NCBI RefSeq assembly: GCF_028640845.1
Contig: NC_080542.1
Coordinates: forward strand, 64,307,064-64,371,063
Direction of reading: 5' to 3'
DNA length: 64,000 nt
From: Ahaetulla prasina
Lineage: Eukaryota; Chordata; Lepidosauria; Squamata; Colubridae
A program made the position numbers and the translations under genes. Shown here piece by piece: positions 1-64,000 of the stretch (position 1 is its first letter; each line of letters starts with the position of its first letter). The notes under the pieces are model-generated. The model was not told the origin of the DNA. It made no database searches and saw only the letters and a program-made list of their open reading frames with translations.

Positions 1-2359
1 CTGTACAATGCTGTTACAAATCTAGATCTTGATCAACTAGTAACTAACAATACAAGACTCAACAATGCCTTGACCTCATCTTCTGCAACAACACAAACTC
101 AATTTATGGACTACAAATAAAAGAACCCTTTTCCAACAGTGACCACAGCATGATAGACTTTTGTCTCAATATACGCCCTTACAAAAATCTTCATAATAAT
201 GGTATTCCTAACTACAATTTCAAAAAAGCCAACTATGACCTTATAAACATTGACTTCTCATCTCTTGATTGGCAAAATCTATTCTCAACCTGTATCCAGC
301 TGAATACCACTACAGAGTTTTCCTACTTGAAGTCAATAGAGTCATTAAACTATACATACCACAAACCACCACCAAAATCAGAAAAAAAAACCAAATTACC
401 CATATCAATAAAAAAGTTCCAATCCAAAAAAAAAATCCATCTAGCGAAGAAACAAAACTGGCTATGTAGCCAACTTCAGAAACCGCTACAAAAATATATG
501 CAACCAAATAAAAGTTGAATACACCACCACACCAAACAAGAAGAAGACCTTCTGCGCACAAAATCCAATCGTGCTTTTTATAATTTTGTAAACGACAAAC
601 TTAAAGACTCGAGATCCATCCCACTCCTAAAAGGATCTAATGGTAAATAATGTAATGTAATGTAATGTAATGATGAAACAATTAAAGCAAACCTCTTTAA
701 CACATTCTTCGGCTCAGTCTTTAACAGTAATGGCTCATACCCAACATTCCCCGGTCATACCAATAATAAATACAACAACCTAACACAAATAGATTTCACA
801 TAAACTTCGCAAACTGAAACCATTTCTATCTATTGGACCTGATGGTCATCCCTATCTTCAAAAAAGGAGGCCCCAGCCTAGTTGAAAATTACAGCCCAAT
901 CTCTTTATGCTGCGTCACCTGCAAAGTAATGGAATCAATCATCAACCAATCCATTAACCTCCACCTAGAAACAAACAACCTACTCTCTAATAAACAATTT
1001 GGTTTCAGAAAAAAATTATCCTGTAATTTACAACTTTTTCATTGCAAAAACATATGGACTACAAATCTTGATCAGGGCAAAGCAATAGATGCAATTTACA
1101 TAGACTTCTGTAAAGCGTTTAACTCAGTGGTACATGACAAACTTCTCCTAAAACTAAAATCCTACGGCATCTCCGGACCCCTCCACAATTGGACAGCATT
1201 CCTGTAAAACGGACAACAAGTGGTCAAAATAGGCAGTGCCCTATTAAATCCTGTTCCTGTCAATAGCGGCATTCCCCAAGGCAGCGTTCCTGGACCAACA
1301 CTCTTCATATTATACATTAATGATCTCTGTGACCATATTATAAGTAATTGTGTTCTCTTCACTGATGATGTTAAACTATTTAACACTACCAACAATACAG
1401 CTACCCTTCAAAAAGACCTTGATTTTGTATTGGAATGGTCAAAAACTTGGCAACTCCAAATATCAAACAGCAAATGCTCTGTCTTACACATTGGAAAAAA
1501 GAATCTGAACACTAAATACAAGCTTGATGGACATTACCTTGTAGATGACTCTTACCCCATTAAAGATCTTGGAGTTTTCATATCAAATGATATAAGTACC
1601 AAAGCCCACTGCAACTACATCGCAAAAAAAGGCTTTAAGAGTTGTAAACTTAATCTTGCGTAGCTTCGTCTCCAGAAACACTACACTACTAACCAGAGCA
1701 TATAAAACATTTGCTAGACCAATTCTTAAATACAGCTCACCTGTCTGGAACCCATACCTCATTTCGGACATTAATACAATTGAGCATGTCCAGAAATATT
1801 TTACAAGAAGAGTTCTCCACTCCTCTAAATACAACAAAATACCTTATGCCACCAGACTTGAAATCCTGGGTTTAGAAAATTTAGAACTCCGCTGCCTTCG
1901 ACATGACCTGAGTTTAATTCAAGAATCATCTGTTATAATATCCTTCCTGTTGAAGACTACTTCAGCTTCAATCACAACAATACTCGAGCACACAGTAAAT
2001 GTAAGCTTAATGTGAACCGCTCCAATCTTGATTGCAGAAAATATGACTTCAGTAACAGAGTTGTTAATGCCTGGAATGCACTACCAGACTCTGTGGTCTC
2101 TTCCCAAAATCCCCAAAGCTTTAACCTAAAACTATCTACTATTGAACTCACCCCATTCCTAAGAGGTCTGTAAGGGGTGTGCATAAGAGCACCAACGTGC
2201 CTACCGTTCCTGTCCTATTGTTTCCATTCATTATATCCAATTCGTATAGTTATTTCATGCTTATGCTTATATATATGCTTATACATTGTATAGTTATTTC
2301 ATGCTTATGCTTATAATACTGTTGTGACAAATAATATAAATAAAAATAAAATAAATAAA
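1..2359 (+). mobile_element. LINE-A: CR1-like non-LTR retrotransposon, cut by window edge
   Basis: A Jockey/CR1-type LINE runs from the window edge to an A-rich tail (TAAATAAAAATAAAATAAATAAA) at about 2359. The first 150 bases hold the end of the endonuclease domain, including an SDH motif, followed by linker, reverse transcriptase and 3' UTR. The 3' UTR (from 2174) has a characteristic block, GTGCATAAGAGCACC then CTACCGTTCCTGTCCTATTG, that recurs in six other places here and defines the family I call LINE-A. A (TAATG)n stretch at about 646-674 interrupts the coding part. Clade within the CR1/L3/Rex group is not resolved from sequence alone. Confidence 0.85.
833..2173 (+). pseudogene. LINE-A reverse transcriptase, broken
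   Basis: This stretch encodes most of a non-LTR reverse transcriptase, which would copy the element's RNA at a nicked chromosomal target. Visible blocks are the finger motif VIPIFKKG, then YIDFCKAFNSV (palm), SGIPQGSV, the catalytic box at about 1358-1369 (reads FTDD, where FADD is usual in the family), and the C-terminal thumb with an NPYLISDINTIEHVQ block. An in-frame TAA at 1205-1207 interrupts it, the frame changes near 1650, and again near 2010, after which the C-terminus continues to a stop at about 2173. It is inactive. Two other copies of the same C-terminus occur on the minus strand near 7 and 8.4 kb and one on the plus strand near 30 kb. Confidence 0.85.
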
Positions 2360-3558
2360 CTTTTCAGCAATTAATTCAATTCAATTTACTGTGGTCAAAT
2401 ATCAGTATGGATAATGAACAAATATCATTTAAGAGAAAACTAAAATACAATTGTAATATAACCTTACTAACATCTGGTGACAGAGATTCAGGATATGGCC
2501 TTTATTAAATTATAATGTAAACACTATAATTATATTAAATATGGTAACATTAACAAAGTAAAGGTATATGTTTGTTGACATTCTTAGTCATCCAGCTCAT
2601 GGTTGTCCCAAGGGGCTTTTTAAAAAGGCAACTGGACTTTCTTTGTTTTTTCTCTTTAAGACTTTAAACTTTTCACCCAAAAGGAATCTTCAATTCCAAC
2701 TAAATGGTGGGGAATGGAAGGACTTTTTGCTAAAAATCAGATGACTGCAAGGAGTAGAAATCCTTTCATTGCCCACCATTAAGTCAGAACTAAAAATGCT
2801 TCTTGGATTAGAAGAAAACATATTCAAGAGAAAAATGAATATAAAGTCCAGTTGTCTTTTGAAAAAGTACCTTTGAGACAAAGTAAAGATATGTAAAATT
2901 ATTATTATTAGTGGAGTAAAAATATTTATATTGGCCCAGAAGGTACTGGATCTTCTCTGCTACTGTACAAAATCTAGGTACATGTGCTGTAACAAGGGCT
3001 ATTTGTCTATGAGCCTGGCAGGCACAGTGGTGGCAAGAGTATGAAAACGGGAAGCCCTTAACTGCTGCTTTCTCACTACCCACCCTGACTGCCACCACTT
3101 CCGTTCCTGGCTTCTTCTGCTCAGTGCCATGGCAGTGCAGGGGTAGTGGAAGTGTGGAAATGGGAAGACCCTGTATGCTACCACCTTCCTACTACCTGCC
3201 CCAATATGCTCTGCATTATGCCCATCCTCTCACTTGCCCTCCAGCTGCCACGAGTTGTCCCTACAGCAAGTAGGCCATATGCAGTTGTCCTGCAGTGACT
3301 TGGTGGTGGTGATTTGGCAGAGGTGAGTTGATAGTGAGGAATTATCCTAGACCCATCTGTACAGCTGCTCTGATGAATTTAGGTTCACCTTTCAAGAGGT
3401 GAGAGGGCACAACTAGAGTGCCATAAAAAAAAGCAGAGAGAGAGACTTAGCCTGAAAGAGCCTGAAAGAGGTAAGTATGTCTGGAACATAATATCCTTCG
3501 TTGGATTAGAAAAAAATAAGGATGATATTGGCAAATCTTTGTCCAATAATAGCAGAAT
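2360..3558. other. no gene recognised
   Basis: AT-rich sequence with no recognisable coding region. The part at about 2980-3380 is more GC-rich and has several short open frames, but none resembles a protein I know. Confidence 0.6.
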
Positions 3559-3566
3559 ATTCACAG

Positions 3567-3841
3567 CAGTGGTGGGTTTCAATTTTTTTTACTACCAGTT
3601 CTGTGGGCGTGGCTTGGAGGGCGTGGCAGGGGAAGGATACTGTAAAATCTCCATTCCCTCCCCAATCCAGGGGAAGGTTACTGCAAAATCCCCATTTCCT
3701 CCCAATCAGCTGGGACTTGGGAGGTAGAGAATAGATGGGGGTGGGGCCAGTCATAATTTTTACTACCGGTTCTCCGAACTACTCAAAATTTCCACTACCG
3801 GTTCTCCAGAAGTGGTCAGAACCTGCTGAAACCCACCTCTG
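3567..3841. mobile_element. hAT-type MITE (family 1), with degenerate 8-bp target duplication
   Basis: A 275-bp non-autonomous element bounded by 15-bp terminal inverted repeats, CAGTGGTGGGTTTCA and the complement of TGAAACCCACCTCTG (one mismatch). It is flanked by ATTCACAG (3559-3566) and ATTCATGG (3842-3849), which match at six of eight positions and differ by two transitions, as expected for an aged 8-bp hAT target duplication. The interior contains the GGGAAGGATACTG/GGGAAGGTTACTG tandem block and the ACTACCGGTTCTCC block also present at 28262-28577. There is no coding capacity. Confidence 0.8.
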
Positions 3842-4019
3842 ATTCATGGGGTTTTTCCTCAAGCCAGTGGTATGCATGATTACTCCTAAACATCATATTT
3901 ATTCTAATTTTTTAATTTTTATTTATTTTATATTATTACATTTACTTAATGCTTAATAAACATCATGTTGTCTGGGTTATTTTGTTTGCTTACCAATACA
4001 GTTTTTATTCCTAATCTTT

Positions 4020-4760
4020 ACCCCTTTTTTCAGCCATTGATAAAATAAATTCTATGTTTGAAAGTATTCTGTATTTTCTTTCTGTTTGATCTTCAATGTA
4101 ACAGTCTAGTATTGTCTTAATTATCTCTTCATCTAGTGATATTTCTTCATTTTTCCAATGCTGAGAAAATACAATCCTCACTGCTGTTAATATATGTAAT
4201 ATTAAATATATACTTTATTTATTGAATTCTTCTGGTACTATACCTAATTAAAAAAGGTTTAAGACCTACATGTTTCCTGACATCTTTTCTAACTATATGT
4301 GTATCCCCCCCTTTTTTTTTTTTGCTTTAACACAAGTCCACCACAGATGGTAATATGTGCCAAATTTTTTGTTACATTTCCAACATTTACTAGACATATT
4401 TTTGAACATTTTGGCTAACATGGCAGGTGGTAGATGCCATCTATAAAACATTTATATAAGTTTTCTTTATAAGAAGTTGCCATTGTTAACTTATTGTTTT
4501 TTTCCCATATATTTTGCCATTTCTCTAGTTTTATATTATGTCCAAAGTTTTTTGCCCACCGTATTGTTGTTTCTTTTACTTGTTCATCTTCCATTTTCAA
4601 ACTTAATAGAAAGTTATATAGTTTCTTAATCATTTTTAATCATGGAGTTCAACAATATCTGGTCAAAGATTGTCTGTTTTTTATAAAAGCCATACATTTT
4701 TGCATCTTTATCATATCTAGGTTGTATTTGCAGTTGAGGGCACCATGATAACTCAATACC
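4020..4760 (-). pseudogene. L1 LINE ORF2 C-terminus remnant
   Basis: Read on the minus strand, this segment resembles the C-terminal part of L1 ORF2p downstream of the reverse transcriptase. Recognisable blocks are EDEQVKETTIRWAKNFG at 4540-4590 and WQNIWEKN just after it. They are followed in other frames by a cysteine motif of the KCWKCNKK type and an HLWWTC-like block near 4320-4370. Several frameshifts and a T-rich insertion near 4310 make it non-functional. The 3' end fades out near 4020 and the 5' end is truncated at about 4760. Confidence 0.7.
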
Positions 4761-4764
4761 CTGG

Positions 4765-6029
4765 TCTTTGAGCTCGTTTAGATTTTAGTTTCCCTTCAAA
4801 ATATCTTTATACTTAACACTGTATTTATGAATGTACCTACTTTTATTTTAAATAAATAAATAATAACAACCAATTAATCAAAAGTGGCAACTTTTCACTA
4901 GCAATGCAAGCTTTACAAAAGTTCCTTTTCTTTTCAAATCAATTTTACAATAATACCTTTTCATTGTTAGTGGATAAATCTTCTTTTAACATTTTCTAAA
5001 TTTATACAGACTTTAAATCAGGAGATGGCTTAACTTTTTTATGTCATGGACTCTTTTGAGAGCCCACTGAAATCTATACAGTATATCCCAATTATACGCA
5101 AATAAAATTATTAAAATATTAAAAATAATAGCAAATATATATATAAGAATAAAGTTGCAACTTTTTTCAATCCAAAATATTTTCCCATTAAAACCTGTTC
5201 ATAGATGCTCAAGGTTAAAAATTCCCGCTATCAATTAAACATTGACTTTATCCATCAGTTGCTACTTTATTTATCTGGGTAATTCTGTTCATAATTTAAA
5301 ATAATAAAAAAAATGTCTTCTAACTGCATTTTTATCCCAATCACCAATTTATGTACATATATGTCAAATCAATTATCTGTTGATCCTGATCAATAAAGCA
5401 AAATATGGCAATATCTGTTGCTATATGCCATTACTATTGCCATATCTGTCACTAAGATGCACATGACCTCTTAGTAGCATTTGAAATAACTAAATCATAA
5501 GAAGAGACATCTCCCTAAAAAAGAGTTCCCACTAGCAGAAGTCTATTTAGTAACTTTGTAATTTTGACTGACAGATAATAGTCAGTTGTATCTTCACCAT
5601 CTGTGTTGTTGCTGCTTACAAATGAAAACATGGAAAGAAGAAGAAAAAATATTATGCAGTCTCACAACAAAAAAGAAACTACATTCTGTAAAAAGTTTAA
5701 AATGCCACATGCAAGAAGTTTCTATCAAGAAATTTATTGTAGACAGATTTCTAGAAAGACCAGTAATCTAAAATGTTTCTACAGGAGCTAATTTTGGCAG
5801 CAGGGACTTGAATAAATTGTGTACTTACCATAGTGAGACTATAAAAACTGACAGGAACATTAGGTGAATTTGTATGCGTGATCTTTAAACAGTTATTAGC
5901 AAAGATTAGAATGAAGACATAGTTTGCTCTGCTATCCTTTTGTTATGAGTAGATTCACAGGAATGCCTTTCTGATAACTTCTAATAGTTAACAATTCCCA
6001 AGAGAACACATTATCAAATAAAAATGCAG
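4765..6029. other. no gene recognised
   Basis: AT-rich sequence with an AAATAAATAAATAA run near 4850 and no recognisable coding region or repeat family. Confidence 0.6.
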
Positions 6030-7383
6030 GTAGATGTAGAAAAAAAAGGTATATATCTATATATTGCCTCATCAACCCTCAAGACCAGTTACCAAGGCTC
6101 GATGGAGAAGTAGCATCAGATAGTATGCTGGAGGATGCCAACAGAGCCTCATGGCAATCCCTGCTATCACCATAACTCAAACAGTGTACCGATATACACT
6201 GTAATTATAGAGATGTGTGGCTAAATGATCAAAAGAAACAGCACTACATACCCCCACCTCTTGTAAAATAAGATTAGAGCCAAAGATCAAGGCAACCTGG
6301 AAAGAGAGTCAACTGGTGGAATTACAGAAGAGTATGAAAATTAGTTATAAAACTCAATTACTGGAAAAATACAGTACAAAGAAGCCTGACTTCATCTGAA
6401 GCCCTACAGACTGATAAACATATTCTCACAGCACTGTGATCAAGCTAAGGCGATAAACTAGAGAAGCAGAAGCCAAGAAGATAAATGTTCTTCTCTTTAA
6501 AAAAAACTTCCAAAACATATTTCCAACTGCAATGCTTCAACCCATCAACAGCCAAAACTGAACACTACTGGAAGAACATATGGCAGAAAAAGAAAACACA
6601 GAATGCCTGTTCAAATTTATTTATTTATTTATTTATTTATTTACACAGTATATATAAGCATAAGCATGAAATAATTATACAATATATAATCATATATATG
6701 AGTATGAGTATCTAATAACTATATTAATTGGATATAACGAAAGGAAACAATAGGACAGGAACGGTAGGCACATTTGTGCTCTTATGCATGCCCCTTACAG
6801 ACTCTTAGGAATGGGGTGAGGTCAATGGTAGATAGTTTTTGGTTGAAGCTTTGGGGATTTTGGGAAGAGACCACAGAGTTAGGTAGTGTATTCCAAGCAT
6901 TAACAACTCCGTTACTGAAGTAATATTTTCTGCAATCAAGATTGGAGCAGTTAACATTAAGCTTAAATCTATTGTGTGCTCATGTATTGTGGAAATTGAA
7001 ACTGAAGTAGTCTTCGACAGGAAGGACATTGTAATAGATGATTCTATGAGTTAAACTCAGGTCATGTCGAAGGCGGCTTAGTTCTAAATTTTCTAAACCC
7101 AGGATTTCAAGTCTGGTGGCATAAGGTATTTTGTTGTATTCGGAGGAGTGGAGAACTCTTCTTGTAAAATATTTCTGGACACGTTCAATTGTATTGATGT
7201 CAGAAATGTGGTATGGGTTCCAAACAGTTGAGCTGTATTCAAGAATTGGTCTAGCAAATGTTTTATATGCTCTGGTTAGTAGTGTAGTGTTTTTGGAGAA
7301 AAATTGCTGCAGGGTCTGAGAGTAGACTACAGCAGTTATCCAGAACAGAAACCAGTCACCATCGTAGTATCAGAAATTTAACA
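6030..7383. repeat. tandem duplication unit A (1354 bp)
   Basis: First copy of a directly repeated segment. It begins GTAGATGTAGAAA and runs to TTAACA just before the second copy. It contains the N-terminal R4-like sequence, the LINE-A insertion and a short R4-like piece after it. It differs from the second copy by only scattered substitutions and by the length of an (ATTT)n tract (about 7 repeats here). Confidence 0.9.
6618..7308 (-). mobile_element. LINE-A copy, 5'-truncated, in duplication unit A
   Basis: Minus-strand LINE-A 3' portion: an (ATTT)n tail at 6618-6650, the 3' UTR signature up to about 6800, then the reverse transcriptase C-terminus to about 7303. It lies inside the R4-like LINE, whose coding sequence resumes at about 7310. 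AAATT-like sequence occurs at both edges, so a short target duplication is possible. Confidence 0.85.
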
Positions 7384-7966
7384 GTAGATGTAGAAAAAAG
7401 GTATATATATATATTGCCTCATCAACCCTCAAGACCAGTTACCAAGGCTCGATGGAGAAGTAGCATCAGATAGTATGCTGGAGGATGCCAACAGAGCCTC
7501 ATGGCAATCCCTACTATCACCATAACTCAAACAGTGTACCGATATACACTGTAATTATAGAGATGTGTGGCTAAATGATCAAAAGAAACAACACTACATA
7601 CCCCCACCTCTTGTAAAATAAGATTAGAGCCAAAGATCAAGGCAACCTGGAAAGAGAGTCAACTGGTGGAATTACAGAAGAGTATGAAAATTAGTTATAA
7701 AACTCAATTACTGGAAAAATACAGTACAAAGAAGCCTGACTTCATCTGAAGCCCTACAGACTGATAAACATATTCTCACAGCACTGTGATCAAGCTAAGG
7801 CGATAAACTAGAGAAGCAGAAGCCAAGAAGATAAATGTTCTTCTCTTTAAAAAAAACTTCCAAAACATATTTCCAACTGCAATGCTTCAACCCATCAACA
7901 GCCAAAACTGAACACTACTGGAAGAACATATGGCAGAAAAAGAAAACACAGAATGCCTGTTCAAAT

Positions 7967-8017
<51 letters not shown>

Positions 8018-8757
8018 CACAGTATATATAAGCATAAGCATGAAATAATTATACAATATATAATCATATATATGAGTATGAGTATCTAATAACTATATTA
8101 ATTGGATATAACGAAAGGAAACAATAGGACAGGAATGGTAGGCACATTTGTGCTCTTATGCATGCCCCTTACAGACTCTTAGGAATGGGGTGAGGTCAAT
8201 GGTAGATAGTTTTTGGTTGAAGCTTTGGGGATTTTGGGAAGAGACCACAGAGTCAGGTAGTGTATTCCAAGCATTAACAACTCTGTTACTGAAGTCATAT
8301 TTTCTGCAATCAAGATTGGAGCGGTTAACATTAAGCTTAAATCTATTGTGTGCACGTGTATTGTTGCAATTGAAGCTGAAGTAGTCTTCGACAGGAAGGA
8401 CATTGTAATAGATGATTCTATGAGTTAAACTCAGGTCATGTCGAAGGCGGCGTAGTTCTAAATTTTCTAAACCCAGGATTTCAAGTCTGGTGGCATAAGG
8501 TATTTTGTTGTATTCGGAGGAGTGGAGAACTCTTCTTGTAAAATATTTCTGGACACGTTCAATTGTATTGATGTCAGAAATGTGGTATGGGTTCCAAACA
8601 GTTGAGCTGTATTCAAGAATTGGTCTAGCAAATGTTTTATATGCTCTGGTTAGTAGTGTAGTGTTTTTGGAGAAAAATTGCTGCAGGGTCTGAGAGTAGA
8701 CTACAGCAGTTATCCAGAACAGAAACCAGTCACCATCGTAGTATCAGAAATTTAACA
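7384..8757. repeat. tandem duplication unit B (1374 bp)
   Basis: Second copy, directly adjoining the first. The offset is 1350 bp at the start and 1374 bp at the end, mostly because the (ATTT)n tract at 7969-8018 is longer. Breakpoints share GTAG (6030, 7384 and 8758), which suggests unequal exchange or replication slippage at microhomology. Being almost identical, the duplication is recent or is an assembly artefact. Confidence 0.9.
7968..8682 (-). mobile_element. LINE-A copy, 5'-truncated, in duplication unit B
   Basis: The duplicated twin of the minus-strand LINE-A copy at 6618-7308. The (ATTT)n tail is expanded to about 12 repeats. It is a copy by segment duplication, not a separate retrotransposition, because its flanks are duplicated with it. 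Confidence 0.85.
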
Positions 8758-9990
8758 GTAGCTGAAGAATTAGACAGTATGTGACCTATACAAGATCTAC
8801 TAGATAAAGAAACTATTAGCAATGCATGAATGTCTAGTAGCAGACTTCACCAGACAGGCTATATAAGGAAGGACAATGCTGATCATGAAAAACCTCTCCC
8901 CCCACAAGGGAAAAGAACCATCCAAGTACAACCAATGATTGACTGTAGGAAAGCCTATGCTCTACTGCTACAAACATGTAGCATTCATACAAACATGTGA
9001 ATTGTATGGCATTATACAAAGTCAACACAATGCTAGAATCCTTCCTCAAGAATTCAGTGGGATTGTGGAACTCAACTAAAGATGACACACACAAGTGACC
9101 ATCAAGGATAGCATTTACCAAGGAATTCACTATCCACACTACTATTCTACAAAGATTTCAACCTCCTTGGCCAAATAATCACATGGACTGATTCTTGATA
9201 AGGATACAAGTTCAAAAGTAGAACTACCATTAGCCACCTCCCTTGAACTCAGTCTCCTACATCTACAGACCAGTTATATCTCACAACCACTTGAGAACCA
9301 TGATGAGGAGGCAAGGAAGCCAACAACATCCAAGTACCATCAAGGGATCAAACAGGTCCTGAAGAGCCAGCTCAATAGAAAGAACAAGATCCATGGCATC
9401 AATACATATGTCCTGCCAGTCATTAGATATCCTGCCTGTATAGTGAGCTGTCAAAAGGAGGATGTTGAAATTGTCGATGTGTAGACAATGCATGGAGATT
9501 TCCATCCCAAACCCAACACCCAGAGACATTGCATTATCTAGAAAGATGGCAGGCAGAATCTAGCGAATGGCAAAACCAGTATCCAAAATGAGCTGGTGAA
9601 AGAATGCCTGAAGCTGCAGGAGACATGGGAGGAAGATCAAGCAGACATGGGAGGAAGATCAAGCAGAGGAAGAACCATGGCAAGGCTAATTTATGCATGA
9701 GTTATATTACTGACAAATAGCTGATATTGCCAGACATTGGTACATCCTAGAAGTAGCTAGAAAAGGCTGGACTAAAAGAGAGCACTGAGGCATTAATCAA
9801 ATAGCACAAGGACTGGCACTAGCACCAGATCCATTGAAGCAGAGATCTAAAACATAGCTAGGACCAAGATACAAACTACATAGAGAGGACTCGGAGACAA
9901 TACAGAAATCCTACCCCCCGGTTATGGCAGTTGCTAGTGAGCTTTGAAGAAAGCTAAGATGGGCAGCTGACATATTTAGTCTCTAGACTA

Positions 9991-11635
9991 AATGAGGATG
10001 GAAAGTTTGGTAACAAAGTGTACTTAAACATTTTTGAAATAGAAAAACCTCAGTTGTATAGGTGAACAGTTTTTACATCTCAAACATGTACCTTTAACAT
10101 AAGTCTTTACATAATAGGAAAAAAGTAATGATCATTCTGCTTTAACTTAAAGTGAGTCCATTTATAAAACAAATAACATGCAAGTGGCCTGTAAAATTTA
10201 GTTTAACTCTTTGTTCCCTTGATAAAACTATTCCAAATGGTTTCCAATATATTTTTTTTACCAAATTTTGCCCAATTAGGTCACATGACTTATAAATATT
10301 CATGTCATTGAAAACACTAGACAGTTTAACAATGCCACGAAGTTGAAAGACCTTCTCAGTTGTCTTCTCTTTTGAGCTCTGTATCAGAATAATATCTTCT
10401 GCTCATTCTCAGAAATTTCTCTTACTTTTTTCACAGCTTTTTAAAGGATAATGCAATCTGCCAGAGACATTTCATTGTTACCTCCTTTCCCTATAGAAAT
10501 TTGTTATTGATAAATTCTTTAGAAAATTATACCTTATTGTTGATACTACCTCTTAAATTTTCTGTTACTTTTCCATTATCACTTTGACGTTATTATTCCC
10601 ACCCATGATTAGCTATTTGGATTTTACTACATATGTTTCTTGCCACAAAACTGGCACTACCAACTCAATTGCTAGTCTTTTCTTCTTCTTTATAGTAACG
10701 CTTCCCCACCCCCTTGCAATTTCCTTTATGTTTCACTCCTGCAAAGGAGTGAAACATTGGACACATGAAGGCATTCATATTGTCCCCACTTGCTTGGAAT
10801 TTCAATAAGAGAATTTTCTCCATTTCTATTACAAGCTTTAGTATCTCAAACTTATATGTCATGATGCATCATCAAAATGTTTTATTATTGCTACCTTCAT
10901 TATTAAAATTCACAATACTTTATTGTTTAATTAATGCTTTGATGCGGTTCTACTAAAAGTTCTTCTAAATGACTGAACGATTTAATTTTATTGTTTTGTT
11001 AGTTAGAAGGCATATTATTATGATGTTCTGAATGTCTGGACATTGCAAGGTATGTTATGTTTGAATAAGAAAATATATTTATTTTTTATAGAAGGTCTAG
11101 ACGTGCTTACCTGTTGCCTCTTAGGTTTTTTGGATGTATTCTTCCTGTGGCCTCCTTCCTCTTGGTTAACAGAAATTTGATTTAATTAGGATTTCTTCAA
11201 ATGGAATTGATAAAGTTAGTCTTTGGTTCTATCAGAAGTAATATTCAAATTTATTGTATTTCAACTGTCTGTTATTTTTGACAGAATCTTTTAATGTTTA
11301 TTATTTCATTCTGCTTCCTCTTGGTTTGTTAGAAGTCCATTTAGATTTCTGGAGTATCTTCTTATTCCTATCATCATTTTAAAAAAAATATGGAGTCTAT
11401 AATGGTAGATATTTTTATTTTTTCTTGGGAGTTTTATCTTCAAAAAGTTCTGTAATGATTTTTATAACTTCAGCTAACTTACTTTCTCTAATTCTAACTC
11501 ACTAATTCATTATTACTTCACTAAGTTTCATATGAAGCAATTATATTTTAAATATTATGTCATAGTAGTATGGCTTATTTTAATTTTGAAGCTTATGATA
11601 CGAATAAACAAACAAACATATGAATCAATGATCCC
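9991..11635. other. no gene recognised
   Basis: AT-rich sequence. Short minus-strand frames near 10200-11500 are lysine-rich in a way that could be a very decayed L1 ORF1, but no motif supports this. Nothing else was recognised. Confidence 0.5.
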
Positions 11636-11767
11636 TGTTTCCCTCAAAATAAGACACCCATTGATAACAAGCCCAGGGCTTTTGAGAGCATGGCAATAAG
11701 GCCAAGCACTTATTTCAGGGTTCAAAAAAATTTAACACAGGGTCTTTTTTGGGGGGAAACACGGTAA
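11636..11767. mobile_element. short MITE with CCCTGTTTCC-type inverted ends
   Basis: About 130 bp with imperfect terminal inverted repeats (CCCTGTTTCCCTCAAAATAAG on the left; the complement of GGGGGGAAACACGG on the right). The interior reads TAAGCCCTTATTTC-like palindromic sequence. A second copy in opposite orientation is at 29041-29173. A TA follows the right end, and the second copy is flanked by TA on both sides, so a Tc1/mariner-type mobiliser is plausible but not proven. Confidence 0.65.
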
Positions 11768-11924
11768 TTCTCTACTTATTGTAATCACAAAACTTTTTGT
11801 GGTTAACATTTTGTGGTTAACATTTTCACTATCTAAATTTTACCACGTGTCTTCCCCAAAACTGTCTCTGAAGTTTACCTTCTAAGATGTTAACTTAAAA
11901 ATATAGATAAATATTTATTTTTTT

Positions 11925-12376
11925 TATTTATTTTTCAGATTTATATACCGCCCTATCTCCCTAAGGACTCAGGGCGGTTCACAGGCAATTAAAAGCAAAC
12001 ATATAAATACAATTTAAAATAACACATAAAAAACTTATTCAATAGCCAAATTATTAAAACAATATAAATACTAAAAACCCCATTAAAACCAATAAATTTA
12101 AAAAACTAACCCAGCCCCGCGCAAATAAATAGGTGTGTTTTGAGCTCGCGACGAAAGGTTCGGAGGTCCGGAAGTTGACGAAGTCCTGGAGGGAGTTCGT
12201 TCCAGAGGGTGGGAGCCCCCACAGAGAAGGCCCTTCCCCTGGGCGTCGCCAGACGGCACTGCCTAGCCGACGGCACCCTGAGGAGTCCCTCTCTGTGGGA
12301 GCAGACGGGTTGGTGAGAGGTATTCAGTAGCAGCAGGCAGTCCCGTAAGTAACCCGGCCCTATGCCATGGAGCGCT
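11925..12376 (-). mobile_element. L2-type LINE 3' end
   Basis: On the minus strand this is the last part of an L2-like LINE: the end of the ORF2 product, recognisable as [29 protein letters not shown] and FRRELKTHLF, followed by a 3' UTR. It ends in a stem-loop tail around CCGCCCT...AGGGCGG at 11947-11978. The same protein end and tail occur at 40283-40712 and 41886-42905. The element is truncated at about 12376, where an L1 tail begins. Confidence 0.8.
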
Positions 12377-14370
12377 TTATTTATTTTTATTTTTTTTATT
12401 AATTTTTTTATTATTTTTTTTGCAACAAACAAACAAAAAGAAAATACATTATTACACCCTTGTGCTATACATAAAAGGAAGATTTGGGTCTTCGGATATA
12501 TCCTCATGATTGCCAAAATCCACGTTCTCGAGGTACAGGTACTGAAGCGTCCAATGTTCCAAGCGCAAAGTCCACAAATGGTTTCCAAGTCTTCCAGAAA
12601 ATATCTTCTTTATACACACCACTTCTAATTTTAATATCACATGTCATTTTATCATTTAAAGCTAATTTCCACATTTCAGAATTCCACTCTTCTATTCTAA
12701 AAATCACATCCAGTTTCCAATATCTAGCTATTATAATTCTACCTATTATAATCATAATTCTAATCAATTCTTTTTCATATTTTGTTAATTCTATTTCCTT
12801 AATTACCAACAATAATATAGTTTCCACTCTCAATGTTATTACTTTCCCCATCATTTCAAATATCATTTTCTCCAATTGTTGCCAAAACTTTTAACCTTAT
12901 CACAATTATACCACATATGTTCATAAGTCCCCAATTCCATCTCACATCTCCAACATTTTTACTAATTTTTATCCATTTGTGACAATCTTACTGGAGTCAA
13001 ATACCATTTCAAACAACTTTATAATTGTGCTCTTTAATCCTTATAGATAAAGTTCTCATAATTCTACTCTTCCAATTCACATTCCAATCTGATTCTGGTA
13101 TTTCAATATTAAGATCTTTTTCCCAATTTGTCCTCATCACTCTTTGTAATTTTTCATCAGAATTTATAATCTTATAAACCCTACTAACGAGTCCCTTTAG
13201 CCCAATTTCATCTTTCATAATCCGAGATACTAAATATTCAAATTCAGTTTCACATCTATTTATCGAATAATTTTCCTTAGTTTTTGTCCATTTTTCTATC
13301 TGTATTTTTCAAACCAACTTAACCCTAATTTTTCAATAATTTCTTTATTCCTCCTTTCATTTCCATAACTTTTATCCAATCTCTAATAATTTCTATATTT
13401 TCCTCTTTAATCACTTCATTACGCTTATATTATTTTAATCGCCAAATTCCAATTGTCTCCCCAAAAGATTATATCCGAATTAAAATTTTAACAAATTTAT
13501 TCCACATTTTTACTTAATCCTTTAACCAATAACTTCTACTTACACATTTTAAATTTGCTTTATCTAAAACCACCTTGATCCAAATTTTCTATATCCTTAA
13601 CTCTAAATCTCTCCAATAATTATCTTCACCTTTAAGTATTTTTACCACTATCCGGATACCATACTACAGTAATAATTAAATAATTTGGGGATTCCTAATC
13701 CACCTTCCTTTTGATTTTGATACCACATTTTCTTCACTAATCTGGGTCTTTTGCTACCATTGCAAAATTTATCCAGTTTTTTCTGATATCCTTCAATATC
13801 TTTCTCTGTCAGATTTAGTGGTAGCATCTCGAATAAAAAGTTGAACTTGGGCAGCAGCATCATCTTACACATTGCAATTCTACCAAACCAAGACAACTTT
13901 AAAATTTTATATTTATCTATCTTCTTCTCAATTTCGTTAATCACCACATCATAATTAAGTTTTTTCAATTCTTTAACCTTAAGTGAAAGCACTATACCCA
14001 AATATTTCAATGTGTTTTTAATCCTTATCCCAAATTGCTCTTGCATATTCTCAGACTCATTACCATTACTATCCATCAATAATTCTGACTTTGACCAATT
14101 TACTTTCAATCCTGTCATTTCTTCAAATTCTATCAAATGCTTATATATCTTTTTCAAATCTTTCTCTACATTTTTCAAAATAATTAAAGTATCATCCGCA
14201 TACACATTTATCTTATACCCCTTATATCCTTCTAGTTCTTCATCTTTTTCTATCATTTTTGTCAATATTTCCATAGCCAATAAAAATAATGTTGGGGACA
14301 GGGGACATCCTTGTCTCGTACCAGCTTCTAAATTTATCTCTTCAGTTAATATTCCATTCACCTTCAAATA
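12377..14370 (-). mobile_element. L1 LINE, 3' part (sense segment of an inverted insertion)
   Basis: A minus-strand L1 runs from a T-rich (antisense poly-A) stretch at 12377-12430 up to 14370. It contains the end of the reverse transcriptase and the C-terminal region of ORF2. Sequence stops abruptly at about 14370, and the preceding part of the same reading frame is found just beyond it but on the opposite strand. Confidence 0.85.
13648..14367 (-). pseudogene. L1 ORF2 reverse transcriptase fragment with YADD box
   Basis: A 239-codon open frame encodes the second half of an L1 reverse transcriptase, which would copy L1 RNA during target-primed integration. It shows GTRQGCPLSPTLF, the catalytic YADD at 14191-14202 with TLIIL after it, KVNWSKSE, LKYLGI, and the downstream LSWFGRIAMCKMMLLPK block. 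The frame is intact within the fragment but lacks the N-terminal fingers and the first catalytic aspartate region. Further minus-strand pieces downstream belong to the ORF2 C-terminus: DEKLQRVMRTNWEKDLNIEIP near 13110-13170 and an EKMIFEM to DIFWKTWKPFVD block at 12504-12875. Frameshifts separate these pieces, so the element is dead. Confidence 0.85.
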
Positions 14371-14873
14371 GCAGAGCTATTTAGAAAAGTATGTGGTGAA
14401 AATTGATCAAACATATAAGGAATTGATGGAAGAAGATATAACACAAGATGAGATTAATGGAATAATACAAAAATTAAAATTAGGGAAAGCTCCAGGTGAG
14501 GATGGATTACCTGTTGAGTTTTATAAAGAATTTAAAGAATTAATAATACCAAGACTGCAAAAATTATTCAATGGAATATTACATGGTAAGTACCTTCTTA
14601 TGGAATAGAACGGTGATATCCCTAATTCTAAACCAGATAAAGATTTAGAAAGGATTGAGTCCTATCGGCCCTTTTCTTTAATTAATCAGGATGCAAAGAT
14701 ATTTACTGCTATTATAAGTAATAGATTAAATAGATTTATAGATAGATATATAAGTTATAATCAAGTAGGCTTTGTGAAGGGTAGATACATGAGTGATATT
14801 GTTAGAAGAGTATTAAATATTATAGATGTAGCTGAATATAATGGTGATAAAATTGGTATAGTATCATTGCGCC
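14371..14873 (+). pseudogene. L1 ORF2 N-terminal reverse transcriptase segment, inverted
   Basis: Plus-strand coding sequence of the first half of the same L1 reverse transcriptase: DEINGIIQKLKLGKAPGEDG (14450-14505), then SYRPFSLINQDAKIF and NQVGFVKGRYMSD, ending near GDKIGIVSL at about 14870. A stop at 14606-14608 and a frame change interrupt it. Joined in opposite orientation to the 3' part, with roughly fifty to sixty codons missing between them, it has the structure expected from twin priming during L1 integration. Confidence 0.8.
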
Positions 14874-15300
14874 CGATGGAGCTGGGCCGAATTCATGCCA
14901 GCTGGAATTAGGCCGAATTCACGCTGCTGGAGCCAGGACGGGATCGCCGAGGTCTCACGCTGCTGGAGCCTGGCCGAGATCGCCGCTGGAGCAGGGCTGA
15001 AGTCAGGGCCGGAGCCCGCAACAAACAGCAGGCCTCCCTCGCCTCCCTCGCGTCCTCACACCCTAAAGATGGCCGCCCTCTTCCGGACCGCCGCTCCTTT
15101 CCTCGGCCCGTTCTCGGCTGCCGCATATCCGAGAGGATCCAGAGACCTCTCCAGCGACAGCCAAGCAGATAATACAGCACGCCAAGGGACCGGAGGAGCC
15201 TGGTGAGTCAGCCCGAGACCACCATTCGGGGAAAAGCCGCCACCGCCGATTCGAGCTCTTCTAAACAACCGCCATCCTCGCGCATGCGCAGAGCCATATC
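14874..15300. other. CpG-rich block with YY1-like and NRF-1-like sites
   Basis: A sharp 430-bp island of high GC and many CpGs in AT-rich surroundings. It holds AAGATGGCCG (15066-15075, YY1-like), GCGCATGCGCAG (about 15279-15290, NRF-1-like), repeated CTGCTGGAGCC units at the left, and a consensus splice donor CTGGTGAGTC at about 15199. An ATG in good context at 15069 opens a short frame reaching that donor, but I do not recognise the protein. Alternatives are a LINE 5' UTR promoter, read on the minus strand from about 15295, or a captured first exon. Confidence 0.4.
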
Positions 15301-16800
15301 AATTGTATGTCTTCTCTCTTCTCCCTTCCTGGAAGTCATGAAAATTTTGTTTGATTTCTGATATTAGAGGGAATGCAATGGGTTATGGGGAGTAGTTTTG
15401 TGTTTTGATAACTAAGTCAGTGCAGAGATCCTAATTCCAAGGGAAAAAAGAATCTGAACCTTTACTCTAGATTTTTTTTACACAATCATTATTATTTTAA
15501 ATTAAGCTTGGATCTTATTTTTAACTCATGGTCTCACTTTCTAGATAATATTTTTGGAACTTGCAGGCAGCTAGATATAGAAGAACAATGAAATATTTAA
15601 ATAACTATATCACAATCAGATATATCAGAAGATATAAATGAGATATGATTTTAATCAGTATTTAAATATTTTAAAGTACAGTTACTTATTTTATATTTTA
15701 TAGTTAACTGTTTGCTTATGTAACATCAATTCCCTAACCTGGTCGTTCAGCGTTTCCAACACTTATCATTCTGGTAACTGGGTCTAATTATATCTAATTA
15801 ATTGAATTAATAAGATTGGTATTAGCATGTTAATTAACTATCTTTATAGACTGCTATTGTAAATTGTACTTTATCTGCTATAACTATTTCCATAGTTGTC
15901 CTTTTTTTTACCATTGGAAGTTTAGATTTTATTTAATTGGCATTTAGAAATCTTTCTTTCTATGAGGGATACTTGAAGCAAATCTAATAATGATTCCTCA
16001 CTATACTAAATCATGCCTTTTCCTTAAAAAAATCCATAAGAAGGGGATAGAAAAAGGGAGGTAATCAAAATTTCCACAAGAAAAATTGTTTTCAGTCTCA
16101 TTGTGTTCAATAGAACTTATTCTCAAATAAAGGCATACTTGTTCAATCTTTTAATAGTTAAAATATGTATGATTGTCAGTAACAATGACATATGAGTTCA
16201 TTTATCCTGCCATGTCCAATTTTTCACATGACAAATATTTTTTTCCTCTTAAAAGGTCTCACATAAAATATAAATCATCATTTTCTAGTTAATATTTAGG
16301 CATCTATTGTAGCACTGTAGACATGTAACTCCTTTGGATGGAATTGCTAGAGAGATTACTGTCATTCAGAAAAGGAAGAATGTCAAAAAAAATGGCATCC
16401 AGTGCTATTTAAAATTCAATAGCAGAACAGGAGAGAAATAAAAAAAAATACTCCAATTATAATGCTAGATTTTTAAAAAGGACACCTAGGAACTTCTAAA
16501 GTTAATTAAATATAATATTTGCCTCTGTGTAGAAGAAATTCCTTTACAAAGTATGCAATGGCAATGTGATCTCACTCTCTATGCATTTCCCTCCTTTTTT
16601 GTCTCCCATTATATGGACCAAGCCAAGCTTATTAGACAAATAGGCTCTTCTAATTTCTGCCTACCACTGTTATTTTATTTCTTTTCATGGATGCTTCTCT
16701 CTATAATTTTAGACACCCTTGCTCAGTATATTATACATTTTAAAAAAAAGGAATCTTAAGTAGTATTCTAAAAGTATCTCTGCTTGTTGACCTCAAACAG
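15301..16800. other. no gene recognised
   Basis: AT-rich sequence with no recognisable gene or repeat family. Confidence 0.6.
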
Positions 16801-17003
16801 TGAAAAGTTGTGCTCAGGAACACAGATGAAGAGCCAGACTTCCAGCAACAAAGTTTATTTAAGATAAGGATTCATTATAAACCAACATGCAGTTCCCTGC
16901 TTACAGCCCTTTTTTATAGGAAACTGTCAGCCTTTAACCAATAACTTTAAAATACATCCCGCACTTGTGCAGCAGAAGGGAAAGCCTCTATGTGGACATA
17001 ACA
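16801..17003 (-). repeat. 3' LTR of the Mag-like element
   Basis: 203 bp, reading TGTTATGTCC...CTTTTCA on the minus strand, so it has TG...CA ends. It contains a TATA-like TATAAAAA (16911-16918) and an AATAAA signal (16853-16858). It is clearly homologous to 25339-25529 but diverged and with small indels, so the insertion is old. A polypurine tract lies directly next to it at 17004-17020. Confidence 0.8.
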
Positions 17004-17020
17004 CCCCTGCCCCCTCCCTT
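17004..17020 (-). other. polypurine tract of the Mag-like element
   Basis: On the minus strand, AAGGGAGGGGGCAGGGG abuts the TGTTATG start of the 3' LTR. This is where a plus-strand DNA primer would be made during reverse transcription, and it fixes the element's orientation. Confidence 0.75.
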
Positions 17021-17279
17021 GGGGAAACTTCGTAGACCACGAACATAATCATCCAGATACATTGGTCTACAGTGGCTTCATGTTGACTGGAGGATCTCCT
17101 GTATTTCTGTCGGGCCCTCACATGTCAATCACATTCTCAACGATTCTTCAGCTATATCAGATGGCTTACAAGTACTCTCTGGGGCCTCCTCCTGGGCATA
17201 TCCCTTAGTAAAAGATGGAGAAGAGCGGGACGGAGAAAAGCGAGGTGGAGAAGTGTGAGGCAGAACCTCAATAACAGCA

Positions 17280-17800
17280 TGGCCCAGTTTGGTGTCTGGT
17301 CAATATATAAGTTGATAACTATATACTGCTAAAAACTCTGTCCAACACATCATTCTTGAGGTGTTTGCTGGTCCCCCACAATTAGTCCCAACAGTGGCTT
17401 ATGATCTGTCACTAAATCAAATTTCCTTCCATAAACATATTTGTGGAATCTTTATCCCAGGAACTGCAGCCTTTGGCTATAGTTCCTCTCAGCTGACGAT
17501 AGCATCTTAGAAAAGAACGCTATTGGGACCTCACAATTGTCTTGAAGGTAATGACTTAAGACTCCCCCAACGCCAAACAGGGTTGCATCACACATCAGGA
17601 TTAATGACAGATGTTCATTAAATTGAACTAAGACGCTATCTGAGGAAATTAATTTTTTCACCTCCACAAATACAGCTGCTTCTCTGTGCCCCCATACTCA
17701 TGGCACCTTTTCCCCCAATAGTTGATGTAATGGTTCAGTGGCAGATGCATTTTGTTGCAAAAGCACACTACAGAAATTGAGGAGCCCTAAGAAGGCCTGA
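17280..17800 (-). pseudogene. Mag-like RNase H remnant
   Basis: Minus-strand frames at 17452-17667 show an RNase H domain of the Ty3/gypsy type: LILMCDATLFGVGGVLSH holds the first catalytic aspartate, then PIAFFSKMLSSAERNYSQ. Further along, in another frame, DLVTDHKPLLGL (about 17390-17430) marks the later catalytic region. In the living element this enzyme would degrade the RNA strand after copying. The reading frame is broken, and the integrase expected downstream is absent. Confidence 0.75.
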
Positions 17801-17995
17801 AATTTAATTATTTATTTTACTTATTTATTTTGTCAAAAACATTCTAAACAATATATATTAGAATAAGCATGAAATAAACACACAAAATGAATACAACCAA
17901 AGGGAACATTAGGACAAGAACAGTAGGCACATTGGTGTTCTTATGCACGCCCCTTACAGACCTCTTAGGAATGGGGTGAGGTCAACAGTAGACAG
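17800..17995 (-). mobile_element. LINE-A 3' tail inserted in the Mag-like element
   Basis: A short, heavily 5'-truncated LINE-A copy: an ATTT-rich tail at 17802-17830, then the 3' UTR signature (CTACTGTTCTTGTCC on the minus strand) and the last codons of its product. It separates the Mag-like RNase H from the reverse transcriptase. Confidence 0.85.
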
Positions 17996-18223
17996 TAAAT
18001 TCAATCTTATTCTTTGGTGTTGGCACAGCATGTATTGCTTGTACTTTCTCCTTGGTGGGATACAATCTGGATGCATCAATGAGGTATCCAGGAACTCAAC
18101 TTGATTTACTGCTACTTTACACTTTTCTTCTTTTACCTTTAGCCCAGCCTCTTGAAATCTTTGTAACACTAGTCGTAGTCATTCAAATAATTCAATTTTA
18201 CTGGTAGCAGAGATGAGTACGTC
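17996..18223 (-). pseudogene. Mag-like reverse transcriptase, C-terminal half
   Basis: The minus-strand frame contains LQRFQEAGLKVKEEKCKVAVNQVEFL, shortened here to the recognisable blocks QEAGLKVKEEKC and VEFL, the connection part of a Ty3/gypsy reverse transcriptase. It begins at the inner chromovirus insertion, immediately after the first residues of the catalytic box. The other half of the same domain is 5.4 kb away at 23675-24170. Confidence 0.75.
18219..18223. repeat. target-site duplication ACGTC, left
   Basis: ACGTC directly flanks the left LTR of the inner element and recurs at 23675-23679 directly after its right LTR. A 5-bp duplication is the usual length for Ty3/gypsy integrases. 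Confidence 0.85.
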
Positions 18224-18765
18224 TGTTCTGTTTCCCTCCCCCCAATACTCCCAGCAAAGAGTCAGTCCTTTTCTCCTTTTATTTACATAGATACATGTCC
18301 TGGCCACGTCTACCCATGGGCCTGCCAAGTTTCTGGAGATAACGAGGAAATTATAGATAAGGCCAGAATTACTCACGAATATATTCTTCCCTCCATTGAT
18401 ACAGTTTGCCCGCGCAAATTCATTGCTTTTTCCAAGACAAAAAACCAGGAAGTCCCGCCTCCTATTTATAGTCTCTGCAGATGTCACTGCATGACAATTA
18501 TTACTTGGCTTTATCCCAATGTTGCTTCTGCTGCGCGCGCCACTCACGTCTGCGCAGTCTTGCATCACTCCAAAACTGTTCTTGGGGCGTTGCCAAATCA
18601 GAAGAAGGCTCCAGAGAATCAGGCCTTGCCGGCCCCTCCTCCTCCCTTTGAGTGGGTGCCAGGAAGGGAGAGGGCTCAAGAGAAGCAGGGCTTGCCAGGT
18701 CTTCTCCCTCACTTTCTGAATCATCCGAGTCCAGGAGTCCTGGTCCAGGAACCTGGGTCACACTA
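18224..18765 (-). repeat. 3' LTR of the sushi-type element
   Basis: About 542 bp. On the minus strand it begins TAGTGTGACCC (the 5' LTR copy begins TGTTGTGACCC) and ends CAGAACA. It has a TATA box at 18463-18470 and an AATAAA signal at 18278-18283. The transcript-start region has one mismatch to the 5' copy (TTTTTCC against TTTGTCC on the plus strand near 18428). Confidence 0.9.
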
Positions 18766-18790
18766 TCCCTCACCGCAGGGCCCTTCCCCC
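18766..18790 (-). other. polypurine tract region of the sushi-type element
   Basis: The minus strand reads GGTGAGGGA directly before the 3' LTR, preceded by GGGGGAAGGG. The pol stop codon (18770-18772) lies within this tract, so coding sequence runs right up to the LTR. Confidence 0.6.
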
Positions 18791-20381
18791 GGGGCTGACG
18801 ATCGGGATGCGGTCGGCTGGGTTCTGCTCATGGAAGGCCTGCACCAGGTCAGGGGCATGAACGTCGGAGGCATCTACCCAGGAGAAATCAGTCCCGTATC
18901 CCTTCCACGCAATCAAATATTGGAAACGACCCTTCAGCCAGTGGGAGTCTCGTACACTGTGGACTTCGTATTCCTCCGACCCATCCTCGGCGACAGTGAC
19001 GGTGCTGTTGGGCACCGAAGGGGACTCGGTGTGGCCTCAGGAACCAGAAGGGACCGGTGAAAGACGGGGTGGATCCGCATGGATCGTGGCAGGGTCAGTC
19101 GGTAGGCTACCGGGTTGATGACTGCCTCGACAGGGAACGGGCCGATGAATCGGTGGTCCAACTTCTTTACCGGGCGGTCGGACGGGAGGTGTTTGGTGGA
19201 GAGCCACACCCGGTCTCCAACTGCCAGCGGGGTGTTGTCCGTCGGGAGCGGTCGGCGGATCGTTTGTAGTCCTCCTTTGCCCGATCCAGCTGCTGACGTA
19301 CCAACTGTTGGACCGCATGCAATTCCGTCAGGAAGGTCTGCGTTTCGGGAACAGGAGAATCCGGTGGTGCCAGAGGGAAGAGCCGCGGATGGTACCCCAC
19401 ATTGGCAAAGAACGGGGTCATCTGAGTAGAGGTGTGCTGAGAGTTGTTAAAAGCAAACTCCGCCAGGGACAGGTAATCGGCCCAGTTGTCCTGTTGCTGG
19501 TTGATGAAGCAACGGAGATACTGTTCCAGGATACCGATGACCTTCTCTGTACCCCCGTCGGTCTCCGGATGGTGCGATGACGACAGACACACCTGCACCT
19601 CCAACGCGGCCATCAGGCTCTTCCAGAAGCGAGCTGTGAACTGAACTCTGCGGTCCGAAACCACCCTGTCTGGTAGACCATGGAAGTGGAAGATGTGCTG
19701 CAGAAAGAGACGGGCCGTTTTTGCGGCTGTGGGCAGTCCGCAGCATGGGATGAAGTGTGCCATCTTGGTGAGCATGTCCACCACCACCAGCACCGTGGTG
19801 AACCCAGAGGATGGTGGCAGGTCCGTCAGGAAGTCCATGGAGATCGCCCCCCAGGGTCTGTCGGGTGTTGGCAAGGGCTGGAGGAGCCCGGGAGGGGCCC
19901 CCATGGCGGCCTTGGCTTGCCGGCACGGTACGCAGGATGTCACGTAGGCATGTACATCATGCCGCGCTTAGGGCCACCAAAAGGTCCGTGTCACTAGGTG
20001 GAGGGTCTTGAAGAACCCAAAATGTCCTGCTGCAGGGTTGTCGTGGCACTGGGTCATGACGAGGGCTCGGAGTGGTCCTGTGGGCACATATAATCGCCCC
20101 CGAAACTTGAGTAAGTCCTCCTCCAAGGTCCAAGGAGATGCGGGGCCCACCTCCGTTCTCCTTTGCTGCGACCAGGCATCCTGGCTCTGCACCTCTCGCA
20201 TCTGGGCCCGCAAGTCCACTGGTTCCCGTGCTATGGCCAAGGCTTCTGCCGGCAGCACTGTCCGTGGAGGAAGGGGGTCCTTGGCACAGAGGTACTCTGG
20301 CTTGTGGGACAGGGCATCCGCCCTCCGGTTGTGACCGCTGGGAATGTAGGTCACGCGGAAGTTGAACCGGGCAAAAAACAA
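18770..20381 (-). pseudogene. integrase with C-terminal chromodomain, broken
   Basis: This would insert the element's DNA into chromosomes. On the minus strand the N-terminal zinc-binding part (HDNPAAGHFG...TFWWP) lies near 19970-20040. The core (19167-19943) shows the first aspartate in ISMDFLTDLP, the second in VVSDRRVQFTARFW, and the glutamate in TDGGTEKVIGILEQYL. A C-terminal stretch (18934-19209) with KLDHRFIGPFPV leads into a chromodomain at 18820-18980 (EEYEVHSVRDSHW, FQYLIAWKGY). Chromodomains direct integration to marked chromatin in chromoviruses. The frame is lost near 19960, near 19200 and again near 19010. Confidence 0.88.
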
Positions 20382-20399
20382 TGACCACCAGATCTGCCG

Positions 20400-21013
20400 C
20401 TAGTTCAACTTCCGAGCTGTGGTGAGGTGCTTGAGATTCCGATGGTCCGTTCGGACCTCCACCTGATGTCGGGCCCCCTCCAGATGGTGTCGCCAAGCCT
20501 CGAATGCAGCCTTGATAGCCAGCAACTCTTTTTCCCAGATGGTGTGGTTGCGCTCGGAAGGATTGAGTTTCCGGGAGTAGTAAGCGCAGGGAAAAAGTGT
20601 GCCGCCATTCGTCGGAGCCTGTAGCAGCACCGCTCCCAGAGCCACATGGGACGCGTCCGTTTCCACCACAAAAGGCCGGAGCGGGTCGGGATGCCTCAGG
20701 ACGGGTTCCATGATGAAGGCTTTCTTGAGGGCGGCGAATGCTTCTTGCTGCGGGGGACCCCACCGGAATGCAACCTTCTTCCTGAGGAGCTGGGTAAGTG
20801 GAGCCGTTAGTGTGGCAAAGCCCGGTAGTAGTTGGCGAAGCCCAGCAGGCGCTGAACATCCTTCACCCGACGAGGGGCTTCCCAGCTACACAAAGCTTCT
20901 ACTTTGCATGGGTCCATGGCTATGCCCTCGGGCGAGATGATATGCCCGAGGAATTCTATGGAAGTCCGGAAGAAGATGCATTTCTCCAGCTTCGCATTGA
21001 GTTGTTGCTCCAT
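20400..21013 (-). pseudogene. reverse transcriptase connection and RNase H, broken
   Basis: The minus-strand frame at 20807-21013 holds the end of the reverse transcriptase (KLEKCIFF, EFLGHIISPEG, LLGFANYYR). After a frame change near 20810, the frame at 20400-20711 holds RNase H: PFVVETDASHVALGAVL with a catalytic aspartate, YYSRKLNPSERNH, and VRTDHRNLKHL. It ends at a premature TAG (20400-20402), beyond which the same frame continues into FFARFNFRVTYI and the integrase. The RNase H would remove template RNA in virus-like particles. Confidence 0.85.
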
Positions 21014-21059
21014 AGCGTTGCAGAACCAGACTGGCGTGTCGAAGGTGGCTTTCCTGGAC

Positions 21060-22161
21060 CGAGTAAATCAGGATGTCGTCAGGTAGATAACCACGAACCG
21101 ATCCAACATGTCTCGGAACACGTCGTTCATGAAGTGCTGGAAAAGCGGCGGGCGTTGGTCAACCCAAATGGCATGACAGTGTATTTGTAGTGTCCGTATC
21201 GGTGCGAATGCCATCTTCCATTCGTCTCCTTCTCGCATCCGCACCAGGTTGTAGGCCCCGGAGATCGAGCTTGGTGAAGATCGTGGCCTCCGCAACCTCT
21301 CCAGCAGCTCCGGGATGGCGGCGGGGGTAGCGATTCCGCACCGTAATGGCGTTAGCCGGCGGTAATCACAGCACAGGCGCAAGTCCCTGTCTTCTTCTTC
21401 ACGAAGAGGACCGGGGCCGAGAGGGACTTTGAAGGCGGATGAACCCTCGGGCCAGATTTTTGTCCAGGAAGTCCCTGAGGCGGCCAACTCGGGCTCCGAC
21501 ATGGAATACAGGCGTCCCACAGGCAGTGGTGCGTTGGGCAGAAGGTCCACGGGCAATCGTGGGGCTGATGCGGGGGTAGTCGGTCCGCCTCCTTCTCGCT
21601 GAACACGTCGGCGAAGTCCGTCAGCTCAGGAGGCAAGGTGATGGCAGCGGTGGGGACGTTCTGGCCGGCACAGGTGTGGCGGATGTGATCGACGCACTGC
21701 AGACTCGGGAAAGAGATGGCGTTCCGCGACCAGGCCACCTGAGGATCGTGGGTCCGAAGCCAGGCCAACCCAAGGACCAAGGGAAAATGAAGGTCCGCCG
21801 TGACATAAAACTGGATCGCCTCCTCATGGTCCCCAATAGCCAGGCGCAAAGGCTGGGTGGCAAATTTAATGGGGCCGGACACCAGTTCTCGTCCATCAAT
21901 TGTCTCTACCCGCATCGGAGGGTCCACCGGAACCACGGGGACCGCAAACTGGGTCACAAAGGCCTGGTCCATAAAGTTTGTTGTGGCCCCTGAGTCCACC
22001 AGCGCATGTGCCTGGAGCCCGTCCGACTGGTTCCCCAACCATATCCGTGTGTCCAGAATCAGATGCCGAGGGGGCCCAGAGTCTACTTCCACAATGTCCA
22101 GTGGGGGCTTAGTACGTGCCCGACCTAGGGTTTCTCCGAGGTCGGGCCTGCTCCGTTTCCC
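21060..22161 (-). pseudogene. protease and reverse transcriptase, broken
   Basis: From the frameshift site the pol frame is open to 21352. Its protease core HALVDSGATTNF (DSG active site, about 21970-22010) is intact, and the LPPELTDFADVFSEKE linker follows. The frame then shifts near 21570. Reverse transcriptase pieces continue in another frame (21068-21556) with LRLCCDYRRL, AYNLVRMREGDEWK and FQHFMNDVFRDML, with two or more further breaks. A one-base deletion inside the catalytic motif near 21085 makes it read YLTT followed by a stop. I describe these breaks without reconstructing the protein. Confidence 0.85.
22118..22161 (-). promoter_or_regulatory. -1 ribosomal frameshift signal between gag and pol
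   Basis: The minus strand carries the slippery heptamer GGGAAAC (22155-22161) in the gag phase G-GGA-AAC. A 7-nt spacer follows (22148-22154), then a perfect 9-bp stem: GCCCGACCT (22139-22147) pairs with AGGTCGGGC (22118-22126) around a 12-nt loop. The gag stop TAG (22125-22127) overlaps the stem's 3' arm. The -1 frame is open from the heptamer straight into the protease. The same heptamer is used by PEG10, a domesticated sushi relative. Confidence 0.85.
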
Positions 22162-23084
22162 GATTGGTCACGCTGTGATTCGGGGACTGGCGTGCGTGCC
22201 CCACTTCGCTTTCTGGGGCAAGAAGCAGCGAAGTGGCCGGGCTCCCCACAGTACAGGCACAATCCCCCTTGGCGCCTCCGGTTCCGCTCCTGGGCTGTCA
22301 GGCGAGGTCTGGCCGCTCCCAACTCCATGGGCTCTTCCGCAGCGGTTACAAAATGTGGGGCGACCCGGGGTGCTGGTGGTGCAGGAAGTGGGGGTGCAGA
22401 TGTCGACGGCAGGTCCCGGGGGGTGTGACGGGACGGTCGCCATTGCAGACGGGCATCAAGGCGGAGACAAAGGGGCACCAAGCTGTCGAGGGTCCGTGGC
22501 GCCTCCACCTGGGCCAGCTCATCTTGCAATTCCTCTGAGAGTCCCTCCTGGAACGCGTCCACCAGCGCTGCATCATTCCAGTCAAAGTCCTGGCACAAAA
22601 GACGAAATTCGGCGATGTACTCCTGCAGGGGGCGTTTCCCTTGACGGAGTTCCTTAAGGCGCCTGGTTGCCGTCAGCATTCGAACGGGGTCCTCGTACAT
22701 GGTGCGCAGGTGCTGCCAAAAACGCTGTTGGTCCGCCAGCAGGGGGCTGTCCTGGAGCAAGAGGGGCGTGGCCCATCGAGCAGCCGAGCCAGAAAGAAGG
22801 TTAATCACGAAGGCCACCTTAGCCCGGTCGTCTGGGAAATCCTCTGGCCTCATAGCCATGTAGAGCTGGCACTGTCCCAAGAAGGTCGGGAACATCTCAG
22901 GCTGCCCAGAAAACTTATCCGGCACGGTTATCGGGCACTTGCGACGAGGAGGAGGTGGGAGGATGGGGGCTGCAGGCACATCCCAGGCAGCAAGTTGGCC
23001 TGCCAAGTGAGCCACTTGCTGCTGGAGCTGTTGATTAGCCGCTTGTAGCTGCTGTAACTGCTGCTGTACCTGCTGCTGGTCCAT
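22125..23084 (-). CDS. Gag of the sushi-type element, intact
   Basis: A complete 319-codon frame encoding the structural protein that would build virus-like particles around the element's RNA. It starts 40 nt inside the 5' LTR with a glutamine-rich, probably coiled-coil N-terminus (residues 1-32). A proline-rich linker and a capsid-like domain follow, with the FSGQPEMFPTFLGQC, FPDDRAKVAFVINLLSG and KRPLQEYIAEFRLLCQDF blocks. Near residues 278-291 there is one CCHC zinc knuckle (CLYCGEPGHFAASC). Length and motif order match Gag of sushi-ichi-type elements and the related RTL/PEG10 family. It is the only undamaged gene in the element. Pol expression would need the -1 frameshift near its end. 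Whether it is expressed is unknown. Confidence 0.9.
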   Translation of the reverse strand: MDQQQVQQQLQQLQAANQQLQQQVAHLAGQLAAWDVPAAPILPPPPRRKCPITVPDKFSGQPEMFPTFLGQCQLYMAMRPEDFPDDRAKVAFVINLLSGSAARWATPLLLQDSPLLADQQRFWQHLRTMYEDPVRMLTATRRLKELRQGKRPLQEYIAEFRLLCQDFDWNDAALVDAFQEGLSEELQDELAQVEAPRTLDSLVPLCLRLDARLQWRPSRHTPRDLPSTSAPPLPAPPAPRVAPHFVTAAEEPMELGAARPRLTAQERNRRRQGGLCLYCGEPGHFAASCPRKRSGARTPVPESQRDQSGNGAGPTSEKP

Positions 23085-23110
23085 CTTTGGTGGAAGATGT
23101 TTTAGTCGGG

Positions 23111-23122
23111 GTCTTGGACAAA
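23111..23122 (-). other. primer-binding site, probable self-priming type
   Basis: One base inside the 5' LTR the minus strand reads TTTGTCCAAGAC. It lacks the TGG start of a tRNA-primed site. It is perfectly complementary, 12 of 12, to GTCTTGGACAAA at 23336-23347, the predicted 5' end of the element's own RNA. Tf1 and sushi-group elements prime reverse transcription from their own transcript end in this way. Confidence 0.7.
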
Positions 23123-23123
23123 A

Positions 23124-23674
23124 TGTTCTGTTTCCCTCCCCCCAATACTCCCAGCAAAGAGTCAGTCAGAGGCCTCCTTTTCTTCTTTTATTTACATAGA
23201 TACATGTCCTGGCCACGTCTACCCACGGGCCTGCCAAGTTTCTGGAGATAACGAGGAAATTATAGATAAGGCCAGAATTACTCACGAATATATTCTTCCC
23301 TCCATTGATACAGTTTGCCCGCGCAAATTCATTGCTTTGTCCAAGACAAAAAACCAGGAAGTCCCGCCTCCTATTTATAGTCTCTGCAGATGTCACTGCA
23401 TGACAATTATTACTTGGCTTTATCTCAACGTTGCTTCTGCTGCGCGCGCCGGTCACGTCTGCGCAGTCTTGCATCACTCCAAAACTGTTCTTGGGGCATT
23501 GCCAAATCAGAAGAAGGCTCCAGAGAATCAGGCCTTGCCGGCCCCTCCTCCTCCCTTTGAGTGGGTGCCAGGGAGGGAGAGGGCTCAAGAGAAGCAGGGC
23601 TTGCCAGGTCTTCTCCCTCACTTTCTGAATCATCCGAGTCCAAGAGTCCGGGTTCAGGAACCTGGGTCACAACA
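23124..23674 (-). repeat. 5' LTR of the sushi-type element
   Basis: About 551 bp with TG...CA ends on the minus strand (TGTTGTGACCC...CAGAACA). It carries the TATA box and predicted transcript start. Compared with the 3' LTR it has a small insertion near 23164-23175 and scattered substitutions. Confidence 0.9.
23347..23379 (-). promoter_or_regulatory. LTR core promoter: TATA box and predicted start
   Basis: TATAAATA (23372-23379) lies 32 bp upstream of G at 23347, where the 12-nt self-priming sequence begins. TATA spacing and complementarity to the primer-binding site point independently to the same transcript start. Confidence 0.7.
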
Positions 23675-23679
23675 ACGTC
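23675..23679. repeat. target-site duplication ACGTC, right
   Basis: Exact match to 18219-18223. Joining the flanks across the inner element restores the YFDD-box reading of the Mag-like reverse transcriptase. Confidence 0.85.
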
Positions 23680-24250
23680 ATCAAAATAGGAAGCAACCCT
23701 AAAGATGCCGAATAGCAAATGTTCCATCAGACTTTGAAACAACCCTGGGCCACGCTTTCTCCAAACTGTAAGCGTTGATAATGGAACACCCCCCGATGAG
23801 TTATGGTGGTTTATGTTTCATCAGTGGCGTCATCCATGGAGAGCCACTGATAAGTTTGGGCAAGATCTAACTTTGCAAAGGTCTTGCCCTTCCCCCCAAG
23901 AGAATATAACAAATGCTGCACCACTGGTAACGGATAAGTGTTACGTTGAAGAGCCCTATTCAAAGTGCATTTATAATAGCACAAATTCAGACTGGTCCAT
24001 CTGGTTTCACTAGCATCACAATAGGGGTCTCCCAGTTGGCGTGGTCCACCAGTTCCAGTATGCCTTGCTGGAACTGAAACTTATCCAGTTGTTCATCTAC
24101 CTTGGGCTTTAATGCAAATGGCACCCTCCTTGGTTTCATTCTTAATGGTGCCACCTTGGGATCCAACTGAAGAATATTGGGGTACTCCTATATTCTCCCA
24201 ACTTTCCATCAAACCTATCGGCAAACTCTTTACTCAACTCTCAGACAGTT
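23675..24250 (-). pseudogene. Mag-like reverse transcriptase, N-terminal half
   Basis: Minus-strand remnants of the fingers and palm of a Ty3/gypsy reverse transcriptase. The clearest part is the final frame FQSLMEHLLFGIFRVASYFDDV (recognisable as the FQ-x-LMEHLL helix and YFDD box) ending at the insertion point at 23680. Upstream, in broken frames, KPRRVPFALK and a proline-rich segment match the family's N-terminal region near 24100-24140. It cannot function because the catalytic box is split by a 5.4-kb insertion. Confidence 0.75.
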
Positions 24251-24359
24251 TCTCCCAAGATTTTATGAACCCCAGTTTTCTCTAATCTCAAAGTTGCAAA
24301 TCAAATGGGTCCCAGAGGTTAGGCAGTGTGAATATGGCTATGCATAAGCTTCTGCTCAG

Positions 24360-25060
24360 CTTCATGTGGCACCAATCTCTGTAGTGTCTGCCAAGGATAT
24401 GCTTGTTGTTGCCGACCCCATATCCCCTTCCATCTGGCAGGGAGATCCTACAATACGGATGGTAATGTAAATTGTACTACTTCCCGAAATCCCGGTTTGA
24501 TTGCTCACCCTTTCTGAATGACAGCCATCCCTGTTAATAGTAAAACACTCGTCCTCTGGGGTTCTTAGTCTCAGCGGGCCACAATCTTTACTGGCCGCCC
24601 TCACCGAAGGACAACATCATGATTATCTTCCTTGTCTTCAGTGCTCCCCGTAATTCCACCTCTCCCCAATGGATGGTTGCCCCCCTTCTAGTCATCAGGG
24701 GGCTGCCCAACTTCTGTATCTCTTCCATCAATCTGTTTGATTATTCGGTGGCTTCCACTGCTATTTGTAGTGTTAATGTTGGTTTCACCAATAATCGTCT
24801 CTGTAACCGAACATCCTGAACCCCACAGACCAATCTATCTCAAAGGGCTTAATTTAGGTTGCTAAATTCACAATAAATAACTGCTTTTCAGAGGGCTGCC
24901 ATGTAACAGCTGATAGATTCACCCTCCACCTGATCCCTATGGTATAAAGCATGTCTTCTAGCAATGCAAGATGGTCGTGAAACATAATGTTCCCACAATT
25001 GCTTAATAATATATCCCAGGGAACCATCTGAAGGGACTGGGGAGCAATGACCACCATCTC
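24360..25060 (-). pseudogene. Mag-like gag and protease remnants
   Basis: Minus-strand pieces before the reverse transcriptase. A protease-like block reads QMEGDMGSATTSISL (about 24400-24450), in which the aspartic protease DTG triplet appears as DMG. Upstream, RDRLVCGVQDVRLQRRLL and TLTLQIAVEA (about 24760-24830) resemble the gag region of Mag-type elements. Stops interrupt both. In a working element these would supply the particle shell and its processing enzyme. Confidence 0.6.
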
Positions 25061-25338
25061 GAACACTTATTTTCCACAAATGCTCAAGAAAAGTTTGTTT
25101 TTGAAAACTTGTTTATGATTATAACTGTGATATTTGTATATTCATTAGCTTCCAATATACAGTCAAAAAGGATTAAATAAGAATCCCACATCTTTGTTTC
25201 GGGATCAAATGGTGGGTTAGCCATTCTCTTTCCAAAACAACAGTCGTCACTCACACATGCCCCTTTTATCTCTACGACCTCTCAATCAGCACTTCTCTGT
25301 GTGGGCTCAGAGCCCAGCATTCCCTCCTTCATCACCAA

Positions 25339-25529
25339 TGAAAAGTTGTGTATGGGAACATAGACAAGAAGCCAGACTTCCAGCAGCAACGTTTATTTAA
25401 GATAAGGATTCATTATAAACCAACATGCAGATCCCTGCTCACAGCCCCTTTTTATAAACTGTCAGCCTTTAACCAATAACTTTAAAATATGTCCCGCACC
25501 TCTTTGTTCATGCCTGTGTGGACATAACA
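25339..25529 (-). repeat. 5' LTR of the Mag-like element
   Basis: 191 bp, homologous to 16801-17003 with indels; the minus strand begins TGTTATGTCCACACAGG. On its inner side the minus strand continues TTGGTGATGAAGG, a TGG-containing candidate primer-binding site that I cannot match to a tRNA. The flanking 5-mers (AACAG and AGTAG) differ at two positions, so the target duplication is uncertain. Confidence 0.75.
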
Positions 25530-27720
25530 AGTAGAGTGTGAAAAGTCAGTGTGACAGACTCTAATACTTGAAAAATAGAAACACAGCACAATTTATTAGG
25601 AGGTCTTCTGTCAAAAATGAAGCTCTCTTGTATATCTTTCATCCATTGTAATATAAACTGTTTTCAGAATTTCTGAGACCCTAATCCTTAGTATTTTGTA
25701 TGGGATATAAATCTAATATAAAAATATTTTATTTAATCAAAATACATCCACTTGGTTTTCTTTCTTTTTCTTTTTTGCTTAATGCAAATGAAAAATACAT
25801 TCAGACAGTATTTTTTAAATTATTAGACAAAGTACTTGCTCTAGTAAATGGTTAAGTCACTGTTAAAGATGACCTGAAATAACTCTAAGAAAATTGTTCC
25901 TAAATTTTAATTGAAGTCACTTAAAGAAATAGAGGCAACTCATATTTATTATGTATAATAAAAGAGATGATTTCATTACTTAGTACAGCAAGCAACAATA
26001 GCTACACCACTGTGCAAAGAAAAAGCATTAAAAATTAGTTCCCTTTTATCATATTTTGCAGGGTTGTAAAATATGCTGTTGTTTTAAAAAAGAGCAGCAA
26101 AAACTGAGATCTTTAGAAATGAAAGCTCTTCCACTGCATTCTGCTAAATTGATGTTACGTCTTTATAAAGATATTTATTGAAGCGTCTTCAGGAAAATGA
26201 AGAAATGAACTGCACCAAACATATATTTAAACCATTGATATATATTCTGAGTCTCAAGGCTATGACATTTGGAAACCTTGAGTAGCTCTCTCAGAATTAA
26301 ATTACATCAATATAGTGATGATATTATTTGTTTCTAACCCTTCAGCTTTTCAGAAGATAGCACTTGGCAAGTGTAGCTCTTAGATTGAAAAACTTGCCTA
26401 TCCCCAATTTAACTGAGACTTCCAAAAATCCTTTACTACTGTCTATGACCAGCATGTATTGGAAAAGTGATTGATAAGATAAACTTTGATTAGTTGCAGA
26501 TATGCTACAGTTGCTAGCAAAATGTGGAATACTTTTCCTTCCAAAAAGACATTTACTGCAGCCATTTTGAATTCAAAAAAGACCTCCAAAAATCCTATTT
26601 TTTCTATTTAAAATATTTTTCCAATTTTTCTAATAGCAAATAATTCTTACTACTAATAAAATATATAATTATCATATTATATAAAGATTATAACTTTTCA
26701 TGTGAATTTAAATGTTGTTATAAATACTACCATAAAATATCAAATCCATCTTGAAGGGAGCAAAAATAAATCTAATGCGCCATGTCACAAAGCTATTAAA
26801 TTATTTGAATTTTGTGAAATGATTTCATATCTTTATGTTTAACATCCAACAGAATATTTGAAGAAACATTTTATGAAATGTGGCAATTTCTAAGAATCTG
26901 TACGTTATTACACTGCAGAAATTTACATATTATCAATTAATAATTAGAAGAAATTTGAAGTGGTCAAACTAAAAGAAACAATCACAAATTCTTTCCAACA
27001 TTAAGTTTGAGGATCACTTAGTAATCAAAAAGCAATAAATGGTTTTTTGGAGCAATTAAAGAACAATATTTTGCATTGTTCCATGTTTCTGTAAACATTT
27101 ATGAGACAAAGAACAAATTATGAATAATTTATATACAATGATAATGTAAATCTATTAAGTTTCCATAATTTGTAAAGATTATGGAGTTTAACTATTTATC
27201 AGTAATGCACACATATGCACATAGCTTTTTAATTTGAATCATATATGAGAGACCTCCATAAGAATACACACAAAAATGCACTATGAAACTTGAAGCAGTT
27301 TTTCATCATATTACCTTCCATAATTAGGAGTCTTTGTCAGTCTTTTCCTGTTAACACAAACGTGGCATACTCAATTATTTGAAAAAGAAAATATGATTAT
27401 TAATAATATGCCCCATCATGCTGAGTAACTCAAAATTGCTTGAGAATAATCAACATTTAATTGTGAAGGTTGAAATATGGATAATAGCTGTGCTCTTCTG
27501 TTTGGAAAGAAAAACAGCTTAATTTTAATCCCATTATTTCTCTTCCCTCCAGCACAGTGAAGTGCTAAAACTGCTATAATGCTAAGGAAATAGCTTTTTT
27601 TCTTTTTAAGCTACTCTTTACCACTCCTTATAAGATAAAGACTTATCTATTCTACCTGCTACAATGCTTCCTTTAGTAACTCTGGAACAGAGGTTCCAAA
27701 ACTCTTCAGCTCTTTGACTG
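25530..27720. other. no gene recognised
   Basis: AT-rich sequence with no recognisable coding region or repeat family. Confidence 0.6.
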
Positions 27721-27721
27721 C

Positions 27722-27790
27722 CATTTTAGTACAGTGATTAGAATTCAGTATTGCAGGCAAATTCTGTCAACTGCTGATTGCCAGCATTTG
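27722..27790 (+). repeat. tRNA-derived SINE head fragment
   Basis: TTTAGTACAGTGATTAGAA... resembles the head of the SINE at 40727 (box A region GTGCAGCGGTTAGAG, then TGCAGTACTGCAG and CTGCTGACTGCTG). Only the first 70 bp are recognisable. Confidence 0.5.
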
Positions 27791-27899
27791 TTGTTTTAAC
27801 TAATACTAATACATACTGTTTTAACTAATAATATTATGAATAATAATAAAAATAATAACATCTAGCAAAACCTACCAGATAATAAAAGATCCAAACAAA

Positions 27900-28200
27900 G
27901 GGGAATGGAACTACAGGACAAATACATACCAACAACTTTGAAATTGATAACTAGTGTAGTAGCTGATGTAGTCCAACAACATCTAGTTGAAAAAAGCTGT
28001 TTCCATCTGAACAGAAAGGAAACTGCCCAAACACACTGTCCTTCAGCAAGGCAGCACCCTGACATAGCAGTGGAGTTTGTGTGCTTTGAGGAAGATGAGA
28101 GCTATGCCAGAGATTCAACCATACTGGACAGGTCTCATCAGAGGAATCAGACAGAGTGTTCTTTGAAAAGAAAAAGAAAAAAATGGTGACACGTAAATTA
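27900..28200. other. unidentified, moderately open in several frames
   Basis: Frames of about 90-130 codons occur on both strands (27905-28189 plus; 27951-28340 minus). None matches a family I know, and the minus-strand one runs into the MITE at 28262. Probably an old repeat. Confidence 0.3.
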
Positions 28201-28261
28201 CAGAAACTAATACCAGCTTGGACATCACCAAGGTGAATAAGCACCATGATAGGAGTTGGAG

Positions 28262-28577
28262 CAGGGGTAAAATCCATCAGGTTCTGACAGGTTCTGGAGA
28301 ACTGGTAGCAGAAATTTTGAGTAGTTCGGAGAACTGGCAAATACTACCTCTGGCTGGTCCCAGAGTGAGGTGGGAATGGAGATTTTGCAATAACCTTCCC
28401 CCAGGAGTGGGGAGGGAAAGGGGATTTTGCAGTATCCTTCCCCTGGAGTGGGGTGGAAATGGAGATTTTGCAGTATACTTCCCCTGCCACGCCCATCAAG
28501 TCACGCCCACCAAGCCATGCCACACCCACCAAGCCAAACCCACAAAACAGATAGTAAAAAATTGGATTTCACCAATG
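28262..28577. mobile_element. hAT-type MITE (family 1) with perfect 8-bp target duplication
   Basis: A 316-bp element, related in inverse orientation to 3567-3841 (shared GGTTCTGGAGAACTGG and GATTTTGCAGTATCCTTCCC blocks). Ends are CAGGGGTAAAATCCA and, inverted, CATTGGTGAAATCCA. AGTTGGAG occurs exactly on both sides (28254-28261 and 28578-28585), the 8-bp signature of a hAT transposase. Confidence 0.88.
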
Positions 28578-28585
28578 AGTTGGAG

Positions 28586-29038
28586 TACCTGAACATTTGG
28601 TAAAAATGGGCTACAGGACTCAGGACTGTTGGCTTACAATTAATGAAAGAAAAGATGTTTGCCTGCTGCTAAGATACAGTGATAGAAAACAAACAAATAA
28701 CCTGTTATAATAGACTGATGAGAAGAGAATATTTGGATGAATGCACCAATTTTGGAAAGAACTACATACAGAATCAGAAATAACAGAGGCTAATGTAAAC
28801 ATCAAAAATACAAAAGAAAGTATTCACAAAAGAAAAATTGAAAGAATAGTAAACAACTAGTTGTGGCAAAGGAAATAAACCTTGCCAGAAGTAACTCAAA
28901 ATTTACAGGCAAAGCAGGAGTACTTGATTATAGAGGAAGCCAGCATAATTATTCAATTGTTTTCATTTGAAAATCAGTTACTCTTTTCTTTGCCTCAGAA
29001 AGGACACAGCCCTCCAATTGTAGAAGAATTTAATCACT
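28586..29038. other. no gene recognised
   Basis: A-rich sequence with no recognisable gene or repeat. Confidence 0.55.
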
Positions 29039-29040
29039 GA

Positions 29041-29173
29041 ATATCTACCCAAAATAAGACTCTGTCTTATATTTTTTTGAATCCTGAAATAAGCGCTTGG
29101 CCATATTGCCATGCGCTCAGAAGCCCAATTGGCCTTATTATCAGGGGATGTCTTATTTTGGTGGAAACAGGGT
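29041..29173. mobile_element. short MITE, second copy
   Basis: Opposite-orientation relative of 11636-11767: AAATAAGACTCTGTCTTAT at the left, GTCTTATTTTGGTGGAAAC at the right. Ends read TA-CCC and GGG-TA, consistent with a TA target duplication. Confidence 0.6.
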
Positions 29174-29347
29174 AGAACAGCACAAAAACATCAGGATAAG
29201 TTACTTGAGTTGAAGATTGTTCCTTAGTGGATGATCACTTAAATATGACCTAGTAGTGTGTAGCCACCACCACAAAAAAAAGCTAATACAAGTCTGGGTT
29301 GTATAAACCGAGGCATAGAATTAAAGTAACGTGAAGTATTACTACTA

Positions 29348-29730
29348 CCGTATATACTCGAGTATAAGCCGAGTTTTTCAGCACATTTTTTGTGCTGAAA
29401 AACGTCCCCTCGGCTTATACTCGGGTCTATACGGCTTATACTCAAGTTTTGTTTTTAAGCCCTCGGCTTATACTCGGTATATCGACATACTCGAGTTTTT
29501 TTTTTCTTTTTTTCACATTTTACCGGACTGAAGCCCTGCCGGTGCAGTGGGGGGGCGGGGCGGGGGAGCCGCCAGCCTTCTCAGCTGAGGGAGGGAGGGT
29601 TTCCCCAACCGGTAGGTGCCTCATTTCCCACCCTCGGCTTATACTCGAGTCCCCAGTTTACCCCAGTTTTTGGGGTAAAATTGGGGACCTCGGCTTATAC
29701 TCGGATCGGCTTATATTCGAGTATATACTG
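29348..29730. mobile_element. TA-flanked (Tc1/mariner-type) MITE in CR1
   Basis: A 383-bp element with long inverted ends (CCGTATATACTCGAGTATAA at the left; the right end is its complement with two differences), flanked by TA at 29346-29347 and 29731-29732. Removing it with one TA restores continuous CR1 sequence. CTCGGCTTATACTCG is repeated several times inside. A perfect internal palindrome (TTTTTCAGCACA/TGTGCTGAAAAA) lies at 29373-29401. Confidence 0.85.
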
Positions 29731-29927
29731 TACTTTATAAAACCCGAGTAAGACCATCCCTGGAATACTGCAACCAATTTTGGTTACTATACTACAAAAA
29801 AAATTGTGAGACTGGAAAAAGTGCAGAGAAGAGCAACTAAGATGATCAAAGGCCTGGAGACTAAAACATATGAATAGCAGCTGCAGGATTTGGGTTTGGC
29901 TAGTCTAAAAAAAAGAAGAGTTAGGGG

Positions 29928-30397
29928 AAACATTTTTACTAGAAGAATTCTTCACTCCTCCGAAAACAACAAAATACCTTATACCGACAGACTTGAAATC
30001 CTGGGATTAGAAAACTTACAACTCCGTCAACTTCGACATGACCTGTGTTTAACACACAAAATCATCTATTGCAATATCCTTCCTATAAAAGACTACTTCA
30101 GCTTCAATCGCAATATTACAAGAGCAAAAAATAGATTCAAGCTAAATGTCAACCGCTTCAAACTTGATTGCAGAAAATATGACTTCATTAACAGAGTTGT
30201 TAATGCTTGGAACTCATTACCTGACTCCATAGTCTCTACTCAAAATCCCAAAATCTTCAACCAAAAGCTGTCTACTATTGACCTCACCCCATTCCTGAGA
30301 GGACTATAAAGGGTCGTGCATAAGAGCACAAATGTGCCTACCGTTCCTGTCCTATTGTTCCCTTCATTATATCCAATTAATATAGTTGATGCATAAA

Positions 30398-30444
<47 letters not shown>

Positions 30445-30533
30445 GTATGTATATATATATATATATATTCTTCAAGATATGCTGTTTTATCTATGACATT
30501 TGTTTGTGTATACTGTTGTGACAAAAAAAAACA
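29928..30533 (+). mobile_element. LINE-A copy inserted in CR1
   Basis: A 5'-truncated LINE-A starting within the reverse transcriptase C-terminus and ending in a GTGACAAAAAAAAACAC tail. Its 3' UTR contains an expanded (AT)n/(GTAT)n microsatellite at 30402-30470. Its coding end is open from the CR1 junction to the stop at 30307-30309. Confidence 0.85.
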
Positions 30534-30596
30534 CATGACAGCAGTATTCCAGTAACTGAGAGGCTGCCACATAGAAGAGAGGAAATTCTGTCAAAT

Positions 30597-30868
30597 TCAC
30601 AAACCCTGTGATCTCTTCCCAAAATCCCCAAAGCTTCAACCAAAAACTGTCTACTATTGACTTACCCCATTCCTAAGAGGTCTGTAAGGGGCGTGCATAA
30701 GAGCACAAGTGTGCCTACCGTTCCCGTCCTACTGTTTCCTTTTGTTATATCCAATTTATATAGTTATTACATGCTTATACTCATATATATGCTTATATAT
30801 TGTATAGTTATTTTTAATGCTTATGCTTATATATACTGTGTGACAAAATAAAAAAAATAAAAAAATAA
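30597..30868 (+). mobile_element. LINE-A 3' end, second copy in CR1
   Basis: Begins near CACAAACCCTGTGATCTC, covers the last coding codons (CTACTATTGACTTACCCC), the 3' UTR signature and a TAAAAAAAATAAAAAAATAAA tail. CR1 sequence resumes at about 30869. Confidence 0.85.
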
Positions 30869-31318
30869 ATTATTATCCAATGCATCAGAGGGGCAGGACA
30901 AGAAACAATGGTTGGAAACAAATCAAAGAGAGAAACAACCTGGAATTAAGGACATACTTCCTAACAGGGAAGACAATTAATCAGTGGAACAGCTTGCCTC
31001 CAGAAATCATGGGTGCTCCATCACTGGATGTTTTAAGAGGAGTCTGGACAGTCACTTCTCTGAAATAGTACAGGTTCTTCTACTTGAGCAGGGGGCTGGA
31101 CTAGAAGACCTCCAAGATTTCTTCCAGCTCTTTCATTCTATTATTTTAAGAAGAGATTGGACAGCCACTTGACCAAAATGGTATAGGGCAGGGGTGTCCA
31201 AACTACGGCCCGCGGGCCAACTGCGGCCCGCGGGTCAGTTTTTATTGGCCCGCAGCAAATTCTGGAAGTATAATTTAATATGGCCCTTTTAAGCTCGGAG
31301 GCTCAGCTCCTCCCCATG

Positions 31319-32300
31319 GGCGGGGAATAATGAAGGGAGGGGGCAGAGGAGGCGGCGAGCGGGAAAGAGGCTGCTGGCCGTGCCTGCCCCCAGCAGTTCT
31401 ACCCTCGCCTTCCTCGGGCCGCCTGGCGAGGCTCCTCGCGCCTCCCCATGTTGGACACGCGTGGCGGCAGTAACAACATCGAGAAACAGGTGAGGAGGCG
31501 GCAAGCGCGAAAGAGGCTGCTGGCCGTGCCCGGCCCAGCAGTTCTATCCTCGCCTTCCTCGGGCAGGGAATAACGCGAGGGAGGAGGCGCAAGCGCGCGA
31601 AGAGGCTGCTGGCGTGCCCGGCCCAGCAGTTCTATCCTCGCCTTCCTCGGGCAGGGAATAACGAAGGGAGGGGGGGAGGAGGCGGCGGCAAGCGCGAAAG
31701 AGGCTGCTGGCCGTGCCCGGCCCAGCAGTTCTATCCTCGCCTTCCTCGGGCAGGGAATAACGAAGGGAGGGGGGGAGGAGGAGGCGGCAAGCGCGAAAGA
31801 GGCTGCTGGCCGTGCCCGGCCCAGCAGTTCTATCCTCGCCTTCCTCGGGCAGGGAATAACGAAGGGAGGGGGGGAGGAGGCGGCGGCAAGCGCGAAAGAG
31901 GCTGCTGGCCGTGCCCGGCCCAGCAGTTCTATCCTCGCCTTCCTCGGGCAGGGAATAACGAAGGGGGGGGGAGGAGGCGGCGGCAAGCGCGAAAGAGGCT
32001 GCTGGCCGTGCCCGGCCCAGCAGTTCTATCCTCACCTTCCTCGGGCAGGGAATAACGAAGGGAGGGGGGGAGGAGGCGGCGGCAAACACGAAAGAGGCTG
32101 CTGGCCGTGCTCGGCCCAGCAGTTCTATCCTCGCCTTCCTCGGGCAGGGAATAACGAAGGGAGGGGGGGAGGAGGAGGCGGCAAGCGCGAAAGAGGCTGC
32201 TGGCCGTGCCCGGCCCAGCAGTTCTATCCTCGCCTTCCTCGGGCCGCCTGGTGAGGCTCCTCGCGCCTCCACCCCTTGGGCAGGGAATAACGAAGGGAGT
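31319..32300. repeat. GC-rich minisatellite, about 99-bp period
   Basis: Copies of GGGCAGGGAATAACGAAGGG start at about 31561, 31649, 31748, 31847, 31946, 32043, 32142 and 32278 (variant also at 31319). Spacing is 88, 99, 99, 99, 97 and 99 bp, then an altered last unit. Each unit carries AGGCTGCTGGCCGTGCCCGG and CAGTTCTATCCTCGCC. The CGGGCCGCCTGG block occurs only in the first and last units. It sits inside the hAT element, ahead of the transposase. Confidence 0.92.
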
Positions 32301-32336
32301 TTCAAGTTCATACCAAATACAAAACAAAGTTAAGAT

Positions 32337-32464
32337 TGGTGTCCAAACTTGGTCTCTTTAAGACTTGTGGATTTCAGTTCCCAGAGTTCCTCAGCCAGCT
32401 TTGCTGGCTGAGGACTCTGGGAGTTGAAGTCCACAAGTCTTAAGGGACCAAGTTTGACACCCTG
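32337..32464. mobile_element. foldback hAT-type MITE (family 2) inside the hAT transposon
   Basis: A near-palindromic 128-bp element. GACTTGTGGATTTCAGTTCC and the inverse of GGGAGTTGAAGTCCACAAG form long arms around GCCAGCTTTGCTGGC. Flanks GTTAAGAT (32329-32336) and GCCAAGAT (32465-32472) agree at six of eight bases. Related copies are at 38127-38215 and 63563-63706. Confidence 0.75.
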
Positions 32465-32623
32465 GCCAAGATGAATGAATATGAAACATTTTCCCCCCTT
32501 AAATGAAGATGATATCCACATATTGTTGCTTTTTAGTAGACTGACTGTATCCATCTGTATTGTAATGTCCCAGGTTTTCAGGCCTCTGATATAGTCCTAA
32601 ATATTTACCACGAGTCATCAGAA

Positions 32624-34429
32624 ATGGCAGCACAAGAAACGCAAGATAGCAAGTGAGTGTAGAAGATTTCAAACACGGTGGGAAAATGAATATTTCTTTA
32701 AAGAAATCAACGGAAAGTGTGTCTGTTTGATTTGCAATGAAGATGTTGCCGTGATGAAAGAGTATAATGTCCGTCGGCACTATGAGACCAAGCATCAGAG
32801 CTACGCATCGTACACAGGTGCCAAACGAGCACAGAAATTCAAGCAAATGGCAGCTAGCCTGCAAGCTCAACAACAGTTTTTATTTCGTGCTAACAAAATA
32901 CAGGAAAACGCCACAGCAGCAAGCTATGAAGTCGCAAAACTTATTGCCCAGCATGGCAAACCGTTCTCAGACGGTGATTTCATAAAGCAGCGCCTCATCA
33001 AAGTCACAGAAGTAATGTGCCCGGAAAAAGTGCAGGATTTCAACAATGTGACCTTATCCAGAAATACAGTGGTGCGGAGAATCGAGGACTTGTCAGCTAA
33101 CCTGAAACTTCAGCTGAGAGAGAAAGCTTGTGCTTTTGATTTTTACTCGATAGCATGCGATGAGAGCACAGACGCCACAGACACCGCACAGCTTTTAATT
33201 TTTTTGCGGAGTCGATGATAATTTTGCTGTAACGGAGGAGCTGCTTGATATGATGAGCCTAAAAGGCACAACGACAGGTGGAAATATTTTTGACGCTGTG
33301 TCAGAGGCAGTTGAAAAGATGGGGCTTAAATGGGACAAGCTCTGTGGAGTAACAACGGATGGAGCTCCGGCCATGACGGGTGAGCGCAAAGGAATGGCAT
33401 CCATGGTGTGCGTCAAGGTAAAAGAGAGCGGAGGTGAGGCTGTTAGGATGCACTGTATAATCCACCAAGAAGCACTGTGTGCCAAGACTGTGCAGCTGGG
33501 CGATGTGATGAACACTGTTGTAAAAACTGTCAACATAATTCGAGCTAGAGGACTGTACCACAGGGAATTTCAAGCTTTCTTATCTGACGTGGATGCTGAA
33601 TACGGGGATGTACTCTACCACTCTGATGTGCGCTGGCTCAGCCGTGGCTCTGTGCTGCAGCGGTTTTATTCGCTGAGATCAGAAATCGACAATTTTTTGA
33701 AAGAGAAGGACCGACCTCTTCATGAACTGAGTGACCCTCTGTGGCTGGCAGACCTGGCATTTTTAGTTGATCTTACTCATCATCTGAATACACTGAACAA
33801 GAACCTACAAGGCAAAGAACAGCTGGTATCACACCTGTATGCGCACATGAAAGCCTTCTGTGTAAAGCTCCGCCTGTTTGAGACACAACTACGAAGCTTT
33901 AATGCTGTACACTTCCCTGCGCTGTCTGAAATCAAGTCTGCTTTTCCAAAGGCAGACCTTTCTGCTAAAAAGGAGAAATATGTTTCTGTAATTACATCTC
34001 TCGTGACAGAATTCAACCAGCGTTTTCAAGATTTTTCTGTCATTGAAAAACAAATCAAGCTGTTCTCGACCCCCTTCCTGGTGGATGCAGAAGAAGTGGA
34101 GGAGAGTCTGCAGTTAGAACTGATTGAAATGCAATGTGATGATTCTCTGAAGAGTCAACATCAGCTTCTCTCCTCCTGACTTCTATCAGAATTTGGATCA
34201 TGCCAAGTTTCCTCTGATGAGACGCCATGCAAAAAGAATGATGAGCCTGTTCGGCTCAACATACATATGTGAACAAACATTTTCTCTGTTAAATCAGAAC
34301 AAAAGCAGACTGAGATCCAGAATGACTGATAGCCATCTCTGTGAAGTCCTTCGTGTCTCAACCACCAAACTTTCTCCTGACATCCCAGCCATCCTTCAAT
34401 CCAAAGGACAGCATCACTGCTCCCACTGA
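32624..34429 (+). pseudogene. hAT transposase (Charlie/GTF2IRD2-like), two frameshifts
   Basis: Would cut and re-insert the transposon by recognising its ends. Domains in order are a BED-type zinc finger, C-x2-C-x14-H-x4-H, in CLICNEDV...HYETKH (32717-32795); the first catalytic aspartate in YSIACDESTDATD (33145-33183); after a frame change near 33210, the second in GVTTDGAPAMTG (33340-33378); a long helical middle; and after a second frame change near 34170, the C-terminal hAT dimerisation region KFPLMRRHAKRMMSLFGS...NKSRLRSRM. Frames are 32727-33218, 33250-34179 and about 34166-34429. Coding resembles the transposase ancestry of GTF2IRD2 proteins. An in-frame ATG at the 5' end was not found, so the start is uncertain or lies in a separate exon. 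Confidence 0.88.
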
Positions 34430-35175
34430 GAGCAATGTTCTTCACATTATAGGCGAGTTAGAAATACACACAGTAATCATGTGTCAATATGTCACCTCTT
34501 GTGTGTGGCCCGGGCCACACATGAATTTACTAGGCTTATATACTGTTTGTTGTCCAGCCGCATGCCTTTCTGAATAATTATATTTAAAAATATTACATTA
34601 AAAATCAACATAACACAAACACACACGTACACAAACATAGAGATACACATGCACATATATATAACTCACACACATATAGTATACTTAAGCCTAAACTGTG
34701 CATAGGGACTACCCAGACGGCTGAAAAAAGTGATTTCTGACAGGTTCTCACACTTTTGACTGGTCCTCACCTACAACTATCTTTACATTTTGCACCCTAT
34801 CTTGTAACCGTGGTGAAGAGAAGCAGTTGTGAAATGAGTGATATGGTTGTTAAAAATGCTGCAATGGGCATAAATGTGAGGATGGTCATAAGTGTGAGGA
34901 CTGGTCAAAAATTACTTTTTTTAGCCCTCTGAGTAGTTTCTATGCCCATAGCCACATCCACTCAGTCACATGAGCAGTTAGCCACGCCCACCAGTCACAT
35001 GACCACCAAGCCACACCCCAAAATAAGCCACGCCCATCCCCCCCCCCCCGGTGGCCCAGGCCTTTGCTTATTTTTCTGTATTTGGCCCTCACTCAAAAAA
35101 GTTTGGACACCCCTGGTATAGGGTGTCCTGCTTGAGCAGGAGGTTGGACTAGAAGACCTTCAAGGCCCCTTCCAG

Positions 35176-35920
35176 CTCTATTATTCTGATTCTGGTTGAA
35201 CTTCAACCATATATATATATATATGTTGAAAGACCATTAGTATTCACTAAGGAGGTTTTGGATAGTTTAATGTGTGTATGTGCTCTCCTGTGCAGTCACC
35301 AACATGTTTCAGCCAGGATGTTGAGTGTTTCGGCAACTTAAAGAGGGCAGGTTTGAAATGTTGTGGCACAGGTCATGGTTGACTGACTTGATCTGTTTCC
35401 ATTGCAAGTGTTTCCACAGCATTGTGAAAGCTGTCTAGCTTAGAAAAATTAATTAGACATTACTATTGAGAAGGTGGAGTCTCATCATAAGTTTTTATTA
35501 CTGCCAAAGCACAGGCTGGTGGCTTCCAAGAAAAACACTCCAACAGTAAATCACTCGCTTTCCTCAATAGTTAGTGGGCAAAATTTAGGCAGCGTGTCGC
35601 AGGGGAGACAAGTTGGGGCATTTGGGAAGTGCTGAGTATTGAGCTGTGTATTGAGCCTGGAGATGGTTGACCATTTCCAGGCTCAAACTACAATAGAACA
35701 ACATGATAGGCAAAGCAATCCATTTGCCTACACTCATCTCTTCCTAGCTGGTCAATTTTATTGAAGTATTGAAGTACTACATTGAAGGTCTATCCAGATT
35801 ATCTGCAGAAATGGACTACTTATGTAAACTGTCCATTAATATTTGTTTTATTTCTTTTGCAAATAAAATTAAACCATTCCTCCCCCCCAAAAAATTATCA
35901 AAGCTTTTTTTTGTTTTTTT
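35176..35920. other. no gene recognised
   Basis: Contains a short (AT)n run at 35211-35226. No recognisable coding region. Confidence 0.55.
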
Positions 35921-36172
35921 TTGTTTACATTTATACCCCGCCCTTCTCCGAAGACTCAGGGCGGCTTACAGTGTATAAGGCAATAGTCTCATTCTATTTG
36001 TATATTTTTACAAAGTCAACTTATTGCCCCCCCAACAATCTGGGTCCTCATTTTACCTACCTTATAAAGGATGGAAGGCTGAGTCAACCTTGGGCCGGGC
36101 TTGAACCTGCAGTAATTGCAGGCTTTGTGTTCTTAATAACAGGCTGTACCAGCCTGAGCTATCTGGCCCCTT
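35921..36172 (-). mobile_element. tRNA-derived SINE, full length
   Basis: On the minus strand it begins GGGGCCAGATAGCTCAGG, with a box A (TAGCTCAGGCTGG, 36149-36161) and a box B (GGTTCAAGCCC, 36097-36107) of an RNA polymerase III promoter. Next comes a core with GTAAAATGAGGACCCAG, then a tail with the CCGCCCT...AGGGCGG stem-loop (35936-35965) and a T-rich end. This is the Sauria-type SINE known from squamates. Truncated relatives are at 47030-47200 and 48876-49046. Confidence 0.85.
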
Positions 36173-36377
36173 TTGGGGATGCTCTTGTTGTAATACTAAT
36201 TTTCAGTTTTGTTTTCCTTTTGTAAACTGCTATACTTATCAATTATGAGATTTTGTGGGTTTGGGTTTTCATTTTTAGTTTTTGTTTGTTAATTTTCTAG
36301 CAGAATGACATTACATTAATTGTACAAATGTTGTAATTTCCTTTAGTTTAAAAAATATGTGTTTTTTTGTGTGAAAA

Positions 36378-36382
<5 letters not shown>

Positions 36383-36440
<58 letters not shown>
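36383..36440. repeat. (TG)n microsatellite
   Basis: About 29 uninterrupted TG repeats directly adjoining the inverted-repeat element at 36441. Confidence 0.95.
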
Positions 36441-36443
<3 letters not shown>

Positions 36444-36808
36444 GTCCTTGGTTATTCGGGTTTTCTCCTGTATAAAATTGGAAGTGTCTTGGTGACATTT
36501 CAACAAAGTGTCATTCGTCATCTTCAGGCTTCAGCTTCGTGCTTCTGGGAGCAATGTGTGATCGCAGCTGTTTCCTCCCTTTAACTGCTAGTGGGGGTTT
36601 GAACTGATTGGGTGAGAGCTTGGCTGTGGTCTGATTGGATGGGGGTTTTTTTGTGCTCTGATTGGCTGGGGTTGTGTCCTGTTTGGGTGGGGGCTTGGTT
36701 GTGCTCAGATTAGTCTGTGTTGCAGGGGGATTTGAGCTGGTGAGCTGCATGGCTGTTGTTTGGCTTCGTGTTCGTGAATAACCAATAACCCGAATAACCA
36801 AGCACCTA
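36441..36808. mobile_element. inverted-repeat element, possibly Penelope-like end
   Basis: Bounded by 22-bp inverted repeats (36441-36462 and 36787-36808) with one mismatch, containing CTTGGTTATTCGGGTT. The interior has GTGTCTTGGTGACATTTC and a CATCTTCAGGCTTCAGCTTC block that I associate with Penelope-like retroelement termini, plus repeated CTGATTGG motifs. No coding region. A DNA-transposon MITE is the alternative. Confidence 0.5.
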
Positions 36809-36916
36809 CATACAAACACCCGCAAAAACCTCAGAAAACATATATATACTATATATTATATAGTATATAGTAATATAATACACAATAATTCAAAGTTTTA
36901 AAAGCAAAAGTCCTAC

Positions 36917-37036
36917 CTCCTCTTTTGTTTAGTTTGGCAAACCCTGGCGAATAGCTATTTGATGTAGATGACAGAGAAGATGAACTGCTGAAGAAAGAAG
37001 GTGCTAAGCTGGAGACCAGAGGTTCTTCACATTTTT
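36917..37036 (-). CDS. CNTNAP2: exon of a contactin-associated protein-like gene (discoidin domain start)
   Basis: A 120-bp minus-strand exon with a pyrimidine-rich tract and CAG acceptor just upstream (37037-37060) and a GTAGGA donor just downstream (36911-36916). Both introns are phase 1. It encodes [15 protein letters not shown], a serine run, then [13 protein letters not shown]. This matches the start of the F5/8C (discoidin) domain of contactin-associated proteins, directly after the signal-peptide exon. These are neuronal cell-surface neurexin-like proteins that bind contactins and organise axonal membrane domains. The SYSPG and NKRG wording is closest to CNTNAP2 as I remember it, but CNTNAP4 or CNTNAP5 cannot be excluded, so the symbol is provisional. 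No neighbouring exon was found in the window, consistent with this gene's very large introns. Confidence 0.7.
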
Positions 37037-38118
37037 CTGAAAAACAAAAAAGCATGACATTTTATAGATTTCTACATGGTTTATTGCCTTATCACTTTTG
37101 AAAACAAAGTGGTATATTGAAAACATGATAATTAAATATCCAAGTTCCCGTAACATCTCAAATAACCAAAGTAGAATAAATAAAATCCATATAATGAATA
37201 TATTTCGTATTGTCTGAGTAATAATGAAATATCTGCTGATGGCAGTAAAATTGGATTTCATTCCAAAAATTGTATGGCTCTAATAAAGATTAATTGGAAC
37301 ATTTAAAAACTGTTAAATCTACAGTTGTGGGCTATTTGAGGGTGAAGTCTTAGAGTATGCTTGACATGAGCCAGGACAGTAATCCCACTTGTAATTAAGA
37401 CTGTGACTCATCAAAAAAAAATTTACAGCACTATCCTTCAGTTCTCTTTTGCAACAGATCAAGATCAGCTCTGGCAGCTACCATCCTTGCTTTTCTCATT
37501 TCCAAAGTTTTTGGCCCTAAAAAGTGTGCCCTGAATAAAATTCAGAAATGATTGTTCCACAAGCTTGTCTTCACATTCATGTTTTCTCATACCTCTCATC
37601 AATTTGCTGGCATAGTTGTAAGGATACAGTCAAAGGATCAGCACAGGGGAACTTGCAATTTTTCACTTGAGAGATGTACTTTCCAGATATCCTTTTCCTT
37701 AGGAAATATATAAGTCATTTCCTTCGGATTTCAATAGTTATCACTTCAGTTTCCATCCACATCTCCCATTGATGTGCATTGATCAACAAACATAACAACC
37801 CACCGAATATTAATGCTTAACATATCTAAGAATGATACTGACATATCTGCTTTGCTTTAGCTTGCACACATAGACACACAAACACACACAAATATATATT
37901 TCCATATATTTGTATATAGTATCATTTTTACAGGCCATTTTCTATAGAAGTTAATGTATATTTTTCTGAGTGATGGTTTATCTGTTTTATTAATCAATGA
38001 TATCATTAGGTCACATCAGAAGTCTTTCCTCAGGATATGACATGATACTCTTCTACCCCAGATATGGCATGCACAAGTCTTCTCCCCAGATATGATCTCG
38101 TCCTCAGATGTGACATGC
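37037..38118. other. intron, no further gene recognised
   Basis: Intron upstream of the minus-strand exon. AT-rich; nothing else recognised. Confidence 0.55.
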
Positions 38119-38126
38119 ATCTAAAG

Positions 38127-38215
38127 CAGAGGACTTCAACTCCCAGCATAGCTGCTGGAGAATTCTGGGAGTTGAAGTCCACAAGTCTTAAAGCTGCCAA
38201 GTTTGAAGACCTCTG
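38127..38215. mobile_element. foldback hAT-type MITE (family 2), perfect target duplication
   Basis: An 89-bp palindromic element. Its GGACTTCAACTCCCAG arm pairs with CTGGGAGTTGAAGTCC; its ends are CAGAGG and CCTCTG. ATCTAAAG occurs exactly on both sides (38119-38126 and 38216-38223). Confidence 0.88.
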
Positions 38216-38223
38216 ATCTAAAG

Positions 38224-39009
38224 TGATGCAGCACTCACAAGGTCATAATACTAAACTCATATGACATATTGAATCTAACTATCAAGAAAGGTTTGATCAG
38301 GATTTAAAAAATCATAACTCTAAATAGATATGATATGCAATCTTAACCTCATCAAGAAAATGCATTGTGCATTGTAAAAATCATAGCCTAATGATTTTTA
38401 TTTTTGTGAATGCTGTAATGTACATTATGGCATGGAGGAAAGTGTTATTCATGCCCCATCCAGCACAGCCTGATGATGTTATTTACAATGAAAATTGATA
38501 ATGTAACTGATTAAAGAGATAAACTGTTTATAAAAAAGGAATATGCTCTTACTTTTATTGCATTTAAAAAGCAACTATTTATATTATTTCCATACTTTCT
38601 TTACACACTTCAGCAGTTCTTTGGTGTCCTGTGAATCGGAATGACAGTGTCATGTCTACCTTGCATGATCCAAGATTTAGGGAAATAACCAATTTACACC
38701 CTATTAATCACTGCGGATGCAGCAAGAAATGACTTTGCAGAGCCTAATCTGCTTTTGCAATAATCTGTATAATCCTTTTAATTATTTTGCTTCTATTGGC
38801 ATTAGTACAGAAAATATTGGCTCATTGTTCCTGTCTAAAAAGTTAGAGGGAAAAGTTTAAAAATCCATTTTTTGTTGAAGAGACTGTGTACAATAAAATG
38901 TAGTTTATGTTAGGTAAAACTTTTAAGGAAAATTAACATCATTGTTTAACTTCTACTTCTTAGCTGCTTACAATTATCATATAATTCAATCCATTTATTA
39001 TGGATTACA
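38224..39009. other. no gene recognised
   Basis: AT-rich sequence; nothing recognised. Confidence 0.55.
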
Positions 39010-39580
39010 AATGCTTAACATGGAATTTAAATGGACCTAATGCTCTTTAAAAATTAACAAAAAAATCATTATTTGAAAAAATAAATTTGCTTACAAGAAA
39101 CGCATATAGAAAAAAGGATATAAATATTTGACAAGACTGGAGCTGTTTTGCATATAAACCCCCAACTTCTATTGACTGATGAAATGGTAGATATGTTGGG
39201 ATGGAAATTAATTTCTATGGGGTTAAAAATCTGATATTTGGATTGTATACCTTAAATAAGGATAAAGAAATGTTCTATAACGGATTTATAGAAAGCCTAA
39301 TGGGCTTTTCTCATGAAAATTAGTGTTGCATGGGAGATTGGAATAATCCTTCCACAAGTAGACAGAACTTTTAAGAAAAATATTAAAATTATGCAAGATA
39401 AACAAAAAAAATAATTATTAGGTAGAAAATGTAGAGCTTGTTGATGCATAAAAATAGCAAATGCAAAAGAATGTACTTATTTTTCTGAAAGAATAGATCT
39501 TTTTCAAGAATGGATATTATTTGGATTTTCTTCAATAAAAGGTGACAAGCAAATTTTTATCCTTGATGCTAACATATAAT
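39010..39580 (+). pseudogene. L1 ORF2 endonuclease remnant
   Basis: Broken plus-strand frames resemble the AP-type endonuclease of L1 ORF2, which nicks the target DNA: TWNLNGPNAL at about 39017-39046, a CLQET-like region shortly after, and near 39440-39510 a VDAxKIANAKECTYFSERID pattern that corresponds to the family's DxWR...YTFFS...SRID region. Many stops and indels. The 3' side fades into unassigned sequence by 39600. Confidence 0.6.
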
Positions 39581-40149
39581 TCATTCCTGTGAGCTTTCCT
39601 CTTAACTGTTAATCTCAATTCCTAGTAGTTCTAATTCTCATATAATTGTCAATCCTAACGATCTCATAAATCAAATGAAATTGAAATAAATATTAAATAA
39701 ATTTTACAAATATTAAATTAGATTAGATTAATTAATTAGATTTCTAGACCGCCCTTCTCCCGAAATAAAATTGCAGTGATGATTCATTACATTTTAGCTT
39801 TTATAAATAACATTGAGACTTTATTTTAAAAAGGAATCTTGTTGATTTTGATTTATGTTTTAGCTATTGAGAACAAAACTGGAGAAGTGGAAAAGCAATT
39901 TTGCCAACAAGAACAAAAGGAATAATGAGTCAAAAGACATTATACAAGTTTCATTTACAAAATGTTCTGAAGGATATTTATTCCTTTACTTGTCATAAAA
40001 ATAGTTCAGAAAAACTGGACAATTATATTGAACAAATCTCAATATAACTTTTCTTGTAAAGGAAGCTTTAACAGTTTATTTTTATGGAAATTTTCTCCAT
40101 TTCCATATTATTTGGTTATAGAATTACCAGTGTTAGTTGATTTATTGTT
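39581..40149. other. no gene; short SINE tail fragment
   Basis: TAGACCGCCCTTCTCCCGAA at 39745-39764, next to a TTAGATTAGATTAATTAATT run, is a short fragment of the shared SINE/L2 tail on the minus strand. The rest, including a possible L1 continuation, is unassigned. Confidence 0.5.
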
Positions 40150-40212
<63 letters not shown>

Positions 40213-40280
40213 ATAGATAGATAGATAGATAGGTATAGATATATAGATATATAGATGGAGGGAGGGAGGGAGGGAGAGAG
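40150..40280. repeat. (GATA)n, (GA)n and (GGGA)n microsatellites
   Basis: About twelve GATA units (40150-40197), a GA run, further GATA units, then GGAGGGAGGGAG up to an ATTT-rich L2 tail. A compound microsatellite attached to the 3' end of an L2 copy. Confidence 0.95.
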
Positions 40281-40282
40281 TT

Positions 40283-40712
40283 TATTTATTATTTATTTAT
40301 TTATTAAACTTATATACCGCACCATCTCCCATAGGACTCAGGGCGGTTCACAGGCATATTAAAACAATATAAAACAATATAATAAATAAGCATTTAAAAC
40401 CCAGATTAAAACTAAATATTATCAAAGCCTGATCACTAAAACAATAAGAACCAATAAAACCCCCATTAAAATTTGGTTAAAACATTTTGTTCTTAGGCTA
40501 GTCCCGCACGCTGAAATAATAGAGTCTTCAGTTCACGTCTGAAGGTCCGGAGGTCAGGGAGTTGTCGTAGTCCAGGAGGAAGCTCATTCCACAGGGCTGG
40601 TGCCACCACAGAGAAGGCCCTCCCCCTGGGGGTCGCCAACCTGCATTGTTTGGTCGACGGCACCCTGAGGAGGGCCACTCTGTGGGAGCGCACAGGTCGT
40701 TGGGAGGCAATC
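40283..40712 (-). mobile_element. L2-type LINE 3' end
   Basis: Minus-strand copy of the same L2 terminus as at 11925-12376: RAFSVVAPALWNELPPGLRQLPD and FRRELKTLLFQ near 40500-40620, then the 3' UTR and the stem-loop tail near 40312-40345. Confidence 0.85.
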
Positions 40713-40726
40713 CTTAATTATTTATT

Positions 40727-40937
40727 AAGAGTCGTGGTGGTGCAGCGGTTAGAGTGCAGTACTGCAGCTTACTTCTGCTGACTGCTGATAGTCCCACTGG
40801 CTTAAGGTCGACTCAGCCTTCCATCCTTCTGAGGTTTTTAAAATGAGGACTCAGATTTTTGGGGGCAATATGCGGTATACCACTTAGAGCACTGTAAAGC
40901 GATATATAAGTCTAAGTGCTATTGCTATTACAGTCAT
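40727..40937 (+). mobile_element. tRNA-derived SINE, second subfamily, box B deleted
   Basis: Begins GAGTCGTGGTGGTGCAGCGG (box A region), with TGCAGTACTGCAG and CTGCTGACTGCTG. The box B region is missing. The core (GACTCAGCCTTCCATCCTTC, AAAATGAGGACTCAG) is shared with the SINE at 35921. The end differs: GTAAAGCGATATATAAGTCT then GTGCTATTGCTATTA. Confidence 0.8.
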
Positions 40938-41606
40938 AGACCAGCAAAAGACAAGAATATATTTACAATAATATTAAAAGATAATACCAGTAACAATAAT
41001 AAATAATAACATCCATAACAAAAACATACATTGCATCATACAGTTTGGATTGTGCCCATGTGTACTGGATCCACGGATAAACAGATATGTATGAGTATAA
41101 ATATAGATCTATAAATCTATAAGCAGATGGATAAGTGGATAAGTATCAGTATAAATATAGATTCTCTTAAAATTGTTCGACATACCTACAAAAAATTGGT
41201 ACAAGAAAACATCTTTAATCCTGTAACCGATTTTTTCCTTGTGGTCATTGCAGCATCACAGAATTTTGCTATGCAAGCATAGTAGCTGGGTTTGTGTCCC
41301 AGAGGAGATAATCCTCTGACCTTCCTGGTAATCTCTTTAGTAAGGAACAATAAGACATGTGTGATATCTTCTCCTTTACCACATATACATGCATACTAGG
41401 TAGAAAGGATTTCTACTGATTATTTATTTCTTCTTTTTATTTTCTGATAGTCATAAATGTGAATTGTTTTCTTTCCTTATCTATGGGTACCTGTAAGTAA
41501 TCTGATGGGGAAAATCTCAGTTAGAAAAGCTTTTTTAAAAATGTTAATTGGATTATCTATTAATATATCAAAAAATAAGATCCATAGAGGTTTTTTGTTT
41601 TTGTTT
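40938..41606. other. no gene recognised
   Basis: AT-rich, with short ATAAGTGGATAAGTATC-type repeats near 41090-41165. Confidence 0.5.
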
Positions 41607-41885
41607 TTTACTTTTAAAAGCATTTTTTCTTCGGCCGAAAAAATGCTTTAAAAGTAAAAAAAAGCCTTTGGTGATCGAGCAGCTCAGCTAAGATCATCAG
41701 GACCCTTTAAAAGCTTTTTTTTAACAACCACTGGCTGAGTTGAGTTGCCTAATTGCCAGAACCTTTAAAAAACGTGTTTTCTACAAGCTCTTAGGCCAAA
41801 GAGGTTGTTAAAAAAATCCTTTTAAAAGGTTCTGGTGATCAGGCAACTTCAGCTGGGATCGTCAGAGGAGCCTTTTAAAAGCTTT
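41607..41885. repeat. inverted-repeat-rich segment
   Basis: Contains a long hairpin: TTTTACTTTTAAAAGCATTT pairs with AAATGCTTTAAAAGTAAAA across a CTTCGGCCG centre (41612-41664). A second pair is GTTGCC...CCAGAACCTTT (41743-41769) with AAAGGTTCTGG...GGCAAC (41826-41847). Similar GAGTTGCCTGATCATC sequence resumes at 42890 on the far side of the L2 copy, so the L2 inserted into this repeat. Confidence 0.65.
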
Positions 41886-42905
41886 TTTTATTTTATTTTA
41901 TTTATTTATTTATTTAATCAAATTTTTATACCGCCCTTCTCCGAAGGACTCAGGGCGGTTTACAGCCAGATAAAAAGACAACAATATAAATACAGAATAA
42001 AATAATATTTTAAAAACTTATTCAATTTGGCCCGAATTAAAATATCTTTAAAACGATAAAACCCGCTAAAATTAAAACCAAATAAAATCTAAAACCCTAT
42101 GCCAGTCCTGCGCGGATGAATAAATACGTCTTCAGCTCGTGGCGGAAGGTTTGAAGGTCAGGAAGTTGGCGAAGTTCTGGGGGAAGTTCATTCCAAAGGG
42201 TGGGAGCCCCCACAGAGAAGGCCCTTCCTCTGGGGGCCACCAACCGACATTGTTTTGGCGGATGGCACCCTAAGGAGTCCCTTTCTGTGAGAGCGCACGG
42301 GTCGGTGAGAGGTAGTCGATGGCAGTAGGCGGTCCCGTAAGTAACCTGGTCCTAAGCCATGGAGCACTTTAAAGGTAGTAACCAGCACCTTGAAGTGCAC
42401 CCGGAAGACCACAGGTAGCCAGTGCAGCCTGCGCAGGAGTGGTGTCACGTGGGAGCCACGAGTGGCTCCCTCTATCACCCGCGCAGCTGCATTCTGAACC
42501 AACTGGAGCCTCTGGATGCTCTTCAAGGGAAGCCCCATGTAGAGAGCATTGCAGTAATCCAAGCGAGAGGTAACAAGAGCATGAGTGACCGTGCATAGGG
42601 CATCCCGGTCAAGGAAGGCGAATCAGACGAACCTGATAAAAAGCTCTCCTGGAGACAGCTGTCAGGTGATCTTCAAAGGACAGCCGCCCATCCAGGAGAA
42701 TACCCAAGTTGCGCACCCTTTCCATTGGGGCCAATGACTCAACCCCAACAGTCAGCTGCGGCTGCAGCTGACTGTACCGGGGTGCCGGCATCCACAGCCA
42801 CTCCGTCTTGGAGGGATTGAGCTTGAGCCTGTTTCTCCCCATCCAGACCCCTACGATTTTTTTCCTCTGGCGATCCCAGCTGTTGCTGAGTTGCCTGATC
42901 ATCAC
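41886..42905 (-). pseudogene. L2-type LINE, reverse transcriptase C-terminus to tail
   Basis: The longest L2 copy here. On the minus strand, 42609-42905 encodes RLKLNPSKTEWLW and VRNLGILLDGRLSFEDHL. A continuing frame, 42188-42562, encodes [47 protein letters not shown] and [12 protein letters not shown], the hallmark block of L2 reverse transcriptase C-termini. A frameshift near 42600 separates the two and another ends the product near 42240. The tail (41926-41965) forms the CCGCCCT...AGGGCGG stem-loop and ends in (ATTT)n. It would have served as RNA template and enzyme source for itself, and perhaps for the SINE that shares its tail. Confidence 0.85.
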
Positions 42906-43370
42906 AGGCTTTTAAAATCATTTTTTTACAACCTCTTACAACAGCTCCCACCCATGCTGTCGCTTGGTCCCCACTTGCCTAATTGCTCTTCTTTTGGGCT
43001 CGCTAAGCCTTGCTTCAGCTGCTGAAATCAATTGCATCAGCTAGCAACTCAATCTGCCTGCCTGCCTTCAATCCATCTCATCGGTGAGCAACTCAATCTG
43101 CCTGCCTCCAATTGGGTAAGTAACTGGGGGCGGGAGCTTTAAAAAAATAGTTAATTTGTTTTTTTAAGGAGTTTTTTTTAGACAGCAATTTAAAGTTAAG
43201 GAAGTTTTAAATTTACCTGCTTTTATCAAAAAATATAAATAAAATAAAATAAAATATTTGTGCAGCTTTCCGAGATTTGGCGTGTTTCTGTAGTGTTTCA
43301 CTCTAACTACACAAACACACAAAATCTCACAAAACTGTATGTGTCATTTTGTGATTGTGTGTGTGTGTGT
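42906..43370. other. no gene recognised
   Basis: Continuation of the repeat into which the L2 inserted; repeated AGCAACTCAATCTGCCTGCC at about 43042 and 43086. No coding region. Confidence 0.5.
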
Positions 43371-43700
43371 GAATCAGTTGTGTTGTGTTGTGTTGTGTGT
43401 GTGTGTAAAGTGTAAAAGTTGGTTTTGAGTTTTTTGTGGCTGTGTGAGGTTCCTGCTTGTTGCAGGGGCCATTTTGGGTGAAATGCAGCTGCTTTTACAT
43501 TGTGTATGAGTCAGCTGTGTTGTGTTGTGTTGTGTTGTATGTGTGTAAAGTGTGAAAGTTGGTTTTTGAGTTTTTTGTGGCTGTTTGAGGTTCCTGCTTA
43601 TTGCAGGGGCCATTTTGGGCAAGTGAAGCTGCTTTTACATTGTATGTGAGTCATTTGTGTTGTGTTGGTTGTGTGTAAAGTGTGAAAGTTGGTTTTGGTA
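43371..43700. repeat. tandem repeat, about 137-bp period
   Basis: Two full units and one partial unit start at GAATCAGTTGTG (43371), GAGTCAGCTGTG (about 43508) and GAGTCATTTGTG (about 43647). Each has a (GTGTT)n start, AGTTGGTTTT, TTGCAGGGGCCATTTTGGG and GCAGCTGCTTTTACATTGT. Confidence 0.8.
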
Positions 43701-43741
43701 CCCCTTATTGTTTTGTGTACTTTGTTTATTATTTTTATTAT

Positions 43742-44110
43742 TTATTGTTATTGGCCACACTCACCCAGTCACCTGATCACCAAGCCACACCCACCAATTA
43801 AGCCACACCCACATACCTGGTAGGGAAAATTTTAGATTTTACCCCTGGGCAACTCTATCCTGGGCAACTCTATCCCAAAGCTGTCCTCTGTCATTTTTTA
43901 AACACCAGTGCTGATAGTACAGAAGCAAAATATAGATACTTTAAAAGAGTGGTAGGATTCAGTTTTTTTATTACCAGTTCTGTGGGCATGGTTTGGTGTG
44001 TGGTTAGGTGGTCATATGACTAGGTGGGCATGGCTATGGTCATGTGACTGGGTGGTTGTGATTGGATGGTCAAGTGGGCATGGCCAACTCAACATCACTC
44101 ACATCAAGGG
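43742..44110. mobile_element. hAT-type MITE fragments (family 1-like)
   Basis: Two partial ends. CCACACCCACC-rich sequence runs to AGATTTTACCCCTG at 43742-43847 in one orientation. AGTGGTAGGATTCAG, then ACCAGTTCTGTGGGCATGG, begins at 43951 in the other. A further ACCAGTTCTG fragment is near 44822. No matching ends or target duplications were found. Confidence 0.5.
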
Positions 44111-44289
44111 CTGCCTTGCCTGCCCCCACCCACCCACTCCTTGTCACGCCTGGCCTCAACGTATCTATAGTTCTGTAAAAATATTCAACTTTTTTTGACT
44201 TTATTATCTGCATCTATACTATAAATGTACTTTAATGGACCACTGAAAGGAGGAAATGGCTCACATGCTTTGCCCAAGTGTGTGATAGG

Positions 44290-44700
44290 CAGGTCATAAA
44301 ACAGGCTTTTGAGGGGCTGCCACAAAGAAGGGGGGGCAATATATTTTCCAAAGAAGCCGAAGGCAAAACAAGAAGCAATAGATGGAAACTGAACAAAGAG
44401 AGAAGCAACCTAAAACTAAAGAGAAACTTCCTGACAGTGTAACAATTATCCAGTGGAACTACTTGTCTCCAGATGTTCTGGGTGCTCAATCACTGGAAGG
44501 TTTTAAGAAAAGACTGGACAGCCATTTCTCTGAAATGGTATAGGGTCTCTCCAAAAGTCCCTTCCAAGTGTTATTCTGTTATTCTGACACCTCTCCCAGG
44601 CCCTCCACTCAGATTTTGGCATCCACATTTTCCTGTCTGAGCAAGAAGTTGGACTAGAAGACCTCATAAGTCCCTTTCAACTCTGTTGTTCTATTATTCC
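44290..44700 (+). mobile_element. CR1 3' ends, two fragments
   Basis: 44290-44580 matches the end of CR1 ORF2 and 3' UTR (GGGGCTGCCACAAAGAAG, GTGGAACTACTTGTCTCC, TTATTCTGTTATTCTG end). 44640-44698 is another terminus (TTGGACTAGAAGACCTCAT to TTGTTCTATTATTCC). Both end in CR1-style short repeats. Confidence 0.8.
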
Positions 44701-46484
44701 TGAAAAAACAACAACACACACACACACAATTTAACTGAATTCCCTTGTTTTGGAGACTTTGGAATCAGAAGGTATCTTGGAACAGTGGGGGGGGGGCTAT
44801 TTGGGGGGGGTATTTTTTTAACAACCAGTTCTGTTCCCTAATGACTGGCTGGGTGGGTGTGGGCAGGGGTGTATGTCAGCACTTAGCCTCCTGCAACACT
44901 TTGCCAGTCAAAACAGAGCACACGGGTTAATTACAAAATGTGGGCTTTGCTTTGTGACATCCAGACCCAGTAACCAAGGAGTGTGAACTGCACAGAAAAT
45001 ACAGTTTTGTCTGGTTATGAAGAAATATCCCCAGTCAGATGTACACTAAATGTAGACTGACTTTTAGCAACATATCTTCCTAGCAAACAGCAAATTTTGA
45101 AACTCCAGATAAAGAGGATTCATTTTAGGATGAGAAACCACAGTTTGCATGTTGGAGGTTCCTAAAGAAATGCTGGGAAACTCCATATTTTAAAGAACAT
45201 TTGAGAAAGAGGTGCAGAATAGCCCTTCTCTTCTATTGATAAACACTTTTTGGTTAGAGGGACTCAGAGCCTGCCTTATATGTGATGGCTCCCAGTGGAT
45301 TTCATTCTAAATTTTGATATGATTTCTGTAAATAAGGAATGTAGAATTATAATGGCTGAGTATTTGATCCTTCATCCATCAAAAAATTACAAAGGTAAGG
45401 GATAAACAAATAAAAAACAGATTTGAAAAAAGAAAAGGCTCAGGAAAGAAAAAGAGTGAAAATGTAAGAAAGAAAGATGAAAAGGAGAAAAAAGAATGAC
45501 TTCCAAGTGTCTTTGGTACAGATATAAGTACAAAATCTATCAAACTCTTACTCTAAAGTTAACATTTGTCTAGATTATTTCCATAATCCCATATTTAATC
45601 ATCAAAACACAGATAAACTTTTAATTTCAGTTTCTCACAAAAGGTCCAGTAATGGTTCATATCGCTTTAATTACTATTTGTTAAGGAAACCATAACTGAT
45701 ATACTTGAAGCATTGTGAAATACAATCTGATCAGAAACAAGAAATTTGACAAACCTAATGTACAATGCTTGTAGTAGCATTATAAAAAGTCTTTTCCATG
45801 AAATGTTTAAACACTCAGAATTTTTAAATCTGGCAATCTTATGTCAAAAATACCAAAAATGGCAATATTTCAAATGGCTTTGAAATATTGAATTCCATGA
45901 CATGGATTTCAAGAACTACAAGAAGACAAAACTACATTAATTGTTCAGTGAAGACTTATTCTAACATTAGCAAAAGGTTTCTCACAGACTCTCAATGTAA
46001 AAACTTGCTGGATTTGTGATTATTCCCCCCTATATTGGAAGCTGTTCTTCTGCTAATGGAAGCAACTATCTGTTAACGTAGGTACCTTCTAAAATTTTAG
46101 CAAGTACCACTATATATATTTTTGGAAACACTAGTAGCTATATTTTAAAGTCATTGTACTAACTTTTTACTGTGGTAATAAGACCATTTTAGAGACCACT
46201 GTAGGGTCGCTATATAGCTGTAGGGATTTTGCTTCCTTAGAAATTCTATTGCCTTTTTTTCTGCTTACTTTATGTTGTTCTAAATAGACAAATTATTAAG
46301 AAAAATCAGCTAAGGAGTAGAGCTTTAGAGATGATGAGAGAGGAACTACTCTGAAAAAAATAGATTGATTCTCAATGAATACTCACTTAGCTTTTATCAA
46401 AACAAAAATGCAAAAATTGCTACAAAAATCAAAGGATGGACATAAATGATTTAGTTGCAAATCAGAGACATTTTTAACATATAC
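44701..46484. other. no gene recognised
   Basis: (CA)n near 44713. No recognisable coding region; several purine-rich stretches near 45420-45500. Confidence 0.55.
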
Positions 46485-46620
46485 CGGTAGTTCTTTTAAA
46501 ATTTTAAACATAATCTTAATAGGTTACATTCATACTAACTTTATATTTACTTCCCACTGAAAATAATCGAAATGTCAATCATGCCATTTATTTTATTACT
46601 TACTTTTTGAAGATCTCTAG

Positions 46621-46992
46621 AGGTCCAGAAGAGGCTGACCCACTGGCAGAGAAGCCAAAGTGTTTTATTCAGATGATGGTGAAGCTCTAAGAATGTGAAA
46701 TCTAAGGAAAACATTTTCACCAGCTTGAGTAAAACACTTCAGCTGGCTGCTGTGCCCCAATCCCTGAAGCTGCTCATTCGAACAAGTCACTCAGTAGCAA
46801 GCAGGGGCAAACTAAGCCTTACCAGATTAGGTAAAAACCAAGCCTGCAGGCCCTCATGGCAGAGAAGCCCAAAATTTTTATTCAGATGGGGAAAGCTGTT
46901 TTCCTTACATCTCACGTTCTTACAGCTACACCAGCTTCTAAATAAAAGACTTTGGCTTCTCTGCCACGTGGCTCAGCCTCTTCTGCAGCTCT
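46621..46992. repeat. foldback repeat with about 50-bp inverted arms
   Basis: Left arm 46621-46669 (CCAGAAGAGGCTGACC, GGCAGAGAAGCCAAAG) is inverted at 46941-46992 (CTTTGGCTTCTCTGCC, CTCAGCCTCTTCTGCAG). A third, partial direct copy (TGGCAGAGAAGCCCAAAA) lies at 46858. Duplicated at 48466-48838. An AATAAA lies in the right arm. Confidence 0.75.
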
Positions 46993-47029
46993 TCAGATAG
47001 GGCCCAGGAACTCTCCATTTTTTTAAAAA

Positions 47030-47200
47030 AATTGCATTTATATCCCGCCCTTCTCCGAAGACTCAGGGCGGCTTACACTATGTTAGCAATAGTCTTCATC
47101 CTATTTGTATATTTATATACAAAGTCAACTTATTGTCCCCAACAATCTGGGTCCTCATTTTACCTACCTTATAAAGGATGGAAGGCTGAGTCAACCTCTA
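47030..47200 (-). mobile_element. tRNA SINE, head missing (unit A)
   Basis: Tail stem-loop and core of the SINE at 35921 (ATCCCGCCCTTCTCCG to GGCTGAGTCAACCTC); the box A and B part is absent. Its copy in unit B is at 48876-49046. Confidence 0.85.
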
Positions 47201-47517
47201 AGAGGCCAGGGGAGCCCTAGGAAGGCCCTATAACAGGCCATTCATGCTGACAAAGAGGCGAAGGAAGGCTCACCAAATAGACAGGTAGCTGGGCCATGTC
47301 AGAGGCAGTGGAGAATGGCGAAGGAAGGCTTGGCAGGGATCTGGGCCACATGGCAGGCCGGGGGGGAAGGCAGGCAAGCTGGCTGGCCCGCAGCAACCAT
47401 GTGGTCAAGGCAAGTGAGAGAGCCAGACAGAGAGCAGCTATGCCAGGCAAGCGGGCAAAATGAGGAGTGACTAGATGAGGGGTGGGGGCAGGGGTGGGAG
47501 ACGGGCATCCAGAATTT

Positions 47518-47640
47518 TTACTAACATAACATAACATAACATAACATAACATAACATAACATAACATAACATAACATAACATAACATAACATAACATAAC
47601 ATAACATAACATAACATAACATAACATAACATAACATAAC
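47518..47640. repeat. (ATAAC)n microsatellite (unit A)
   Basis: About 24 perfect ACATA/ATAAC pentamers directly next to the 3' end of the minus-strand CR1. The young CR1 copy at 58262 ends in only two or three GTTAT units, so this is an expanded CR1 tail. Confidence 0.95.
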
Positions 47641-48330
47641 AGAGTTGAAAGGGACCTTGGAGGCCTTCTAGTCCAACCCCCTGCCCAGGCAGGAAACCCT
47701 ACATCATCTCAGGCAGATGGTTATCCAACATTTTCTTAAAAATTTCTAGTGTTGGAGCATTCACAACTTCTGCAGGCAAGTCGTTCCACTTATTAATTGT
47801 TCTAACTGTCAGGAAATTTCTCTTTAGTTCTAAGTTGCTTCTTTCTTTGATCAGTTTCCACCCATTGCTTCTTGTTCTACCTTCAGGTGCTTTGGAGAAC
47901 AACCCGACTCCCTCTTCTTTGTGGCAACCCCTGAGATATTGGAACACAGCTATCATGTCTCCCCTAGTCCTTCTTTTTATTAAACTAGACATACCGAGTT
48001 CCTGCAACCGTTCTTCATATGTTTTAGCCTCCAGTCCCCTAATCATCTTTGTTGCTCTTCTCTGCACTCTTTCTAGAGTCTCAACACCTTTTTTACATCG
48101 TGGAGACCAAAACTGGATGCAATATTCCAAGTGTGGCCTTACCAAGGCATTATAAAGTGGTACTAACACTTCACGTGATCTTGATTCTATCCCTCTGTTT
48201 ATGCAGCCCAGAACTGTGTTGGCTTTTTTAACAGCTGCTGCACACGGCTGGCTCGTGTTTAAGCGATTCATCCACTAGGACTCCAAGATCCCTCTCACAG
48301 GTACTACTATTGAGCAAGGTACCACATATA
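47641..48330 (-). pseudogene. CR1 LINE 3' part (unit A)
   Basis: Minus-strand CR1 terminus. A 190-codon frame (47699-48271) encodes the end of ORF2 downstream of the reverse transcriptase active site: [62 protein letters not shown] and INKWNDLPAEVVNAP. It is uninterrupted here, whereas in unit B a lost C at about 49793 shifts the frame. It is cut at the duplication junction at 48330. Confidence 0.88.
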
Positions 48331-48875
48331 CGGTAGTTCTTTTAAAATTTTAAACATAATCTTAATAGGTTACATTCATACTAACTTTATATTTACTTCC
48401 CACTGAAAATAATCGAAATGTCAATCATGCCATTTATTTTATTACTTACTTTTTGAAGATCTCTAGAGGTCCAGAAGAGGCTGACCCACTGGCAGAGAAG
48501 CCAAAGTGTTTTATTCAGATGATGGTGAAGCTCTAAGAATGTGAAATCTAAGGAAAACATTTTCACCAGCTTGAGTAAAACACTTCAGCTGGCTGCTGTG
48601 CCCCAATCCCTGAAGCTGCTCATTCGAACAAGTCACTCAGTAGCAAGCAGGGGCAAACTAAGCCTTACCAGATTAGGTAAAAACCAAGCCTGCAGGCCCT
48701 CATGGCAGAGAAGCCCAAAATTTTTATTCAGATGGGGAAAGCTGTTTTCCTTACATCTCACGTTCTTACAGCTACACCAGCTTCTAAATAAAAGACTTTG
48801 GCTTCTCTGCCACGTGGCTCAGCCTCTTCTGCAGCTCTTCAGATAGGGCCCAGGAACTCTCCATTTTTTAAAAAA

Positions 48876-49046
48876 ATTTGCATTTATATCCCGCCCTTCT
48901 CCGAAGACTCAGGGCGGCTTACACTATGTTAGCAATAGTCTTCATCCTATTTGTATATTTATATACAAAGTCAACTTATTGTCCCCAACAATCTGGGTCC
49001 TCATTTTACCTACCTTATAAAGGATGGAAGGCTGAGTCAACCTCTA
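48876..49046 (-). mobile_element. tRNA SINE, head missing (unit B)
   Basis: Duplicated copy of the SINE fragment at 47030-47200. Confidence 0.85.
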
Positions 49047-49366
49047 AGAGGCCAGGGGAGCCCTAGGAAGGCCCTATAACAGGCCATTCATGCTGACAAA
49101 GAGGCGAAGGAAGGCTCACCAAATAGACAGGTAGCTGGGCCATGTCAGAGGCAGTGAAGAATAGCGAAGGAAGACTTGGCAGGGATCTGGGCCACATGGC
49201 AGGCCGGGGGGGAAGGCAGGCAAGCTGGCTGGCCCGCAGCAACCATGTGGTCAAGGCAAGTGAGAGAGCCAGACAGAGAGCAGCTATGCCAGGCAAGCGG
49301 GCAAAATGAGGAGTGACTAGATGAGGGGTGGGGGCAGGGGTGGGAGACGGGCATCCAGAATTTTTA

Positions 49367-49471
49367 CTAACATAACATAACATAACATAACATAACATAA
49401 CATAACATAACATAACATAACATAACATAACATAACATAACATAACATAACATAACATAACATAACATAAC
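49367..49471. repeat. (ATAAC)n microsatellite (unit B)
   Basis: About 20 pentamers, so the array length has changed by several units since the duplication. Confidence 0.95.
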
Positions 49472-49473
49472 AA

Positions 49474-51060
49474 CAGAGTTGAAAAGGGACCTTGGAGGCC
49501 TTCTAGTCCAACCCCCTGCCCAGGCAGGAAACCCTACATCATCTCAGTCAGATGGTTATCCAACATTTTCTTAAAAATTTCCAGTGTTGGAGCATTCACA
49601 ACTTCTGCAGGCAAGTCGTTCCACTTATTAATTGTTCTAACTGTCAGGAAATTTCTCCTTAGTTCTAAGTTGCTTCTTTCTTTGATCAGTTTCCACCCAT
49701 TGCTTCTTGTTCTACCCTCAGGTGCTTTGGAGAACAACCCGACTCCCTCTTCTTTGTGGCAACCCCTGAGATATTGGAACACAGCTATCATGTCTCCCTA
49801 GTCCTTCTTTTTATTAAACTAGACATACCCAGTTCCTGCAACCGTTCTTCATATGTTTTAGCCTCCAGTCCCCTAATCATCTTTGTTGCTCTTCTCTGCA
49901 CTCTTTCTAGAGTCTCAACATCTTTTTTACATCGTGGAGACCAAAACTGGATGCAATATTCCAAGTGTGGCCTTACCAAGGCATTATAAAGTGGTACTAA
50001 CACTTCACGTGATCTTGATTCTATCCCTCTGTTTATGCAGCCCAGAACTGTGTTGGCTTTTTTAACAGCTGCTGCACACTGCTGGCTCATATCTAAATGG
50101 TTATCCACTAGGACTCCAAGATCCCTCTCACAGGTACTACTATTGAGCAAGGTACCACATATACGGTACTGGTGCATTTTGTTTTTTGGCCTAAATGTAG
50201 AACCTTACTTTTTTCACTGTTGAATTTCATTTTGTTAGATAGCGCCAATGTTCAAGTCTGTCAAGATCTTTCTGTAACTTGAGCCTATCTTCTGGAGTGT
50301 TGGCTATTCCTGCCAGCTTGGTGTCATCTGCAAATTTGATGAGTTCCCCATCTATCCCCTCGTCCAAGTCATTGATGAAGATGTTGAAGAGTACTGGGCC
50401 TAAAACAGAGCCTTGGGGTACTCCACTGCATACTTCCCTCCATGTGGATGTAGTTCCATTGAGGACTACACGTTGAGTGCGGTTGGTCAGCCAGTTACGA
50501 ATCCATCTGGTGGTGGTGCTGTCTAACCCACATTTTTCTACTTTATCTAGTAGTAGGTTATGGTCTACTTTATCAAATGCTTTACTGAAGTCCAAGTAAA
50601 TTATATCGACAGCATTCCTCTGGTCTACTAATTTTGTCATTTTGTCAAAGAATGCGATAAGATTAGTCTGGCATGATCTGTTTTTGACAAACCCATGTTG
50701 GCTTTTGGTTATTACTTTGTTTGCTTCTAGGTGTTCGGTGATTCGTTGCTTGATTATCTTTTCCAGAATCTTCCCCGGTATTGAGGTCAGACTGATAGGT
50801 CTGTAGTTTCCTGGATCTGTTTTTTTTCCTTTTTTGAAGATGGGCACTACATCAGCTCTTTTCCAGTCCTCTGGCAGCTCCCCTGTGCTCCAGGATCTTT
50901 GAAAGATATAGTTCAGTGGTTCTGAGATCACGTCTGCCAGTTTCTTCAGAACCTTGGGGTGTAATCCATCCGGTCCTGGTGATTTGAACTCATCTAGGGT
51001 AGACAGGTGTTCACTTACCATTTTCTTCCCTATTTTAACTTGTGTTTCTAATCTGTTTTT
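49474..51060 (-). pseudogene. CR1 LINE, reverse transcriptase to 3' end (unit B and beyond)
   Basis: A 5'-truncated CR1 encoding most of a reverse transcriptase for target-primed retrotransposition. The main frame (50227-51021) contains [54 protein letters not shown] (first catalytic aspartate), [13 protein letters not shown] and the intact FADD box (about 50325-50336). A one-base shift near 50235 and another at about 49793 split the C-terminus into 49788-50177 and 49534-49791. Its 3' end (49474) adjoins the (ATAAC)n array. It ends at about 51060 beside a hAT MITE fragment (51074-51123). Confidence 0.9.
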
Positions 51061-51073
51061 TGTAGTGCTGTTT

Positions 51074-51123
51074 TTGATACCAGTTCTTCTGAACTGCCCA
51101 GAACTGGCTAAATCCCACCACTG
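51074..51123. mobile_element. hAT-type MITE end fragment
   Basis: ACCAGTTCTTCTGAACTGCC then CAGAACTGGCTAAATCCCACCACTG-like sequence is the right end of a family 1-like MITE. ATCCAGAATTTTTACTA at 49353, on the other side of the CR1, could be part of its left end, which would make the CR1 an insertion into this MITE. Confidence 0.5.
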
Positions 51124-51339
51124 CTTTAAAAGCTACATAGAATCATCTCTGGATGTGTGGATTCACAATTGCTTTTTTAAATGGCAATTCTGATGCAAGA
51201 TTTGTTTGGGATGTATATGGACAAGCAAATAACCTTGAAAAGCTTTCAAAACAGCCATGCTGAAATTTCCTGAGGTTGCAGAAATGTTTTGCACAGGTCA
51301 GGCATTTTGCATAGCAACTCTGACAATATGTATTGAATA

Positions 51340-51557
51340 TTAATAAGGGAGTGAAGCCAAGGTAAAACGGCTTCACTCAGGTCCTCCATTACAGCGGGAA
51401 AAATAGTTAAATCTCATTGGTTGATGCATCTGACAGCTCCCTATAAAAGGACAAGCTTTCAGACAGGCAAGTTGCTGGGTTGTACCAATCTACTGAATAA
51501 AGAACTATGTTTGTTGGAGAATCAGCATCCTGCCTCTTCTATCACCCTATCTAACAA
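51340..51557 (+). promoter_or_regulatory. possible solo LTR
   Basis: Shows LTR-like order: an inverted repeat GAGTGAAGCC/GGCTTCACTC (51350-51379), CTCATTGG (51413), a TATA box CTATAAAAGG (51441-51450), an AATAAAG signal (51497-51503) and a CTAACA end (51551-51556). No internal region or second copy is present and the left end is not fixed. Confidence 0.45.
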
Positions 51558-52400
51558 TATATATAGTTAGAAACCATGTATCTATCTGTTTTCAACACTT
51601 GTACTTAGCATGCTTTAAAAAACATGTGGTCTATTTATTCTTCCCATGGCATTTGATACTAATTCAGGGACTTGCTCCATCTAATTGTATACTCACCAGC
51701 AGCAACTCCCCAGGAATTCAGCCTAAAGTCCTTTTCTGGGCTACTTGCCAGAGAGAAAGATGATCTAACATTGCTCAAATCCCTTTTCCCTCTCCATTTT
51801 ACATAGTTGATTAAAAGATCTTAGCAAGATAATGGGAAATGTAGGAAAAAGATATTCTCTGAGGTATGTCTAGCAAATCCATTGTCATTAAGCAAATAAG
51901 CAAACAAGCAAATATCTATATCCTCTGTTTAGGATGAGAGAGAGAAAACCAATAGTTGAATTCATCTCCTATAATATGCCTTTTTAATTCATGTTATTTT
52001 TATTAAGCTTTTCACATAAATATAGCCTTTCTATAATATTTTCTTTTATCTTTGTGGTATTCTATGTGCTATTTTTCAGTGATGTCCAGTAACAACCAGC
52101 TAGCATATGGTTGGTACATCACTAAAGAAGACAGTTTTTATATTTCCTACATGACACCAAAAATCAATCTATATCACTTGTAATGAAATGGCATCTATCA
52201 AACCTTAAAAATCTTCCCTCATTTTAAACATTTGTTTCAATATAGATTGTGTTAAAGAATTAAAAACTGAGGCAGTACAAATATACATTATATTTCATGC
52301 CATGCAAAAAAAAAAAAAAGCTTCTGATCCTGTTAAGGGAAAACTTGGCTCACTGTGACTTTTTTGCTGCAGTTTTCCCATTGCATCACATACATACATA
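51558..52400. other. no gene recognised
   Basis: AT-rich; ends in (CATA)n at 52385-52406. Confidence 0.55.
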
Positions 52401-52401
52401 C

Positions 52402-52552
52402 ATACATGAAAGTGGTTTGCTACTGGTTCATCCCGGGTCGGGCGAACCAGTAGCATTGGCGGGAGGCTCCGCCCACCCACCCAGAAATCTCTGTACATAT
52501 GCACATGTGCACGTGAGCAAACCGGTAGCGGCCAAAATTGAAACCCACTACT
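52402..52552. mobile_element. hAT-type MITE, related family
   Basis: About 150 bp from GAAAGTGGTTTGCTACTGG to TTGAAACCCACTACTG, whose end matches the CAGTGGTGGGTTTCA-type terminus of family 1. It contains GGCTCCGCCCACC. It lies between (CATA)n tracts, so the target duplication cannot be judged. Confidence 0.6.
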
Positions 52553-52555
52553 GAT

Positions 52556-53620
52556 ACATAGATACATACATATAGTATGTACATACATACAGCTACCCAT
52601 CTTACAGCAGTGATTCGAGATGGTGCGAAGAGGGTTAAACCTCTTTCTCAAGTAACAATATACCAAATGGGATGATATGTATCAAAATATTTGTAAAGTA
52701 TAGAAGTTATATATAATATTCTACATTATTATATTGATTTGTCATATGGAATATGCAGACAATTTAACTAGTTACCAACTTGTAGAAAAAAAATTCCAAA
52801 TGTTTGTTATTATTTATAAAGCATTGTAAAATTTAGTATTAGAATATTTGAAACATTAAAATCTAGGAAATGACTCAAAATTCTTCAGGGAATGAATTGT
52901 TCTCAATCTTGCCATTGTCAGAATCATATCTGTTGGAATAGTGAAAAAGGACCTTCTGAGAGTCTGTTCCCAAGATTTGCAGCTCTACCAAAGAAAGTCA
53001 GACTAACTGCTTCTCTACTGCATTCTACAAGCAAGCTGAGAACTAATTGAGCCAGATATATAGCACTTATCTGAAATGGGCTTCAATTTGTTTACATTTA
53101 GAGGCCACCAAACTTTTTAGTGACTTTGAGCAGCCTACAATTTAAAAAAAAAACACACATAAAAAGGATCTTGGCTGACCAGAAGAATTAAAAACCTACC
53201 GATTTGTACATTATCAAATTTTATGTAATTTTATAAATTGTTAATTTTAAATATTATCACATTTTATATAATTTTAAATGCTATTTCATTACAGACTGCA
53301 AATTGATTAATTCCTTTTGGACTTTACACATGCATTGTATTCAGGCTGTTTTGTAGATGCATTTTAAATTTTTCCCAAATTTTATTTACTGATTTCTTTA
53401 GATTTATATGTATTCACAGATTATGCATAGAGAGATGCAATGTAGACTAGCTTCCTCATGGAATACCTCAGACAGTGTGAGTTTATCATGGCTAAATAGT
53501 CTACATATTCTGGCTGCTGGACCTTACCAGGATTGCCCAGCAAGAGGCAGAAGCATGAGTACTGAAAATAAAAGGAATGATTGATGCTGTATTCTGTTAT
53601 GCCATGCAAAATAAATAAAT
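52556..53620. other. no gene recognised
   Basis: (TACA)n-like repeats at 52556-52590; otherwise unassigned AT-rich sequence. Confidence 0.55.
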
Positions 53621-53628
53621 AAACAAAT

Positions 53629-53742
53629 CTCTCCCTCTCCCTCCCTCCCTCCCTCCCTCCCTCTCTCTCTCTCTCTCTCTGTAGAGAGAGGAAGGAAGGA
53701 AGGAAGGAAGGAAGGAAGGAAGGAAGGAAGGAAGGAAGGAAG
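53629..53742. repeat. (CCCT)n, (CT)n and (GGAA)n compound microsatellite
   Basis: A pyrimidine tract (53629-53680) followed by a purine tract (53684-53742), able to form an imperfect hairpin. Confidence 0.95.
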
Positions 53743-55240
53743 GACATACTTCTTGTACTAGTCTAAGGCTGAAATAAACTGACTGACCCAACTATTGAGC
53801 AGCACTCACCCAGTATCCAAATTATTTTAACTGGTTTATGTATATTAATTACAATTTGGTGTTCTTTTTATTTTTATTGTTTTTGGTTTTGTTGAGCACA
53901 GTTCTGGGGAAGCCAGGATATAAATATGGTAAATAAATATTTTCTTCAGGGTGGTACTCAACTTAGCTTGCATCCAAATAAAATAAAATAAAATAAAATC
54001 TCTCAAAACAACACAAAACTCAGTACTATCCCAGTTCCCTATAGCTACATGTGCCAAACTGCCTCAGCTTCAAGATCTGGACCAGTAGCTTCATTTTATA
54101 CCTTTCTTGAACTATATTATAATACATTGAATTAAATAGGTCCAACTATATAGAAGAATTTTAATTTGATAGTTAAAATAAGTTTTTGTTGAAAGACAAA
54201 CGTAATTTAAATTGGCCATTACATCATATTTTAATATTTATTTTATTCATTTTTGAAATTTATATAACTGCCCATCTTTATGCTACTCTTAAGAGCAATT
54301 CTAGTATTAATTTTTATCAGATAATTTATATAGATATAAATGTTAAAGCGGCATATATTTTGGATTTTATTTTTGCAAATGTAATATAAAGAAAATTCAC
54401 CTTCTATATGAATTAACATAATATAATAAACAATTTTTTATAGATGAAAAAAGGAAAGACCCAAGCTTGAGCAGGCTGATAAAGCACATTGCAAGCATCA
54501 GGTAATCAAAATAAAATAAAGATTAAAAAATGGATTTGTGTCCATGTTTGAGTTGCTTTAAACTTTATGCTTCATTTAGTCCTTAGCCACAAGCCAAACA
54601 TGCTATAAAATGCAACAGGGTAATTTTCAACATTTGGGAGGGAAGGGGAAAAAAATCATTTCAGGTTTTTGGCTACTGATATAGAGAATGTCTTCATATT
54701 TAAATCAATGTAGGCTATTCCCTTAATCAAGTAAAAGAAAAGAGTCTTATCTAACCAGCAGGTCAATAGGAGCAAAGGAATAATTTATCTGACTGAAGTG
54801 TTAGTCTAAAGACAATCTGGCACATTTAAATTAAGAGGCAGTGTTTTACTTTCCTCTTTCTTGTCTTAAGATGTTATAACAGCAGCATTTACACTCACAT
54901 GTGGCTGCTTTGACCTGATGCAAGAAGAACCAAGAATGTTTCCTGCAGCCAAAATGAGGAAATGATGGCTGCTTTGAAAATCAAAGCAAATAAGAGTGCA
55001 GTTTGTTCTACTATTTACCAGCTTATTTTTATATATACTTTCTGAAGAACATTTTTGTCAAATCTGTGTGGAAGTAACCCAGGCTTTCTAACTAGTTTGT
55101 TCTTCAGTGACTTTTGCACACTAACAAAATAAATCCTCCCATATGCTCTCCCCCCGTAATGTGACAGGCAAATAGCCATAATACAGCATTCCCTGCTATT
55201 TATTAACAATGGCCTGACTTTTTCCAGATCATTGCAGCAT
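53743..55240. other. no gene recognised
   Basis: (AAAAT)n-like run at 53979-53999 and AT-rich sequence; nothing recognised. Confidence 0.55.
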
Positions 55241-55242
55241 CC

Positions 55243-55520
55243 TGAAAAGAGAGAGAGAGAGAGAGAGAGACATACACAGATAGCTCTTGACCTACAACCA
55301 GCTTAAAAAAATAAATAAATATGATTTATGTTACAATAGTCTGGGAAAAAGTGACTTATGATGCACCCTTTAAGTTGCACCACCTTTGCAATCACATGAA
55401 TACAATTTAGATGCTTGGCAACCAGCTCTCATCGATGATAGTAACAGCAGCTTATGGTTAGATGATCATGATTTGTGACCTTCCCAGCTGGCTTCTGACA
55501 AGAAAAGTTAATTGCCCAGT
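55243..55520 (-). mobile_element. (GA)n and a decayed squamate MITE-like repeat
   Basis: (GA)n at 55243-55270. Next comes CTCTTGACCTACAACC, then GTGACTTATGATGC, CAATCACATGAATACAATTTAG and GATGCTTGGCAACC, which I recognise as a common squamate repeat with CTTGACTTACGACC-type ends. Only a diverged part is present. (CAA)n lies further on at 55655-55676. Confidence 0.4.
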
Positions 55521-58261
55521 GTCAGGTTGGCTGGCTTTTACCACATTTCTTTCTTTTAATAAATAACAGATGTTGTGGTTATACAAAACCTGTAGCATTT
55601 TTTAGATCATTTTCAAACTGTTTATTATTATACTAATAACATTAAGTTGATAACAACAACAACAACAACAACAATATCCTCTGCTGCCCCAATGAATAAA
55701 ATGTGATCTATGTGGAAGGTAATCCTTAAAGCATCAGAATGAAAACAATCACTAGAAGTAGTAGTGTCACAACATAGAAAATTTACTAGGGGATTAATTT
55801 ATTAGGGGATATTTATTTGCTATGCAAACATAGCCAATAATTAGCCAACTGCTCTTTAAATCATTGTAGGTGTGTATTTTTTATCTGCCATTTCTAACAT
55901 GCATTTGTTTTTCAAAAAGCCTGCTTTTCTAATGTGATTGGCACTCCTGTCTAAAGACCTGAATGAGATTGTGATTGAGGTAGCTTTGCATTTAGCTTCA
56001 TGGGCAAAATGAGCTCAACTGCAGCTGAATCATTTCTGTAAATAGGCCTGGCTGGAGCTGAGCTGTAATCTGAAGATTAGAACCTGGTTTATTGATCCTA
56101 AGAAATGCCTCATATTCCATCCCAAATTGCATCATGTCGATAGCGATAAAATGCTATTGCTCCAAAGGCTGCTGGCTCCCGCCACTGCAGTGGCAGCTAA
56201 AAGGAGATAAAAGGAAACAGCAGTCTTCCCCTCTTCAAGCTGAGGCCATACAAAAAGAACACATTAAAAGATAGGACCCCATGCCTGGAACTGAATTGCT
56301 TTAAAAATACGGTTTCTGCCTTTCAAAAAAAAAAACCAAAAAAAAAACACCACACCAAACAACCAACCCCCCCCCACCCAAACAAACACTACACACATAC
56401 ATATGCATATTAGAGCTGATATTTTTGAGTGATTTAAAATGCCAAAATAAGTTTCTATAAAGCTCCAATTTACATTAATGATTGTCCAAATTGTCAATTT
56501 AGGTTTATGCAATTTCCATATGGCTTTATTCAATATTGTATCTTTATTTTTCTTTTCTATGCTGTAATTTGACACGGCAATGATATGATTATAACTTTTC
56601 CTCAATTTTCCCCCAAGTTTTATTCAGCTATAAATATTAAATTCTCCAACAGCACCATTCTAACCAGATTCCACCACAAAGGAGATGGTTACAATAGAAG
56701 CAAACATCTCATTTTCTCTTCTCATTTCTTTATAGCGCTTTCTAATGTGACAAGTCCTTACAACCTACAAGCAATAGAATTCAATGCATCTAACACTTCA
56801 GGTCCCAATGATGTATTGATTTCTGTGGAAATCATTAAAATGTGTCATTTGAAAGGGCTAGGCAATGGACTGTCAAAAAATGCATTGGACTTGTTTTCTT
56901 CATGTTCTGTCATCAGATTCTCTTATCACAAAAAAATATTTTACAAGTGATTACTGGAATGGTCTCTGTAAGTAATTGTCTGTCCATTTATATATTCTGA
57001 TCTGTTCTTTTCTTGTTCTTATTCTATATATCCATACATGCATCCTTCTCTTACAGAACCTATTTGCAATTTTAGAAATCTTTTTTTAAGCATATTAATG
57101 TATTTGATGAAAAACCATCCCCTCACTGGAGAGGGTACAGCCAGATTTAACAATGATTATACCTTAGTGACAAAAGAATTGTACTGTAGGAATCTGACAA
57201 GTCAAGATAAAAACTCAATAGAATTTATATTGTCATAAGTAAAAAAGGAGAAAAAGCTCACAGTCTGGGGTCATCCACATAAATCCATACTAGCTGGGGA
57301 ACAAATTATCTGAGAAATTGCTATCTTTGACGTAAGTCTGCTCACACCATAGGTTCTTTAAAAAAACACCATTATTTGCCCTGTTCAGTTAGCACGAGTG
57401 CAAAAGACAGCATTCCCTACTGATCTCCAGCATCTGTAATCACGTCTCCAATAATATTAGATTGAATTCCACCAATAATTAAAGATTTGTGTGCTTTCTT
57501 GTCATTTTTGTGCCAATTTTAATTTCAAGATTTTCTCCTTTGACTGTTTTACAATTTTATTGTTATGTTTTATTGTACTTGGGTGAAAAATATCTATTTG
57601 CATGTGAGTATGTATGTGTGTGTACATACATCATACACACAACAGACAAATATATTTATTCAATTCAATTTTTAATTTATAAAAGTACAACAAAATTTGC
57701 AATTAAGTACAACTTTCAAAATATTATTGTTAATAAAAATCTTTGTAAAGAAATGTCACAGTGAGCAATCAAATTTGGAAAATCTGTCAGATAAACTGTT
57801 GGCTTCTTGAAAGCAGTAATGTCTAGAAAGATATTACAGAAGATGAATAGACATGGGAAAAAGCGAACAACCATACTTTTTATAGATATATGTGTTTCAA
57901 ATTTAGAAGAGCATGTTTTCATATCAGGTTGTTTTAAATAGCATCCAATTATAAAAATACAACCTTTCTAAAAAAAAACACATAAGAAAAAGCTACAAAT
58001 TACAAATGTTTAAACTAAACACAAGACTAGATGTCCTTTAAAACAAAATCTAGAATCTGAAATCCATCTTCTATCAATTAAAATCAGAAAAAAAAAATAT
58101 ATAATGTATTTCTCGCTACTCCTTTGTTGGACATAAATGAAATATAGTATGTAGTATAATTTGTGCAAGAAGAGAATAAATGTTTTTGATCATAAATAAA
58201 TGTATTCTGCAAACACTAAAATTAGTATAAGCAATCTAATTTTGAAATAAGCCATTATCAT
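55521..58261. other. no gene recognised
   Basis: AT-rich, with A- and C-homopolymer runs at 56322-56380 and short TATGTG repeats near 57610. A 121-codon plus-strand frame (56588-56950) matches nothing I know. Confidence 0.5.
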
Positions 58262-59390
58262 ATGCATTTGATAAAGTAGACCATAACCTACTACTAGATA
58301 AAGTAGAAAAATGTGGGTTAGACAGCACCACCACTAGATGGATTCGTAACTGGCTGACCAACCGCACTCAACGTGTAGTCCTCAACGGAACTACATCCAC
58401 ATGGAGGGAAGTATGCAGTGGAGTATCCCAAGACTCTGTTTTAGGCCCAGTACTCTTCAACATCTTCATCAATGACTTGGACGAGGGGATAGATGGGGAA
58501 CTCATCAAATTTGCAGATGACACCAAGCTGGCAGGAATAGCCAACACTCCAGAAGATAGGCTCAAATTACAGAAAGATCTTGACAAACTTGAACATTGGG
58601 CGCTATCTAACAAAATGAAATTCAACAGTGAAAAAAGTAAGATTCTACATTTAGGCAAAAAAAACAAAATGCACCGGTACCGTATATGTGGTACCTTGCT
58701 CAATAGTAGTACCTGTGAGAGGGATCTTGGAGTTCTAGTGGATAACCATTTAGATATGAGCCAGCAGTGTGGAGCAGCTGTGAAAAAAGCCAACACAGTT
58801 CTGGGCTGCATAAACAGAGGGATAAAATCAAGATCACGTGAAGTGTTAGTGCCATTTTATAATGCCTTGGTAAGGCCACACTTGGAATATTGCATCCAGT
58901 TTTGGTCTCCACGATGTAAAAAAGATGTTGAGACTCTAGAAAGAGTGCAGAGAAGAGCAACAAAGATGATTAGAGGACTGGAGGCTAAAACATATGAAGA
59001 ACGGTTGCAGGAACTGGGTATGTCTAGTTTAATAAAAAGAAGGACTAGGGGAGACATGATAGCTGTGTTCCAATATCTCAGGGGTTGCCACAAAGAAGAG
59101 GGAGTCGGGCTGTTCTCCAAAGCACCTGAGGGTAGAACAAGAAGCAATGGGTGGAAACTGATCAAAGAAGGAAGCAACTTAGAACTAAGGAGAAATTTCC
59201 TGACAGTTAGAACAATTAATAAGTGGAACGACTTGCCTGCAGAAGTTGTGAATGCTCCAACACTGGAATTTTTTAAGAAAATGTTGGATAACCATCTGAC
59301 TGAGATGGTGTAGGGTTCCTGCCTAGGCAGGGGGTTGGACTAGAAGGGCCTCCAAGGTCCCTTCCAACTCTGTCGTTATGTTATGTTATA
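58262..59390 (+). mobile_element. young CR1 LINE copy, 5'-truncated
   Basis: Contains one uninterrupted frame from the truncation point (58264) to a stop at 59311-59313, about 350 codons: [17 protein letters not shown], the FADD box (58510-58521), [46 protein letters not shown] and INKWNDLPAEVVNAP. Two substitutions lie in the usual GVPQGS motif, which reads GVSQDS here. The 3' UTR ends CTCTGTCGTTATGTTATG. Few mutations separate it from the 49474-51060 copy. It lacks the endonuclease and reverse transcriptase N-terminus, so it cannot move alone. Confidence 0.9.
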
Positions 59391-59944
59391 TTAAATATTT
59401 TATTAGTGATGGATATAGAGAATTTCGATATTCCTTATAATACAGTTATCATTAATAAGAAATATTAGACTGGAAGCACAGCTCAAATTAAATACTCAAC
59501 TAATATGAAACTAAATGAAAGATTGTCTGGCAAACAGACAGATAAAATATTTTTTCAGTCTCTGACCAATAAAAGCACTATCAGTAAAATGAACAATACA
59601 AAGCTGTGCCTTAACATTAAGAACTATTACAACTATTGGTGGATGAGGTTTACAGATTGTATAGGAAAAAATTGTTACTTTCGGAAAAAAATAAATATAT
59701 TTTGATTATTTAAGGGATAGTGAAAATAAAAATGATAAGTAGTCCAGAAATTTAAATAAAAGAGGAATAATCAGCTGGTTTTGAATGTCCCTGTAATATT
59801 GGCAATAGAGAACATGGTCTGTGGTTTTTATGGTACACATCATCACAGAGGCAATATCAAATTTCATGTGTAGTTTTCCTAACTCTTTCAGGGCAATTAT
59901 GGGGAATATTTAAAATAGTATTTAACAACAGCAATAGTAATAGT
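59391..59944. other. no gene recognised
   Basis: AT-rich; nothing recognised. Confidence 0.55.
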
Positions 59945-60500
59945 ATTTAACACTCAGACTTATATCCCACTCCATAGTGCTTTACAGAACTGTCTGCATT
60001 ATTTGTATATTGCCGCCAACAAGATTTTGAAGGATGCCAGAAAAGGAAACTCCTGGGACATTATTTTACCAAGAGTATAAAACTTTTCTGAATAAACCAC
60101 ATTGCCACAAAAGAAGCAAAATCAGTTCTGGGTTTCCCGTGACAAAGCAGGCTTAGTTAATTCCCCTGTTTCCTTAATGGGCCAGCTACAGTCCGTAATG
60201 TCTACCAATCACTCCTTTTCATTTTGTTATGGGAACCAGCCAACCACACTGGAACATCTGCTCAGTGTCTGGCTGAGATGCCAGCAATGTCCCATGGTGC
60301 TGTTGGATGCCTGAATACTATTCTCTCACCTTGCATTCTACCTGCCTCCCAGTTATTGTCAAGTTGTAAGAGAATAAAAAATGTAGGTGAATTTGTCTTG
60401 ACAGAAAGGCTAAGTCAATCTTGAGCCCAGTGAGGATTGAACTCCAAGCTGTGGACAGCATTATCCTGCAATACTGCATTCTAATCACTCTGCCAACAGA
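59945..60500 (-). mobile_element. tRNA-derived SINE (second subfamily), apparently split
   Basis: The tail (59945-60008: GACTTATATCCCAC, GTGCTTTACAG, ATATTGCCGCCAAC) and the head (60405-60498: GGCTAAGTCAATCTTGAGCC, TGCATTCTAATCACTCTGCC) match the complement of the SINE at 40727. About 390 bp of unassigned sequence lies between them, so the SINE was probably interrupted by another insertion. Confidence 0.6.
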
Positions 60501-60778
60501 AAGTAAGATTGTCTGATTTCTTTCCAAAAACATTTAAGTGGTGTAATATATACTTGGCATAAATAGCATATGTATCATGATGTTATTGCACCAGTTTAGG
60601 ATATTTGATACATAGTGGAATTTTAGCAGTTTAAAAAAGCAGGAAATGACTATTTGAACTACTGTAAATCTGCAAATGAATCCCCATTTCAGTTAATGTT
60701 CAGGTATTTGAATGAATTGAACATTAGTGATTCATTTGGTATTTACAAATTTACATAAGTGCCTCAAGAGCAAGAATA

Positions 60779-60833
60779 CTTCCTTCCTTCCTTCCTTCCT
60801 TCCTTCCTTCCTTCCTTCCTTCCTTCCTTCCTT
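60779..60833. repeat. (CTTC)n microsatellite
   Basis: About 14 CTTC units, directly before a LINE fragment. Confidence 0.95.
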
Positions 60834-60835
60834 GA

Positions 60836-61130
60836 AAACATTCTTAAAGATCCATCTCATCCTCGGCACCCTTTTTTGGAACTATTACCATCTGGAAGAT
60901 GGTACAGGATAATAAAAACAAGGACAAATAGGCTGAAAAACAGCTTCTATCCCAGGGCAATAATCATATTGAATTCTATGGTATAGTGCAATATTGGGTT
61001 TTCAATTTCAATTATTTAGAATGTAAAGGATGTATGTTACAGTTATTGCTTATAACTGTAGTTATAATGTACACTGAAGACAGCATTTAATTTCGTTGTA
61101 ACATGCACAATGACAATAAAGTGAACTAAA
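60836..61130 (+). pseudogene. non-LTR retrotransposon C-terminus and 3' tail, family unassigned
   Basis: The frame encodes DPSHPRHPFLELLPSGRWYR, then RTNRLKNSFYPRAI, a C-terminal signature seen in several vertebrate LINE families. The 3' UTR closes with TTTCGTTGTAACATGCACAA, then TGACAATAAAGTGAACTAAA. It is not L2, CR1 or LINE-A as seen elsewhere in the window. A (CCTT)n tract follows at 61131-61160. Confidence 0.65.
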
Positions 61131-61160
61131 TTTCCTTCCTTCCTCCCTCTCTCCCTCCCT

Positions 61161-62310
61161 CTGATTGTCATTATAATTGCTAAACTGTTAAGTTAGCATG
61201 CTTCATAAAAACAGTTACATAAAATAATTAATCAATTTCATGGTAGTCTGAGCGTAATTGACACTATGATTATCAATTGCAGATAATTTCTTCAACACTT
61301 CATGTACGGAAATTCAGAGTCCCTAGATCAAACAGCACACTTTTTACTTATTATAGCTTTCCAAATTCTTTAGCTGCATTCTGCTAAATTTTAATTTCTC
61401 CAAATTAAAAATAAAATTTGTGGTACTATTATTTATTTATACATACACATACAAAGAGAGAGAAAAGTGAGAGGGAGAAAGGAGATTTCCTGAAGACAGC
61501 CTGTTTCTAGTACTTAAGACATCAATCTAAATATTAGGGACGCTAGAATTCTAGTTCCACATAGGTACAAAGCCAACTGGGTAACTCTGAACCATTCATT
61601 CTCTCTTAATTTTAGGAAGCAGACCATGACAAACCGCTTCTGAAATCTTGCCAAGAAAACTGCAAGAACTAGTTCTTGTAGTCACCAGGAGTCAACACTA
61701 ATTCGAAGATACCACAATAAGAAGAAAAATCCCTTTGTTCCTTCCGATGAATATCTGGAATTAATATATAGCCATACACAAATATGTCACATACAGGCCA
61801 CACTTACCCCAGCTCTGCAAAGGTGAAAACATCATGATAACTCATGATCTGGCCTGTGACATGATCAGGTTTGACCCTGTGATCAAGAAGTATTAGAATT
61901 AAAATGGCTAAATTCTGTTCTTACCAAATTTGCATATAGTCAGTTGTTAAATATATTTTGGCAATAGTTTTAACATTATAACTTTGCAGGACTATTAATG
62001 GATGATTTTTTTAAAAAAAATATTGTATTGAACCTTAACTATATCTAAACTGATCTGTGCCCAAAAAATAAAAGCAATTTATCTCTCATTAAAACACACT
62101 TAATTTATTTTACAAAGTTAACTTTTATGGCCATTACATTTTTGTCAGGAATATAGCCTTACTGTGTGAAGAATTAATCTTGTTTTATAGATGAGTGAAC
62201 AAGATCTGAGCATGATAAAATGAATCGCTAAGTGATCGCAGTTAACTGAAAAATTCCACTTTGTTCCCTTATGGAGAATGATGGAATATCATTTTATTGA
62301 ACTCCATTAT
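61161..62310. other. no gene recognised
   Basis: AT-rich; nothing recognised. Confidence 0.55.
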
Positions 62311-62362
62311 CCTAATGAGAAGATATTCTCCACTTGATATTAGCCAAAAGGCTGGAGAAAAT
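62311..62362 (-). pseudogene. U2 snRNA pseudogene fragment
   Basis: The minus strand reads TTTTCTCCAGCCTTTTGGCT, then AATATCAAGTGGAGAATATC, matching the first about 50 nt of U2 spliceosomal RNA (CTTCTCGGCCTTTTGGCTAA, ATCAAGTGTAGTATC) with several substitutions. The branch-site recognition element and the rest of the RNA are missing or diverged, so it is a retroposed fragment. Confidence 0.75.
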
Positions 62363-63554
62363 ATTTTAATGACTTACTTCTTCTGCCTAATGAGAAGGTT
62401 TTATAATTACTGAAATGACATCTGTTTGATTAATGAGTCCTTGCAATATCTATGTGTATCCCTTCTATTTTGCCAATGACATATATTGCAGCAGGCATCT
62501 TAGCATACATAAATAAGTCTAACACATAATTAGTATAAATTTGATTTCAGATACTGTAAAGAATTTGGTTTTCATAGATAAGCAGAAACAGAGATGGTTG
62601 TATGAAACGAATCAGAAAACAGAAAAAAGCTGATATTGCAATATAAGATGCAGCTTGTAATTAGGAAAGTTGGGAATTTTATTATCTTCCAAGTACAAGT
62701 CATTTTCCCTTTTCAAAACATCACCAGTGTTTCTTCATAATTTCAACATATAGTTTGTTGATGTCTTTTAGTCTTGATGGCTACATACCGATCCATGAAT
62801 CATTGACTGCATACCAGGAATGCTTTTTGTTAGAACAGCAGTTAGAGAGATGATAAAGTAAGATGTGCCCAACTAGTCAGTTTCCTCAGTGTAACTGTAA
62901 ATCTCTTCACAGTATGTTGTTCCTGTTGTTGTTTTTTTATGTTCTGCCTTATGCTTTGATGTTGCCCAGAGTTATTCTTAATTGTACCATTCTCACAGTG
63001 ACCAATCAACTGCATAAGTAAGTCCACACATTGCAAACAGATGGTCTTCATATGTAATTTAACCTAATAACAGCTGATCTCCATAACTAAGCTTCTAAAT
63101 ACACCTAATGCAACAATAAATGGATGGACTAAATAAGTCTTTGGGGTTCAGAGGTTCTTCTTTCATTTGTTATATTTTTGTTTATTTGGTTAAATACTTA
63201 AATTTCATTGTTGTTTACAGTAAAAGTTCATGTATGTACATACATATGGTATGTACATACAGTCAACATTGATCATGCACCTTGTGTAGCCTGAAACTCA
63301 AAAACTTATTCTGAAACAGAAGAAGAATGAATTCAAGTTGTTTTGGATGGTGGACAGAAAATAAATATTTTGGGCAGGGTAAGAGGAAATTATATTTCTT
63401 TTGGAGAGAGGAAAAAGATGAATTCAAGCTGTTTGAAAGAAGGAGAGAAATTCAATCTGGTTTTTTTTTTATAAATTATGATATAAATTAATCTAACTGT
63501 TTTGAAGAGAGGGGCTCCTTCATGCACTGGACAGTTTGAGGCCAGGAGGAAGTC
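62363..63554. other. no gene recognised
   Basis: AT-rich, with palindromic ATGTACATACATA repeats near 63230-63262; nothing else recognised. Confidence 0.55.
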
Positions 63555-63562
63555 TTCTACAT

Positions 63563-63706
63563 CAGAGGTCTCCAACCTTGGTTCCTTTAAGACTTGTGGA
63601 CTTCAACTCCCAGAGTCCCTCAGCCAGCAAAGCCAGCAAAGCTGGCTGAGGAACTCTGGGAGTTGAAGTCCACAAGTCTTAAAGGGACCAAGGTTGGAAA
63701 CTCCTG
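63563..63706. mobile_element. foldback hAT-type MITE (family 2), perfect target duplication
   Basis: A 144-bp near-perfect palindrome. CTTTAAGACTTGTGGACTTC and its inverse flank a GCCAGCAAAGCTGGC centre that contains a short internal repeat. TTCTACAT occurs exactly on both sides (63555-63562 and 63707-63714). Confidence 0.9.
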
Positions 63707-63714
63707 TTCTACAT

Positions 63715-64000
63715 GACTCACTATATTCTGAGGCAAATGGAACCAGCTCATGCCTCAGTTACTGCAGCAGCCCTGGGCACTTGAGACTGCAGTAGAGCAG
63801 TCTGAGAGGGAACTCCTGCTGATGCTATTACATTGAGGCAATAAGTCTGTGCCAGGCTCCTCATGAGTTTCAAATCCAGAAAGTTGGTAATTGGGAATTA
63901 AATGTATTATTATTATTTAATTTTAAAATGTAATATTATCTCTGTTTTATTGTATTTTCATTTTGTTAAATGTTCCCCAATTGCCTTTAAAGTCAGGGTA
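63715..64000. other. no gene recognised
   Basis: No recognisable gene or repeat up to the window edge. Confidence 0.5.

What the first reader, a model, noticed from the sequence alone, without database searches (positions are those of the whole stretch)
23111..23379. Self-priming architecture in a reptile sushi-type chromovirus
Seen: the site one base inside the 5' LTR (23111-23122) is perfectly complementary over 12 nt to 23336-23347 within the LTR. A TATA box at 23372-23379 places the transcript start exactly at the first base of that 12-mer, 32 bp away. No TGG tRNA-type site is present. Known: Tf1 uses the 5' end of its own mRNA as primer, and sushi-group elements have been proposed to do the same. 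Inference: this element's RNA folds back to prime its own copying. Two independent signals meeting at one base make chance unlikely.
Basis: partly seen in the sequence, partly recalled or inferred. Interest (0 to 1): 0.75.

Follow-up and report, generated by a model that had tools for sequence, protein, structure and literature searches.

The report
Snake retrotransposon with self-priming RNA layout
A decayed jumping element, very probably in a snake genome, carries a matched pair of short sequences that would let the start of its own RNA act as the primer for copying itself into DNA, a trick already reported for its relatives in yeasts and vertebrates, so it is a clean new example rather than a new mechanism.

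Summary
On the minus strand lies an LTR retrotransposon: 5' LTR 23674-23124, 3' LTR 18765-18224, flanked by the 5-bp duplication GACGT. After the 5' LTR and one spacer base, 12 nt (23122-23111) perfectly complement LTR positions 23347-23336. The LTR's only TATAAA starts 32 nt upstream of that 12-mer. Complementarity ends at the predicted RNA start on one side and at the LTR edge on the other. Of 20,000 shuffled LTRs, 8 gave a match of 12 nt or more anywhere. The predicted leader RNA folds with this helix closing it, in minimum-energy and centroid structures. The first tRNA-type TGG begins 41 nt after the LTR. The element is Tf1/sushi-like: PEG10-like gag, GGGAAAC frameshift signal, Tf2-like SH3 domain, chromodomain. 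Its closest named gag relatives are snake proteins. Its pol is broken. Self-priming is the best reading, but the RNA start is unmapped, Tf1's extra 'pretzel' duplexes were not found above chance, and covariation could not be tested because no other DNA copy was reachable. Self-priming is a published common feature of this group: a new member of a known kind.

The parts
23124..23674 (-). 5' LTR, 551 bp, TGTT...AACA
   Evidence: edges set by the TSD and by identity to the 3' LTR
23675..23679 (-). target-site duplication GACGT, 5' side
18219..18223 (-). target-site duplication GACGT, 3' side
23372..23379 (-). TATA box TATAAATA, only TATAAA in the 5' LTR
23336..23347 (-). putative self-primer GTCTTGGACAAA, predicted first 12 nt of the RNA
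23111..23122 (-). primer-binding site TTTGTCCAAGAC, one base after the LTR
23187..23192 (-). AATAAA poly(A)-type signal downstream of the predicted start, consistent with an R region
22125..23084 (-). gag, 319 aa open frame: DUF4939, Retrotrans_gag, Ty3_capsid and CCHC zinc knuckle; PEG10 is the best PDB match
22155..22161 (-). slippery heptamer GGGAAAC, the same as reported for PEG10
22118..22147 (-). 9-bp stem-loop beginning 7 nt after the slippery site
   Evidence: fold of 22161-22100: z -3.58, 0 of 200 shuffles as stable
21355..22167 (-). pol start in the -1 frame, aspartic protease
20810..21625 (-). reverse transcriptase region, broken into pieces in different frames; no Pfam RT hit in the four overlapping pieces scanned (other pieces of the region not scanned)
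20403..20885 (-). RNase H domain
19170..19967 (-). integrase core
18937..19446 (-). integrase C-terminal piece with Tf2-1-like SH3 domain (PF24626), in another frame
18773..19036 (-). chromodomain (PF00385), in a third frame
18766..18774 (-). candidate polypurine tract GGTGAGGGA next to the 3' LTR
   Evidence: by eye
18224..18765 (-). 3' LTR, 542 bp, 14 substitutions and one 9-base gap against the 5' LTR
18427..18438 (-). 3' LTR copy of the primer 12-mer with one mismatch

Best explanation
This is a defective copy of a snake Tf1/sushi-type chromovirus whose family primes reverse transcription with its own RNA. Transcription from the 5' LTR TATA box starts at or near 23347 (inferred), so the RNA begins GTCTTGGACAAA. 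That 5' end folds back onto the PBS at 23122-23111 (complementarity shown, folding predicted). The element's RNase H is then thought to cut the RNA after about nucleotide 11 or 12, freeing a 3' OH that starts minus-strand DNA at the LTR edge (inferred from Tf1). This copy's pol is broken, so it probably no longer moves on its own.
For: Perfect 12-bp complement at the correct place after the LTR, with limits at the predicted +1 and at the LTR edge. Single TATAAA 32 nt upstream. 8 of 20,000 shuffled LTRs match as well anywhere. Primer:PBS pair probabilities are 0.73 to 1.0 at lengths of 240, 264 and 303 nt, and the helix is in both the minimum-energy and centroid structures of the 263-nt leader. 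The 237-nt stretch ending at the PBS is more stable than its shuffles (z -2.1, 200 shuffles). No TGG before offset 41. Chromodomain, Tf2-1-like SH3 domain, PEG10-like gag, CCHC motif and -1 frameshift signal. Self-priming is described as a common feature of the Tf1/sushi group (passages of PMC10085805; PMC6317226).
Against: The transcript start is only predicted. The 263-nt leader is not unusually stable as a whole (z -0.58, 51 of 200 shuffles as stable), and with the two 12-mers removed the rest is no more stable than shuffles (z +0.23). The two extra 'pretzel' duplexes of Tf1 were not found above shuffled controls. The 3' LTR copy of the 12-mer carries a mismatch. In real window sequence, 132 of 42,268 placements reach 12 nt or more, more often than in shuffles. 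No second DNA copy was available to test covariation.
Confidence: 0.87

Rival explanations
1. The element is primed by a host tRNA through an unusual site, for example an internal or half-tRNA, and the LTR match is secondary.
For: Half-tRNA priming exists in some Ty1/copia elements (PMC6317226 passages). No vertebrate tRNA set was available to exclude it; ARAGORN found 0 tRNAs in the window.
Against: No TGG before offset 41. The 12-nt LTR complement at the TATA-predicted start would then be a coincidence. The group it resembles is described as self-priming.
Confidence: 0.04
2. The 5' end pairs with the region after the LTR for another reason, such as RNA packaging, dimerisation or translation control, and priming is done otherwise.
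For: The helix closes the whole leader, as structural 5' leader helices can.
Against: The complement begins one base after the LTR, just where a primer must sit, and stops there.
Confidence: 0.05
3. The match is chance.
For: 132 of 42,268 real-sequence placements in the window reach 12 nt or more, the true site included.
Against: Only 8 of 20,000 shuffled LTRs do, and position relative to both the TATA box and the LTR edge must also fit.
Confidence: 0.02

Closest known systems
Tf1/Tf2 and Tj1 of fission yeasts
   Same: PBS after the 5' LTR complementary to the 5' end of the element's own mRNA, and a chromodomain integrase (PMC10085805 and PMC4600332 passages); the window's integrase piece matches Pfam's Tf2-1-like SH3 domain
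   Different: The fission yeast Gags are reported to lack the CCHC motif, and these elements use one frame or an in-frame stop, not a -1 frameshift. Here there is a CCHC motif and a -1 frameshift signal. The side duplexes of the Tf1 pretzel were not found above chance. Tf1's primer is 11 nt (recalled); here the complement is 12 nt.
Vertebrate Tf1/sushi elements (V-clade, such as sushi-ichi; Butler et al. 2001)
   Same: -1 frameshift, chromodomain, and self-priming reported for the group (PMC10085805 and PMC6317226 passages; the Butler paper itself is not held); PEG10-like gag (relation of PEG10 to sushi-ichi from listings)
   Different: The host is a snake. Primer and PBS sequences were not compared, since no other vertebrate element's DNA was available.
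PEG10/RTL (SIRH) domesticated genes of mammals
   Same: Gag's best PDB match is PEG10 (7lga, E 1.7e-17); same GGGAAAC slippery heptamer
   Different: Here it is a retrotransposon copy with LTRs, target duplication and integrase.

Membership tests
Tf1/sushi group of chromoviruses | chromodomain at the C-terminus of integrase | tested here: met
   PF00385 E 6.1e-08 in the piece 18773-19036
Tf1/sushi group of chromoviruses | PBS complementary to the 5' end of the element's own mRNA | tested here: met
   12 of 12 bp at the TATA-predicted start; the start itself is not mapped
Tf1/sushi group of chromoviruses | no PBS for the 3' end of a tRNA | tested here: met
   No TGG before offset 41; pairing to internal parts of a tRNA not tested
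Tf1/sushi group of chromoviruses | 'pretzel' RNA with two further duplexes beside primer:PBS | tested here: inconclusive
   Best runs of 6 to 8 bp (G-U allowed); duplex energies within the range of shuffled controls in 6 of 6 comparisons
Tf1/sushi group of chromoviruses | -1 frameshift between gag and pol (usual in members outside fission yeasts) | tested here: met
   pol frame is -1 to gag, overlap 22167-22125, GGGAAAC followed by a stem; frameshifting itself not measured
Tf1/sushi group of chromoviruses | CCHC motif in Gag (members outside fission yeasts) | tested here: met
   PF00098 E 0.00031, 21.1 bits against a cut-off of 20.8
Tf1/sushi group of chromoviruses | monophyly with Tf1/sushi in an RT-integrase tree | not tested
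Self-primed retrotransposon (Tf1 mechanism) | RNase H cleavage of the mRNA near nucleotide 11 and use of the fragment as primer | not testable with these tools
   needs cDNA ends; the feature's exact position is recalled

The most novel reading that the evidence does not exclude
Within snakes, lineages of this sushi family have changed primer and PBS together, so that different snake families carry different matched pairs, giving a natural covariation test of self-priming in vertebrates. A cobra relative (P0004) reads QNILSRTP where this element, in one frame across the PBS, reads QNILSKTP. A brown-snake relative (P0010) reads letters upstream of gag that the PBS seen here does not encode in any frame, if that gene model is unspliced there.
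Probability: 0.45. Interest if true: 0.5.

Novelty: new member of a known kind. Interest (0 to 1): 0.3.

Why it matters
It extends a clean sequence case for self-primed reverse transcription to what is very probably a snake element. It also gives a concrete prediction: matched changes in two short sites among snake copies would test the mechanism in vertebrates from assemblies alone. It revises nothing known.

Tried and rejected
Covariation among copies: not achieved. Viral contigs gave no relative in six scans (gag; snake-weighted gag alignment; integrase; RNase H alignment; wide gag alignment; a 19-base LTR pattern). Genome contigs gave none in two scans, and phages none by tblastn with gag. 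Plasmids, E. coli genomes and metagenome contigs were not searched. Within the window the only long match to the LTR besides itself is the element's own 3' LTR.

A protein-database search with the LTR's chance open frame found one protein, from Ahaetulla (P0114). It covers U3 and ends in CSDICRDYK, which matches 9 of 9 letters of the window's translation of 23400-23374, up to the TATAAA. This suggests that the TATA box is conserved, but it does not reach the primer.

Protein letters of two relatives may read across the PBS region. P0004 (Naja naja, 345 aa) has RQNILSRTP where the window has KQNILSKTP in one frame. BLAST itself aligned P0004 there in the gag frame (48% identity, 33 columns), so the QNILS match was seen by eye. 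P0010 (Pseudonaja textilis) aligns there only weakly (29%, E 0.005). Both are gene models, so this is a lead, not a test.

Pretzel duplexes were sought and not found above shuffles (the position labels printed there by the energy program looked unreliable and were not used). Rfam gave 0 matches in the window at gathering thresholds.

Papers: eight searches were answered. In what they listed (20 of 27 papers, 20 of 144, 8 of 23) I saw no title or abstract start that describes self-priming in a snake or other reptile element. One search (self-priming, LTR retrotransposon, reptile, primer binding site) found 0 papers. The library is open access only. Passages of six papers were read; in one of them (PMC4340606) 'self-priming' meant a PCR artefact. 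Butler 2001, Lin and Levin 1997 (RNA) and Atwood-Moore 2006 are not held.

Full report
What is there. The element lies on the minus strand. The two LTRs are 23674-23124 (551 bp) and 18765-18224 (542 bp). The 5' copy begins TGTT and both end AACA, and the pair is flanked by a perfect 5-bp duplication, GACGT. They differ at 14 of 542 aligned sites (10 transitions) plus one 9-base gap, K2P 0.026, so the insertion is fairly young but not recent (inference; no clock was applied).

Primer and PBS. After the 5' LTR comes one base (T), then TTTGTCCAAGAC. Its exact reverse complement GTCTTGGACAAA lies in the LTR at 23347-23336. Beyond the first base of that 12-mer the next three positions do not pair. 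On the other side there is one G-U pair at the spacer base and then a mismatch with the last LTR base. The complementarity therefore fills just the stretch between the predicted RNA start and the LTR edge. The only TATAAA of the 5' LTR begins 32 nt upstream of 23347. AATAAA follows at 23192-23187, position 156 of the predicted RNA, so a U3-R-U5 order is plausible.

Chance. Of 20,000 dinucleotide-shuffled LTRs, 8 contained a complement of 12 nt or more to the true PBS (allowed to start 0 to 3 bases from the LTR), at any position. Of 42,268 placements of a 551-nt segment and its neighbour in the real window (every third base, both strands, the true site included), 132 did; the excess over shuffles probably reflects repeats, which was not checked. 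Requiring the match to begin within about 7 of roughly 540 positions allowed by the TATA box lowers both by about eighty-fold (arithmetic, not a call).

Folding. RNA from 23347 folds with primer:PBS as the closing helix at 240, 260, 264 and 303 nt; pair probabilities at 240, 264 and 303 nt are 0.73 to 1.0. The helix is also in the centroid structure of the 263-nt leader. The 237-nt stretch from 23347 to the end of the PBS is more stable than its shuffles (z -2.1), but the part between the two 12-mers is ordinary (z +0.23), and the 263-nt leader as a whole is not unusual (z -0.58). The evidence is therefore the helix itself, not a wider fold. The two side duplexes of the Tf1 'pretzel' could not be shown: the best candidates are within shuffled controls.

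What kind of element. Gag matches DUF4939, Retrotrans_gag, Ty3_capsid and a CCHC knuckle. Its best PDB match is PEG10. Pol begins in the -1 frame. The overlap carries GGGAAAC, the heptamer reported for PEG10 (PMC2800197 passages), and then a strong stem (z -3.58, 0 of 200 shuffles as stable). Protease, RNase H, integrase core, a Tf2-1-like SH3 domain and a chromodomain follow. The SH3 and chromodomain pieces and the RT region lie in different frames, with stops between pieces. None of the four overlapping RT-region pieces scanned matched a Pfam RT model; further small pieces were not scanned. This copy's pol is broken. The closest gag in the protein search is from the snake Ahaetulla prasina (93% identity over 85% of the query). 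The next two come from unnamed sources, and the next named ones from Naja and Pseudonaja (56 hits in all, fish among the distant ones). The host is thus very probably a snake; the species was not determined.

Mechanism. Shown by sequence: the matched pair, its place, the promoter box, the lack of a TGG site before offset 41. Inferred: transcription starts at 23347, the RNA end pairs with the PBS, RNase H frees a primer of 11 or 12 nt, and minus-strand synthesis starts at the LTR edge. An 11-nt primer would leave two bases beyond the terminal CA, the usual number removed by retroviral integrases (recalled).

Comparison. [quoted passage not shown] PMC6317226 (passages) says that self-primers have been described in Tf1/sushi elements of yeast and vertebrates. 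PMC4600332 (passages) says self-priming has been implicated from fungi to vertebrates. The finding therefore fits a known group and mechanism. The snake host and the exact primer sequence are the new details here. Whether this family has been described in subscription papers or repeat libraries is not known to me.

What is missing. No other DNA copy could be reached: eight collection scans and one phage search found none, and the own-genome search did not complete. Protein letters of two snake relatives hint that the PBS differs between lineages, which would make covariation testable from assemblies.

Noticed in passing
22161-22118 (minus): A complete -1 frameshift signal, GGGAAAC followed by a 9-bp stem; the GNG motif encoded at the slippery site is also seen in several Gag relatives of the alignment.
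   Followed up: partly
16798-16964 and 25336-25499: Two direct repeats, 88% identical, with TATA-like and AATAAA motifs, on either side of the sushi element; with a decayed RNase H-like relic at 17362-17799 they suggest that it inserted into an older LTR element.
   Followed up: partly
18765-18763 against 23674-23672: The 3' LTR starts TAG where the 5' LTR starts TGT; two adjacent differences at the terminus, unexplained.
   Followed up: no
31339-31971: A GC-rich tandem repeat with a period of about 99 bp that keeps long reading frames open.
   Followed up: no
17851-17995, 30233-30313 and 30612-30790: Three related stretches, one inverted, that look like a LINE 3' end (family recalled, not tested).
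   Followed up: no
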